Virus record (IMG/VR): IMGVR_UViG_3300009285_000459
Coordinates: 1 to 36,831 of that record
Origin: a virus
Reading direction: 5' to 3' (one strand)
DNA length: 36,831 bases
Both the position numbers and the translations under genes were made by a program. Position 1 is the first letter of the stretch, and each line of letters starts with the position of its first letter. A model generated the notes under the pieces. That model searched no databases. It saw only the letters and a list, made by a program, of their open reading frames with translations, and was not told where the DNA came from. Of this stretch, positions 1 to 36,831 are shown piece by piece.

Positions 1-76
1 CGCCGTTTCCATCATTAAGCCATTTCAAGTGTTTATCTAAAATATTTTTTAGTTCTTTTCCCGTATATGTTTTCAT
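1..76 (-). CDS. N-terminal part of a 70-residue phage protein (split by window ends)
   Basis: The ATG at 76 overlaps the TAA of the upstream annealing-protein gene by one base (TAATG), and 25 codons run off the window start. The N-terminus MKTYTGKELKNILDKHLKWL resembles the leader found in phage proteins that normally continue into pentapeptide repeats. Joined to 36831..36695 on the same strand, the frame continues without a stop: 76 + 137 = 213 bases, 70 residues plus stop. The joined protein has the leader and a DUF5758-like tail but no pentapeptide repeats. Function is unknown. The family resemblance is from memory of related phage proteins; the frame continuity is seen directly. Confidence 0.75.
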   Translation of the reverse strand, partial: MKTYTGKELKNILDKHLKWLNDGNG

Positions 77-735
77 TAGGCCTCCTTACTTTCCTCAAAT
101 TCGGCTTTGTCCTTAAGTAATCCTTTGACCGAAGTGCGGATAGTATCAATTGACCATTTGGCTATTTCGCAAATTTCCCGGACTTCTCCCCGATTAAATT
201 TGAGGATTTTTAAGTCGGCTTTAATATCGTCCGGAAGGGTTTCTATGGTTAGAGATACCTCCGTTCCCTGAAAATTATCTTTCACGTTGTCGGCGGGGGA
301 TTGCTCATATTTGCTGTCGTGACTCCCCCCGGCATAGATGTCCGCGGCTACCCCAATCATCTTCATGGCTACTGATAGGGCATCCGTGGTTGCCATCTTC
401 ACACACTCGTCTGAAGTGTGCAATCCAGCTTTTTCTTTGGCTATGAACATGGAGCCACCTACTCCGGGGATTGCATCACTCCATGCACCGTCAACTTTAA
501 TAAATAATTTGATTCTTACATTACATATCATTTGCCCATCACTGCCTATGGTGAAGGCTATGTCTTCTATGATATATTTCCATCCTATACCACAAGGGCC
601 GAAAAGTTCTGTCATGGCCTGATACCGCCACATAGGTTTAATATCGGTCATGCCATTAAGACGGCCTCCGGATATATTTTTAAGTGCCCATTTGGGTGGA
701 GTTCTAAGGGTGTTCCATATTTGTTTATTTTCCAT
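76..735 (-). CDS. Rad52/Sak-like single-strand annealing protein
   Basis: This 219-residue protein looks like the compact phage Rad52-superfamily annealases, which pair complementary single strands during phage recombination and work with SSB. Recognisable stretches are the N-terminal 'SGGRLNGMTDIKPMWRYQAM' followed by 'ELFGPCGIGWKY' (about residues 22-55) and 'DECVKMATTDALSVAMKMIG' (about 110-130), then 'DIYAGGSHDSKY'. These are typical of phage annealases of this type. The C-terminal third is charged and probably less conserved. The start has a clear GGAGG six bases upstream and overlaps the previous gene by 11 bases. It belongs to the leftward operon that also carries SSB, helicase and replication protein. 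The superfamily is fairly secure; the exact family (Sak or Sak3-like) is not. Confidence 0.7.
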   Translation of the reverse strand: MENKQIWNTLRTPPKWALKNISGGRLNGMTDIKPMWRYQAMTELFGPCGIGWKYIIEDIAFTIGSDGQMICNVRIKLFIKVDGAWSDAIPGVGGSMFIAKEKAGLHTSDECVKMATTDALSVAMKMIGVAADIYAGGSHDSKYEQSPADNVKDNFQGTEVSLTIETLPDDIKADLKILKFNRGEVREICEIAKWSIDTIRTSVKGLLKDKAEFEESKEA

Positions 736-1060
736 CGTGTTCCTCCGAAAAGTGTTCGTTCATCATTATGCTAATAAAGTCAGGCGTAACTTTATCTATA
801 AGTTCACCCGGGATGGGTTCTTTGTCGAGCCGGTTATTCATATCATTAAGAGCGCCCTCCATTTCTGTTTTCAGAATGAAAGTGTTGAGCAGGTCGCGAA
901 GTTTTTTAGTTTTGGTCAAGGTTTCTCCAAGAAGTAAATTAATATTAGTAGATAATCTTAATGCGGTCGTTCTATAGTTATTCCCATTCTTAGGTACATA
1001 CAACCATTCTATTGTCATCTCATCCTCTTCCTGAACGTGTATTGTGGTAGAACTAATCAT
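725..1060 (-). CDS. hypothetical protein, 111 aa
   Basis: No family recognised. The protein is acidic and mostly helical, without signal peptide, membrane segment or cysteines. The ATG at 1060 has GGAGG six bases upstream, and the frame overlaps both the preceding gene (8 bases) and the annealing-protein gene (11 bases), which suggests translational coupling. From its position just before the annealing protein it may take part in recombination or replication, but that is inference from context only. Confidence 0.75.
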   Translation of the reverse strand: MISSTTIHVQEEDEMTIEWLYVPKNGNNYRTTALRLSTNINLLLGETLTKTKKLRDLLNTFILKTEMEGALNDMNNRLDKEPIPGELIDKVTPDFISIMMNEHFSEEHDGK

Positions 1061-1310
1061 GCGAAACCTCCAGATATTTTTTTATTGCCTCTTGTATTTC
1101 ATCGTTATAAATTTCATAGTCCGATTGGTGAGCTGTTATGTACTTAATGATTTTCCGTGTTCCGCTTTTCTCAACAATCTCGGACTCCAATACTTCATAC
1201 AGGTCGTATTCGTAGTCATTCCCCTCTAACGGAAGAATATATACTGCGAATGTTTGGTCTTCCAGTTCCAACTTGAAGTGCATAATGATATATGGTAGAA
1301 TTTTTCTCAA
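1053..1310 (-). CDS. hypothetical protein, 85 aa, TTG start
   Basis: Not recognised. It is rich in acidic and aromatic residues with several Asp/Glu-Tyr pairs. The frame begins at a TTG at 1310 that lies seven bases after a perfect GGAGG; the next in-frame ATG (residue 10, about 1283) has no comparable site, so TTG is preferred. It overlaps the following gene by 8 bases. It is the second gene of the leftward operon that starts near 1590. Confidence 0.7.
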   Translation of the reverse strand: MRKILPYIIMHFKLELEDQTFAVYILPLEGNDYEYDLYEVLESEIVEKSGTRKIIKYITAHQSDYEIYNDEIQEAIKKYLEVSHD

Positions 1311-1382
1311 TGTGGTTCCTCCATAATTTTAGAATGAATGGGCCAACGATAAGAAATTTATGAGTAGCCCCGTTAAGCATCC

Positions 1383-1529
1383 TCATTTCATAACCTTTGT
1401 TTCTGCGGCGATATAGTCAGTGATTAACTTCTCGACCACGAAGCGTATTACCATGCCCTTGGATTTGCAAACTTCTCTGAGTTTGTTATTGAGTTCCAAT
1501 GGGATGGCTACTGTTGCAAGCTTATCCAT
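1383..1529 (-). CDS. small ribbon-helix-helix-like protein, 48 aa
   Basis: The ATG at 1529, with GGAGG seven bases upstream, gives a 48-residue protein. The pattern 'KLATVAIPLELNNKLREVCK' followed by 'VIRFVVEKLITDYIA' fits a short Arc/MetJ-type ribbon-helix-helix fold: a beta strand, then two helices. Such proteins bind operators as dimers. An upstream in-frame ATG at 1595 lacks a ribosome-binding site and would put the promoter inside the gene, so it is not used. As first gene after the promoter at 1564..1591 it is a candidate repressor of its own operon (inference). Confidence 0.65.
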   Translation of the reverse strand: MDKLATVAIPLELNNKLREVCKSKGMVIRFVVEKLITDYIAAETKVMK

Positions 1530-1563
1530 GCCGTGCCTCCTTATAATTAATATTGATAAAGAT

Positions 1564-1591
1564 AATTTAATATCTTTTAGAATAAAGTCAA
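1564..1591 (-). promoter_or_regulatory. leftward sigma-70-type promoter of the early operon
   Basis: TTGACT (1586..1591) and TAAATT (1564..1569) are separated by 16 bases. The -35 and following bases, TTGACTTTATTC, are identical to those of the promoter at 8190..8218. It lies 35 bases upstream of the RHH-like gene start. Confidence 0.5.
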
Positions 1592-1655
1592 GCAAAAAAA
1601 ATATTTGTGGAGATTTTTTTAATTCCCATGCCGGAAAGTTGAAAAATATTTTCGT

Positions 1656-1693
1656 GGGCTTATAGGGGTTGGGTTTTCAGGGGCTTATGGGGG
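1656..1693 (+). repeat. 25-bp tandem direct repeat and G-run cluster in a non-coding gap
   Basis: The 300-base gap between the promoter at 1591 and the small gene ending at 1830 has no convincing gene. Within it, GGGCTTATAGGGGTTGGGTT (from 1656) is repeated with few changes from 1681. The plus strand therefore carries runs of 3, 4, 3, 4 and 5 G separated by 2-6 bases, a pattern that can form a G-quadruplex. The rest of the gap holds the palindrome at 1731 and the terminator at 1795. Confidence 0.6.
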
Positions 1694-1730
1694 TTAGGTT
1701 TCCCCTGAACGGCTCACCTGAGGGAATAAA

Positions 1731-1746
1731 AACTGACGCGTCAGTT
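1731..1746. repeat. 16-bp palindrome, copy 1 of 4
   Basis: AACTGACGCGTCAGTT, a perfect palindrome. Copies with changed centres occur at 4266, 4423 and 28751. This one lies inside a longer imperfect inverted repeat (GCTCACC near 1712 against GGTGAGC near 1756). It may be an operator or part of a bidirectional terminator. Confidence 0.7.
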
Positions 1747-1794
1747 CTCCGCCTGGGTGAGCGTGTAGGGGATCGTGTTGATAATTAAGGATAT

Positions 1795-1818
1795 AAAAAA
1801 ACCGGCATTTCTGCCGGT
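1795..1818 (-). terminator. intrinsic terminator
   Basis: On the minus strand, ACCGGCA and TGCCGGT form a 7-bp stem with a four-base loop, followed by a run of T (1801 down to 1795). It sits 12 bases after the stop of the gene at 1830..2000 and ends the short leftward transcript from the promoter at 2180..2208. Confidence 0.85.
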
Positions 1819-1829
1819 CGTTTAGTGGG

Positions 1830-2000
1830 TTAGGGTCGGGGTTTGGTGCGGGGTCTTCCGCCTTTCTTCCCGTTTTCCCTACTGGACTTTGCTTTTCGCT
1901 CACTTATTGTCAATCCGCCTTTGCGCCCGATGGTTGATAAATAGCGGTGTATAATTTCCCGTGCGTTGTTAATGTCTGCAATACGCTGGTTGTCTGTCAT
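1830..2000 (-). CDS. small basic protein, 56 aa, GKKGGRP tail
   Basis: ATG at 2000 follows GGAGG. The protein is strongly basic, with 'GRKGGLTISERKAKSSRENG' followed by 'KKGGRPRTKPRP'. This glycine-lysine pattern is common in short phage and plasmid proteins of unknown role and suggests nucleic-acid binding. It is the second and last gene of the short leftward transcript and is followed by an intrinsic terminator. An overlapping 69-codon frame at 1694..1903 runs through that terminator and is not a gene. Confidence 0.7.
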   Translation of the reverse strand: MTDNQRIADINNAREIIHRYLSTIGRKGGLTISERKAKSSRENGKKGGRPRTKPRP

Positions 2001-2054
2001 GCTGTCGCCTCCTTGGTTATGGTAATGTTTTTGGCATATCCGCGAATAAATTTA

Positions 2055-2147
2055 TTACTCACGCTTTAAGCGTTCTTGGTTTTCACAATACATTTTTTCG
2101 TGTTCTCCTGTGGTCGTGTTGTCATAGTCTATGTAATAAGCATCCAT
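2055..2147 (-). CDS. micro-protein, 30 aa
   Basis: The sequence MDAYYIDYDNTTTGEHEKMY continues to 30 residues. Support comes from a GGAGG seven bases before the ATG and the promoter at 2180..2208 just upstream. No family is recognised. It is acidic and Tyr-rich at the start and basic at the end. A leader peptide role is possible. Confidence 0.55.
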   Translation of the reverse strand: MDAYYIDYDNTTTGEHEKMYCENQERLKRE

Positions 2148-2179
2148 TTAAAAACCTCCGTTAAATTTATTTATACCAT

Positions 2180-2208
2180 ATAATACAATGCCGGTTTGGT
2201 ATCGTCAA
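2180..2208 (-). promoter_or_regulatory. leftward promoter of a divergent pair
   Basis: TTGACG (2203..2208), 17-base spacer, TATTAT (2180..2185). It drives the two small leftward genes at 2055 and 1830. Its -35 lies 71 bases from that of the rightward promoter; the DNA between is an A-rich tract (about 2221-2275). Confidence 0.75.
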
Positions 2209-2278
2209 CACTATACATCTGTTTTATTCATAAAAATGTAAAAAAAATAAAAAAAAGTAAAAAAAATTAAATAAACAC

Positions 2279-2307
2279 TTGACAATTTAAGCGGGTTGGG
2301 TTATATT
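2279..2307 (+). promoter_or_regulatory. rightward promoter of the four-gene operon
   Basis: A consensus TTGACA (2279..2284), 17-base spacer and TATATT (2302..2307), preceded by a long A-rich tract that may act as an UP element. The first ATG is at 2344 with AGAGG upstream. Confidence 0.85.
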
Positions 2308-2343
2308 ATATTTATAAATAAATAATACAAAAGAGGTTTCAAA

Positions 2344-2499
2344 ATGAGTGCAAGAGAAAAACAAATTGTAAAGGGAATGATTAAAGAAGCTAAAAGACTG
2401 GTTGACTTAGCACAAAGAATCGGCAATTCACAACTTAAGGCGCAAGCAATTGCACAAGCTGATTTATGTAAATTTTATGTTGAGAAATGGAGCCGATAA
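2344..2499 (+). CDS. small helical protein, 51 aa
   Basis: First gene of the rightward operon. It starts at ATG 2344 with AGAGG and the leader GAGGTTTCAAA, which recurs before the gene at 3296 and in variant form before 2718. The 51 residues (MSAREKQIVKGMIKEAKRLV...) look like one or two amphipathic helices and match no family I know. It ends one base before the ATG of the next gene, so translation is probably coupled. Confidence 0.7.
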   Translation: MSAREKQIVKGMIKEAKRLVDLAQRIGNSQLKAQAIAQADLCKFYVEKWSR

Positions 2500-2500
2500 C

Positions 2501-2644
2501 ATGAAAAAAATAACGATAATCGAATTGGTGCGGGAAATGGCAATCTTAAAAGCGTCAATGGAAATGGAAAAGAATCCGGTCAAAGTTCATTACCTCAAAA
2601 AGTTGTATAATGAAGTGAGACAGGAAATGGCATTTATCCAGTAG
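2501..2644 (+). CDS. small helical protein, 47 aa
   Basis: ATG at 2501 follows GGAG within the end of the previous gene. The start at 2450 is not used because it lies inside the previous gene without a ribosome-binding site. The 47 residues (MKKITIIELVREMAILKASM...) form a charged helical protein with no recognised family. The three-way-junction RNA element begins five bases after its stop codon. Confidence 0.7.
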   Translation: MKKITIIELVREMAILKASMEMEKNPVKVHYLKKLYNEVRQEMAFIQ

Positions 2645-2649
2645 TAAAA

Positions 2650-2688
2650 GCCGTTCGCTTCGGGCGTGGTCTTCAATGACAAAACGGC
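2650..2688 (+). ncRNA. 39-nt three-way-junction RNA element, copy A
   Basis: Outer stem GCCGTT/AACGGC (2650..2655 with 2683..2688), first hairpin CGC-TTCGG-GCG, linker TG, second hairpin GTC-TTCAAT-GAC, linker AA. Copy B at 3225..3263 has the same length and fold but different paired bases: four base pairs are exchanged and one is changed to G-U. The junction linkers and the loop bases TTC and AT are unchanged. This is the pattern of a selected RNA structure. It lies between the stop of one gene and the ribosome-binding site of the next, 29 bases before the ATG at 2718. Confidence 0.75.
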
Positions 2689-2717
2689 GCATCAAAAAAA
2701 TAAAGGATGGTTTCAAA

Positions 2718-3218
2718 ATGATGACATTAGAAGAAAAAAAAGAAAGAAGAGAGAAAAGGAAATTTCAGAAATCGCTTGAAAATGATTTGGAAAGGGTAGC
2801 GAGTGAGCGCGATAATAAAAATTATGATAATATCATAATAAATATTGAATGGATTAATTCTCGTATCTGGGGCGCGAATCCTCACGTTACAATTTGGGCG
2901 CGGGAAACTGGCGTAAAAAATGACGATTATTACGGCACCGCGTCCGGATGTGGATATGATAAAGAGTCCTCCGCTGTCGCCTCGGCACTTAATAACGGAT
3001 GTCTTTTATATAAGTTGTGGGGTAAGGTTGATTCTGGGGAATGGTCTTCCGCTCCTTATGGTGTTTCGTGTTATACCCATGCCGGTCTTTTCCCTCGTCC
3101 TCGTTTCTCTTGTGGTGTAGGTATCTCCTGCATGTATAAAATAGCTGAATGGCTTGGCGGTACGTTCCGCCATGTATCAGGCGGAAAAATGTTCGATGTT
3201 TATGAGCTTAATTTCTAA
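2718..3218 (+). CDS. conserved phage-type hypothetical protein, 166 aa
   Basis: The chosen ATG (2718) follows an AAGGATGGTTTCAAA leader like those of its operon neighbours; an in-frame ATG at 2676 lies inside the RNA element and would add 14 residues. The N-terminal 40 residues are highly charged and coiled. The core contains 'YYGTASGCGYDKESSAVASA', a pattern I associate with a widespread gut-phage protein of unknown function, followed by Gly, Tyr and Cys-rich sequence. No catalytic motif can be named. Confidence 0.75.
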   Translation: MMTLEEKKERREKRKFQKSLENDLERVASERDNKNYDNIIINIEWINSRIWGANPHVTIWARETGVKNDDYYGTASGCGYDKESSAVASALNNGCLLYKLWGKVDSGEWSSAPYGVSCYTHAGLFPRPRFSCGVGISCMYKIAEWLGGTFRHVSGGKMFDVYELNF

Positions 3219-3224
3219 TCAATT

Positions 3225-3263
3225 GCCCTGCGGTTTAGCCGTGATCTTCGATGGTAACAGGGC
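3225..3263 (+). ncRNA. 39-nt three-way-junction RNA element, copy B
   Basis: Outer stem GCCCTG/CAGGGC (3225..3230 with 3258..3263), which a flanking T-A pair can extend to 7 bp. First hairpin CGG-TTTAG-CCG, linker TG, second hairpin ATC-TTCGAT-GGT, linker AA. Same geometry as copy A with compensating changes. It lies six bases after the preceding stop and 32 bases before the ATG at 3296. Confidence 0.75.
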
Positions 3264-3295
3264 AAAGCAAATTTATAAAAAAAAGAGGTTTCAAA

Positions 3296-3844
3296 ATGAA
3301 AATAGTACAAATTAAAGTTTACAAGTTTCATGAGTTGAAAGAGGATGTCAGGGATAAAGTCGTTGATAATTGGAGAAATGACGATTCTTATTTATGGTCA
3401 AGTGAAAATAATAATGTTCTTAACGAGTTTGTAAAGCTCGCTCCGGTTAAGGTTCAGGGGTTTGAATATGGGTATAGAAAATATATTAATTTCTCGGTTG
3501 ACGATATAGATTTCCGTTATGATGATGAGATTCAAGAAATGACTGGTGTAAGGCTGTGGAAATATCTCCGCAACCATTTCCCGGCATTGTGTGAGATGAC
3601 CGTCAAGTATCAAGAGTGCCCGCTTACAGGATATTATTTGGATTACGATATCCTTAAGCCTTTAGAGTCATTTCTTAAGCGTCCGGATAAAAGAGGCATC
3701 GAAGAAATAATGTCCGATTGTATCCATGCTTGGCTTGATGCCTGCGATAGTGATTATGATTACTGGTTGTCTGCCGAGTCTATCATTGATGACATAAACG
3801 CTAATGATTATGATTTTACGGTTGATGGCAAGATATGCGGATAA
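3296..3844 (+). CDS. hypothetical acidic protein, 182 aa
   Basis: ATG 3296 is preceded by AGAGGTTTCAAA, so this start is preferred to the in-frame ATG 3251 located in RNA element B. The N-terminus 'YKFHELKEDVRDKVVDNWRN' resembles a recurring phage motif (F-x-E-L, then a helix with K-V/A). The rest is rich in Asp and Tyr, especially the tail 'DACDSDYDYW'. Strong acidity may indicate a DNA-mimic or a protein that binds a host protein, but that is speculation. It is the last gene of the rightward operon. Confidence 0.75.
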   Translation: MKIVQIKVYKFHELKEDVRDKVVDNWRNDDSYLWSSENNNVLNEFVKLAPVKVQGFEYGYRKYINFSVDDIDFRYDDEIQEMTGVRLWKYLRNHFPALCEMTVKYQECPLTGYYLDYDILKPLESFLKRPDKRGIEEIMSDCIHAWLDACDSDYDYWLSAESIIDDINANDYDFTVDGKICG

Positions 3845-3863
3845 TTTGATTGATTCTATTAAG

Positions 3864-3887
3864 GCCGGATTTGTTCCGGCTTTTCTT
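3864..3887 (+). terminator. intrinsic terminator of the rightward operon
   Basis: GCCGGA-TTTGT-TCCGGC (3864..3880) followed by TTTTCTTTTA. It lies 20 bases after the stop of the last rightward gene. Confidence 0.9.
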
Positions 3888-3943
3888 TTATTCCAGGTGT
3901 GTTACTAATATATAATTCGTGCCACTATAAGCCAAAATAAGGC

Positions 3944-3973
3944 TTGACAGATATGCACACAAGGGGATATTAT
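3944..3973 (+). promoter_or_regulatory. rightward promoter in the non-coding region
   Basis: TTGACA (3944..3949), 18-base spacer, TATTAT (3968..3973). No gene follows; a terminator-like stem lies about 55 bases after the expected start of transcription. Confidence 0.6.
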
Positions 3974-3979
3974 CCAGAC

Positions 3980-4063
3980 ATAGCGTGATTCCTTCCCTTA
4001 ATTTCCTGTAATTTCCCTTTATGTGTGTGATGTAAACCCCGTGTCAAAGCGGGGTTTCTTCGC
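3980..4063 (+). ncRNA. candidate small RNA of about 80 nt
   Basis: It is bounded by the promoter at 3944..3973 and the hairpin AAACCCCG/CGGGGTTT (4034..4041 with 4050..4057), which is followed by CTTCGCTT. No coding frame of note is inside. The exact 5' end is an estimate from the -10 position. The hairpin could instead serve only to block read-through. Confidence 0.4.
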
Positions 4064-4229
4064 TTCCCCTCACTCTTCACTATCCCATAAACATTAATCT
4101 TTATATTATATCTCTTCCCCATTACATGGTAAGTACTCCCTTCCGTAGGTGTGCCAATACCATTACTTTCAAGGTAAGACTTTTAGTGACACGGTTTCGG
4201 ACGGCTGGGCTTATAATCTCACACTCATT

Positions 4230-4264
4230 TGTAATGATATCAAAACAAATATGTAATCATTACA
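4230..4264. repeat. 9-bp inverted repeat next to palindrome copy 2
   Basis: TGTAATGAT (4230..4238) and ATCATTACA (4256..4264) are spaced by 17 bases and lie one base from the palindrome at 4266. The arrangement looks like a composite operator; the binding protein is not known. Confidence 0.6.
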
Positions 4265-4265
4265 G

Positions 4266-4281
4266 AACTGACGTGTCAGTT
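4266..4281. repeat. 16-bp palindrome, copy 2 of 4
   Basis: AACTGACGTGTCAGTT, followed by TT. The arms match the copies at 1731 and 28751 exactly; only the centre differs. Confidence 0.7.
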
Positions 4282-4422
4282 TTCCATATCTCACAATAAG
4301 GCCATGTTCGTTCAGGACGTATCAACACAAGGGGAAACAATGCCGTGCCCGTCTCCGTAGAGATATGCACGTCTGGCGCATGGTGTGGCGTATGGTCTGA
4401 GGTAGATGTGATTGGTGATTAG

Positions 4423-4438
4423 AACTGATGTGTCAGTT
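4423..4438. repeat. 16-bp palindrome, copy 3 of 4
   Basis: AACTGATGTGTCAGTT, followed by TT. The outer 6-base arms AACTGA/TCAGTT are identical to the other copies, with a changed centre. Confidence 0.7.
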
Positions 4439-4685
4439 TTCGCACGCACGGTGGGGGGGGTGCAATCCTCGTCGGAAGGTCATCCGGCATGGAATCCGTC
4501 CAATTCCGCACCAAGTATATTTTCAGGTTCACATTCCCAAGACAGATAAGACATAGTATTTGTCCAATGGAGTATCCGTAGGGTGAGGAAAGTAGACTTT
4601 AGGGGAGAAGGAATATCCCGGTTTTATCCCGACGGTGGGGAAAGTAGCCTTTTTATATATGAGCGCATGGGCGGGTTGTATTGGG

Positions 4686-6404
4686 TCATAAAGTCCTGAA
4701 GATGTGAGCCACGACATCGACAGTCCATCCATTGCCCAAGAGTTTATAACGAGCTGAATTAGATATTTTTACAATATTTTCCATTTTTAAAAATGATAAT
4801 TCCATCTCTAACAAGTTCCCCCGCAATCGATTCAAGCTGTCTATGGAGAGATAAATGACTGCCGTTTGTTTCACACACAAAAATATTGCTTGTGCTATTA
4901 TCAAGTTTATCAAGGTTAATATGATGTACGATTTCTCCTTTCCTGATTTTTCTTCCAAGTATTTCTTCCGCAACAATGTGATGAACAAATCTACCGCTTC
5001 CATCTTTATAATATTTTCTTCCTTCGTTTCCATAAGGTTCATATTTTCTTGTTGTATTAATTTCAACAAAACCGTTTCTTTTCCATCGCGAATAGTGAGT
5101 AACACACATTCCGTTTGACCCATTTCCGATTGGTTTAGCACAAACCGAACATGGTTTATTTCCGTAATCAGGCTGTTCTCGTTTCCATCTTTTATAATGC
5201 AAGAGACAAAAACCGATAATAGTTTGACTATTCCTCTTGCATCCTTTATGCTTACATTTTGTGTTTTTATTGACAAGTTCTCTTTTAATATTAATTGTCC
5301 CATTTCTAATTTTTCGAAGATGGTGTTTATGGCAAAGTTCAGTTTCCCTATTTGCGATTGGTTGATTACATCCTTTGACTCTACAAATTTTTTGCATATA
5401 TTTTGTACCTCACATTCATTACCAAAATATAACGGTTGGCAATGAATGTCAAGTCCTTTTTCTGAAAATCGATCCGGTACAGTTTGCAGCCGTTCACATT
5501 CCAGGGGTGTTAGTTTTCGCCATGTGATATGCTTTTCGGTTTCGCCTTCTTTTAATTTTGGAATTGATGAATGACTGACATTTATACAATTACTTTTATT
5601 ATCTTTAAAAAATATTCTCATATCCTGCGAACCGTGACCCTTTCCGGTTAAATCATATTGAATATAATTATCGGTATAGCATAAAACAGAATCCTTTGCG
5701 ACCGTTGACATTGCCATTGTCCGCTGCCCGTGATTGTCGATGCCTTTGTGATAATTGGCATCAATACAATTTGATTTTTCTTCTTGTATTTTAAGGGTTC
5801 CGTTGTTGTTGATAAAGGCAGTGTCCTTGATTATATCCTTCAGCAATATCCCCTTGTCTTTCGGTTGCGTTATACCCTGAATATTTGTCCAGTAAAGACG
5901 ACGGCGGTTTTGCGCGGAAATGAGAGCCGAGTTTATTAAAATCGGCTCAAGCCGTCCGGTTCTGAAAAGTTCGGCCTGAGTTACGCATTCAGGGTATAGG
6001 TTGCCGAGAATTTCGGAAATGACATCATTGTGCTCTTTCGCCATGACCACGTTTTCAAGTAAAAAATATTTCGGTTTGTAGTGTTTTAAAATATCGATGA
6101 AAACAAAAAACAATTTTGACCGTTCATCTTCAAAATTTAATTGCTTACCGGCAAACGAAAAGCCCTGGCACGGACTGCCTCCGATTATAATATCGGGCTT
6201 GTCAATATTCCATGACTGCCAATCCGTTATTGAGCCGAGTTGGATTGTACCTGGAAAATTTTTCTGCGTGACCTGGATTGCAAATTTATCAATCTCGGAC
6301 GCATAGTATTTTTCAACCGATATTCCGGCACGTTCAAACGCTATTTGACCACAGGACATGCCGTCAAAGCAAGAGAGTACTATCACAGGTGATAATCCGT
6401 ACAT
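4686..6404 (-). CDS. DNA (cytosine-5-)methyltransferase with an inserted segment
   Basis: The 572-residue frame has the C5-methylase motifs: the SAM-binding 'CFDGMSCGQIAFERAGI' (about residues 12-28), catalytic 'GGSPCQGFSFAG' (about 75-86), 'ENV', 'QNRRRLYW', and 'LTPLECERLQTVPDRF' before the final 'RYKLLGNGWTVDVVAHIF'. In ordinary family members the last two motifs are only some 10 residues apart. Here about 235 extra residues separate them, and this part of the DNA carries an HNH endonuclease gene in another frame (4759..5397). Without the extra part the protein would be about 335 residues, a usual length. It may protect phage DNA from host restriction or mark it. Whether the enlarged protein is active is unknown. 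The start has only a weak ribosome-binding site and overlaps the preceding gene by 22 bases. Confidence 0.9.
   Translation of the reverse strand: MYGLSPVIVLSCFDGMSCGQIAFERAGISVEKYYASEIDKFAIQVTQKNFPGTIQLGSITDWQSWNIDKPDIIIGGSPCQGFSFAGKQLNFEDERSKLFFVFIDILKHYKPKYFLLENVVMAKEHNDVISEILGNLYPECVTQAELFRTGRLEPILINSALISAQNRRRLYWTNIQGITQPKDKGILLKDIIKDTAFINNNGTLKIQEEKSNCIDANYHKGIDNHGQRTMAMSTVAKDSVLCYTDNYIQYDLTGKGHGSQDMRIFFKDNKSNCINVSHSSIPKLKEGETEKHITWRKLTPLECERLQTVPDRFSEKGLDIHCQPLYFGNECEVQNICKKFVESKDVINQSQIGKLNFAINTIFEKLEMGQLILKENLSIKTQNVSIKDARGIVKLLSVFVSCIIKDGNENSLITEINHVRFVLNQSEMGQTECVLLTIRDGKETVLLKLIQQENMNLMETKEENIIKMEAVDLFITLLRKKYLEEKSGKEKSYIILTLINLIIAQAIFLCVKQTAVIYLSIDSLNRLRGNLLEMELSFLKMENIVKISNSARYKLLGNGWTVDVVAHIFRTL
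4759..5397 (-). CDS. HNH homing endonuclease nested inside the methyltransferase gene
   Basis: The protein has 212 residues. The N-terminal half carries three zinc-finger-like repeats of the form C-x4/x2-C...C-x2-H followed by an R/K-W or K-I-R-N-G motif (about residues 5-32, 48-75 and 83-110). The C-terminal half has an HNH_3-type domain: 'HHIVAEEILGRKIRKGEIVH' and 'HINLDKLDNSTSNIFVCE', then 'SHLSLH'. Such enzymes cut an allele that lacks their own gene and so spread by repair. The ATG at 5397 has GAGG ten bases upstream and its own promoter. The gene lies on the same strand as the methyltransferase but in a different frame, and its stop is about 15 codons before the methylase's last motif. 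Confidence 0.9.
   Translation of the reverse strand: MQKICRVKGCNQPIANRETELCHKHHLRKIRNGTINIKRELVNKNTKCKHKGCKRNSQTIIGFCLLHYKRWKREQPDYGNKPCSVCAKPIGNGSNGMCVTHYSRWKRNGFVEINTTRKYEPYGNEGRKYYKDGSGRFVHHIVAEEILGRKIRKGEIVHHINLDKLDNSTSNIFVCETNGSHLSLHRQLESIAGELVRDGIIIFKNGKYCKNI
5408..5453 (-). promoter_or_regulatory. promoter embedded in a hairpin that masks the HNH ribosome-binding site
   Basis: On the minus strand TTGACA (5447..5452), a 17-base spacer and TATTTT (5424..5429) form a good promoter. The same DNA, if transcribed from upstream, forms a hairpin: ACATTCATTGCCA pairs with TGGTAATGAATGT (13 bp with one G-U). After one mismatch CTT pairs with AGG of the GAGG ribosome-binding site (5408..5411). 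RNA started at the internal promoter lacks the 5' arm and would leave the site free. This is the logic known for T4 I-TevI. Confidence 0.75.
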
Positions 6405-6646
6405 TTGGGCTTGGCAAACTGCCCGTCCCCGGTAGCAAGGTCTGAGTATCTATTAAGGAATTGGGATATGGCAACCCTGGCAAGATGGGATATGGTGATG
6501 TTTACGCCTTCCTGGGCTTTGAGGCATTGTGCAAGGTGCTGTAGCCTTACCATTTGGATGTCTGACATCCGGACACGGAGGATGGCTTCTGTTTCGGAGA
6601 TAGCCTTTCGTCCTCGCCTCTTCCCTGTTTTAGCGTCCTGTTTCAT
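6383..6646 (-). CDS. ribbon-helix-helix-like DNA-binding protein, 87 aa
   Basis: A basic N-terminus (KTGKRRGRKAISETEAI) is followed by a strand 'ILRVRMSD' and two helices, 'IQMVRLQHLAQCLKAQEG' and 'ISHLARVAISQFLNRY', which fits an RHH regulator. It overlaps the methyltransferase start by 22 bases and the preceding gene by 17 bases. Its position suggests control of the methyltransferase or of this block, but no operator can be assigned. Confidence 0.65.
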   Translation of the reverse strand: MKQDAKTGKRRGRKAISETEAILRVRMSDIQMVRLQHLAQCLKAQEGVNITISHLARVAISQFLNRYSDLATGDGQFAKPKCTDYHL

Positions 6647-6812
6647 CCGGGCCTTGCAGGATACGTTCCTGTTCTTCTTTTAGCTTTGTCATAATCTCCC
6701 GCCATTCCTGGTTATGGGAGCAATTGTATACAGTGCAGTATCTGCTGGGTTCTTTATCCAAAGAACATTCCGAAAGCAGGGCTGGACAATGTTTCTTTTT
6801 ATTCTTTTTCAT
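6630..6812 (-). CDS. small Cys-containing protein, 60 aa
   Basis: The order is a basic start (MKKNKKKHCPALLSECSLDK), four cysteines in C-x6-C-x9-C-x4-C spacing, and a charged C-terminal helix 'EWREIMTKLKEEQERILQG'. The cysteines and a His could bind zinc. The ATG overlaps the TGA of the upstream membrane micro-protein (ATGA). No family recognised. Confidence 0.6.
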   Translation of the reverse strand: MKKNKKKHCPALLSECSLDKEPSRYCTVYNCSHNQEWREIMTKLKEEQERILQGPDETGR

Positions 6813-6916
6813 ATCCTATCTATTATCGCCATAATTATAACGGCCATTATAATTACGGCAAGAAGTGCCGCCGCCCAGGCCGCGGTGAAGGTCATCATAT
6901 ACATATAATAGCCCAT
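6809..6916 (-). CDS. membrane micro-protein, 35 aa
   Basis: ATG at 6916 overlaps the TAA of the preceding gene (TAATG) and has GGAGG four bases upstream. The TGA overlaps the next ATG (ATGA). The sequence from about residue 9 to 32 (TFTAAWAAALLAVIIMAVII) is one hydrophobic transmembrane helix. Function is unknown; such small membrane proteins in phage accessory blocks often act on host membrane processes or exclusion, which is only a suggestion here. Confidence 0.65.
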   Translation of the reverse strand: MGYYMYMMTFTAAWAAALLAVIIMAVIIMAIIDRI

Positions 6917-7170
6917 TATTCCTCCGGGTTAACCTCTGTGTTAAATTGCTTGAATGTCATTTTAGGATATAGGTACGGGTACATATCCGGTGGGTATAGT
7001 TTTTTCTTAACGGTCATTTCCACCGAATCGAATGCGGCGAACGGGAATGGTGATTCTGCTATTTTTTTCAACTTATCGAAATATATCGATGCTACCGGAT
7101 AGATTTCGCTTTCTGCCTTATCGTCACATACGCACGACTGGTTCCCGCAGTCCAGGCAATATCCGCTCAT
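6916..7170 (-). CDS. small protein with N-terminal zinc-binding knuckle, 84 aa
   Basis: The N-terminus 'YCLDCGNQSCVCDD' supplies four cysteines (C-x2-C-x4-C-x-C) likely to hold zinc. The rest has a Tyr/Pro-rich stretch 'YPPDMYPYLYP' near residue 60. It is coupled to its neighbours by ATGA upstream and TAATG downstream. No family recognised. Confidence 0.65.
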   Translation of the reverse strand: MSGYCLDCGNQSCVCDDKAESEIYPVASIYFDKLKKIAESPFPFAAFDSVEMTVKKKLYPPDMYPYLYPKMTFKQFNTEVNPEE

Positions 7171-7337
7171 CCTCGGCCTTTCTTCTTCTCGGACAATATC
7201 ACATAGTCCTTCGCCATTTCCGCCACTTCCCTTGTGGTATATGAGCCGTCTTTCTTTTTCAACTTCTCGCTCATTCTTTCAAGGTTCTCGTATCGTTTCT
7301 TGTCTTCGTTGCTTAAGTATCTAACTCTCTTTGCCAT
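7167..7337 (-). CDS. small basic protein, 56 aa
   Basis: The start chosen is ATG 7337 (MAKRVRYLSNEDKKRYENLE...), six bases after AAGGA. The longer frame from 7370 would run back into the terminator stem. It is Lys/Glu-rich, helical and ends in KKKGRG. Function unknown. It is the first gene after the promoter and terminator pair at 7354-7432. Confidence 0.6.
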   Translation of the reverse strand: MAKRVRYLSNEDKKRYENLERMSEKLKKKDGSYTTREVAEMAKDYVILSEKKKGRG

Positions 7338-7353
7338 AATTAATCCTTGTTTT

Positions 7354-7382
7354 AAAAAATTCCCCCGCACGGGAACGGGGGA
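7354..7382 (-). terminator. intrinsic terminator, possibly an attenuator
   Basis: TCCCCCG and CGGGGGA (7361..7367 with 7376..7382) form a 7-bp GC-rich stem with an 8-base loop; on the minus strand AATTTTTTAAAA follows. It is downstream of the promoter at 7404..7432 and upstream of the gene starting at 7337. Confidence 0.8.
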
Positions 7383-7403
7383 TAATCGGAGGCTTCAAAA
7401 TAA

Positions 7404-7432
7404 ATAATACCAATCAATGTTTCGTGGGTCAA
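7404..7432 (-). promoter_or_regulatory. leftward promoter overlapping a gene end
   Basis: TTGACC (7427..7432), 17-base spacer, TATTAT (7404..7409). The -35 overlaps the stop codon region of the gene at 7429..7671. RNA from here meets the terminator about 20 bases after its start. Confidence 0.65.
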
Positions 7433-7671
7433 GCGTTTTTCTTTACAAATTGTTCCAACGCTTCCACCATTATCTCGTCAGTCAAAGAGCGGATTCCATT
7501 GAATCTTGCCTTACGTTCTACCCTGCCTATCTTAATGCCGATTTCCCGATATTCCTCATAGAGTTTGGCCGGTATAGTTGCTGTCGTTATGAATGGGCTT
7601 CCAGCGCCTCTTTCGGATATGCGCTTAATCTTCTTCTGCCTTGCACTATCAGGATTAATCCGTCTTCCCAT
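7429..7671 (-). CDS. RHH-like small protein, 80 aa
   Basis: The order is a basic N-terminus (MGRRINPDSARQKKIKRISE), a strand with 'FITTATIPAKLYEEYREIG', and a final helix 'LTDEIMVEALEQFVKK'. It suggests a divergent ribbon-helix-helix DNA-binding protein with a long inter-helix linker. It overlaps the LexA-like gene by 17 bases. Confidence 0.6.
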   Translation of the reverse strand: MGRRINPDSARQKKIKRISERGAGSPFITTATIPAKLYEEYREIGIKIGRVERKARFNGIRSLTDEIMVEALEQFVKKNA

Positions 7672-7867
7672 CTCGCCTCTTTTGGAAAGTAAATTCCAAT
7701 TCTATTTTTTTTCTCATGGCAGATATATGGTCGAAAGCACCCTTAACCGATATACCAAATTGTTTAGCAATATCTCTATATGTTGGAGCCTGTAAGATAG
7801 ATATAGAATTTTCAAGAGTCCAATCATATATTTCCTGTTGCCTATCCGTCAGCATCTTATTCTTCAT
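7655..7867 (-). CDS. LexA-type winged-helix DNA-binding protein, 70 aa
   Basis: The sequence 'LTDRQQEIYDWTLENS' followed by 'APTYRDIAKQFGISVKGAFD' and 'HISAMRKK' matches the N-terminal DNA-binding domain of LexA (compare 'LT-RQ-EI', 'PPT-REIA', 'S--A---H---L'). The peptidase half of LexA (Ser/Lys dyad) is absent, so it cannot self-cleave. It may compete with or mimic the host SOS repressor or regulate phage promoters. The ATG overlaps the upstream TGA (ATGA). Confidence 0.75.
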   Translation of the reverse strand: MKNKMLTDRQQEIYDWTLENSISILQAPTYRDIAKQFGISVKGAFDHISAMRKKIELEFTFQKRRDGKTD

Positions 7868-8094
7868 TTTTTCTTATTCACTTTCTTCTCAAAAGGGATA
7901 ATAAGCTCCTTACTTTCATTTTCAATAAATGCTCCGGTAAAGTCATAATCCGGATATGTCAGCTTCAATTTATCCCATAGTTCTTTATTCGCTTCGCCTA
8001 CGCTTGATAATATATCAAGCAGTGCCGATCTCCTTGTATTCAATATATCAAACGATCTTAAAATTTCTTTATCAAGTTTAATATGCTTGGCCAT
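7864..8094 (-). CDS. hypothetical protein, 76 aa
   Basis: The ATG at 8094 has AAGGAG six bases upstream and is preferred to the frame-opening ATG at 8160, which lies in the leader hairpin. The protein starts MAKHIKLDKEILRSFDILNT, is helical, and ends in a Lys-rich tail. No family recognised. First gene of the leftward accessory block. Confidence 0.65.
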   Translation of the reverse strand: MAKHIKLDKEILRSFDILNTRRSALLDILSSVGEANKELWDKLKLTYPDYDFTGAFIENESKELIIPFEKKVNKKK

Positions 8095-8118
8095 AATATC
8101 TCCTTTTAATTTAACCCC

Positions 8119-8165
8119 GGGGAGTGGGCAATATGGTTGACTCCTACCATACCGCATCAATCCCC
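8119..8165 (-). promoter_or_regulatory. structured 5' leader with nested hairpins
   Basis: On the minus strand GGGGA (8165..8161) can pair with TCCCC (8123..8119). Inside, CGGTATGGT (8154..8146) pairs with ACCATATTG (8137..8129) in nine pairs, two of them G-U, leaving the loop AGGAGTCA. It lies between the promoter at 8190..8218 and the first gene. A regulatory role is inferred from structure only. Confidence 0.45.
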
Positions 8166-8189
8166 GTTGCTAACTTCAAACTTAGATTT

Positions 8190-8218
8190 AATATAATATT
8201 GAATAGGAATAAAGTCAA
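8190..8218 (-). promoter_or_regulatory. leftward promoter of the accessory block
   Basis: TTGACT (8213..8218), 17-base spacer, TATATT (8190..8195). It shares TTGACTTTATTC with the promoter at 1564..1591. Confidence 0.8.
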
Positions 8219-8244
8219 GTAAAAAAATATTGAAGCGGAAAAAA

Positions 8245-9057
8245 TTATACAAGCCCTTTGTTTTTCATGGCGAAATATACCTGTCGGGCCTTAACATCTC
8301 CGTCCATTCTATAGCAGGCCCCTGAATACTCGGTTCCCTTAAGGATTTTGGTCAATTGATACCACCCCTTCTGTATTTTGGAGTGCCAATTGAAAGCTAT
8401 ATAGCTGACCGGGCCAACTTGGACGTGTTTAGGGTTGAAAATTTCTTCCGGAAGGCTGAGATTTCTGTCTTCGTTGTAAGGATATGCCCATACCCGAAGT
8501 GTCATGCAGTATCGGGAAGCCTTATGTCTCATATCTTTCAGGTCTTCGCCCACCGTTTCAAACGAAGTATTGAAAAATTTGGTGTAACATAAGGCAAGAT
8601 CGTAGGAAACCCCGAATCGGATGTCGTAATAATAGACCGTTTCATCCTGGACGACCGCTTCTATGGAAATTATGCCTGTATATTCAGGTTGTTTCTGCTT
8701 AAGTATCTTGCAGAGCCTCTGCATATGCTTTAAAACGGGGGAGGGTTTCTCTTGGAACATGGTGATACAGTTGTCTTCGAGCTGTCCGCCCTGCCCACCG
8801 AATAAAAGTGACCTGTCGTGGATGGAAACAACGGCATTTGTCAGCTTTTCCCCTGTCCACCATCCGGTGGTTGTAATATGAACCCCGTCTACAATCTTCA
8901 AGGCTATCTGTGTGGAAGGAATTATAATCCATTCTTCAAGGTCAAGGTCGCCTTCCACCTGATTAAGGTATTGCAGGTCGGGAACCTTTAATCCTATGTC
9001 GAAAGCGGCTCCGATATTGAACTGAGCCATCGTGTTGGTACGTTCGATGAATGTCAT
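8245..9057 (-). CDS. ATP-grasp/GARS-like protein, 270 aa
   Basis: The middle part (about residues 78-165) recalls the ATP-grasp domain of glycinamide ribonucleotide synthetase (PurD): 'SIHDRSLLFGGQGGQLED', then 'YTGIISIEAVV' and 'YYYDIRFGVSYD', which resemble the PurD patterns 'GGQGP', 'Y-G-L' and 'E-N-RFGDPE'. The protein is much shorter than PurD, and the acidic metal ligands are not clearly kept, so catalysis is doubtful. The start ATG at 9057 overlaps the TGA of the large internal protein (ATGA); a second start nine codons later is possible. As last gene of the late transcript it could be a virion-associated or host-directed protein. Confidence 0.45.
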   Translation of the reverse strand: MTFIERTNTMAQFNIGAAFDIGLKVPDLQYLNQVEGDLDLEEWIIIPSTQIALKIVDGVHITTTGWWTGEKLTNAVVSIHDRSLLFGGQGGQLEDNCITMFQEKPSPVLKHMQRLCKILKQKQPEYTGIISIEAVVQDETVYYYDIRFGVSYDLALCYTKFFNTSFETVGEDLKDMRHKASRYCMTLRVWAYPYNEDRNLSLPEEIFNPKHVQVGPVSYIAFNWHSKIQKGWYQLTKILKGTEYSGACYRMDGDVKARQVYFAMKNKGLV

Positions 9058-12000
9058 ATGCCGTATTTATTCCAATTGGTCTTTTCCGGCTTGCCCATAT
9101 TCCTGTACTGCTTTTTAAATTCCTTAAATTCCTTCGGTATCATTTCTCTACGCATCTTATTTATTCTTTGTTGAGGGGTCATGTCCGCGTCTTTCTGTAC
9201 TGCATCCGATTCTTTCCATTGGGCCTTCATATTTGTGTTGGCAATAGACCCACCTGGGACAAAATTCTTCACCGCCCATGACGCATACGGTCTGGCCTTG
9301 TGACTGCCCTTCTGCGCTGACTCTACTCCGGCTTTAAGAAAGTCCTGGAGCATATCTCCGGTAGGGCCGAGTGGAAGTTTCCCGTATTTCTTGGCTTCAA
9401 ACGGAAGTGCCGCAATACCTATGGCATTTGACACCGAAACATAGTTAATAATATTATTCAGAAGGACTGCTCCCTGTCTGCTTCCTGTTATTTTCTGTAA
9501 AAGTTTATCTGTTTCTGTTTCGTTCTTTAAATCATCACTTGAAGGATTGAAAAGTTTCCTGAATCCTGAATCTTCAAGCCACTTTCTGTCATTGCCAACC
9601 GATTTAAACCCGCCCGTAAATAATGTTCTGAGTTCGTCGTTAATCATACCGCCGCCCAAAGATACTGCGGCAAGTCTCATAAGGGGCATAAAATTTCTGT
9701 TTTCTTTTATCTCTCTATAAACATTATCCCGGATGAACTTTGTCTGCAAATAGGCAACGGTCTTGAATTGAGTAACGATTTTACCCATCGGAGAGGCCGC
9801 AAACTCTGGCAAGTCTGCAAAGTTGGCGCGGAAGTTGGTGTCGACTTCAAATTTCCTTGCGGCAATCATGCTTTGTTTTTCGTCAAGTTTGAAGTCTTTG
9901 AGTCCGGTCAGTTTATCTGCAATCATTTCCATAGGGTCAACTTCAAGCCGCTTAAGACGGTCAATATTGGCTTTGAGAGAGCCTGTCATTTCGCCATTGG
10001 CAATCATCCTGGCGATTTCAACCGGGTCTTTCTTCTTCATCATTTTGTTAAGGTCGCTGTTAATATTCATAGCCACTTTGTCAGCATAGAACTTCCCGGT
10101 AATAGCGGCAATTTTCCTGGATAATGTATCTGCCCATCTGAACCCATTATATTTCAGCAATTTAGCTTGTGCTGAACCTGATTGTACCGAGAAAGCCTCG
10201 TTAAAAAATTGGTGCTGTACATTAGATATGGTTGAGCCTACTTCCTTTGCAAAATGGGACGCTTCTTTATTATTGGTGGCTACTTCTTTTAATGCTTTTG
10301 CCCAACTTAGCGTATCTCCGCGGACTATGCCCATCCCCATCTGTGCAAACTGCGAGAATACGGATGTAGTCATTTTCGTTAAAGCTTGGAATCCCGTCCA
10401 GAACCGAGATACTTTATCAGCAGTAGAGTCATATCTCTGCTTGCCCATTATCCTATCAGCAAGTGCTTCTGTTTTCTGGTATATCTGCGCTCTCGAATCT
10501 TTATCGTGGGTCAGGACAATCTCGGCTCCGGCTTCGGCAAGTTTTCGATATATCAATTCGTCTTTAGGCCCGAATAGTTTAGCCTGTTCAACACGTCTTG
10601 ACTGCTTCTCTGCGTTCTCATAGAATACTGCCGGGTCTGAGCGAAGAAATTCCTCCGGCCATTCCATCTGTCGTCTTTTCTGCATGGATGTAATTTTCTC
10701 GGTAGCAATACCGTCGCTTAATCCTTTGGCAAGAACGTCCGTGGCTTCCAATTGTTGTATAACTTTATATGCCTGTTCATTGGTATAGTTTTTGGCATAA
10801 TCCCATACTCCCTCTATTTTCCCGTCCCTCTCCAATTGGAACAGAAGTTTCTTCGGGTCGGCCTTTGCTTTTTTAGGGTCGAGTTCATTGGGGGCATAAT
10901 CTTTTCTGCTTTCCCATGGTATAAGGTTCCCGTCTTTGTCGCTCGTTGACATCCCTGAATCTATGGCTTCTCTTGCTATCCCGCCCTCTTTCTCTCCGAA
11001 AACATCATCCAGCCTTTGCACTTTCTGTTTAAGATATTTCTGTTTCTCCGGAGATAGTTTTGAATATTTATCATACCAAAATTTTTTGGTAGGGTTTGTC
11101 CACGTTGTAGGGTCAGAGTTTTTCATGTAAAAAATCAATTCTCTGTCCGCTTTGGAGATGGATTTGTCATTGAATGCTTCATCGAGTATGTTTGTTCTAT
11201 GACCCACGGCCCTGTCTCTGTTAGCTTCAAGCAGGGTGTTAAGCTCCACCATTTCCCTCGCACCCTTAGAAGCGTCCGAAACGGCCTTGCCCCACGATTT
11301 GATATAAGTATCCGTTACCTCTTTCAGCCATCCCCTGCTTTTAATTAAGTCCGGATTTACCTTAAGCGATTCTTTAACCGCTTCGAGATAATTGTCAAAG
11401 TTGGTTTTCGGCTTAACCGTTTCCCCTGTCTCCGGATTGTAATTAATCATCTCTTCAATGACTGCCAGTTGCTCATTGACGGGACGTTTGTAAAATTCCT
11501 CGCTTTTCAGAATCTTGGCATAGTTATCTGCGCCTACGTTGTTGACGTTGACCTCTATGGGGATGTTCCCCTCGGCCTCTTTCATATTATAAATGTTCCA
11601 CTTCTCAACTAAGTCCGGCCTGTATTTATGATTGAGCGCATCCCATACATAATCTTTGGCGTATTCGGGGCCACCCTTTCTTATCTTATTAGGTTTAAGG
11701 ATATTCATAACATCGTTAAGAATGGTTGTGTCTTCGCCCATTACGGCCTTTTCTATGTCTCTGCTATTGAACCTGGTCTCCATTTCGGCAAGAACATCAT
11801 CGGCATATTGTGCGGTGATAGGGTCATTGGAACGCTTCTTGGTAGAAGGAGGTTTGCCCTCGTAAGGCTCGAATACTTTCACTACCGGGTCGGCGTTTGT
11901 GTTCTCGAACCCTTGTATTTTTTGTTCTTCCTCCATAATTCTATCAAGAGTCATTTCGGGGGTTTGGTCTACTTTCTTAAGTTCATCCGGAACCTTTTTA

Positions 12001-13211
12001 TATGCCGGCATTTCCTCTCTCTTCGGAGTAAGAAATTTCTCCGGAAGCTCCCCGTTATCTTTTTTAATTTTAAGAATCTCATAAACTTCCATCTGTGTGG
12101 AAGGCTCATTGAGTAATTCTGTAACTCGTTCCGGTGTTTCCCCTAACGCTTCACTTAGCACCTTTATGTTGTCTCTTTCTGCGAGTTTACCTTCTATTTT
12201 TTTTAAACCTTTGCCGCCATATTTAGTCATAAATCTGCCCGAACCTTGGGCTATATGCGGAAATAAGGATAATACTATCGTAGAAGCTATGCCCTTCTCG
12301 TCAAGGGGGCCGTCAAGTGCGGATGATATTGCCAACTGCGCCCCAACACCCGCGGGGATTACTCCGGCGTTAACTCCTGTTGCAATTTTACCGGCTATTA
12401 TTTTAGGTGCGTATTCAAGTCCGGTTTTCAATAATTGCTTTTCTGCGGCTGAACCTACCGCTTTACCGGCTCCGGGTAATAATCCGAAAAGAGTGCCCTC
12501 AGCCAATCCTCTTACAGCTTCATGTCGCACGGCTTTCTGTACATCCGCTTCCTCAATCTTGCCCTTTTCTCTTATGGTATTGCGGTAAAGGGAGGCCATT
12601 CTGTCCGCCGCCGTTAGGAATCCGCTCCCTACTGCTCCGGCGACAACACCTACCCCCGGCCCCAATAACATGGGGGCATGGCCTATAAGCCCCACCATTT
12701 TCCCAGCTCCATATTTAATTGCATCAACTGTATCTTTAGGTTCATATGGGGCATCCTCCATCCTCGCCATTCCTCTGGCAAGGTTGGGGATAGGGGTATC
12801 AAGTAGGCCTGCCTGGAAAGCCCCATTATCTCTTGAATTAACAAACTGTTGATAACCTGTGTCAACTGCTTCTTGTTTGGATTTTTCTTTTGAAACGAAA
12901 GCCTCGTCAGCCTGACGTTTCGTTTCAAGGTCATTGGCAATCCTTACTTTCTCGGCTTCGGTGTCGGGAGTGTCGTTTATGGATGATTGAGCCTGGAGAT
13001 ATTCGGGGGCCACCTGATTTTTGGTAGATGATAATTTAGTCGTTTCCCAATCATTAACCATCCCCTTGAATTGATTAATGACTTCGGGCATATCCTCGTC
13101 AGCGTATTTTGGGGCAACATATTTGTTGAAATATTCGTTTTTTATGGCCCTTCTTTCTTCCGGGCCTCCCTGGGAATATTTATCTTTATCAACAAATTCA
13201 TCCCATTTCAT
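9054..13211 (-). CDS. large internal virion / polyvalent protein, 1385 aa
   Basis: The largest gene, placed last among the virion genes behind two internal-protein candidates, as ejection proteins are in podoviruses. Residues about 165-310 contain several Gly/Ala-rich hydrophobic stretches ('MLLGPGVGVVAGAVGSGFLT', 'GVIPAGVGAQLAIS') able to insert into membranes. The remainder is long, charged and helical. Around residues 1150-1250, 'MGKIVTQFKTVAYLQTKFIR' and 'GGGMINDELRTLF' resemble the C-terminal domain seen in large polyvalent phage proteins (LPD38-like). No lysozyme/transglycosylase motif and no RNA polymerase motifs were seen. It probably enters the cell with the DNA and helps form the conduit (inference). 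Confidence 0.75.
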   Translation of the reverse strand: MKWDEFVDKDKYSQGGPEERRAIKNEYFNKYVAPKYADEDMPEVINQFKGMVNDWETTKLSSTKNQVAPEYLQAQSSINDTPDTEAEKVRIANDLETKRQADEAFVSKEKSKQEAVDTGYQQFVNSRDNGAFQAGLLDTPIPNLARGMARMEDAPYEPKDTVDAIKYGAGKMVGLIGHAPMLLGPGVGVVAGAVGSGFLTAADRMASLYRNTIREKGKIEEADVQKAVRHEAVRGLAEGTLFGLLPGAGKAVGSAAEKQLLKTGLEYAPKIIAGKIATGVNAGVIPAGVGAQLAISSALDGPLDEKGIASTIVLSLFPHIAQGSGRFMTKYGGKGLKKIEGKLAERDNIKVLSEALGETPERVTELLNEPSTQMEVYEILKIKKDNGELPEKFLTPKREEMPAYKKVPDELKKVDQTPEMTLDRIMEEEQKIQGFENTNADPVVKVFEPYEGKPPSTKKRSNDPITAQYADDVLAEMETRFNSRDIEKAVMGEDTTILNDVMNILKPNKIRKGGPEYAKDYVWDALNHKYRPDLVEKWNIYNMKEAEGNIPIEVNVNNVGADNYAKILKSEEFYKRPVNEQLAVIEEMINYNPETGETVKPKTNFDNYLEAVKESLKVNPDLIKSRGWLKEVTDTYIKSWGKAVSDASKGAREMVELNTLLEANRDRAVGHRTNILDEAFNDKSISKADRELIFYMKNSDPTTWTNPTKKFWYDKYSKLSPEKQKYLKQKVQRLDDVFGEKEGGIAREAIDSGMSTSDKDGNLIPWESRKDYAPNELDPKKAKADPKKLLFQLERDGKIEGVWDYAKNYTNEQAYKVIQQLEATDVLAKGLSDGIATEKITSMQKRRQMEWPEEFLRSDPAVFYENAEKQSRRVEQAKLFGPKDELIYRKLAEAGAEIVLTHDKDSRAQIYQKTEALADRIMGKQRYDSTADKVSRFWTGFQALTKMTTSVFSQFAQMGMGIVRGDTLSWAKALKEVATNNKEASHFAKEVGSTISNVQHQFFNEAFSVQSGSAQAKLLKYNGFRWADTLSRKIAAITGKFYADKVAMNINSDLNKMMKKKDPVEIARMIANGEMTGSLKANIDRLKRLEVDPMEMIADKLTGLKDFKLDEKQSMIAARKFEVDTNFRANFADLPEFAASPMGKIVTQFKTVAYLQTKFIRDNVYREIKENRNFMPLMRLAAVSLGGGMINDELRTLFTGGFKSVGNDRKWLEDSGFRKLFNPSSDDLKNETETDKLLQKITGSRQGAVLLNNIINYVSVSNAIGIAALPFEAKKYGKLPLGPTGDMLQDFLKAGVESAQKGSHKARPYASWAVKNFVPGGSIANTNMKAQWKESDAVQKDADMTPQQRINKMRREMIPKEFKEFKKQYRNMGKPEKTNWNKYGI

Positions 13212-13213
13212 CG

Positions 13214-14389
13214 TTAATTACCGCCGACATCGAATTGTTTTTTAACAGTTACAGGGTTCCCTGCCTCGTCAAGTGCTACTCCATTCTTAGCCAGATATTC
13301 TTTCCTTTTAGCAGCTCGTTGTTCCGAAGTTAAATTCCACCAATTGCTTATACCGGAGGCCACATTTTCGGAATCCGATAATACTTTTGCTAATCGCTCT
13401 TTCTCCTTCGCATCTTTTACGGAAGATAGTAGCATACGTTTTTCTTCGGCTGTGAGTTTTTTTACTTCTTCGCCTTCTACAAGGTTAGTCTCTTTCCCGG
13501 CCATAGATATATCAACGTCAGTGCGGTCATATACTTTTTTGCCAGCTTTCCTCAATTTATCCATTGCTATTTTATGTGCATCATCCAAACTGCTGGCATC
13601 GACTTGCACCATTTTACCAGTTGGGAGTGTTACTTTATACGGTTGGTTCCTTGCTCCCCCTCCACTCGGTCTCACCATAAATGCGTTGGCGTTGAACCTA
13701 TCCGCATCCCTTGTGCCATACCATTTATCCCCGGCCCTGAGATTGGTTTCGTATTTACCGGCTATTTGCCTTATCTTGGCGTTATCATTCCCTGCCGCTT
13801 GCAAGTCTTTTTGGAAATTATCATAAAGAGTGGCCTTCCATTCGGAGTTATCCATCTTCGTGGTGTCTTTGTAGGAATCAGCTTCCTTTTGAGATAGGAG
13901 ATGTTGTTTGGGGATAACCGGATTTTCAACAATATTCCTATCATTATTCGCCTGTTGGTCAAGCTTGAACATATTGTACTTGGCCATCTGCCCGGCATCA
14001 CCGCCCTGCCTTGCAAGGTCTTCGAGCCTGAGTCTCTCCTCTCCCCTCGCCCGTTCCCTATCCATGTAGGTTCTATCCATAGCATCATATTGGCTGTTAA
14101 TCATGGAGTTTCTGTTATTTGTGGACTGAACAAGGTCTGGCCTCCCTACGTCAAGGCTATTGCCTTCCACCTTATCCCTCCCCCATTTATAGCCGAGCAT
14201 ATTGCCGAGAGAGTTGATAAGCCCTCCCGTGTTTTCCCGTTTATTCTGAGCATCGAGAAGGAGCCTATTGGAGCCGAGTCTTTGTCCCTCCGCCTCCATC
14301 CCTTGAAGCTCCATTTCGTTTTGTCTCCTGATATTAAGGAGACTCGCATTTAACTGATTGAGTGCTTGTTGATTTTCATAGAATCCCAT
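13214..14389 (-). CDS. internal virion protein candidate, 391 aa
   Basis: The protein is very hydrophilic, Gln/Asn/Lys/Arg-rich and helical, with long coiled stretches ('RTYMDRERARGEERLRLEDL') and no cysteine. A C-terminal third has regular Lys/Glu helices. Its place between the 201-residue and the 1385-residue proteins fits the set of three ejection proteins in P22-like and T7-like phages. AGGAG lies upstream of ATG 14389. No enzymatic motif was seen. Confidence 0.65.
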   Translation of the reverse strand: MGFYENQQALNQLNASLLNIRRQNEMELQGMEAEGQRLGSNRLLLDAQNKRENTGGLINSLGNMLGYKWGRDKVEGNSLDVGRPDLVQSTNNRNSMINSQYDAMDRTYMDRERARGEERLRLEDLARQGGDAGQMAKYNMFKLDQQANNDRNIVENPVIPKQHLLSQKEADSYKDTTKMDNSEWKATLYDNFQKDLQAAGNDNAKIRQIAGKYETNLRAGDKWYGTRDADRFNANAFMVRPSGGGARNQPYKVTLPTGKMVQVDASSLDDAHKIAMDKLRKAGKKVYDRTDVDISMAGKETNLVEGEEVKKLTAEEKRMLLSSVKDAKEKERLAKVLSDSENVASGISNWWNLTSEQRAAKRKEYLAKNGVALDEAGNPVTVKKQFDVGGN

Positions 14390-14399
14390 AATAGTCTCC

Positions 14400-15005
14400 T
14401 TAGTACATTCCCATGCCTTTGCCCAATAAGCCCACTCCGGCTAATTGAGTTCCATATCCTATAAGTCCAGGGCTTCCTGGCTGTTGTGCTATTTGGCTGG
14501 ATTGAGTGCCGAGAACCGAATTGCCTGGATTAAGCATGGAATTATAAGCCCCGACCGACGAGTTCATGGCGGATAATTTACGGCCATAAGCGGCCTCCCG
14601 CGCTTGCATCTGCTTGTCTCTTTCTGTCATAAGCATACCCGCCCTTGCCTGACCGAGATTTTGTATATAGTTCTGAGCCGCCCCCATGTCCCTCATTTTC
14701 TGTCCGGATGAATTGCGCTCGCCCGAGTGCTGTAAATTAGACATGGTATTCTGAAATTGGGATTGCAAGGGATTGCCGTACTGCTGAGCGAACTGTTGCT
14801 CGAAGTTGGGCAATGCGTTATAGGCCGATTGCGCATTATATCCGGATAAGGCTCCTGCGGCTCCGGTCATACCCTTCATTGCTTGTGTGTCATATTGCCC
14901 TGCTAACTTAGCCCTTGCGGCCATTACGGCTTCTTGGTCTTCGTTGAGCATATTCATTTTTTTGGGGCCACCAGGACTCCCAAATATAGTTTCAGTCAAT
15001 CCCAT
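14400..15005 (-). CDS. small internal virion protein candidate, 201 aa
   Basis: The protein is Gly/Ala/Gln/Met-rich ('AGALSGYNAQSAYNALPNFE', 'GYGTQLAGVGLLGKGMGMY'), with central amphipathic helices. Composition, size and place, directly after the tail hub gene and first in a row of three, resemble T7 gp14/P22 gp7-type ejection proteins that insert in the outer layers of the host envelope. AGGAGG precedes the ATG at 15005. Confidence 0.65.
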   Translation of the reverse strand: MGLTETIFGSPGGPKKMNMLNEDQEAVMAARAKLAGQYDTQAMKGMTGAAGALSGYNAQSAYNALPNFEQQFAQQYGNPLQSQFQNTMSNLQHSGERNSSGQKMRDMGAAQNYIQNLGQARAGMLMTERDKQMQAREAAYGRKLSAMNSSVGAYNSMLNPGNSVLGTQSSQIAQQPGSPGLIGYGTQLAGVGLLGKGMGMY

Positions 15006-15030
15006 ATCGTCCTCCTAAAAACCTAATATA

Positions 15031-17667
15031 CTATTTAACAACACCGTCGTCAAGACTATTAAATCCGATGTCTATGCTTTCAATAATAAACGGTGAACCG
15101 CTTACATTGGTAATTTCAAACCTCACCTGCCTACCACGTTCTATAAAGTTGGCAATCTGTTCCTCGTAATAATCCGTGCCGAGTGTGCTTGCAATCGTTA
15201 CCGCTGTACTCCAATTAACGCCCATATCCACGCTTGCCCTTATGCTGAGCGTTGTTGCTGTTGACTTACAGATAAGGCCTATGACTGCTTCCAATAGCCT
15301 GAATGTGTGTTTGGGGTCGTTCAGAGGGAAGTCCTTCGTCGTTACCGTAGCCGCAATGTTGGTAGCTACCGAACTTCTTGCGTCAGTCGTATAACTCTCT
15401 GCCAATTTGTAGATATATCCGTCTTCATCACCGAGCAGGTAAACAGGAGTATCGTCGGTATTCAGGCGGTATTTACCCTCTGCCGTGAACGTGTGAGCGA
15501 AAGTCCATTTTGTCCACGTCTGTTCAACATAATTGAATACGAAAGCTGTATCCGGATAGTCGTTGGCTCCGGTGCAAACATGGAATACATAAAGGCTTTC
15601 TTCCTCGATAAGATATGCGAAAGACCTTCTCAGTTTTGCTTCGTCCGTAACATTTTCAAGGAAGTAGTTCCGGACGGGTTCACCTATCGAGCGGACGTTC
15701 ATTCCATCAAACATATAAAAGTCAGTCCATCCAAAAAATATATGGAATGTCCCGGAACTGCATACCGAGCGTATTGTCGGGGTTCCGATATTCTGAATTT
15801 TATTTTCGGTATAGTTAAACGGGTCTGTATTTCCTCCGTTGGGGTCAGGCCACATCTCTGTTATCGAGTGTTCCTTGTAAACGTAAAGTCTACCTTGAAG
15901 GGGAACTATGCCCATTATCGCATCATTACTGTTGAGAAGTTCGTAATAAATGTCGGTGTTTGAGTCGAGCCATTGTTCGGGTTCCCCGGCATAAGAGAAG
16001 GCAATTTTCTGTTTCGCCTCTGCTCCGGTAGAGCTTTTAAGATTGGCAATGGCAATGTGTTCGTAGCCTACTGAACCGAAGAAGCCTATGAATTTGCATA
16101 TGTCAGGCATATTGAAGAAAGTTAAAATAATCTCGGTAGCTGTTGCAGTAGCATTAGCAGATAATACAAACACGGAGTCACTTGTTATAGACGATATATA
16201 CGCATCTGTAGGTATTCCGGAGCCATATACATACATCCCTGTTGCGAGTCTTGAAGTGGTGGCACTTATGTCAGCAGACGCATTTGTAGTATCGCCGGTT
16301 AATTCAAAATTCCCCAAAACCGTTTCCCCACCTTCTCCATTCCACCTAATAGCATTGTTTTTGCTATTAGAAAACACCAAAATGAAATCATTCTCCGAAT
16401 CATCATAAGGCTGTGCAAACGACACGATGTTATCCAATGTGGCATCATGTCCGAGTCTTATGACATAAGAAACGTTTGCAACGCTTGATATATCTAAGCT
16501 TAGCGTAAGTTGTGCATACCCGTCAAAGTTTGCTATTTCGTTCCATGTCCCGGAATAATTAATATCGTTTGTTCCTAAAGCTATTTTAGCCTTATTATTT
16601 GTTCCATTAATATTAAAGTTTATAAGATTTTTAGACCCGAATTTCTCTGTAATCGCAGAAATAGTACCTAAATGACCTCCAAAAGATAATGCGGCAGAAG
16701 TTGTCCCACATCCGGCAAGATAATATCTTGCAGTATTGAGACTATTTTTTGCAGTCCAATTTGTTCCATCAAATTGTTCTGTAACTGCTGAAACAGACCC
16801 TCCGAGTCCCCCTATGGATAATGCGGCAGAAGTTGTTCCACATCCGGCAAGATAACATCTTGCAGTATTGAGACTATTTTTTGCAGTCCAATTTGTTCCA
16901 TCAAATTGTTCTGTAACTGCTGACGAAGCTAATATATAACCTCCAAAAGATAATGCGGCAGAAGTTGTTCCACATCCGGCAATGGTGCGTCTTGCAGTAT
17001 TGAGACTATTTTTTGCAGTCCAATTTGTTCCATCAAATTGTTCTGTAACTGCTGACCTCCCCGCCTGCGCATCACCTCCGAAAGATAATGCGGCAGAAGT
17101 TGTTCCGCATCCGGCAAGACCCACTCTTGCAGTATTGAGACTATTTTTTGCAGTCCAATTTGTTCCATCAAATTGTTCTGTAACTGCTGAAGAGGTTGAG
17201 TCTACCCCTCCAAAAGATAATGCGGCAGAAGTTGTCCCGCATCCGGCAAGACCCCATCTTGCAGTATTGAGACTATTTTGGGCAGTCCAAACATTAGTTG
17301 TCTCCCCCCACGCTCCCCCCGTCAACGTAATTGTCCTATTCCCCGCCCCACTCGAAGTAACCGTCCCTGTATTATAACTTCTCGTTATCCTTATCCATGT
17401 TGAAGTAGGGGAGTCGTATCTATAAGTGTCGGTCGTGGTCACGGCAACGATGTAATCATTCCCGGTCGATAATTTCTTGTAGTGGAATATCCCCTGAACA
17501 ATCCCGTCAAGGGGAAGTCCGGAGCCGAATGTATCATATCCCCATCTGTTCTTTATCCATCCTTCTTTAAACATGACGTTGTTGGAGAAGGAGGCTTTGT
17601 CGTCGGGGATGGCACGGGGAGGGTAATCGAAGAAAGTGCCGTATGATTTAATTACTTGGTGTTTCAT
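15031..17667 (-). CDS. P22 gp10-like tail hub/stabilisation protein with inserted kelch-like repeats, 878 aa
   Basis: The first 100 residues ('SYGTFFDYPPRAIPDDKASF', 'SNNVMFKEGWIKNRWGYDTF') and the C-terminal 400 ('GRLYVYKEHSITEMW', 'FFGWTDFYMFDGMNVRSIG', 'WTKW') are those of the phage tail accessory beta-propeller (P22 gp10 / tail tubular B-like), which joins the portal-adaptor to the tail tip. Between them, residues about 122-342 are five kelch-like repeats. Residues about 455-515 hold another common tail module ('TSRLATGMYVYGSGIP'). The protein is nearly twice the usual length because of these insertions. GGGGAG lies upstream of ATG 17667, which overlaps the previous gene by 20 bases. Confidence 0.85.
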   Translation of the reverse strand: MKHQVIKSYGTFFDYPPRAIPDDKASFSNNVMFKEGWIKNRWGYDTFGSGLPLDGIVQGIFHYKKLSTGNDYIVAVTTTDTYRYDSPTSTWIRITRSYNTGTVTSSGAGNRTITLTGGAWGETTNVWTAQNSLNTARWGLAGCGTTSAALSFGGVDSTSSAVTEQFDGTNWTAKNSLNTARVGLAGCGTTSAALSFGGDAQAGRSAVTEQFDGTNWTAKNSLNTARRTIAGCGTTSAALSFGGYILASSAVTEQFDGTNWTAKNSLNTARCYLAGCGTTSAALSIGGLGGSVSAVTEQFDGTNWTAKNSLNTARYYLAGCGTTSAALSFGGHLGTISAITEKFGSKNLINFNINGTNNKAKIALGTNDINYSGTWNEIANFDGYAQLTLSLDISSVANVSYVIRLGHDATLDNIVSFAQPYDDSENDFILVFSNSKNNAIRWNGEGGETVLGNFELTGDTTNASADISATTSRLATGMYVYGSGIPTDAYISSITSDSVFVLSANATATATEIILTFFNMPDICKFIGFFGSVGYEHIAIANLKSSTGAEAKQKIAFSYAGEPEQWLDSNTDIYYELLNSNDAIMGIVPLQGRLYVYKEHSITEMWPDPNGGNTDPFNYTENKIQNIGTPTIRSVCSSGTFHIFFGWTDFYMFDGMNVRSIGEPVRNYFLENVTDEAKLRRSFAYLIEEESLYVFHVCTGANDYPDTAFVFNYVEQTWTKWTFAHTFTAEGKYRLNTDDTPVYLLGDEDGYIYKLAESYTTDARSSVATNIAATVTTKDFPLNDPKHTFRLLEAVIGLICKSTATTLSIRASVDMGVNWSTAVTIASTLGTDYYEEQIANFIERGRQVRFEITNVSGSPFIIESIDIGFNSLDDGVVK
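16640..17300 (-). repeat. tandem kelch-like repeats, 132-135 bp per unit, five units
   Basis: Each unit encodes W-T-A-K-N-S-L-N-T-A-R, two variable residues, L/I-A-G-C-G-T-T-S-A-A-L-S-F-G-G, about five variable residues, then S-A-V-T-E-Q-F-D-G-T-N. Long stretches are identical at DNA level between units, while changes gather in two short spots per unit. Unit starts (base of 'cttgcagtattgag') are near 16727, 16859, 16991, 17126 and 17258. Confidence 0.9.
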
Positions 17668-17827
17668 AAAGTCTCCCCGTTTCGGGATCGTAATACATAT
17701 TGTTCATGTCGCCCATAGGAAGGTCACAAGGTTTAATTTCAAGTTCAAGATATTCGGGATTGCCGGATAAATCTCCACCGTTGAATGTTATGAGCCTGTT
17801 GTCTGATTTATTAATGACTATTTTCAT
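17648..17827 (-). CDS. small virion-region protein, 59 aa
   Basis: A 60-codon frame (MKIVINKSDNRLITFNGGDL...) runs between the fibre-like gene (stop at 17834) and the tail hub gene, whose ribosome-binding site it contains. The C-terminus 'MYYDPETGRLYETPSN' resembles ends of small phage tail or assembly proteins. The ribosome-binding site is weak, so translation may depend on coupling to the upstream gene, six bases away. Confidence 0.65.
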   Translation of the reverse strand: MKIVINKSDNRLITFNGGDLSGNPEYLELEIKPCDLPMGDMNNMYYDPETGRLYETPSN

Positions 17828-17833
17828 AATATT

Positions 17834-18721
17834 TTACATCCAAATTTCAAAGCCTGCCATCCATATGTCTCTACCTCTTGTAGTTGGAGAGTCCGATGTT
17901 TGTGTCTCGTCAACATAAATAGTCCTGTTAAAGGTATTAAGACTAAATGCAGTAGAATGATATGCCGAGCCTCCTAATGCTGAGCAGTTTATTAAATTTA
18001 GAATATAATGCCCCATAACATCATTAACGTATCCTCGTATATATAAGGCCGCTAAAAATGCGGACCCACTTTTTGTTCCATAAGAACGAGCCGTACCATA
18101 AAATTTATAGGCATTTTTGGGAAGCCATTGCGATATATTTACATCTGCGGTATATTCTGCGGTAGACGTAGAGGAATATATTGCGGGCGATCCAATATAG
18201 CCATAATAATTATTCTGTTGGTTAAATGCAACAAAGTTTCCGGCGGTGTTCCTGACCATAGTACATAGGCGGTATTTGGAATATCCCGATGGAAGTGTTG
18301 GGGTTGTTTCCGATAAACTGATTAATGCCGAAGTTCTGCCATCATCTCCAACAATAACATATCCATAATACCATTCATCCGCGTTTTCGGCTGTTGAAGC
18401 ATCTCTCCCCAAAGCCCCAACTGTTGCAATGTCTACAACATAAGTGCCGGCAGTAGCCCAAAGTCCTTGAACGTACATATCCGTAAATGTTATAGATATT
18501 GTTGATACGGATGGTCGGGTAACGGCAAGCCCTACCGGGAACGGATTAGAGGCGTGCAAGGTCGTGTCTGTATCATCAAAGGATTTTGATATTTTCTCAT
18601 TGATTTCGTTATAAATATCAGAGATAGTACGATTCACCGTATCTAAATATACTCGCATTTCGTCCGATACATCTTTTGGGATGGGCGGGAATATAGTTTT
18701 CTTTACGAGCTTTTGGGCCAT
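17834..18721 (-). CDS. tail fibre-like/minor structural protein, 295 aa
   Basis: A short charged N-terminus with a coiled stretch ('YLDTVNRTISDIYNEINEKI') is followed by a beta-rich, Ser/Thr/Tyr/Gly-rich body. The segment from 'PVGLAVTRPSVSTISITFTD' through 'GLWATAGTYVVDI', 'DGRTSALISLSETTPTLPSG' and 'YSKYRL' is clearly homologous to the body of the fibre gene at 20743..21918. It probably forms a trimeric surface fibre or spike. The ATG overlaps the TAA of the membrane micro-protein (TAATG). Confidence 0.7.
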   Translation of the reverse strand: MAQKLVKKTIFPPIPKDVSDEMRVYLDTVNRTISDIYNEINEKISKSFDDTDTTLHASNPFPVGLAVTRPSVSTISITFTDMYVQGLWATAGTYVVDIATVGALGRDASTAENADEWYYGYVIVGDDGRTSALISLSETTPTLPSGYSKYRLCTMVRNTAGNFVAFNQQNNYYGYIGSPAIYSSTSTAEYTADVNISQWLPKNAYKFYGTARSYGTKSGSAFLAALYIRGYVNDVMGHYILNLINCSALGGSAYHSTAFSLNTFNRTIYVDETQTSDSPTTRGRDIWMAGFEIWM

Positions 18722-18885
18722 TACTTTTTCTCTAATATCCCCGGTATTTTAACGCCTTCTTTATTGCATTTGAAAAACCCGTTGCCGATGTCAAGGTTAA
18801 GCCCAACAATGCAAAGAACAAGGATGGCAACTTTCCACCAATGTTTAAGAATAAGGTTCCCGATAGTTTTAATTCTGTCTTTCAT
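18721..18885 (-). CDS. small membrane protein, 54 aa
   Basis: A 55-codon frame with one transmembrane helix ('WWKVAILVLCIVGLNLDIG', about residues 16-34), a basic N-terminal side and a short C-terminal tail with one Cys. The start overlaps the end of the coiled-coil gene by 17 bases and the stop overlaps the next ATG (TAATG). From its place near the lysis genes it could be a holin or spanin component, but nothing proves it. Confidence 0.65.
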   Translation of the reverse strand: MKDRIKTIGNLILKHWWKVAILVLCIVGLNLDIGNGFFKCNKEGVKIPGILEKK

Positions 18886-19636
18886 TCATCCTACTCCCAT
18901 ATTCGGCTTTTGTTATCTCTCCGAGAAAGACAAGGCTTTCAAGTTGGTAAGTATTGCATTGACATTTAAGCTCGTCGTAAATCCCGGCTTCCTTCGCCTG
19001 TTTGACCCCGTGAGTGGCAAGGGCCATGAGATTACGTACTTCCCCGGCATCCGTGGTCTGTTTCAATCCTTGAAGGTTGGTGAGGAATTTGAAGAACTGC
19101 TCCTCAATCTCCCCGGCATCCTTCGTCCATATATATTCTTCGGTTTTGTCCTTCATCTGTTCAAGAAGTTCTTCTTCCAATTTCTGCCATCCCCGTACTT
19201 CTTCCATACGGTATTTCATGGCAATCTGCATCTGCTTGAGTTCGTACTTCTTAAACTTCAATTCCACGTTAATGCGCTTTCGCTTAACTTCGTTACGGGG
19301 AGTATCTTTGAGTTCCGCAAGGTCAAGGATAAGGTCTTCAATTTCGAGTTTTTTCAGTTCAAAGTCTTTGGCAAGGTAAAACGCCTGATCTACCTGAACC
19401 TTCTGTTCAAGAATAGCCTGGTGAAATTTGCCGTGTACTGTCGGGTGATATACGTCCGATATGATGGATTTCTTCTGAGAGTCCGTTCTCCATATATGGA
19501 CATTGGTAAACACCTTCGCAAGGTGTTCTTTGTGTTCTACAAGAAAGTTGGCATCGTCCGGCGTGATTGCCTCTGTGGCGTTCACGGTTCTCAGCATATC
19601 CGTGATTGCGTTCACCGTCAATTCATGTCCTGTCAT
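18869..19636 (-). CDS. coiled-coil protein, 255 aa
   Basis: The start ATG 19636 overlaps the upstream TGA (ATGA) and follows GAGG, so it is preferred over the longer frame from 19702. The centre (about residues 75-190) is a long heptad-rich helix with many Lys/Glu/Leu ('KKLEIEDLILDLAELKDTPR', 'KFKKYELKQMQIAMKYRMEE'). Family not recognised. It could be a tail or assembly protein; the location between lysis and fibre genes gives no firm clue. Confidence 0.65.
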   Translation of the reverse strand: MTGHELTVNAITDMLRTVNATEAITPDDANFLVEHKEHLAKVFTNVHIWRTDSQKKSIISDVYHPTVHGKFHQAILEQKVQVDQAFYLAKDFELKKLEIEDLILDLAELKDTPRNEVKRKRINVELKFKKYELKQMQIAMKYRMEEVRGWQKLEEELLEQMKDKTEEYIWTKDAGEIEEQFFKFLTNLQGLKQTTDAGEVRNLMALATHGVKQAKEAGIYDELKCQCNTYQLESLVFLGEITKAEYGSRMNERQN

Positions 19637-19992
19637 AATTGCCTCGCTATTATTATGCCGGTTATTATCCCGGCGGCGGCCACGCCTATGTAAAATTTCC
19701 ATCCATTAGACTGAGCCACTTCTATATCGAATCTCTGAATACTCTGCTTACAGGCATCCTGAGAGTTTACTTCAACAAATCCTTTCCCGAATGTCAAGTC
19801 ACTTTGTATAATGGATGAATAACACATCTTTAATAATTCAGGGTCGTTAAAGACAATTTCCTGTTTGTATTTGTATCTGACAATCGGTTCGTATTCCTTC
19901 ACCACTTTGATAACCGGGTCGTCCATTTTGACTGGCAGGGAGAGTCCTATGCCGATAATAAGCCCTGCAAGGAATATAATCGTGCTTTTCAT
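19633..19992 (-). CDS. membrane protein with two terminal hydrophobic segments, 119 aa (spanin-like candidate)
   Basis: Hydrophobic segments lie at both ends: residues about 4-20 ('IIFLAGLIIGIGLSL') and about 98-117 ('FYIGVAAAGIITGIIIARQL'). A hydrophilic middle holds two cysteines. A membrane anchor plus periplasmic part directly after the endolysin candidate suggests a spanin-type or other lysis-helper protein; a two-helix holin is also possible. The start overlaps the stop of the peptidase gene (ATGA). Confidence 0.6.
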   Translation of the reverse strand: MKSTIIFLAGLIIGIGLSLPVKMDDPVIKVVKEYEPIVRYKYKQEIVFNDPELLKMCYSSIIQSDLTFGKGFVEVNSQDACKQSIQRFDIEVAQSNGWKFYIGVAAAGIITGIIIARQL

Positions 19993-20480
19993 TCAGGCTC
20001 CTTCAGAGAAAATAGACGTTTCACTCCGGCTTTTGCTAACAGGCCAATACTGTATTCCACCCGTTCTCCCTCATTGGCTTTGCCGAAATACTTGTGGTTT
20101 CTATCTCCGGCAGGGTCGTTAAACATAAATCCACCTTCGACATATCCGGTACAAAGGGCGTAATGACCACTTGACTTACCGTCCCATCCAGCGAAATGAT
20201 ACATGACATAGTTGCCATTATCAAGAGCCTCCCTCATCGCATTGAAGTCTTTCTCGGTCGGGGCATAAGCATAGGCGGTTTTTTTTGTCCCACCGTCTGT
20301 AATCTGCTTAATATCCCATCTGCGAAATTCAAGGTATTTCATTAGAGTCATATCGTCTGCGGATGGGCCAATAACGTTCGCTACTGATTGGGGTATTTCT
20401 TCTGTCAGCATGGCAACGCAAGCGGAGCCGCAATAGTCGGTTCCCCCCTTAATCTCATTCTTCTGATTAACGTACTTCAT
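19989..20480 (-). CDS. C39-like cysteine peptidase, probable endolysin, 163 aa
   Basis: The order of a papain-like Peptidase_C39 fold is visible: 'GTDYCGSACVAMLTEE' with the presumed catalytic Cys near residue 17-21, 'GHYALCTGYVEGG' with the catalytic His near residue 126, and 'FNDPAGD' with the Asp. No signal peptide is present. In a phage lysis cassette such an enzyme is likely to cut peptide bonds in peptidoglycan. The preceding membrane protein overlaps its start (ATGA). It could alternatively process a phage protein. Confidence 0.7.
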   Translation of the reverse strand: MKYVNQKNEIKGGTDYCGSACVAMLTEEIPQSVANVIGPSADDMTLMKYLEFRRWDIKQITDGGTKKTAYAYAPTEKDFNAMREALDNGNYVMYHFAGWDGKSSGHYALCTGYVEGGFMFNDPAGDRNHKYFGKANEGERVEYSIGLLAKAGVKRLFSLKEPE

Positions 20481-20710
20481 TTATGGTTCCTGTCATGTTG
20501 TTCTTTGAGGCTTTCCACTATGACCTCGTTCTTTATCCTATTCTCTTTATTCTCATGACACATTTTGAATAATTCGCTTATGTCCTTTCTCGTGGTATTA
20601 AACATCCATGTTATTATGATGCCGAGTAAGCCAGCAGTAGCACCGAACAAATAAACAGCAACGTCACGCAATTCAACAACCTGATTTGCAGGCAAGAGCT
20701 TATCCGGCAT
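20477..20710 (-). CDS. holin-like membrane protein, 77 aa
   Basis: One clear transmembrane helix (about residues 17-38, 'VAVYLFGATAGLLGIIITWM') is followed by a charged C-terminal tail with a coiled pattern, resembling small single-span holins. AAGGAG precedes the ATG, and the stop overlaps the endolysin candidate start. Function inferred from size, topology and place. Confidence 0.6.
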   Translation of the reverse strand: MPDKLLPANQVVELRDVAVYLFGATAGLLGIIITWMFNTTRKDISELFKMCHENKENRIKNEVIVESLKEQHDRNHK

Positions 20711-20742
20711 CGTCTTCTCCTTTTGTTATTCATGGTCAACCT

Positions 20743-21918
20743 CTATATATTGAGAGTCATGTCTCTTATCGACAATGTTGTAAGTGCTGTTGTCGGCGAT
20801 GTTATCGCTACCGTTGAATATTTTACGCTTCTACTCGAAACACCAATCCTAGCTCCGAGCCATAAATAAGCCGTTTGATTAGCGGCATCTTTATATACTG
20901 CGCTTGTCGCCATCAGATAATAAACGCCGTTAAGATAGCTGTATAAAGTACCTGTTACACCCGCTCCGGAAGCCGTGTCGATGGCTGTCGAATAAAGCGA
21001 TATGGAAGCGGTGAGTGCTATCGTGGGGATATATTCAGAACAATCCAGGGTTTCGTCATAATAGGCCGCCCCGGTTTTAAGATTTGTCGCGGCGACATAA
21101 GCCCATAGGTCGCCCTCCTGAACAAAACTGACAATGCCTGTGGTAATAACCCACTTGAACCATGTTACGAGCCTGAATTTGGTATATGTGGCCGGAAGCG
21201 TAGGAGCTGTTGCGCTTGCCGATATGAGAGAAGCCGTTGTCCCGTCCGCCTTTGTAATAATATGCCCGAAGTAATGTGCGGAAGCCGCTGTCGCCGTCAA
21301 TGCCCCGGCGTCCACTCCGTTCGCCCCTGCCGCAAAGAAGTCCGCCGTATATGTCCCGGCAGTAGCCATTATCCCCTGCGCATAACAGGACGTGAATGTT
21401 ATGTCAATTTGGTGGTCGGTGTGGGTAGCGTTGACTTTTGCCGTCAATCCTTGCGGTAACGGTTTAGAGAATGAGGCGGTATACGCTTTTGCACTCTGCT
21501 GTGTCGGCAGTCTCGTAGCCGAGTCCGTAGCGAATGTGTCCTCATCGATGGGTGTCATGCCATTGACTTGCGCCGAATTAAGGTTGGCAACTTCCGTTGT
21601 GGAAGCAATAACAAGAGGGGCCGTCCCGGTTGCCAGGGTGGACGTAATCTGACCGCTTACCGCCGCTGTTGTTACCCCGGATAAAGCTCCTGCCATCGCA
21701 AGGGTTGTTACGCCTGAAACTGCACCACCGTCCATTGCCACGCTTTCTATTACTACGGCCTTGCCGGTGTACGCCGTAAAGGTTGTATTGGCGTTGGTTA
21801 TTCCGGTTATGGCGGAACCTTCAAGTTTGATATTGTCGACGGTAAGAGGCCCTGCCAGGGTAGCCCCTGCTATTGCCCCGCTTCCGGTCGGACTATAAGG
21901 ATTGTCGGTGTCACCCAT
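20743..21918 (-). CDS. tail fibre protein, 391 aa
   Basis: N-terminal low-complexity fibre shaft ('GVTTLAMAGALSGVTTAAVS', 'STLATGTAPLVIASTTEVAN') and the adaptor-like 'SATRLPTQQSAKAYTAS' are typical of phage fibres. The C-terminal body from residue 150 ('PLPQGLTAKVN') is homologous to the 295-residue fibre-like protein. Probably a trimeric receptor-binding fibre. AGGAGG lies upstream of the start. Confidence 0.8.
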   Translation of the reverse strand: MGDTDNPYSPTGSGAIAGATLAGPLTVDNIKLEGSAITGITNANTTFTAYTGKAVVIESVAMDGGAVSGVTTLAMAGALSGVTTAAVSGQITSTLATGTAPLVIASTTEVANLNSAQVNGMTPIDEDTFATDSATRLPTQQSAKAYTASFSKPLPQGLTAKVNATHTDHQIDITFTSCYAQGIMATAGTYTADFFAAGANGVDAGALTATAASAHYFGHIITKADGTTASLISASATAPTLPATYTKFRLVTWFKWVITTGIVSFVQEGDLWAYVAATNLKTGAAYYDETLDCSEYIPTIALTASISLYSTAIDTASGAGVTGTLYSYLNGVYYLMATSAVYKDAANQTAYLWLGARIGVSSRSVKYSTVAITSPTTALTTLSIRDMTLNI

Positions 21919-21927
21919 AACGGCCTC

Positions 21928-22602
21928 CTATATCAGATCAGGGTGCATTTCGGAGATATAATTCTGTCTCCGCGCCCTGTCTTCATTCTTAAGTAATTCG
22001 AGATATTCATTGCCTTTAGAAGAATATATATCGGCCTTCTGAAATTCATCGAGAACTTGGAGCATTTCAGTCGCAACAAAATATGAAATGGCATCTCCGC
22101 CATAAGTTGTAAATGCGCTGTATTCGGAGCATGCTGTCGAAGTAAAAGAGGCAGTCGGCCCGGTCAAGAATTGCCAATATACCATGTGGTAATCGTAGTT
22201 GGTGTTGGCCGGGGTAGGGTAGAAAACTATACTCCCGTTATATATTTCAAAATAAAACGGGTAGTCTGCCGTTTCTTCCATCAGGGGCCATGCCTGGATT
22301 TGAGCCTGTGCAAGGGAGTACGGGGCCAGGGGCGGTTGGAAATAATCATCACCCTCTGTCTTGAATTGGACTGATATTATTTGTTTGAATGTGGTGGGAA
22401 GGGTATAGGCATTTGTTCCGGCGGTGGTCTGCCCGACTGCGTTTGTTTCCATAAACCAATAGTTATATTCTTGCATAAGTTTACGGTGGACATTGGCAAT
22501 AATCCCGCTTGCCCCGGAGAGGGCCGTTACTGACCCTGCCGGAGGAGTGGAATTGCCCCATATTAAAAACTCAACTTTCGCAAGAATCTCCCCGAATGTC
22601 AT
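21928..22602 (-). CDS. head-tail adaptor protein (P22 gp4-like), 224 aa
   Basis: The pattern 'IIANVHRKLMQEYNYWFMET', then 'NAYTLPTTFKQIISVQF', 'YPFYFEIYNGSIVFYPTPAN' and a C-terminal helix with 'KGNEYLELLKNEDRARRQNY' is that of the phage adaptor family that docks beneath the portal and starts the short tail. Size fits. GGAGG precedes ATG 22602. Confidence 0.75.
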   Translation of the reverse strand: MTFGEILAKVEFLIWGNSTPPAGSVTALSGASGIIANVHRKLMQEYNYWFMETNAVGQTTAGTNAYTLPTTFKQIISVQFKTEGDDYFQPPLAPYSLAQAQIQAWPLMEETADYPFYFEIYNGSIVFYPTPANTNYDYHMVYWQFLTGPTASFTSTACSEYSAFTTYGGDAISYFVATEMLQVLDEFQKADIYSSKGNEYLELLKNEDRARRQNYISEMHPDLI

Positions 22603-23219
22603 GCAACAACCTCCGCTCTTACTCTGCCCACTATTCTGCTTCCGATGTTCTTCGGAACATTATCTGTATACCCGTAAAGGTCTTCGCCTTTGAGCAGGTC
22701 GCTTTCCTCATGAATAAATATTTCAATTCCCCGGCCTACGGCATAACCGAGATAATAATTGCAACATGGCTTTTGGCCGAGATATTTCTCGTCTTTCATG
22801 TCAACGCCGTAAAAATATATCTTCTTATATTCGAGAAGGATTGCGGCGGCAATCATATATGAAATGGTATTATTAAAAAAGTTTCCAAATTTTGCGATTA
22901 TTTCATCTTTGGGATAAGAGAATGATTCCGGTGTTTGTTTTGTTGGATAGCACATGCAAACCGGTTTACCCGAATCGTTCAGGTCTTTCATATATCTATA
23001 TTTGCCCGAACTATTATTTTGCCATAGTCCAAAATCTTTCGACCATATATCATGATGCATTTCAAATATAACATCTGAGTATTTATGGAGTTCCGGAACT
23101 GCCGCCCCCACCGACCATATGTCATATTGTTGAGTAAGGTGAAAAGGCACATCTTTTTTGGACGGGCCTCCGCCGACAATTATAAGATCGTTATTGCGCT
23201 TTAATTCCCTGAGTTCCAT
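22599..23219 (-). CDS. Rossmann-like nucleotide-binding protein (DUF115/glycosyltransferase-like), 206 aa
   Basis: The N-terminus 'NDLIIVGGGPSKKDVP' is a glycine-rich nucleotide-binding loop after a beta strand; 'QYDIWSVGAAVPELHKYSDV' and 'KKIYFYGVDMKDE' are further strand-loop units seen in DUF115-like proteins. The cysteine pair in 'KPCCNYYLGYAVGR' is unusual. It is not a known virion component, yet it lies between structural genes, overlapping the adaptor gene by 4 bases. It may modify a virion or host glycan or nucleotide; that is speculative. Confidence 0.55.
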   Translation of the reverse strand: MELRELKRNNDLIIVGGGPSKKDVPFHLTQQYDIWSVGAAVPELHKYSDVIFEMHHDIWSKDFGLWQNNSSGKYRYMKDLNDSGKPVCMCYPTKQTPESFSYPKDEIIAKFGNFFNNTISYMIAAAILLEYKKIYFYGVDMKDEKYLGQKPCCNYYLGYAVGRGIEIFIHEESDLLKGEDLYGYTDNVPKNIGSRIVGRVRAEVVA

Positions 23220-23584
23220 TACTTGCCTTTCTTTTTGACTGCATCCTTAATACTGTAATCTGTACTCATTTCATTTTGCGCTTCTTTCATAAGGTCAAGT
23301 CTTTTTTTGTCGTCGTCTGTGAGAGCCGACTCCGGCATTTCAATAACGGTGAATCTTGGCTCATCCGTGATTTCTGGTACGCGCCCCGGGTCGTTCATGT
23401 TTCCCGATACTTTCCACTTCCGGGTAACTGCGTTTCTCAGGTTCTCAATTACCAATTTGGGTATTGAAACAACTGCCTGGTCTTTAATGACAAAGCGTAC
23501 TCCCTGGCATCCGAGTTCTATATCCTGGCCTCGGTTCTCCATATTGATAACCTTAACCCGCTGTCTGTCCTCTCTCCAATCCAT
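23219..23584 (-). CDS. small virion-region protein, 121 aa
   Basis: Contains 'KVINMENRGQDIELGCQGVR' and 'VSIPKLVIENLRNAVTRKWK', and a Lys-rich tail. Similar short proteins occur beside capsid genes of N4-gp56-type phages, but no family name can be given. AAGGAG lies upstream of ATG 23584 and the stop overlaps the next ATG (TAATG). Confidence 0.65.
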   Translation of the reverse strand: MDWREDRQRVKVINMENRGQDIELGCQGVRFVIKDQAVVSIPKLVIENLRNAVTRKWKVSGNMNDPGRVPEITDEPRFTVIEMPESALTDDDKKRLDLMKEAQNEMSTDYSIKDAVKKKGK

Positions 23585-23606
23585 TCTATACTCCTTTAGT
23601 ATAAGG

Positions 23607-23624
23607 GGGCCGTTTGGCCCCCCA
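23607..23624 (-). terminator. GC-rich stem between capsid-region genes
   Basis: GGGGGCC-(four-base loop)-GGCCCCC, followed on the minus strand by TTATACTA. The stem is strong but the U-run is poor, so it is more likely to lower read-through or protect the upstream mRNA end than to stop transcription fully. Confidence 0.5.
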
Positions 23625-23631
23625 TTAAGTT

Positions 23632-23976
23632 TTAGCCTATTGCCATAAAATAAATGATTTCCCCGTTGGCGTTCATATCGGTGTCAAGACCGAGATAAAA
23701 GCCGAGAAAAGTATCATTGACGGTGGACGGTGTTATGCCCAAAGATGTTATTACGGAAGTTGTTCCTGCCGCCGCTGTTTTAAAAGCATAGGCAGAACCC
23801 TGCCCTAAACACCATTTGAACTCAACAAGTCCACCAGATGAAACATTCCAGCAGTGAACATATGTTGGGATAAACCCAATGTTTATATCCACTATATCAG
23901 GGGTGGATGCACAGGTTATTTTCCCTGTTGCTATCCTACCGTCGTTATTGTTTACAACTGTTGCGTGAACGGCCAT
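23632..23976 (-). CDS. decoration-like virion protein, 114 aa
   Basis: Short beta-rich protein with 'VDINIGFIPTYVHCWNVSSG' and the end 'LGITPSTVNDTFLGFYLGLD'. Both regions match the ends of the neighbouring 236-residue protein, so the two are paralogues. Lying directly after the capsid gene, they are candidates for capsid decoration or fibre proteins. GGAGG precedes ATG 23976. Confidence 0.65.
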   Translation of the reverse strand: MAVHATVVNNNDGRIATGKITCASTPDIVDINIGFIPTYVHCWNVSSGGLVEFKWCLGQGSAYAFKTAAAGTTSVITSLGITPSTVNDTFLGFYLGLDTDMNANGEIIYFMAIG

Positions 23977-23979
23977 GTG

Positions 23980-24690
23980 TTACCTCCATGCCTCATAATA
24001 AATCGTATCGCCAAGAATATTCAAGGCGGTGTCCGCTCCTATCGTGAACCCACCCGCTATCGTTGTGCTGTCACCAGGGTCTATCGGGGTAATCCCCAAC
24101 GATGTAGGACTTTGCAGAAGTGTCGGGACATAATAGGTGGCCGTTACTCCTGTAGCGTCAAAGTTGGTGGTATTCCCTACGAAAGTCGTGGCGGTGTTTA
24201 TTACAACAACATAGAACGCAAGAGTGTGAGCCGAGCTTGCCGCTGGTAAGGCCGCGATAGCAAGGGTCGCCGTTGAATATCCAGTGGCGTTTGCCGTAGC
24301 ATCACGCCCGGAATCAATCGTCCCATCCGCCCCAATTTCAAATCCGAATAAGCCGTATTTGTTTATTGGGATGGTTGTTACCGTTGGGCCTGTTCCGGCG
24401 GCTACTGCCGCTTTGGCATAGGCCGCTCCGGCTATTTTAAATTCAAAAGCCCCGCTCGCCACATAATCCTTGGTAGAACCTATGGCCGGACGTGGACTCG
24501 AAGATAACCCTGTGGCATTAGGCGCAAACCTTTTGAGTGCGGTTGCTTCCGTCATGCCTTCTTGCCATGTAAGTTCGGCTCCGGATGTAGGGTTCCAGCA
24601 TCTTACTTTTTGGGGCGTGAACCCCAAAGAGATATTGATTGCCGAACCCGTGCCGGTAGTCGAATTACATTTATATTCCTGTTCATTCAT
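23980..24690 (-). CDS. decoration-like virion protein, 236 aa, paralogue of its neighbour
   Basis: The ends, 'INISLGFTPQKVRCWNPTSG' and 'LGITPIDPGDSTTIAGGFTI' with 'DTIYYEAWR', match the 114-residue protein. Between them are about 120 extra residues rich in Ala, Thr and Gly, so this copy has an insertion or the other lost it. It probably decorates the capsid or forms a head fibre. Ribosome-binding site GGAGG at the start. Confidence 0.65.
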   Translation of the reverse strand: MNEQEYKCNSTTGTGSAINISLGFTPQKVRCWNPTSGAELTWQEGMTEATALKRFAPNATGLSSSPRPAIGSTKDYVASGAFEFKIAGAAYAKAAVAAGTGPTVTTIPINKYGLFGFEIGADGTIDSGRDATANATGYSTATLAIAALPAASSAHTLAFYVVVINTATTFVGNTTNFDATGVTATYYVPTLLQSPTSLGITPIDPGDSTTIAGGFTIGADTALNILGDTIYYEAWR

Positions 24691-24701
24691 AACCGGCCTC
24701 C

Positions 24702-25700
24702 TTACGCACTGACATCAAATTCGTAGCGATACATGAAGTTGTCATTGAGAATTTTGATACCCGTAATTGACTTCCATCCGGCTGTTGCCCTTTGGTCAAG
24801 TGGGTCATCCCCTGCGCCATGAGCTTTAACGATAATCTGAGAGGATTTACCGCTCAGAGGGGTAAGGCCGTATGCATCCTGACCGAAGATAAGCATGGAC
24901 TGAACGTCCGAAGCTGAGCTCGCAGTCGTGTACTTGGTGCTGTAAAGAGTTGCTGAACCGCCTGTATCAACCCATTCTTTGGCATTGGTAGACTGAACGA
25001 AACGAAGATTCTTGTAAGAACCTACTTCATTCTCAACCGCTTCTGCCGGGTTGCTGTACTTGTGAGTTTCGATAAAGGAAGTTGTGAGTACTCCGCGAAG
25101 GTCGTATACCGTGTACGGACTGACGATTGCAAAGTAAGCCGGCGCTATCGGAGTCGTTCCCACTCGGTCAGTACCGACGATAGGTTTGGTTCTCCAATAT
25201 TTAGCGTTGGCATTTTCCATAGCCCTGAGAACAAGGTCGAGATTGGCGGCCGTGAGTTTAAGCTGAACGCTTGCCCTCGCCACGTTCCCCGCCCTGTAAA
25301 CAGAAGAACCGCCCACAAGAGCGTCCCTGTAGATAGTATCAAGAGAAAGACCCATGTTCTCTCCGAGAAGCTCAGAAGCTACAGTAAGAACTTTGTCCTG
25401 ATTGGTGAGACTGACGTAATCAGTAATTGTCACATATGAACCATATGTGTAAAGCTGACCGTCAACGTCCGTTTTCGCCATAGCCTGACTTGTTGGAGTA
25501 GTTCCTTCAAGAAGGGGGGCGGTTGCGGCCGTCAGAGAGGAATAACGCCTCCACCTCGGTTGGTCGCCGGAGTTCTGGGAAACGGTTGAAATCTGTCCAA
25601 ACAGCGCATGCGGTAGATATGGGAGCGCCCTGCGTAGCAGTACCCTATTATAATAGGTTTGCACTGCGGCAGGTATCTGTGTACTGGTTGTTATAGCCAT
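24702..25700 (-). CDS. major capsid protein, N4-gp56 family
   Basis: At 332 residues it has the features of N4-gp56-type capsid proteins: an N-terminus with 'VQTYYNRVLLRRALPYLPHA', 'ARWRR'-type and 'LLEGTTPTSQAMAKTDVDGQ' loops, 'YGSYVTITDYVSLTNQDKVL', 'YRDALVGGSSVYRAGNVAR', and the end 'KILNDNFMYRYEFDVSA'. It forms the icosahedral shell on the scaffold encoded just upstream. AGGAGA lies upstream of the ATG. Confidence 0.9.
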   Translation of the reverse strand: MAITTSTQIPAAVQTYYNRVLLRRALPYLPHALFGQISTVSQNSGDQPRWRRYSSLTAATAPLLEGTTPTSQAMAKTDVDGQLYTYGSYVTITDYVSLTNQDKVLTVASELLGENMGLSLDTIYRDALVGGSSVYRAGNVARASVQLKLTAANLDLVLRAMENANAKYWRTKPIVGTDRVGTTPIAPAYFAIVSPYTVYDLRGVLTTSFIETHKYSNPAEAVENEVGSYKNLRFVQSTNAKEWVDTGGSATLYSTKYTTASSASDVQSMLIFGQDAYGLTPLSGKSSQIIVKAHGAGDDPLDQRATAGWKSITGIKILNDNFMYRYEFDVSA

Positions 25701-25711
25701 AGTTATATCTC

Positions 25712-26422
25712 CTAACTATATTTAATTTTATTCACCATTTTGTCGAGTTCCTCATCCGAAAGATTCTCAAAGTACTCAACGGTGTTTTTTACCGAAGCTC
25801 CTCCCGCATCACTTAATGTGGCAGGTGCTTTCATATTGCTTTGTATCTTACTAACGGTTTTTTTAGTAGCCTGAGAAACCGCTTCTTTCTGCGCCTTATT
25901 AACATATGCCGGGTCTGCTTTCCCGATATAATATGCAGTAAGGGCGGGGTTCGCCGAAGCCATAATGGCCGCATCGAGCCCAGGTGTCCTATCCGCAATG
26001 GTCTTGGCTATCTCGAAAGCCTCGTCCCAATCCGGAAATTCCTGTCTTGCGGCGTTTACTTTGGCATCAATAATCTGTTGCCTCAGTTGGGCCTCAACTG
26101 TGCCGATTCTATCATCAACAACTTTCTCTACCCCTCTAAAATCAGCAAGGTCTTCCGGGTCATAGGCCGGCTTAACTGGCTGTTTCTGACGGGCAACTTC
26201 CTGTTGTGCTACCTGTTGATAAAATTCGGCACGTCTTTTTTCCTCACGTCTGGCCTCCTGTTCTGAAACCAACGCTTTCTTTATGCTCTCGATTTCTTTT
26301 GCGTAGTCAACTTCGGGAGCCTGTGTCTCGGCAGGGGTTTCTTCTGTCTCCGCCTCAACTTCTATTTCCTCGGTTGGAGTTTCTTCAACTTCCAATACTT
26401 CACTTTCAAGAGGTTCTGCCAT
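25712..26422 (-). CDS. scaffolding protein, 236 aa
   Basis: Very acidic N-terminus (Glu/Thr-rich, about residues 1-40), long charged central helix ('IESIKKALVSEQEARREEKR'), Gln/Ala-rich helices and a Lys-containing C-terminal helix-loop-helix ('NLSDEELDKMVNKIKY') that would bind the capsid protein. Located directly upstream of the capsid gene, the usual place for a scaffold. Confidence 0.8.
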   Translation of the reverse strand: MAEPLESEVLEVEETPTEEIEVEAETEETPAETQAPEVDYAKEIESIKKALVSEQEARREEKRRAEFYQQVAQQEVARQKQPVKPAYDPEDLADFRGVEKVVDDRIGTVEAQLRQQIIDAKVNAARQEFPDWDEAFEIAKTIADRTPGLDAAIMASANPALTAYYIGKADPAYVNKAQKEAVSQATKKTVSKIQSNMKAPATLSDAGGASVKNTVEYFENLSDEELDKMVNKIKYS

Positions 26423-26429
26423 AGCATCC

Positions 26430-26771
26430 TCACCTTACTATTTTAAATTTTTTTATATTCTCGTCCTTTCGGGCGGGATTATCGTCTATTAAGCTGTCAT
26501 CCTTCTTCTTGGCATCCGTCCATCCGAAACGGTTCTTCATTACCATAGCGTATATGGTGTTATTAAAGTTCCGGTCGTTAAGCATATTGCGTCCGTATTT
26601 AAGCCACCATGCGTAAGAAGCAAGGTAGCCTTCTTCCATTGTCTTTCTATATGTTTCGTCCGTTTCAAGAAGTTCGTTGTGCTGAGCTTCGGACATCCCT
26701 ATTTCTACGAGTACTTCCTCTATAGCTGCCCCTTCCGACATCATCTCTATAAGGATAGTGTCGTTTCTCAC
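26430..26771 (-). CDS. small-terminase-like HTH protein, 113 aa
   Basis: An N-terminal helix-turn-helix-like part ('IEEVLVEIGMSEAQHNELLE') is followed by 'YRKTMEEGYLASYAWWLKYG' and 'FNNTIYAMVMKNRFGWTDAK', the pattern of phage small terminase or DNA-packaging proteins that recognise phage DNA. Its place behind the portal is unusual, since small subunits mostly precede TerL. It starts with GTG five bases after GGAGGG, overlapping the portal stop (GTGA). Confidence 0.6.
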   Translation of the reverse strand: MRNDTILIEMMSEGAAIEEVLVEIGMSEAQHNELLETDETYRKTMEEGYLASYAWWLKYGRNMLNDRNFNNTIYAMVMKNRFGWTDAKKKDDSLIDDNPARKDENIKKFKIVR

Positions 26772-28693
26772 TGTAGCCCTCCGGGCATAGCCCCTGCTTG
26801 TGGCGGGGGAGGTGGCCCCTGTGCTCGCATCTGGTGAACCTGTTTCTGCTGTTCGAGATACCCGAACATTTTCTTTTTAATATCAACCGGAATGTCCAGG
26901 AGTTCAAGAATGGATTCGGGTGGAACGGGTACATTATACTGAGCGGCCTGTAGAACAGATGAAAGATTTGCGAATCTCTGTGTTGGTGACGCATTGCTTT
27001 CCTCTACAATTACATCGAATCGGGCCATAGATTTAAGGTCATCGAAAGCATCCCAGAATACTTTTTCCGCGGCGTCCACTTCCGCAAGTTGAGCCTGTAT
27101 CATGTTCCCCGCTTCAACCGAAGCCTGCGCTGCTTGTTGCTGTAGGTCAAGTGGTATCGGAGTACCGTCCGGCATTGTTGTAACCGGGGCGGGCATAGAC
27201 ATAAGTTCTTTCTGTATCTTTTCTCTTTCCTGCTCAAACGGTAGGTCTGAGCCGAGTATTCTTTTTATTTTATCTATCTCAAAGTGTTCCGCAATAAGGT
27301 GTATAAATATTTCTCCGAGTGCTTTGGTAGCCATTGCAAGATTGTCAAAAGGTTCCTGTAGGGTAGTCATCCCCGATTTCTGCCTGAGTTGGATGGTTAC
27401 GCCCGGAGCCGAAGCCCCCGAACCCCCATAAACCTGGCCGAGTAAATCAGGGTGTGCGCCTATCTGCTGAATGTCTTTCTCGAAAGCAAGCTCCAACTGC
27501 ATTACTGCTTGGTCTATGGGCGGGGCAATCTGCTGTTCAAGGAATCGTCCCGGATTCTTTTCTATTACCTTCCCATATCCGGAAGCATTAAGCAAAGTAT
27601 TCTTGTCGTCAACTGCGCCCTTGTCCATAATGAAACCGGATCGCATTGACTGATTAATAGACCGCATAATATTGGAACGGCGTTTATTCTTCTCTCTCTG
27701 GGGGTCTTTCATGGGGCGGATAATACCCTGCAATTTCCATCTCCAATCTATAAAGGTAGAAGAATAGAAACAGAATATCGGTATAAATGGGTATCTTTTT
27801 GTGGTATATGGCGCATCATCATCGAATACAATAAGGTTGTTCTCAATACATATTGACAATTTGACACATGGAACTTTCTTTTCTATGACTTCGAGTGCCG
27901 GGTTTTCTTGGAGCATGAGCGCAAGTGCTTCGGGTTTTCCGTCCCATTCCTGAACTTCCCCAGGGTTGTCGGTATCTATGATGAATTTTTTATTTTCCCA
28001 TTCTCTATGCCAATATTCGACAACAAGGAGCTTTGTGTTTCTGTCCTGAGATACAATAAGTTCCCGCTCGATAGGTTCCGAGATGGTTGACGAAGTAAGC
28101 ATTTCTATCTCGGTTTTGTACTTCGGGTACATGGCCATAAGTTTGCGCTTGCTTACCCTGTTGTGTCTGATTATATAATCGCAGTCGGCAAGGTTCTGTT
28201 TCTTGGCATAGGGGTCTATAAGTATTTCGTAAGGGGATATTTTCTCTACCATGATGTCGCCTGAGAGCGGGTCACGGTCAAAGTCAAGAGATACTTTCAG
28301 CCATCCCAATCCGCCTATAACCGCATCCTTGAAAGCATCTGACTTGTTGTATTCAATCTGCTTGTCGCCCATTATCCATTTTATAAGGGTTGTCATTATC
28401 TGAGCGACTCGCTCATCCCCGCCCTCTACCGGCAGTATCTTTATATCAGAGCGGTTTTGGCGTTCATATCCAGAAACAAGGTCGATGGTTTTTTTAATGT
28501 AGTTGAGGTTGAGTACGGGAACATCGTTCTTTTCGGCGCGTTCCTTGTCAGCGGCACTCCATTGGTCAGAGAGATAGAATTTATAGTCTTCTTCCATCTC
28601 GTCCATCCATTCCATCCATGCAGATTGAGCCTCGGCATAGCACTCCTGGATTTCGATTACTCTTTTATCGTGGGATTGACCGCTGTAAGCCAT
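26768..28693 (-). CDS. portal protein, P22-like, 641 aa
   Basis: The N-terminal region 'YKFYLSDQWSAADKERAEKN', 'PVLNLNYIKKTIDLVSGYER' and 'KILPVEGGDERVAQIMTTLI', and the later 'ISPYEILIDPYAKKQNLADC' are characteristic of P22-type portals. The C-terminus is Gln/Pro-rich ('PPPPPQAG'). The dodecamer forms the DNA channel. ATG 28693 follows AAGAGG; the frame-opening codon at 28714 lies in the promoter -10 and is not used. Confidence 0.9.
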   Translation of the reverse strand: MAYSGQSHDKRVIEIQECYAEAQSAWMEWMDEMEEDYKFYLSDQWSAADKERAEKNDVPVLNLNYIKKTIDLVSGYERQNRSDIKILPVEGGDERVAQIMTTLIKWIMGDKQIEYNKSDAFKDAVIGGLGWLKVSLDFDRDPLSGDIMVEKISPYEILIDPYAKKQNLADCDYIIRHNRVSKRKLMAMYPKYKTEIEMLTSSTISEPIERELIVSQDRNTKLLVVEYWHREWENKKFIIDTDNPGEVQEWDGKPEALALMLQENPALEVIEKKVPCVKLSICIENNLIVFDDDAPYTTKRYPFIPIFCFYSSTFIDWRWKLQGIIRPMKDPQREKNKRRSNIMRSINQSMRSGFIMDKGAVDDKNTLLNASGYGKVIEKNPGRFLEQQIAPPIDQAVMQLELAFEKDIQQIGAHPDLLGQVYGGSGASAPGVTIQLRQKSGMTTLQEPFDNLAMATKALGEIFIHLIAEHFEIDKIKRILGSDLPFEQEREKIQKELMSMPAPVTTMPDGTPIPLDLQQQAAQASVEAGNMIQAQLAEVDAAEKVFWDAFDDLKSMARFDVIVEESNASPTQRFANLSSVLQAAQYNVPVPPESILELLDIPVDIKKKMFGYLEQQKQVHQMRAQGPPPPPQAGAMPGGLQ

Positions 28694-28712
28694 AATAGAC
28701 CTCTTACGGTGC

Positions 28713-28741
28713 AATATACGGAGACTCTATGGGAATGTCAA
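28713..28741 (-). promoter_or_regulatory. promoter of the late structural operon
   Basis: Consensus TTGACA (28736..28741), 17-base spacer and TATATT (28713..28718). The expected start site is about 13 bases before the portal ATG, leaving little more than a ribosome-binding site as leader. A 16-bp palindrome lies ten bases upstream of the -35. Confidence 0.85.
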
Positions 28742-28750
28742 CTAAAATAA

Positions 28751-28766
28751 AACTGACACGTCAGTT
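28751..28766. repeat. 16-bp palindrome, copy 4 of 4, between TerL and portal promoter
   Basis: AACTGACACGTCAGTT with A- and T-rich flanks, so that it also reads as a short terminator stem on both strands. It begins two bases after the terminase stop codon and lies just upstream of the portal promoter. Confidence 0.75.
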
Positions 28767-28768
28767 TT

Positions 28769-30385
28769 TTATAATGACATCCATGTGCCTTCTCCGAAGT
28801 CTTTCTCCATGTCAAGGGGATCGAATGGTTTTTCCTTCTTCTCCACTTCCATAACTATGGTGGGCGGGATGGCATTTACGTTATTATCGAGAATCCTGGC
28901 AAGGCAGTCCATCATGTCATCGTTTTTCCCGAATGGGTATCGACTGTATTCTTCGTCGAGAAATTCTTCGATGAGGTCATGGGTTGCACCGTCTACGGAA
29001 TTATACACAAGTGACCGTGGGATATAGAACCGGCCTCCTGAAAATAAAGGAACAAGTCTTTTTATCCTGTCAAACTTTGAAACATTTCCTTTCAATACCT
29101 CAATGGAAAAATAGAAGGATGTGAGTTGCATTTGTTCCTCAAAGTAATCTTTGTCCGCCATGGCCCCGTACTGCTCATAGCAAACCTGAGATACTTCGTG
29201 TTTTTCGCATAGGTCTTTCAGCCTTTCCCATTTTTCCTTAAGGTTAAGTTTGTCCCTGACGCAATCAACGAGATAATAGTTTCTCAGGGAGTCGAGTCCT
29301 ACCACGGCCATGATCGTATAGTCACTCCCCTTCTTCTTCGATGAAGCTCCATCACATAGTATATATTTGTTTACTACCGGCAGGTCGGTATAGTATTTAA
29401 TCCAATACATCTTGAAGTTCTGACTTGAAACGGCAGTAGGGTTTTGTAGCATCTGCGCCGAGTATTCGTAGTCTCCGGACAGGGCGTGTTTGTCGTCAAG
29501 GTCTTGCCTGGTAAGGTAAACGGGAATCCCCTGGAGTTTGGCATCCCCGTCCTCGTCAACCTCTGCCGGGAATATCCGCTGTGTCCACGTCCCGGTTCCT
29601 ATCAGTTTGCCGTATATGTCTTTGGTGTGGTAGCGGGTTCCTACAACGCTTTGTTCCCCGTCCGGTTCCAATAGGAATTGAGATTGAGAGAACATCATCT
29701 CCGCTTTGGCAATCTGTAAAGAAGTCTGTACGTTTTTAACGTCAATAATATCATCATAGCTATGGCGAGTAAAGTGAAAGCCAGTAGGCAATCCATCCAC
29801 CAATCCTGATGCGAAGATTGACGGTTCCTTGTAAGGCTGTGAGCGTTTGACATATAGACCGACATCCTCCGACCACTTCGGTGCATCCCTTCGCGGCTTG
29901 TCATAGAATATTTCAGGGAATGATTTATGTAAAGTGCTGTTTGATTCAAGAGCGTGCATGATAACTCGCATATGGTCTTTCGCCATCTTCCGCGTGTGGC
30001 TGAATATACAGATACGTTCATCAGGATTATGTGCTAACTTCCATATGTTGCGGGTGAACGTTATTAAAGAACTTTTCCAGTGACCCCGCGACCATAGGTC
30101 AATTGTCTTATGGCAGTTATCCTGAATATCATAACATCTTGCCATCAGGAACGGGTGAGCTATAGGAAGTCCGAGAATAAAGTAGCCGAAGAAAAATAAA
30201 TCGAGTTTGCCTATGTCCCGTATCAGGCCATAAAAGTCATCCATCTTCCCCTTTTGTTTGAATATATTAAGCTGTTCGGCAAGTTCTTTGTAATTATACC
30301 GGGGGTCGTCGCAATGAATACCGAGTTCCACGAGCTTGGGGTGGGCCGGTTTCAGTTTAAATTGGAATGTTTTTTTTGAACTCAC
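28769..30385 (-). CDS. terL: terminase large subunit
   Basis: The 538-residue packaging motor has an ATPase half with 'LWSRGHWKSSLITF' (Walker A-like) and 'RHSYDDIIDVKN' (Walker B-like). The nuclease half has 'ILCDGASSKKKGSDYTIMAV' (first acidic residue of the RNase H-like fold), 'CYEQYGAMADKDYF' and 'PFGKNDDMMDCLARIL'. The start is GTG five bases after GGAG. It overlaps the end of the small HNH gene by 29 bases. Confidence 0.95.
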   Translation of the reverse strand: MSSKKTFQFKLKPAHPKLVELGIHCDDPRYNYKELAEQLNIFKQKGKMDDFYGLIRDIGKLDLFFFGYFILGLPIAHPFLMARCYDIQDNCHKTIDLWSRGHWKSSLITFTRNIWKLAHNPDERICIFSHTRKMAKDHMRVIMHALESNSTLHKSFPEIFYDKPRRDAPKWSEDVGLYVKRSQPYKEPSIFASGLVDGLPTGFHFTRHSYDDIIDVKNVQTSLQIAKAEMMFSQSQFLLEPDGEQSVVGTRYHTKDIYGKLIGTGTWTQRIFPAEVDEDGDAKLQGIPVYLTRQDLDDKHALSGDYEYSAQMLQNPTAVSSQNFKMYWIKYYTDLPVVNKYILCDGASSKKKGSDYTIMAVVGLDSLRNYYLVDCVRDKLNLKEKWERLKDLCEKHEVSQVCYEQYGAMADKDYFEEQMQLTSFYFSIEVLKGNVSKFDRIKRLVPLFSGGRFYIPRSLVYNSVDGATHDLIEEFLDEEYSRYPFGKNDDMMDCLARILDNNVNAIPPTIVMEVEKKEKPFDPLDMEKDFGEGTWMSL

Positions 30386-30563
30386 TCTCGCTCCATTTCG
30401 GTATCTCTTTATTCAGATGGCATACATGGCAAAGATACATTATATTAAAGGGAGTGTCAATCAATTTACCATATGTCTTCCGAGCGTGCTTTGTTTGAGA
30501 AAATTTGTGGTGCCGGTGGTCTGCTTTCCGTACACCGCAAAATACGCATAGCCTGTTAATCAT
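30357..30563 (-). CDS. small HNH protein upstream of TerL, 68 aa
   Basis: Two cysteine pairs ('CVFCG' and 'CHVCH') frame 'KADHRHHKFSQTKHARKTYG', giving a zinc-stabilised HNH fold. In several phages a small HNH nuclease beside the terminase is needed for DNA packaging; the location here fits that, though a remnant homing enzyme is also possible. Neighbouring genes overlap at both ends. Confidence 0.75.
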   Translation of the reverse strand: MINRLCVFCGVRKADHRHHKFSQTKHARKTYGKLIDTPFNIMYLCHVCHLNKEIPKWSESEFKKNIPI

Positions 30564-30759
30564 ATGGGTCCTTTGGCAACCTTGTCCAATGGGAAATCAT
30601 AAGAGCATCACAATAGAAATTACCTCCCATGTCACGCCAACAATCATCTGCAAAATCAAACGAAAGAACCTGCATTACTCCGTGATGATATGCCAAATAT
30701 GAATTATCCCAATATTCGGCCTCGTAAGGAGTTTTATCGGTCATCTTTATCCAGTTCAT
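30556..30759 (-). CDS. DUF551-like protein, 67 aa
   Basis: N-terminal 'MNWIKMTDKTPYEAEYWDNS', then the C-terminal 'DALMISHWTRLPKDPYD' matches the DUF551 signature (W-I-x-V-x-D-x-x-P at the start and a final 'THW-PLP-P'). Function of the family is not known; it is common in phage and prophage genomes. Confidence 0.75.
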   Translation of the reverse strand: MNWIKMTDKTPYEAEYWDNSYLAYHHGVMQVLSFDFADDCWRDMGGNFYCDALMISHWTRLPKDPYD

Positions 30760-31017
30760 TCAGTAAGTATTCCTTTCACGGTCAAAGTCTACCGGAACAT
30801 TATTATATCCGAGATATTTGTTTGTCCATTGTATCATTTTGTTGGCCTCAACAACATGGTGACAATCCATAGGAATACGAGAATACTTGCTGTGGACAAG
30901 GGAGTACTTCAAGGCTCTCCCGGCATCCTGGCTATAATCATATACCGCCACCCTGCCGATAAGCCATGCACATATCAGGGTTATTATACAGAGAATAATG
31001 TAATGCCCTTTTTTCAT
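30760..31017 (-). CDS. signal-anchored protein, 85 aa
   Basis: Residues about 6-25 ('YIILCIITLICAWLIGRVAV') form an N-terminal membrane anchor after a Lys pair; the rest is a soluble, mainly helical tail with one Cys and two adjacent His. Not recognised. GGAGG precedes the ATG. Confidence 0.65.
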   Translation of the reverse strand: MKKGHYIILCIITLICAWLIGRVAVYDYSQDAGRALKYSLVHSKYSRIPMDCHHVVEANKMIQWTNKYLGYNNVPVDFDRERNTY

Positions 31018-31025
31018 AATACCTC

Positions 31026-31367
31026 CTATGATTCTATAAAATCATAAACATCCCCGTACTTAAACAGGAACAATTTCTTTTTCAGTTTATAAATATCAGT
31101 CCTGAACCCTTTCGTGTCCTCAATAATAGCCCTGCCATTACTATTGTCCGTATAGTGGAAGTCGGCGACATATTCTATTTTTCTGTAAGTTCTCCCCCCA
31201 TAAGAAAACGACTCTTGCAGAACAAAAGCGGGTTGCAAAATTAGATCAGAAATCTTCCCCGCCCTTGCAAGCAACAATAATTCCTGATACCTATTCGCTT
31301 CTTTCTTAGAAGCAAATAAAGTATCGTGAACCGCCGTCCTGTTATTCCCGTACTTGTTCTTTCTCAC
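31026..31367 (-). CDS. DUF1064 phage nuclease, about 113 aa
   Basis: 'KYGNNRTAVHDTLFASKKEA', 'RYQELLLLARAGKISDLILQ', 'YVADFHY' and 'AIIEDTKGFRTDIYKLKKKL' match DUF1064, a restriction-endonuclease-fold (PD-(D/E)xK) phage protein: the E-x-R-Y helix, ADF-x-Y and E-D-x-K-G give the active site. It probably cuts recombination or replication intermediates. The GTG at 31367 is preferred: GGGAG lies eight bases upstream and it overlaps the stop of the preceding micro-gene (GTGA). A TTG at 31382 would add five residues. Confidence 0.8.
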   Translation of the reverse strand: MRKNKYGNNRTAVHDTLFASKKEANRYQELLLLARAGKISDLILQPAFVLQESFSYGGRTYRKIEYVADFHYTDNSNGRAIIEDTKGFRTDIYKLKKKLFLFKYGDVYDFIES

Positions 31368-31471
31368 TTCCACGTCTCCCAATTGTCATCGTCTATATGC
31401 TGTAATATATTCAATATTTTTTTGGAAGTCAAGCATTTAATTTTATTTAATATTTTTTTGAATCTTTTCAT
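31364..31471 (-). CDS. basic micro-protein, 35 aa
   Basis: The ATG begins one base after the stop codon of the membrane micro-gene (TAGGATG), and the TGA overlaps the GTG start of the DUF1064 gene. The sequence MKRFKKILNKIKCLTSKKIL is strongly basic and amphipathic, followed by an acidic end. A promoter-like sequence lies within it, so it may be only a spacer. Confidence 0.45.
   Translation of the reverse strand: MKRFKKILNKIKCLTSKKILNILQHIDDDNWETWK
31404..31432 (-). promoter_or_regulatory. internal leftward promoter before the DUF1064 gene
   Basis: TTGACT (31427..31432), 17-base spacer, TATATT (31404..31409), within very A/T-rich DNA. It could start a transcript for the DUF1064, DUF551, HNH and TerL genes. 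Confidence 0.6.
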
Positions 31472-31472
31472 C

Positions 31473-31565
31473 CTATCCCTTCAAGAATATAATAGCCACA
31501 CAATTTATAAATAACATTAACAAAAATAACGCTATCAGTTTTACCATAGCTTCAAGGTCTATCAT
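31473..31565 (-). CDS. membrane micro-protein, 30 aa
   Basis: GGGAGGA lies six bases upstream of the ATG, which overlaps the TGA of the DUF1367 gene (ATGA). Nearly all of the protein after residue 8 is one hydrophobic helix ('LIALFLLMLFINCVAIIFL'). Function unknown. Confidence 0.6.
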   Translation of the reverse strand: MIDLEAMVKLIALFLLMLFINCVAIIFLKG

Positions 31566-32005
31566 AAATAATCCTCCCAATTAACTTCCAGGTCATGCAC
31601 GGTTACGCCTATCAGGTTGGCAAGCAACGGCAATGACCTTTCATAAAATTTCTGAAACTCCTCTTGCTCCATAGACTCGAAGCTCGTTGATAAAAGCATC
31701 CTCTTGACCGTTCCCCGGAAGTCTTTGTACAATTCATAATAACCGAGTTCTTCTTTGAGTGCGTTAAGAAGTTTATCCTCAGTCCATGTCGTCCCTTCCG
31801 GAGCGTTATCGGCTACCATCGAAAGTATTGCCCGGAATTTATTATGGTGCTGTAAGTTCCGGGGGTTCTTTACTTCCACTTGGAGCTGTTGCCCGTCTCC
31901 CCACTTGGCAACCCGGTCAAGGTCTTTCGGAGATAAGACTATGAACGCTACGTTGCCAACGTGGTCGGGGAGTATCTGCGTTTTAACTACGGTTATTTTC
32001 ATCAT
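31562..32005 (-). CDS. DUF1367-like phage protein, 147 aa
   Basis: 'VEVKNPRNLQHHNKFRAILS', then 'GYYEL' and 'STSFESMEQEEFQKFYERSL' match the DUF1367 family found in recombination/replication blocks of many phages. The biochemical role is not established. It follows SSB in the operon, which fits a role in DNA metabolism. Confidence 0.75.
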   Translation of the reverse strand: MMKITVVKTQILPDHVGNVAFIVLSPKDLDRVAKWGDGQQLQVEVKNPRNLQHHNKFRAILSMVADNAPEGTTWTEDKLLNALKEELGYYELYKDFRGTVKRMLLSTSFESMEQEEFQKFYERSLPLLANLIGVTVHDLEVNWEDYL

Positions 32006-32010
32006 TTACC

Positions 32011-32424
32011 TCAAAATGGTAGATCATCTCCGAACTGTTCCTCGGCCTGCTTGGAAACTCCCGACGGCTTGTTCTCCTGTTTGCTCTGCTGTCCGCTATC
32101 ACCTTCCTTTTTCTTTTCAAGGAAAGTAATCCCGTCAACTACAACCTGAACCTCCGACTTCTCCACGCCGTCCTTATCTGTCCACTTGTTTTGCTGTAAC
32201 CTGCCCTCAATGCCTACCTTGTGGCCTTTGAAAACATAGTTGGATAAGGTCTCGGCCTTCGCCTCCCATGCTGTGCATTTGATAAAGCTAACATCGTCTT
32301 TTTTAAAACCGTTCACGGCTATTGTAAAGTGGCAGTAGTTTTTACCCTGCCCGGTCTGTTTAAGTTCGATGTCCTTCGCAACTCGTCCTGTCCCACACCA
32401 TCTGTTCATGTCACTCATAATCAT
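32011..32424 (-). CDS. ssb: single-stranded DNA-binding protein
   Basis: An OB-fold N-terminal domain ('GRVAKDIELKQTGQGKNYCH', 'FTIAVNGF', 'FIKCTAWEAKAETLSNYVFK', 'GHKVGIEGRLQQNKW') is followed by a flexible Gln/Lys/Ser linker and the acidic tip DDLPF. The tip is the usual docking site for repair and replication proteins. It protects single strands and probably works with the Rad52-like annealase. The ATG overlaps the preceding stop (ATGA); an alternative start two codons later is also well placed. Confidence 0.95.
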   Translation of the reverse strand: MIMSDMNRWCGTGRVAKDIELKQTGQGKNYCHFTIAVNGFKKDDVSFIKCTAWEAKAETLSNYVFKGHKVGIEGRLQQNKWTDKDGVEKSEVQVVVDGITFLEKKKEGDSGQQSKQENKPSGVSKQAEEQFGDDLPF

Positions 32425-32636
32425 TCCTCTCCTAATAACATTTTTATTTTTATGCGTTCAATCAATCCGACAGTAGTGTAAGGGTTTAGCCCAACTCCCC
32501 GCGTAGTGGAAGTATAACTTTTGTTTGGTTCTTCTGATATTAAAATAATATAAAAAGGTTTTCCGTCCTTAATTGTACATTGCATTTTCTTGATTAATGC
32601 CAACACTCCTTTTCTAAATTCATCCTGCTTCTTCAT
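32421..32636 (-). CDS. small hypothetical protein between helicase and SSB, 71 aa
   Basis: The start MKKQDEFRKGVLALIKKMQC at 32636 follows the helicase stop and an AAGGGGAAG site; the longer frame from 32702 would overlap the helicase end. The C-terminus is strongly basic ('LIERIKIKM'). Not recognised; it overlaps SSB by the ATGA link. Confidence 0.65.
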   Translation of the reverse strand: MKKQDEFRKGVLALIKKMQCTIKDGKPFYIILISEEPNKSYTSTTRGVGLNPYTTVGLIERIKIKMLLGEE

Positions 32637-32649
32637 AATAAACTTCCCC

Positions 32650-33897
32650 TTAATTTTGTTCGTATTCATACGTTGTACTGTGGTCTGCATATAATTGTTC
32701 AAACCTGTTGCACTCTTTGTTAAACATGACCTCTAATATTCCCACCTTCCCCATCCTGTACTTGGCTACGTTCAGGAATGTTCCGGATGTGTTTTTATAA
32801 ATAAATAGAACCTGATTTGCATCCTGTTCAATGTTCCCCGACTCTCTAAGATGGGATAGTTTTGGGGTTTCGTTCTCGGCCTGTCTGCTTAACTGCGATA
32901 AAGCAAGAACCGGAATACCCAATTGAGCGGCAAGTCTTTTCAAGGAGCCAGTAATTTCCCCAATCTGAATATCCCTGCGCTCCCTGTCCCTGCTTTGTAC
33001 CAATTGGATATAGTCTACGATTATAAGACCGGGTTTTTCTTTCCCCCTTCTTGCCGTGGAAACTATATCCCCGATGTCCGTGATATTATCCCATATGTGA
33101 ATCTTATATTCCGGCAATTCTTTTTCAAACTTATTGTATCTATCCACCTCCCATTCGTCAAGAGTATTGCTTTGAATCTTCATAGAATCTATACCGGATA
33201 ATAGAGATATGAGCTTGAGTTCTATTTCAAGGCCAGTCATTTCCAGAGAATAAAAGTAAACCGGAACCCTGGTCGAGAAGCCTTTCGCAATCTGTAAGGC
33301 AAAGGTGGTTTTCCCCTCTCCGGTACGGGCGGCAAGGATTACAAGGTTGCCTGGACTGAACCCTTTGAACATCATGTCGTAAGGTGAAAATCCGGTTCTT
33401 AGGAACCTTCCCGCAAATCTATCAAGCCCCTCCCCCTGAAACCCCACCTGGACTTTCCCAGAGGCCTCTCCGGTGATTATTTTGGATGTCATGGAGTCAA
33501 CATCGTGGATAATGTCTGCCGTTGACCTCATATCGTGGGTAGCATCCATCCCCCGCTGGTAGGCATCAATCAGTTTGCGCCTCATGGAGAAGTCAAGAAG
33601 CCGTTCAATTGCGCGGTCAAGTCCTCTTACGTCCGGATGTAATCCCATAAGTCGGCCCATATATTCGTCACTCACCTGTTCAAAGTTCTTTGTTGAGATA
33701 AGTTCTGACTTACAAGCCATGAAGCCTGTCTCTAATCCGCGTTCGGTAAGGGTGCGCGCGGCGCGGAATATATATTTATTTCTGGTCAGATAAAAGTCTT
33801 CGTCTCTTAATCTTAATAAGTTATGCGATAAATCAGGTCTTAGAAGAATTGTGGTTAACAGACTTTCCTCGATACCACTATCAAATAGATCGTTCAT
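32650..33897 (-). CDS. DnaB-like replicative helicase, 415 aa
   Basis: The N-terminal domain (residues 1-110, 'EESLLTTILL', 'YIFRAARTL') is followed by the RecA-like motor: Walker A 'ARTGEGKTTFALQIA' (about 188-202), 'YFYSLEMTGLEIELKL', Walker B 'LIIVDYIQLV', 'LALSQLSRQAE' and 'LRESGNIEQDANQVLFIY'. It unwinds DNA ahead of the fork as a hexamer. AGGAGG precedes the ATG, which overlaps the winged-helix gene by 17 bases. No primase or polymerase is present, so these come from the host. Confidence 0.95.
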   Translation of the reverse strand: MNDLFDSGIEESLLTTILLRPDLSHNLLRLRDEDFYLTRNKYIFRAARTLTERGLETGFMACKSELISTKNFEQVSDEYMGRLMGLHPDVRGLDRAIERLLDFSMRRKLIDAYQRGMDATHDMRSTADIIHDVDSMTSKIITGEASGKVQVGFQGEGLDRFAGRFLRTGFSPYDMMFKGFSPGNLVILAARTGEGKTTFALQIAKGFSTRVPVYFYSLEMTGLEIELKLISLLSGIDSMKIQSNTLDEWEVDRYNKFEKELPEYKIHIWDNITDIGDIVSTARRGKEKPGLIIVDYIQLVQSRDRERRDIQIGEITGSLKRLAAQLGIPVLALSQLSRQAENETPKLSHLRESGNIEQDANQVLFIYKNTSGTFLNVAKYRMGKVGILEVMFNKECNRFEQLYADHSTTYEYEQN

Positions 33898-34447
33898 ATT
33901 CCTCCTGTTCTCTTACGTCTTTAAGTATAGCATCTGCTTCCTTGCAAAGTATACTTCTTTTCTTGTTGCTTAAGCAACCCTCTTCTTTTATATTGTTAGT
34001 TAAAGCATTTCCTTTTTTAGTTAAAGCATTTGGTGTCGTTTTCCCGCTTGCCGGTTTAACCGCTTGCCGATTTTCAGACATACGGTGAAGGTCGTTAGGT
34101 TCAAGAACCATCCTTTTCATTTTAACTTTTATGTATATTTTCCCGAACTTGCCCTTCTCTCTTGATTGTTTAATTTCAATTATACCTAAGTCGAGAAGTA
34201 GATTTTTGGCTTTGTCCAACCTCATTCTTCCCCAATCAAGTCCTTGCCGGCAGTACTTATCGGCGGCCCATACGCTGTTAGTTTTTTGCAATATGCAAGT
34301 AAATTGATAATGTTCGTATAGGGCTTTTGCGTCTATGCCAATCTTGCCGTAACTCATAAATAAAGCATACTTGCTTGCGGTCATCCATATAAGTTCGTCT
34401 TCCACGTCCTTCTCTATTATTACATCATTGATATTTTTAATTTCCAT
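33881..34447 (-). CDS. winged-helix replication protein (initiator or helicase loader), 188 aa
   Basis: The N-terminal part 'ALYEHYQFTCILQKTNSVWA' followed by 'LDWGRMRLDKAKNLLLDLGI' and 'GKFGKIYIKVKMKR' is the winged-helix domain found in phage replication initiators next to DnaB-like helicases. The C-terminal part is Lys/Ser/Asn-rich with a final helix and is not clearly of DnaD type. The gene directly precedes the helicase. GGAG lies seven bases upstream of ATG 34447. Confidence 0.75.
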   Translation of the reverse strand: MEIKNINDVIIEKDVEDELIWMTASKYALFMSYGKIGIDAKALYEHYQFTCILQKTNSVWAADKYCRQGLDWGRMRLDKAKNLLLDLGIIEIKQSREKGKFGKIYIKVKMKRMVLEPNDLHRMSENRQAVKPASGKTTPNALTKKGNALTNNIKEEGCLSNKKRSILCKEADAILKDVREQEEYERSI

Positions 34448-34459
34448 ACTTGCTCCAAT

Positions 34460-34557
34460 AAAAAAGGGCCTCTACCTTGCACACCATCTCTGGTTAGTCC
34501 CGTGCAAAATAAAAGCCCTTTGAGTTTTTCAAGCTCACGAAAGGGACTAAGTTTCGT
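34460..34557 (-). ncRNA. structured RNA with loop-loop pseudoknot
   Basis: On the minus strand, hairpin 1 is ACGAAA/TTTCGT (34557..34552 with 34542..34537). A small GAG/CTC hairpin (about 34536..34522) follows, then an outer stem AAAGGGC/GCCCTTT (34521..34515 with 34469..34463) ending in T6. Inside it TTGCAC/GTGCAA is capped by ACCA-GAGA-TGGT, a GNRA-type tetraloop. Hairpin 1's loop TTAGTCCC (34550..34543) is fully complementary to GGGACTAA (34501..34494) in the inner domain. It lies between the HNH-AP2 gene and the replication gene. Function unknown; it may be a regulatory leader, an attenuator or a ribozyme. Confidence 0.7.
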
Positions 34558-34599
34558 CAGCCTGAATTGACACCAATATACTCATGGCATCAATCATAG

Positions 34600-35049
34600 T
34601 CAACTAAAATTTAATACTGCGTACTCACCATGAAGTCTCTTGGCGGCCTCGTCGTAACTCTTGGCCGCCTCGTCCTCTGTCTTAAAACTCCCGAGATAAT
34701 AGAAAGTTTTTTGGTGTACTATCTGCGCTCTGAACCTATTGCCATCTTGTGATATGCCTTTGTATTTTAACCCCCTTCTTCCCCATCTGTTGCTACAATT
34801 CTGAGCGTGAGTGCATATCCGGAGATTGGAACGTCTGTTATCAAGGGTGTTGCCGTTGATATGGTCAACGTCCATTTTTGTAGGGGCGTTGACCATCTGT
34901 CGTGCTAATAAGCCCTGCTTGTTTTTAACGGCAATATAGCCCTTGGAGTTGGTCACATACCATGACCTACCCATGACCAACTCCGCATCAATAGGGTCAA
35001 AGTAAACCTCATACTTATGGCCTTTGTGGGTGGTGATTGTTATTTCCAT
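34600..35049 (-). CDS. HNH endonuclease with AP2-like DNA-binding domain, 149 aa
   Basis: The HNH part has 'MVNAPTKMDVDHINGNTLDN' and 'RRSNLRICTHAQNCSN'. A C-terminal AP2/ERF-like domain has 'YKGISQDGNRFRAQI', 'YYLGSFKTEDEAAKSYDEAA' and 'LHGEYAVLNF'. This is the standard HNH-AP2 homing endonuclease layout. It lies between replication genes as a free-standing gene, followed by the structured RNA. The ATG at 35049 is chosen; a GTG at 35070 would add seven residues. Confidence 0.9.
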   Translation of the reverse strand: MEITITTHKGHKYEVYFDPIDAELVMGRSWYVTNSKGYIAVKNKQGLLARQMVNAPTKMDVDHINGNTLDNRRSNLRICTHAQNCSNRWGRRGLKYKGISQDGNRFRAQIVHQKTFYYLGSFKTEDEAAKSYDEAAKRLHGEYAVLNFS

Positions 35050-35144
35050 GTCACGCTCACGCATCCGCACTCACATTTGTATTCTATCTGAGTCTTAAGG
35101 TCGTTAGATTTGAGCATTTCCTTATTGCACTTGAAACATTTCAT
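35040..35144 (-). CDS. zinc-ribbon micro-protein, 34 aa
   Basis: ATG overlaps the upstream TGA (ATGA). The sequence 'MKCFKCNKEM' plus 'YKCECGCVSV' gives C-x2-C and C-x-C-x-C, a minimal zinc ribbon. It ends by overlapping the HNH-AP2 start by 10 bases. Function unknown; other phages carry similar small zinc proteins near replication genes. Confidence 0.65.
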   Translation of the reverse strand: MKCFKCNKEMLKSNDLKTQIEYKCECGCVSVTWK

Positions 35145-35341
35145 CGTCTTCGCCTCTTTATTATTTCATCCATAAATTCCGTGATAGCCTCAATGAATAT
35201 CTCGCTGTTATGCTCTAATGGTTTTTTATCTCCGTTCCTTCTGATTCCTAAACTATGGCATATAGATTTGTACCTCTCATATAAGCCCTTGGGAACCTTA
35301 ACTGTAACCGAATAGTCGTCGTTCATTGTTTCCCTGTTCAT
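35141..35341 (-). CDS. ribbon-helix-helix-like protein, 66 aa
   Basis: The strand 'YSVTVKVPKGLYERYKSICH' and the helix 'EIFIEAITEFMDEIIKRRRR' fit an RHH DNA-binding protein. AGGAGG precedes ATG 35341, and it is linked to both neighbours by ATGA overlaps. Confidence 0.65.
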   Translation of the reverse strand: MNRETMNDDYSVTVKVPKGLYERYKSICHSLGIRRNGDKKPLEHNSEIFIEAITEFMDEIIKRRRR

Positions 35342-35538
35342 TTATCCCTCCTAATAATTTTCCAGTGTTTACAGTCCGAACAGTGTCTTTGGTTTTTTCT
35401 TCTTCTTAAGAATTTCTTCTGAAAATAAGGGCAAGAATTTATACCATATTCATGTATATATTCAAGTCCATTAAAAAAAATATAGGCATACGTTTTTGTA
35501 AACGCATCAAACATTTTGACCTTCTTGTGGCAATACAT
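35338..35538 (-). CDS. small Cys/aromatic-rich protein, 66 aa
   Basis: The sequence begins MYCHKKVKMFDAFTKTYAYI and ends with 'RHCSDCKHWKIIRRDK'. It has four cysteines (C3, C36, and a C-x2-C pair near the end) and many Tyr/Phe/Lys. A single zinc site is possible. It directly follows the radical SAM gene (two-base gap) and so is one candidate partner or substrate, without direct proof. Confidence 0.6.
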   Translation of the reverse strand: MYCHKKVKMFDAFTKTYAYIFFNGLEYIHEYGINSCPYFQKKFLRRRKNQRHCSDCKHWKIIRRDK

Positions 35539-35539
35539 A

Positions 35540-36511
35540 TCATTTGTCCTGTAAGTAATATTCTTTAGGTTTTCTTTTCAGCTTAAGAGAAAAGAATTTA
35601 TTATAATAATCCTCCTGATAATAAACCGGCCTGTCAATCTTGCTGTCACGGAAGTCTATAACCCCTGTGTAACCCATGCCCGTATAGGCGAATCCGCATA
35701 GGTCGCAAGGCTCCTGATAAACTCCGTGGTCTTGGTCGTTCCTCAGTTTGGATATGGAAAAGTTATTGTAATAAGCAAGCAGGGGTTCCCCTGTACTCAC
35801 GTTGCCATAAGATTGTTTGAGCTTGCAAGAGGCGTCCGTATTATAGGCGCATATTACAAGGTCGCCCGTGTGCCGGATTACCATAAAGTTATGGTCGAAG
35901 TATTGGCAGGGAGCCGTTCTCATCTGCTGTTCATTGTGAGTGATTAACGGTTTCCCCACTACCACATAGTCGATAACCGGGTCGGCAAGGTGGTATTGAA
36001 TATAGTTCTCAATCTCCTGCCAATCCTGACCTCTCTCGCATATCTTTACGGCAAGGTCTTTCTCTGACTTCATAGTGTGCTTCATGCTTTTAAGCAATTC
36101 AAAATGTCTCAATACCATATACTCGTCGCATCCGGGACGGCAGGCTTCGATGTTTCCGGTGTCCGGAAGTCCGTCCAGGGACACAATAAGCTGATAGCAT
36201 AGTGAGTCATCCGATAGCAGGTGGCGGAATACCTCCTCTTTCCATATGGTGATATTCGTTGTAACATAGTATTTTAACTTCTTGCTATCGAGATACTGAC
36301 ACATTTCAAGAAAATCTTTGTGCAATAAGGGTTCCCCGTTCATCCAGGGGATTACCACTGTATCAAAGTCAATCCTATCTACGATTGATTTGAACATAGC
36401 CAGGCTCATATCTCCTATGGATATGTTCGATTCCGCTAGGGACGGGCAATACCTACATCGGAGATTACACCTTGAAGTGACTTCGATAATAACCTGTTTT
36501 GGTATTTTCAT
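35540..36511 (-). CDS. radical SAM/SPASM-domain protein, 323 aa
   Basis: The N-terminal 'EVTSRCNLRCRYCPSLAE' has the C-x3-C-x2-C motif that binds the [4Fe-4S] cluster and SAM. 'GEPLLHKDF' and 'VSLDGLPDTG' are further radical SAM barrel motifs. The C-terminal third has 'APCQYFDHNFMVIRHTGDLV', then 'YGNVSTGEPL' and 'EPCDLCGF', the pattern of a SPASM domain with auxiliary cluster cysteines. Such enzymes usually modify peptides or proteins. The start ATG 36511 overlaps the TAA of the lipoprotein gene (TAATG) and follows AGGGA. It is rare in phages; the substrate is unknown. Confidence 0.9.
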   Translation of the reverse strand: MKIPKQVIIEVTSRCNLRCRYCPSLAESNISIGDMSLAMFKSIVDRIDFDTVVIPWMNGEPLLHKDFLEMCQYLDSKKLKYYVTTNITIWKEEVFRHLLSDDSLCYQLIVSLDGLPDTGNIEACRPGCDEYMVLRHFELLKSMKHTMKSEKDLAVKICERGQDWQEIENYIQYHLADPVIDYVVVGKPLITHNEQQMRTAPCQYFDHNFMVIRHTGDLVICAYNTDASCKLKQSYGNVSTGEPLLAYYNNFSISKLRNDQDHGVYQEPCDLCGFAYTGMGYTGVIDFRDSKIDRPVYYQEDYYNKFFSLKLKRKPKEYYLQDK

Positions 36512-36693
36512 TATTCCCTCACACATTTAGTTGTTGTTCTTATTCTGTATACTGAGGAACTTTCTCCTCGGAGGCATCCGCATTCTTCTGCAATAATAAC
36601 CCCTCCTTGATATACTTTGCAGGTATAATAAGTACCGTCGATATTGCCGACACATGACGACACTAATAGCATTAGGAATATTATGTACTTCAT
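36511..36693 (-). CDS. small Cys-rich lipoprotein, 60 aa
   Basis: 'MKYIIFLMLLVSSC' is a lipoprotein signal peptide with the lipobox L-V-S-S-C, so the mature protein would start at Cys 14 and be about 47 residues. It contains four more cysteines ('YYTCKVYQGG', 'EECGCLRG', 'TTKCVRE'). GAGG lies seven bases before ATG 36693. Phage lipoproteins of this size often block superinfection by masking receptors (for example Llp of T5); here it may also be the substrate of the adjacent radical SAM enzyme. Both are inferences. Confidence 0.7.
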   Translation of the reverse strand: MKYIIFLMLLVSSCVGNIDGTYYTCKVYQGGVIIAEECGCLRGESSSVYRIRTTTKCVRE

Positions 36694-36694
36694 G

Positions 36695-36831
36695 TTAGTA
36701 CCTCTCTGCCTCTAATTTAGTTAAAAAGAAATGAATCCCTCCGGAACATTCCTTCCATCGGTTATCATCCCATTTATCGCATTTAACGATTTCACCCGTG
36801 GTGTATTTAGTTAGGCAATCATGCTGAGATA
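36695..36831 (-). CDS. C-terminal part of the 70-residue protein (split by window ends)
   Basis: The 44 complete codons before the stop encode 'SQHDCLTKYTTGEIVKC' and 'DKWDDNRWKECSGGIHFF' followed by 'LTKLEAERY'. The pattern W-x-E-C-x-x-G-I-H-F-F at the end is that of DUF5758-like tails, which follow pentapeptide repeats in many phage proteins. The first two bases complete the codon begun at position 1 of the window. The stop is one base upstream of the lipoprotein ATG. Confidence 0.75.
   Translation of the reverse strand, partial: SQHDCLTKYTTGEIVKCDKWDDNRWKECSGGIHFFLTKLEAERY

Follow-up and report, generated by a model that had tools for sequence, protein, structure and literature searches.

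What is the compact RNA fold that lies immediately ahead of the replication genes of this phage, and how might it affect their expression? The window, i.e., the whole stretch of DNA that was analysed, covers a virus record in full (36,831 bases). It belongs to a phage with nearly all genes on the minus strand, among them a P22-like portal, a terminase, a DnaB helicase, an SSB and NinB-like genes, and its best terminase matches have about 40% identity in IMG/VR; in GenBank phages, the figure is about 25%. The RNA lies in a 152-base gap, flanked by the HNH-AP2 endonuclease gene (34600-35070) and by a helicase-loader-like gene (33881-34447). This gap has the strongest fold per base among the gaps of more than 50 bases between gene calls (folding z of -6.0 for the 152 nt). 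A first-pass annotation of the same DNA had described there a structured RNA with pistol-like organization, and had suggested that it might also control the termination of transcription ahead of the replication genes.

Two hairpins and a promoter ahead of the replication operon

The locus includes two hairpins with an 8-base complementarity beyond chance expectation, a promoter of an enriched class and a U-tract. The order on the minus strand is promoter, two potentially kissing hairpins, putative terminator and replication operon, with these features:

34600-35070, minus strand: HNH-AP2 homing-type endonuclease gene, upstream of the RNA, its stop adjoining the promoter
34575-34603, minus strand: sigma-70-type promoter TTGACT-17-TATATT, a strong site of an enriched class in the promoter scan
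34564-34597, minus strand: H0, a near-palindrome ATTGATGCC-N11-GGTGTCAAT found by folding, which straddles the -10 box of the leader promoter
34528-34566, minus strand: hairpin H1 of the fold, with 8 bp, a G.G mismatch, 6 bp and the 9-nt loop CUUAGUCCC
34463-34521, minus strand: hairpin H2 of the fold, the putative terminator, with a stem of about 20 bp, a 5'-side bulge and an ACCA-GAGA-UGGU apical helix
34460-34465, minus strand: U6 tract, into which the GC-rich foot of H2 (GGGC/GCCC) runs
34453-34456, minus strand: Shine-Dalgarno GGAG of the loader gene, read from the sequence
33881-34447, minus strand: helicase-loader-like gene, the first gene 3' of the RNA (weak phrog_186 match, DnaD-like, E 8.6e-4)
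32650-33897, minus strand: DnaB-like replicative helicase, the second gene in the operon

Both hairpins fold better than each of their 300 shuffles (z of -4.8 for H1 and -6.4 for H2), and a 121-nt segment has a z of -5.5, with 0 of 200 shuffles as low. The fold revises part of the initial description. The 6-bp hairpin reported there exists, but it belongs to the longer H1, with 8 bp below the mismatch, so that the feature extends to 34566. Likewise, the 7-bp outer stem is present, not as a separate helix but as the lower end of the H2 stem, which is continuous and has about 20 bp. An extra hairpin that had been placed in the linker is absent from the minimum-energy fold, because it would use the lower 3' strand of H1. 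The GAGA tetraloop (34490-34487) and the T6 tail (34465-34460) were both recovered. The tetraloop caps the 4-bp helix ACCA/UGGU at the top of H2, and the bulge, on the 5' side of the stem, has 7 nt (GGGACUA).

H2 has the attributes of an intrinsic terminator: a stable hairpin, a GC-rich foot and a U-tract right after the stem. It is longer than typical intrinsic terminators, and its d'Aubenton-type score with the U6 tract, +14.9 for a 51-nt core, comes from a formula that is not calibrated for a hairpin of 51 nt. The stock terminator scan, which takes only loops of 3-8 nt and no bulge, does not list it. Termination at the U6 tract is predicted from sequence. The tract stops 12 nt ahead of the ATG of the loader gene. 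There is also an AUG inside H2, which opens a 15-codon ORF without a clear ribosome site.

The promoter belongs to a class, TTGAC-17-TATATT, with five members on the minus strand against 0.027 expected and one on the plus strand against 0.01 expected (300 shuffles). In most cases a gene starts within some tens of bases downstream. At this locus, transcription is predicted to start at about 34568, on the first paired base of H1, where the hairpin has its foot. Given such a start, the product of the promoter would be H1, H2 and the U6 tract, about 109 nt in all. H0, which as RNA has a folding z of -3.3 and has no second copy in the genome, is possibly an operator, or a (third) RNA hairpin of read-through transcripts.

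Complementarity between the H1 loop and the H2 bulge

The first-pass annotation had drawn attention to the loop TTAGTCCC (34550-34543, minus strand) and to its exact complement GGGACTAA (34501-34494), and both are where it placed them. The two strands of the potential kiss are:

34543-34550, minus strand: kissing strand 1, UUAGUCCC, in the H1 loop, with an unpaired probability of about 0.99 at all transcript lengths
34494-34501, minus strand: kissing strand 2, GGGACUAA, in the 5'-side bulge of H2, with an unpaired probability of 0.70-0.95 at all transcript lengths

Eight of the nine bases of the H1 loop are complementary to strand 2, perfectly so over the eight. The two 8-mers are unique in the genome, and pairing between them has a predicted energy of -11.9 kcal/mol, with no penalty for the kiss included. 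For random segments with the base composition of the genome, 9 nt for the loop and 8 nt for the partner, the chance of eight complementary bases is p = 3.5e-5, and that of at least seven is p = 3.2e-4. A descriptor of the whole arrangement (H1 of at least 6 bp, kiss of at least 8, H2 of at least 8 pairs) had 0.0375 matches per shuffled genome when searched on both strands of 480 shuffled genomes. A looser one (kiss of 7, H2 of 5) had 2.4 per shuffled genome, and weak examples of kissing pairs are also numerous in real phage DNA. Kissing architecture is in general cheap; the instance at this locus is strong.

We folded the transcript co-transcriptionally, using prefixes in 3-nt steps. Both strands of the kiss were mostly unpaired at every length, and hence the nested fold never blocks the kiss. 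As an antiterminator helix, the only obvious competitor is CCCUUU/AAAGGG, which is about 20 kcal/mol weaker than the main fold and was set aside on this energy, though a switch might also be kinetic or protein-mediated. The kiss could form in vivo, where it may have a regulatory role.

Candidate roles: gate, free small RNA or plain terminator

Two readings of the RNA are the probable ones, and they are not mutually exclusive: it gates the replication genes, or it is a small RNA that acts by itself. We lean towards the first: a promoter-proximal terminator, or attenuator, that gates the replication genes and releases a short kissing RNA. The succession of promoter, hairpins, U-tract and start codon supports the termination control that had been suggested for the replication genes. 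It has the promoter placement of a leader attenuator, with a promoter upstream of the putative terminator and none between the latter and the gene. For the loader, DnaB, SSB and NinB-like genes, the leader promoter is the closest one upstream. A second such unit lies at 7432-7337 on the minus strand, where a promoter, a GC-rich hairpin (TCCCCCGTTCCCGTGCGGGGGA), ATTTTTT, a Shine-Dalgarno sequence and an ATG precede a gene of 56 codons. Since it repeats the layout, a terminator between a promoter and its first gene would occur twice in this phage.

In such a mechanism, RNA polymerase would start at about 34568 and make H1, then H2. It would mostly terminate at the U6 tract and free an RNA of about 109 nt, nearly all of it H1 and H2. 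The H1 loop and the H2 bulge could kiss once GGGACUAA has emerged from the polymerase, when the 3' strand of H2 is still to be made, and this early contact might bias the folding of H2, stabilise the released RNA, or both. Transcripts that read through would serve as mRNA of the helicase loader, DnaB, SSB and NinB-like genes. A stronger version, in which the co-transcriptional kiss between loop and bulge decides if the terminator fires and thereby sets the timing of replication without a dedicated protein, is speculative and in our view doubtful. If the kiss did control termination, it would provide a compact, possibly protein-free timing of replication genes, and the intrinsic terminator would be one that incorporates a tertiary contact. 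Should the locus prove to be just a small RNA or a plain terminator, it would still be an RNA gene that is discrete and open to test, in a lineage of phages with distant terminase matches.

Intrinsic terminators act as leader attenuators in phages; those that precede the lambda replication genes O and P are an example. The similarity is in position: the terminator separates the replication genes from an early promoter, which makes expression dependent on read-through. In contrast to lambda-type leader terminators, the RNA described here has a long bulged stem with a bulge exactly complementary to the loop of the preceding hairpin. Neither a nut-like site nor a known antiterminator was identified.

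The main rival to the gate is a stand-alone gene for a phage small RNA whose targets in trans are RNA or protein of the host or of the phage, and whose position is incidental. Such a gene would explain why the unit is complete and compact, with a start and a stop that coincide with the structure. Lambda OOP, for instance, is likewise a small transcript from a region close to replication or lysogeny genes, but it is antisense to cII, whereas the RNA of this phage is sense to the replication operon and immediately ahead of it. Both OOP and PreS are lambda small RNAs that show that phage RNAs of similar size can be found near such genes (PMC12197685). Yet, there is no further promoter between the RNA and the replication operon, which would then need read-through of the same transcript. 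Nor is there an identifiable target, the loop 8-mer having neither another copy nor another complement in the genome. We regard this reading, when taken by itself, as unlikely.

One might also think of a plain terminator between transcription units, accompanied by a 5' hairpin, with an accidental complementarity and a kiss devoid of function. Terminators are common between phage units, and chance meets loose kissing descriptors several times per genome. However, the 8-bp match is limited to the loop and the bulge (p = 3.5e-5), and a terminator of this kind would more naturally come before the downstream promoter than after it. We find this explanation rather improbable.

Relatives and known RNA classes

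The searches of IMG/VR, GTDB-species contigs and GenBank phages found no homologous RNA, and for this reason the fold stands as a single sequence. Comparison with phages by blastn gave nothing beyond brief chance matches, located at the query's 3' end, and we judged as chance all matches of the DNA-pattern searches for the paired 8-mers in IMG/VR and for the cores of H1 or H2. One GTDB match (L110) was rejected because it is without the fold. A single-sequence covariance model matched only the window itself; a weak plus-strand match within it overlaps H2 and is the reverse complement of the latter. Searches with the loader, DnaB and portal gave no relatives in IMG/VR. Terminase alignment gave relatives with 39-41% identity (L115-L117), but the terminase relatives that were fetched had no match to the loader or to the RNA model, and DnaB was found in only one (L122, 28%).

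In an unrelated viral contig (L098:556-620, minus strand), both 8-mers occur at the identical spacing of 41, in a region that resembles a terminator, with a GroES-like gene before it and a T5 following. This is probably a coincidence: the H1 stem there swallows CCC and leaves a loop of only UUAGUC. We also considered whether the RNA is part of the HNH element, and rejected this idea. Five relatives of the HNH gene were located, each in a different and unrelated context, and in three of them the next gene follows at once. The RNA therefore does not obviously belong to the homing element.

In placement and two-hairpin form, the closest analogue is putL of phage HK022. To our knowledge, no U-tract follows the put elements themselves. 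The element putL has two stem-loops in about 70 nt, directly downstream of an early promoter, and put suppresses termination via the zinc-binding domain of the RNA polymerase beta' subunit (PMC9378689). By analogy, the nascent two-hairpin RNA of our phage might bind RNA polymerase and enable read-through of its own and later terminators. It differs from put in that its hairpins can join by an 8-bp kiss. But it ends in its own predicted terminator and has no Rfam match, and a put-like antiterminator is very improbable.

The pistol-type order claimed at first stands in one respect. The succession of elements (hairpin, helix strand, pseudoknot strand, hairpin, closing strand) is similar, and the pistol topology is present, with a pseudoknot that links the loop of P1 to the left P2/P3 junction. 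The identity as a pistol does not stand. The Rfam search proposed with the first-pass annotation gave no match to this family: there was none to any family at gathering level in the whole window, only noise at the locus with E up to 10, and nothing in the record for the pistol model RF02679 with E up to 10. In pistols, purine 32 and G33 precede the pseudoknot strand, and G40-C41-G42 come after it. These are active-site residues (PMC6154101), but the strand is flanked here by C and CC (...CAC-GGGACUAA-CCA...). Pistol ribozymes also have a strict right-hand junction of 2 nt, with a modestly conserved GU, that carries the cleavage site (PMC4604425). In our RNA, UGGU runs straight into GUGCAA, leaving a P3-P2 junction of 0 nt, or of 1 if the A-U pair opens. 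The resemblance is thus confined to a 5'-hairpin loop that forms a pseudoknot with the strand joining two stacked helices, as the P1 loop of pistols does with the left P2/P3 junction (PMC4604425), and both stem and pseudoknot are longer in the phage RNA. Although pistols are common near phage genes (PMC4604425), a self-cleaving ribozyme of this type or a relative would need neither a U6 tail nor a start site at its foot, and with the model, the junction and the active site all against it we dismiss it as extremely improbable.

Some observations concern other regulatory regions of the genome. The gaps at 1904-2675 and 3845-4685 in the minus-strand gene set are long and have several promoter-like sites. 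The leader of the promoter at 8218 (8075-8218, minus strand) has a 10-bp hairpin, GCGGTATGGT/ACCATATTGC, with G-T pairs, which lies just before the gene start and has GGAG within its loop. Finally, the 16-bp palindrome AACTGACRYGTCAGTT is found four times (1731-1746, 4266-4281, 4423-4438 and 28751-28766), one copy having a single change, which makes eight matches on both strands against 0.84 expected by chance. It may be a repressor operator, because its last copy (28751-28766) is directly upstream of the -35 box of the promoter at 28741, ahead of the portal gene.
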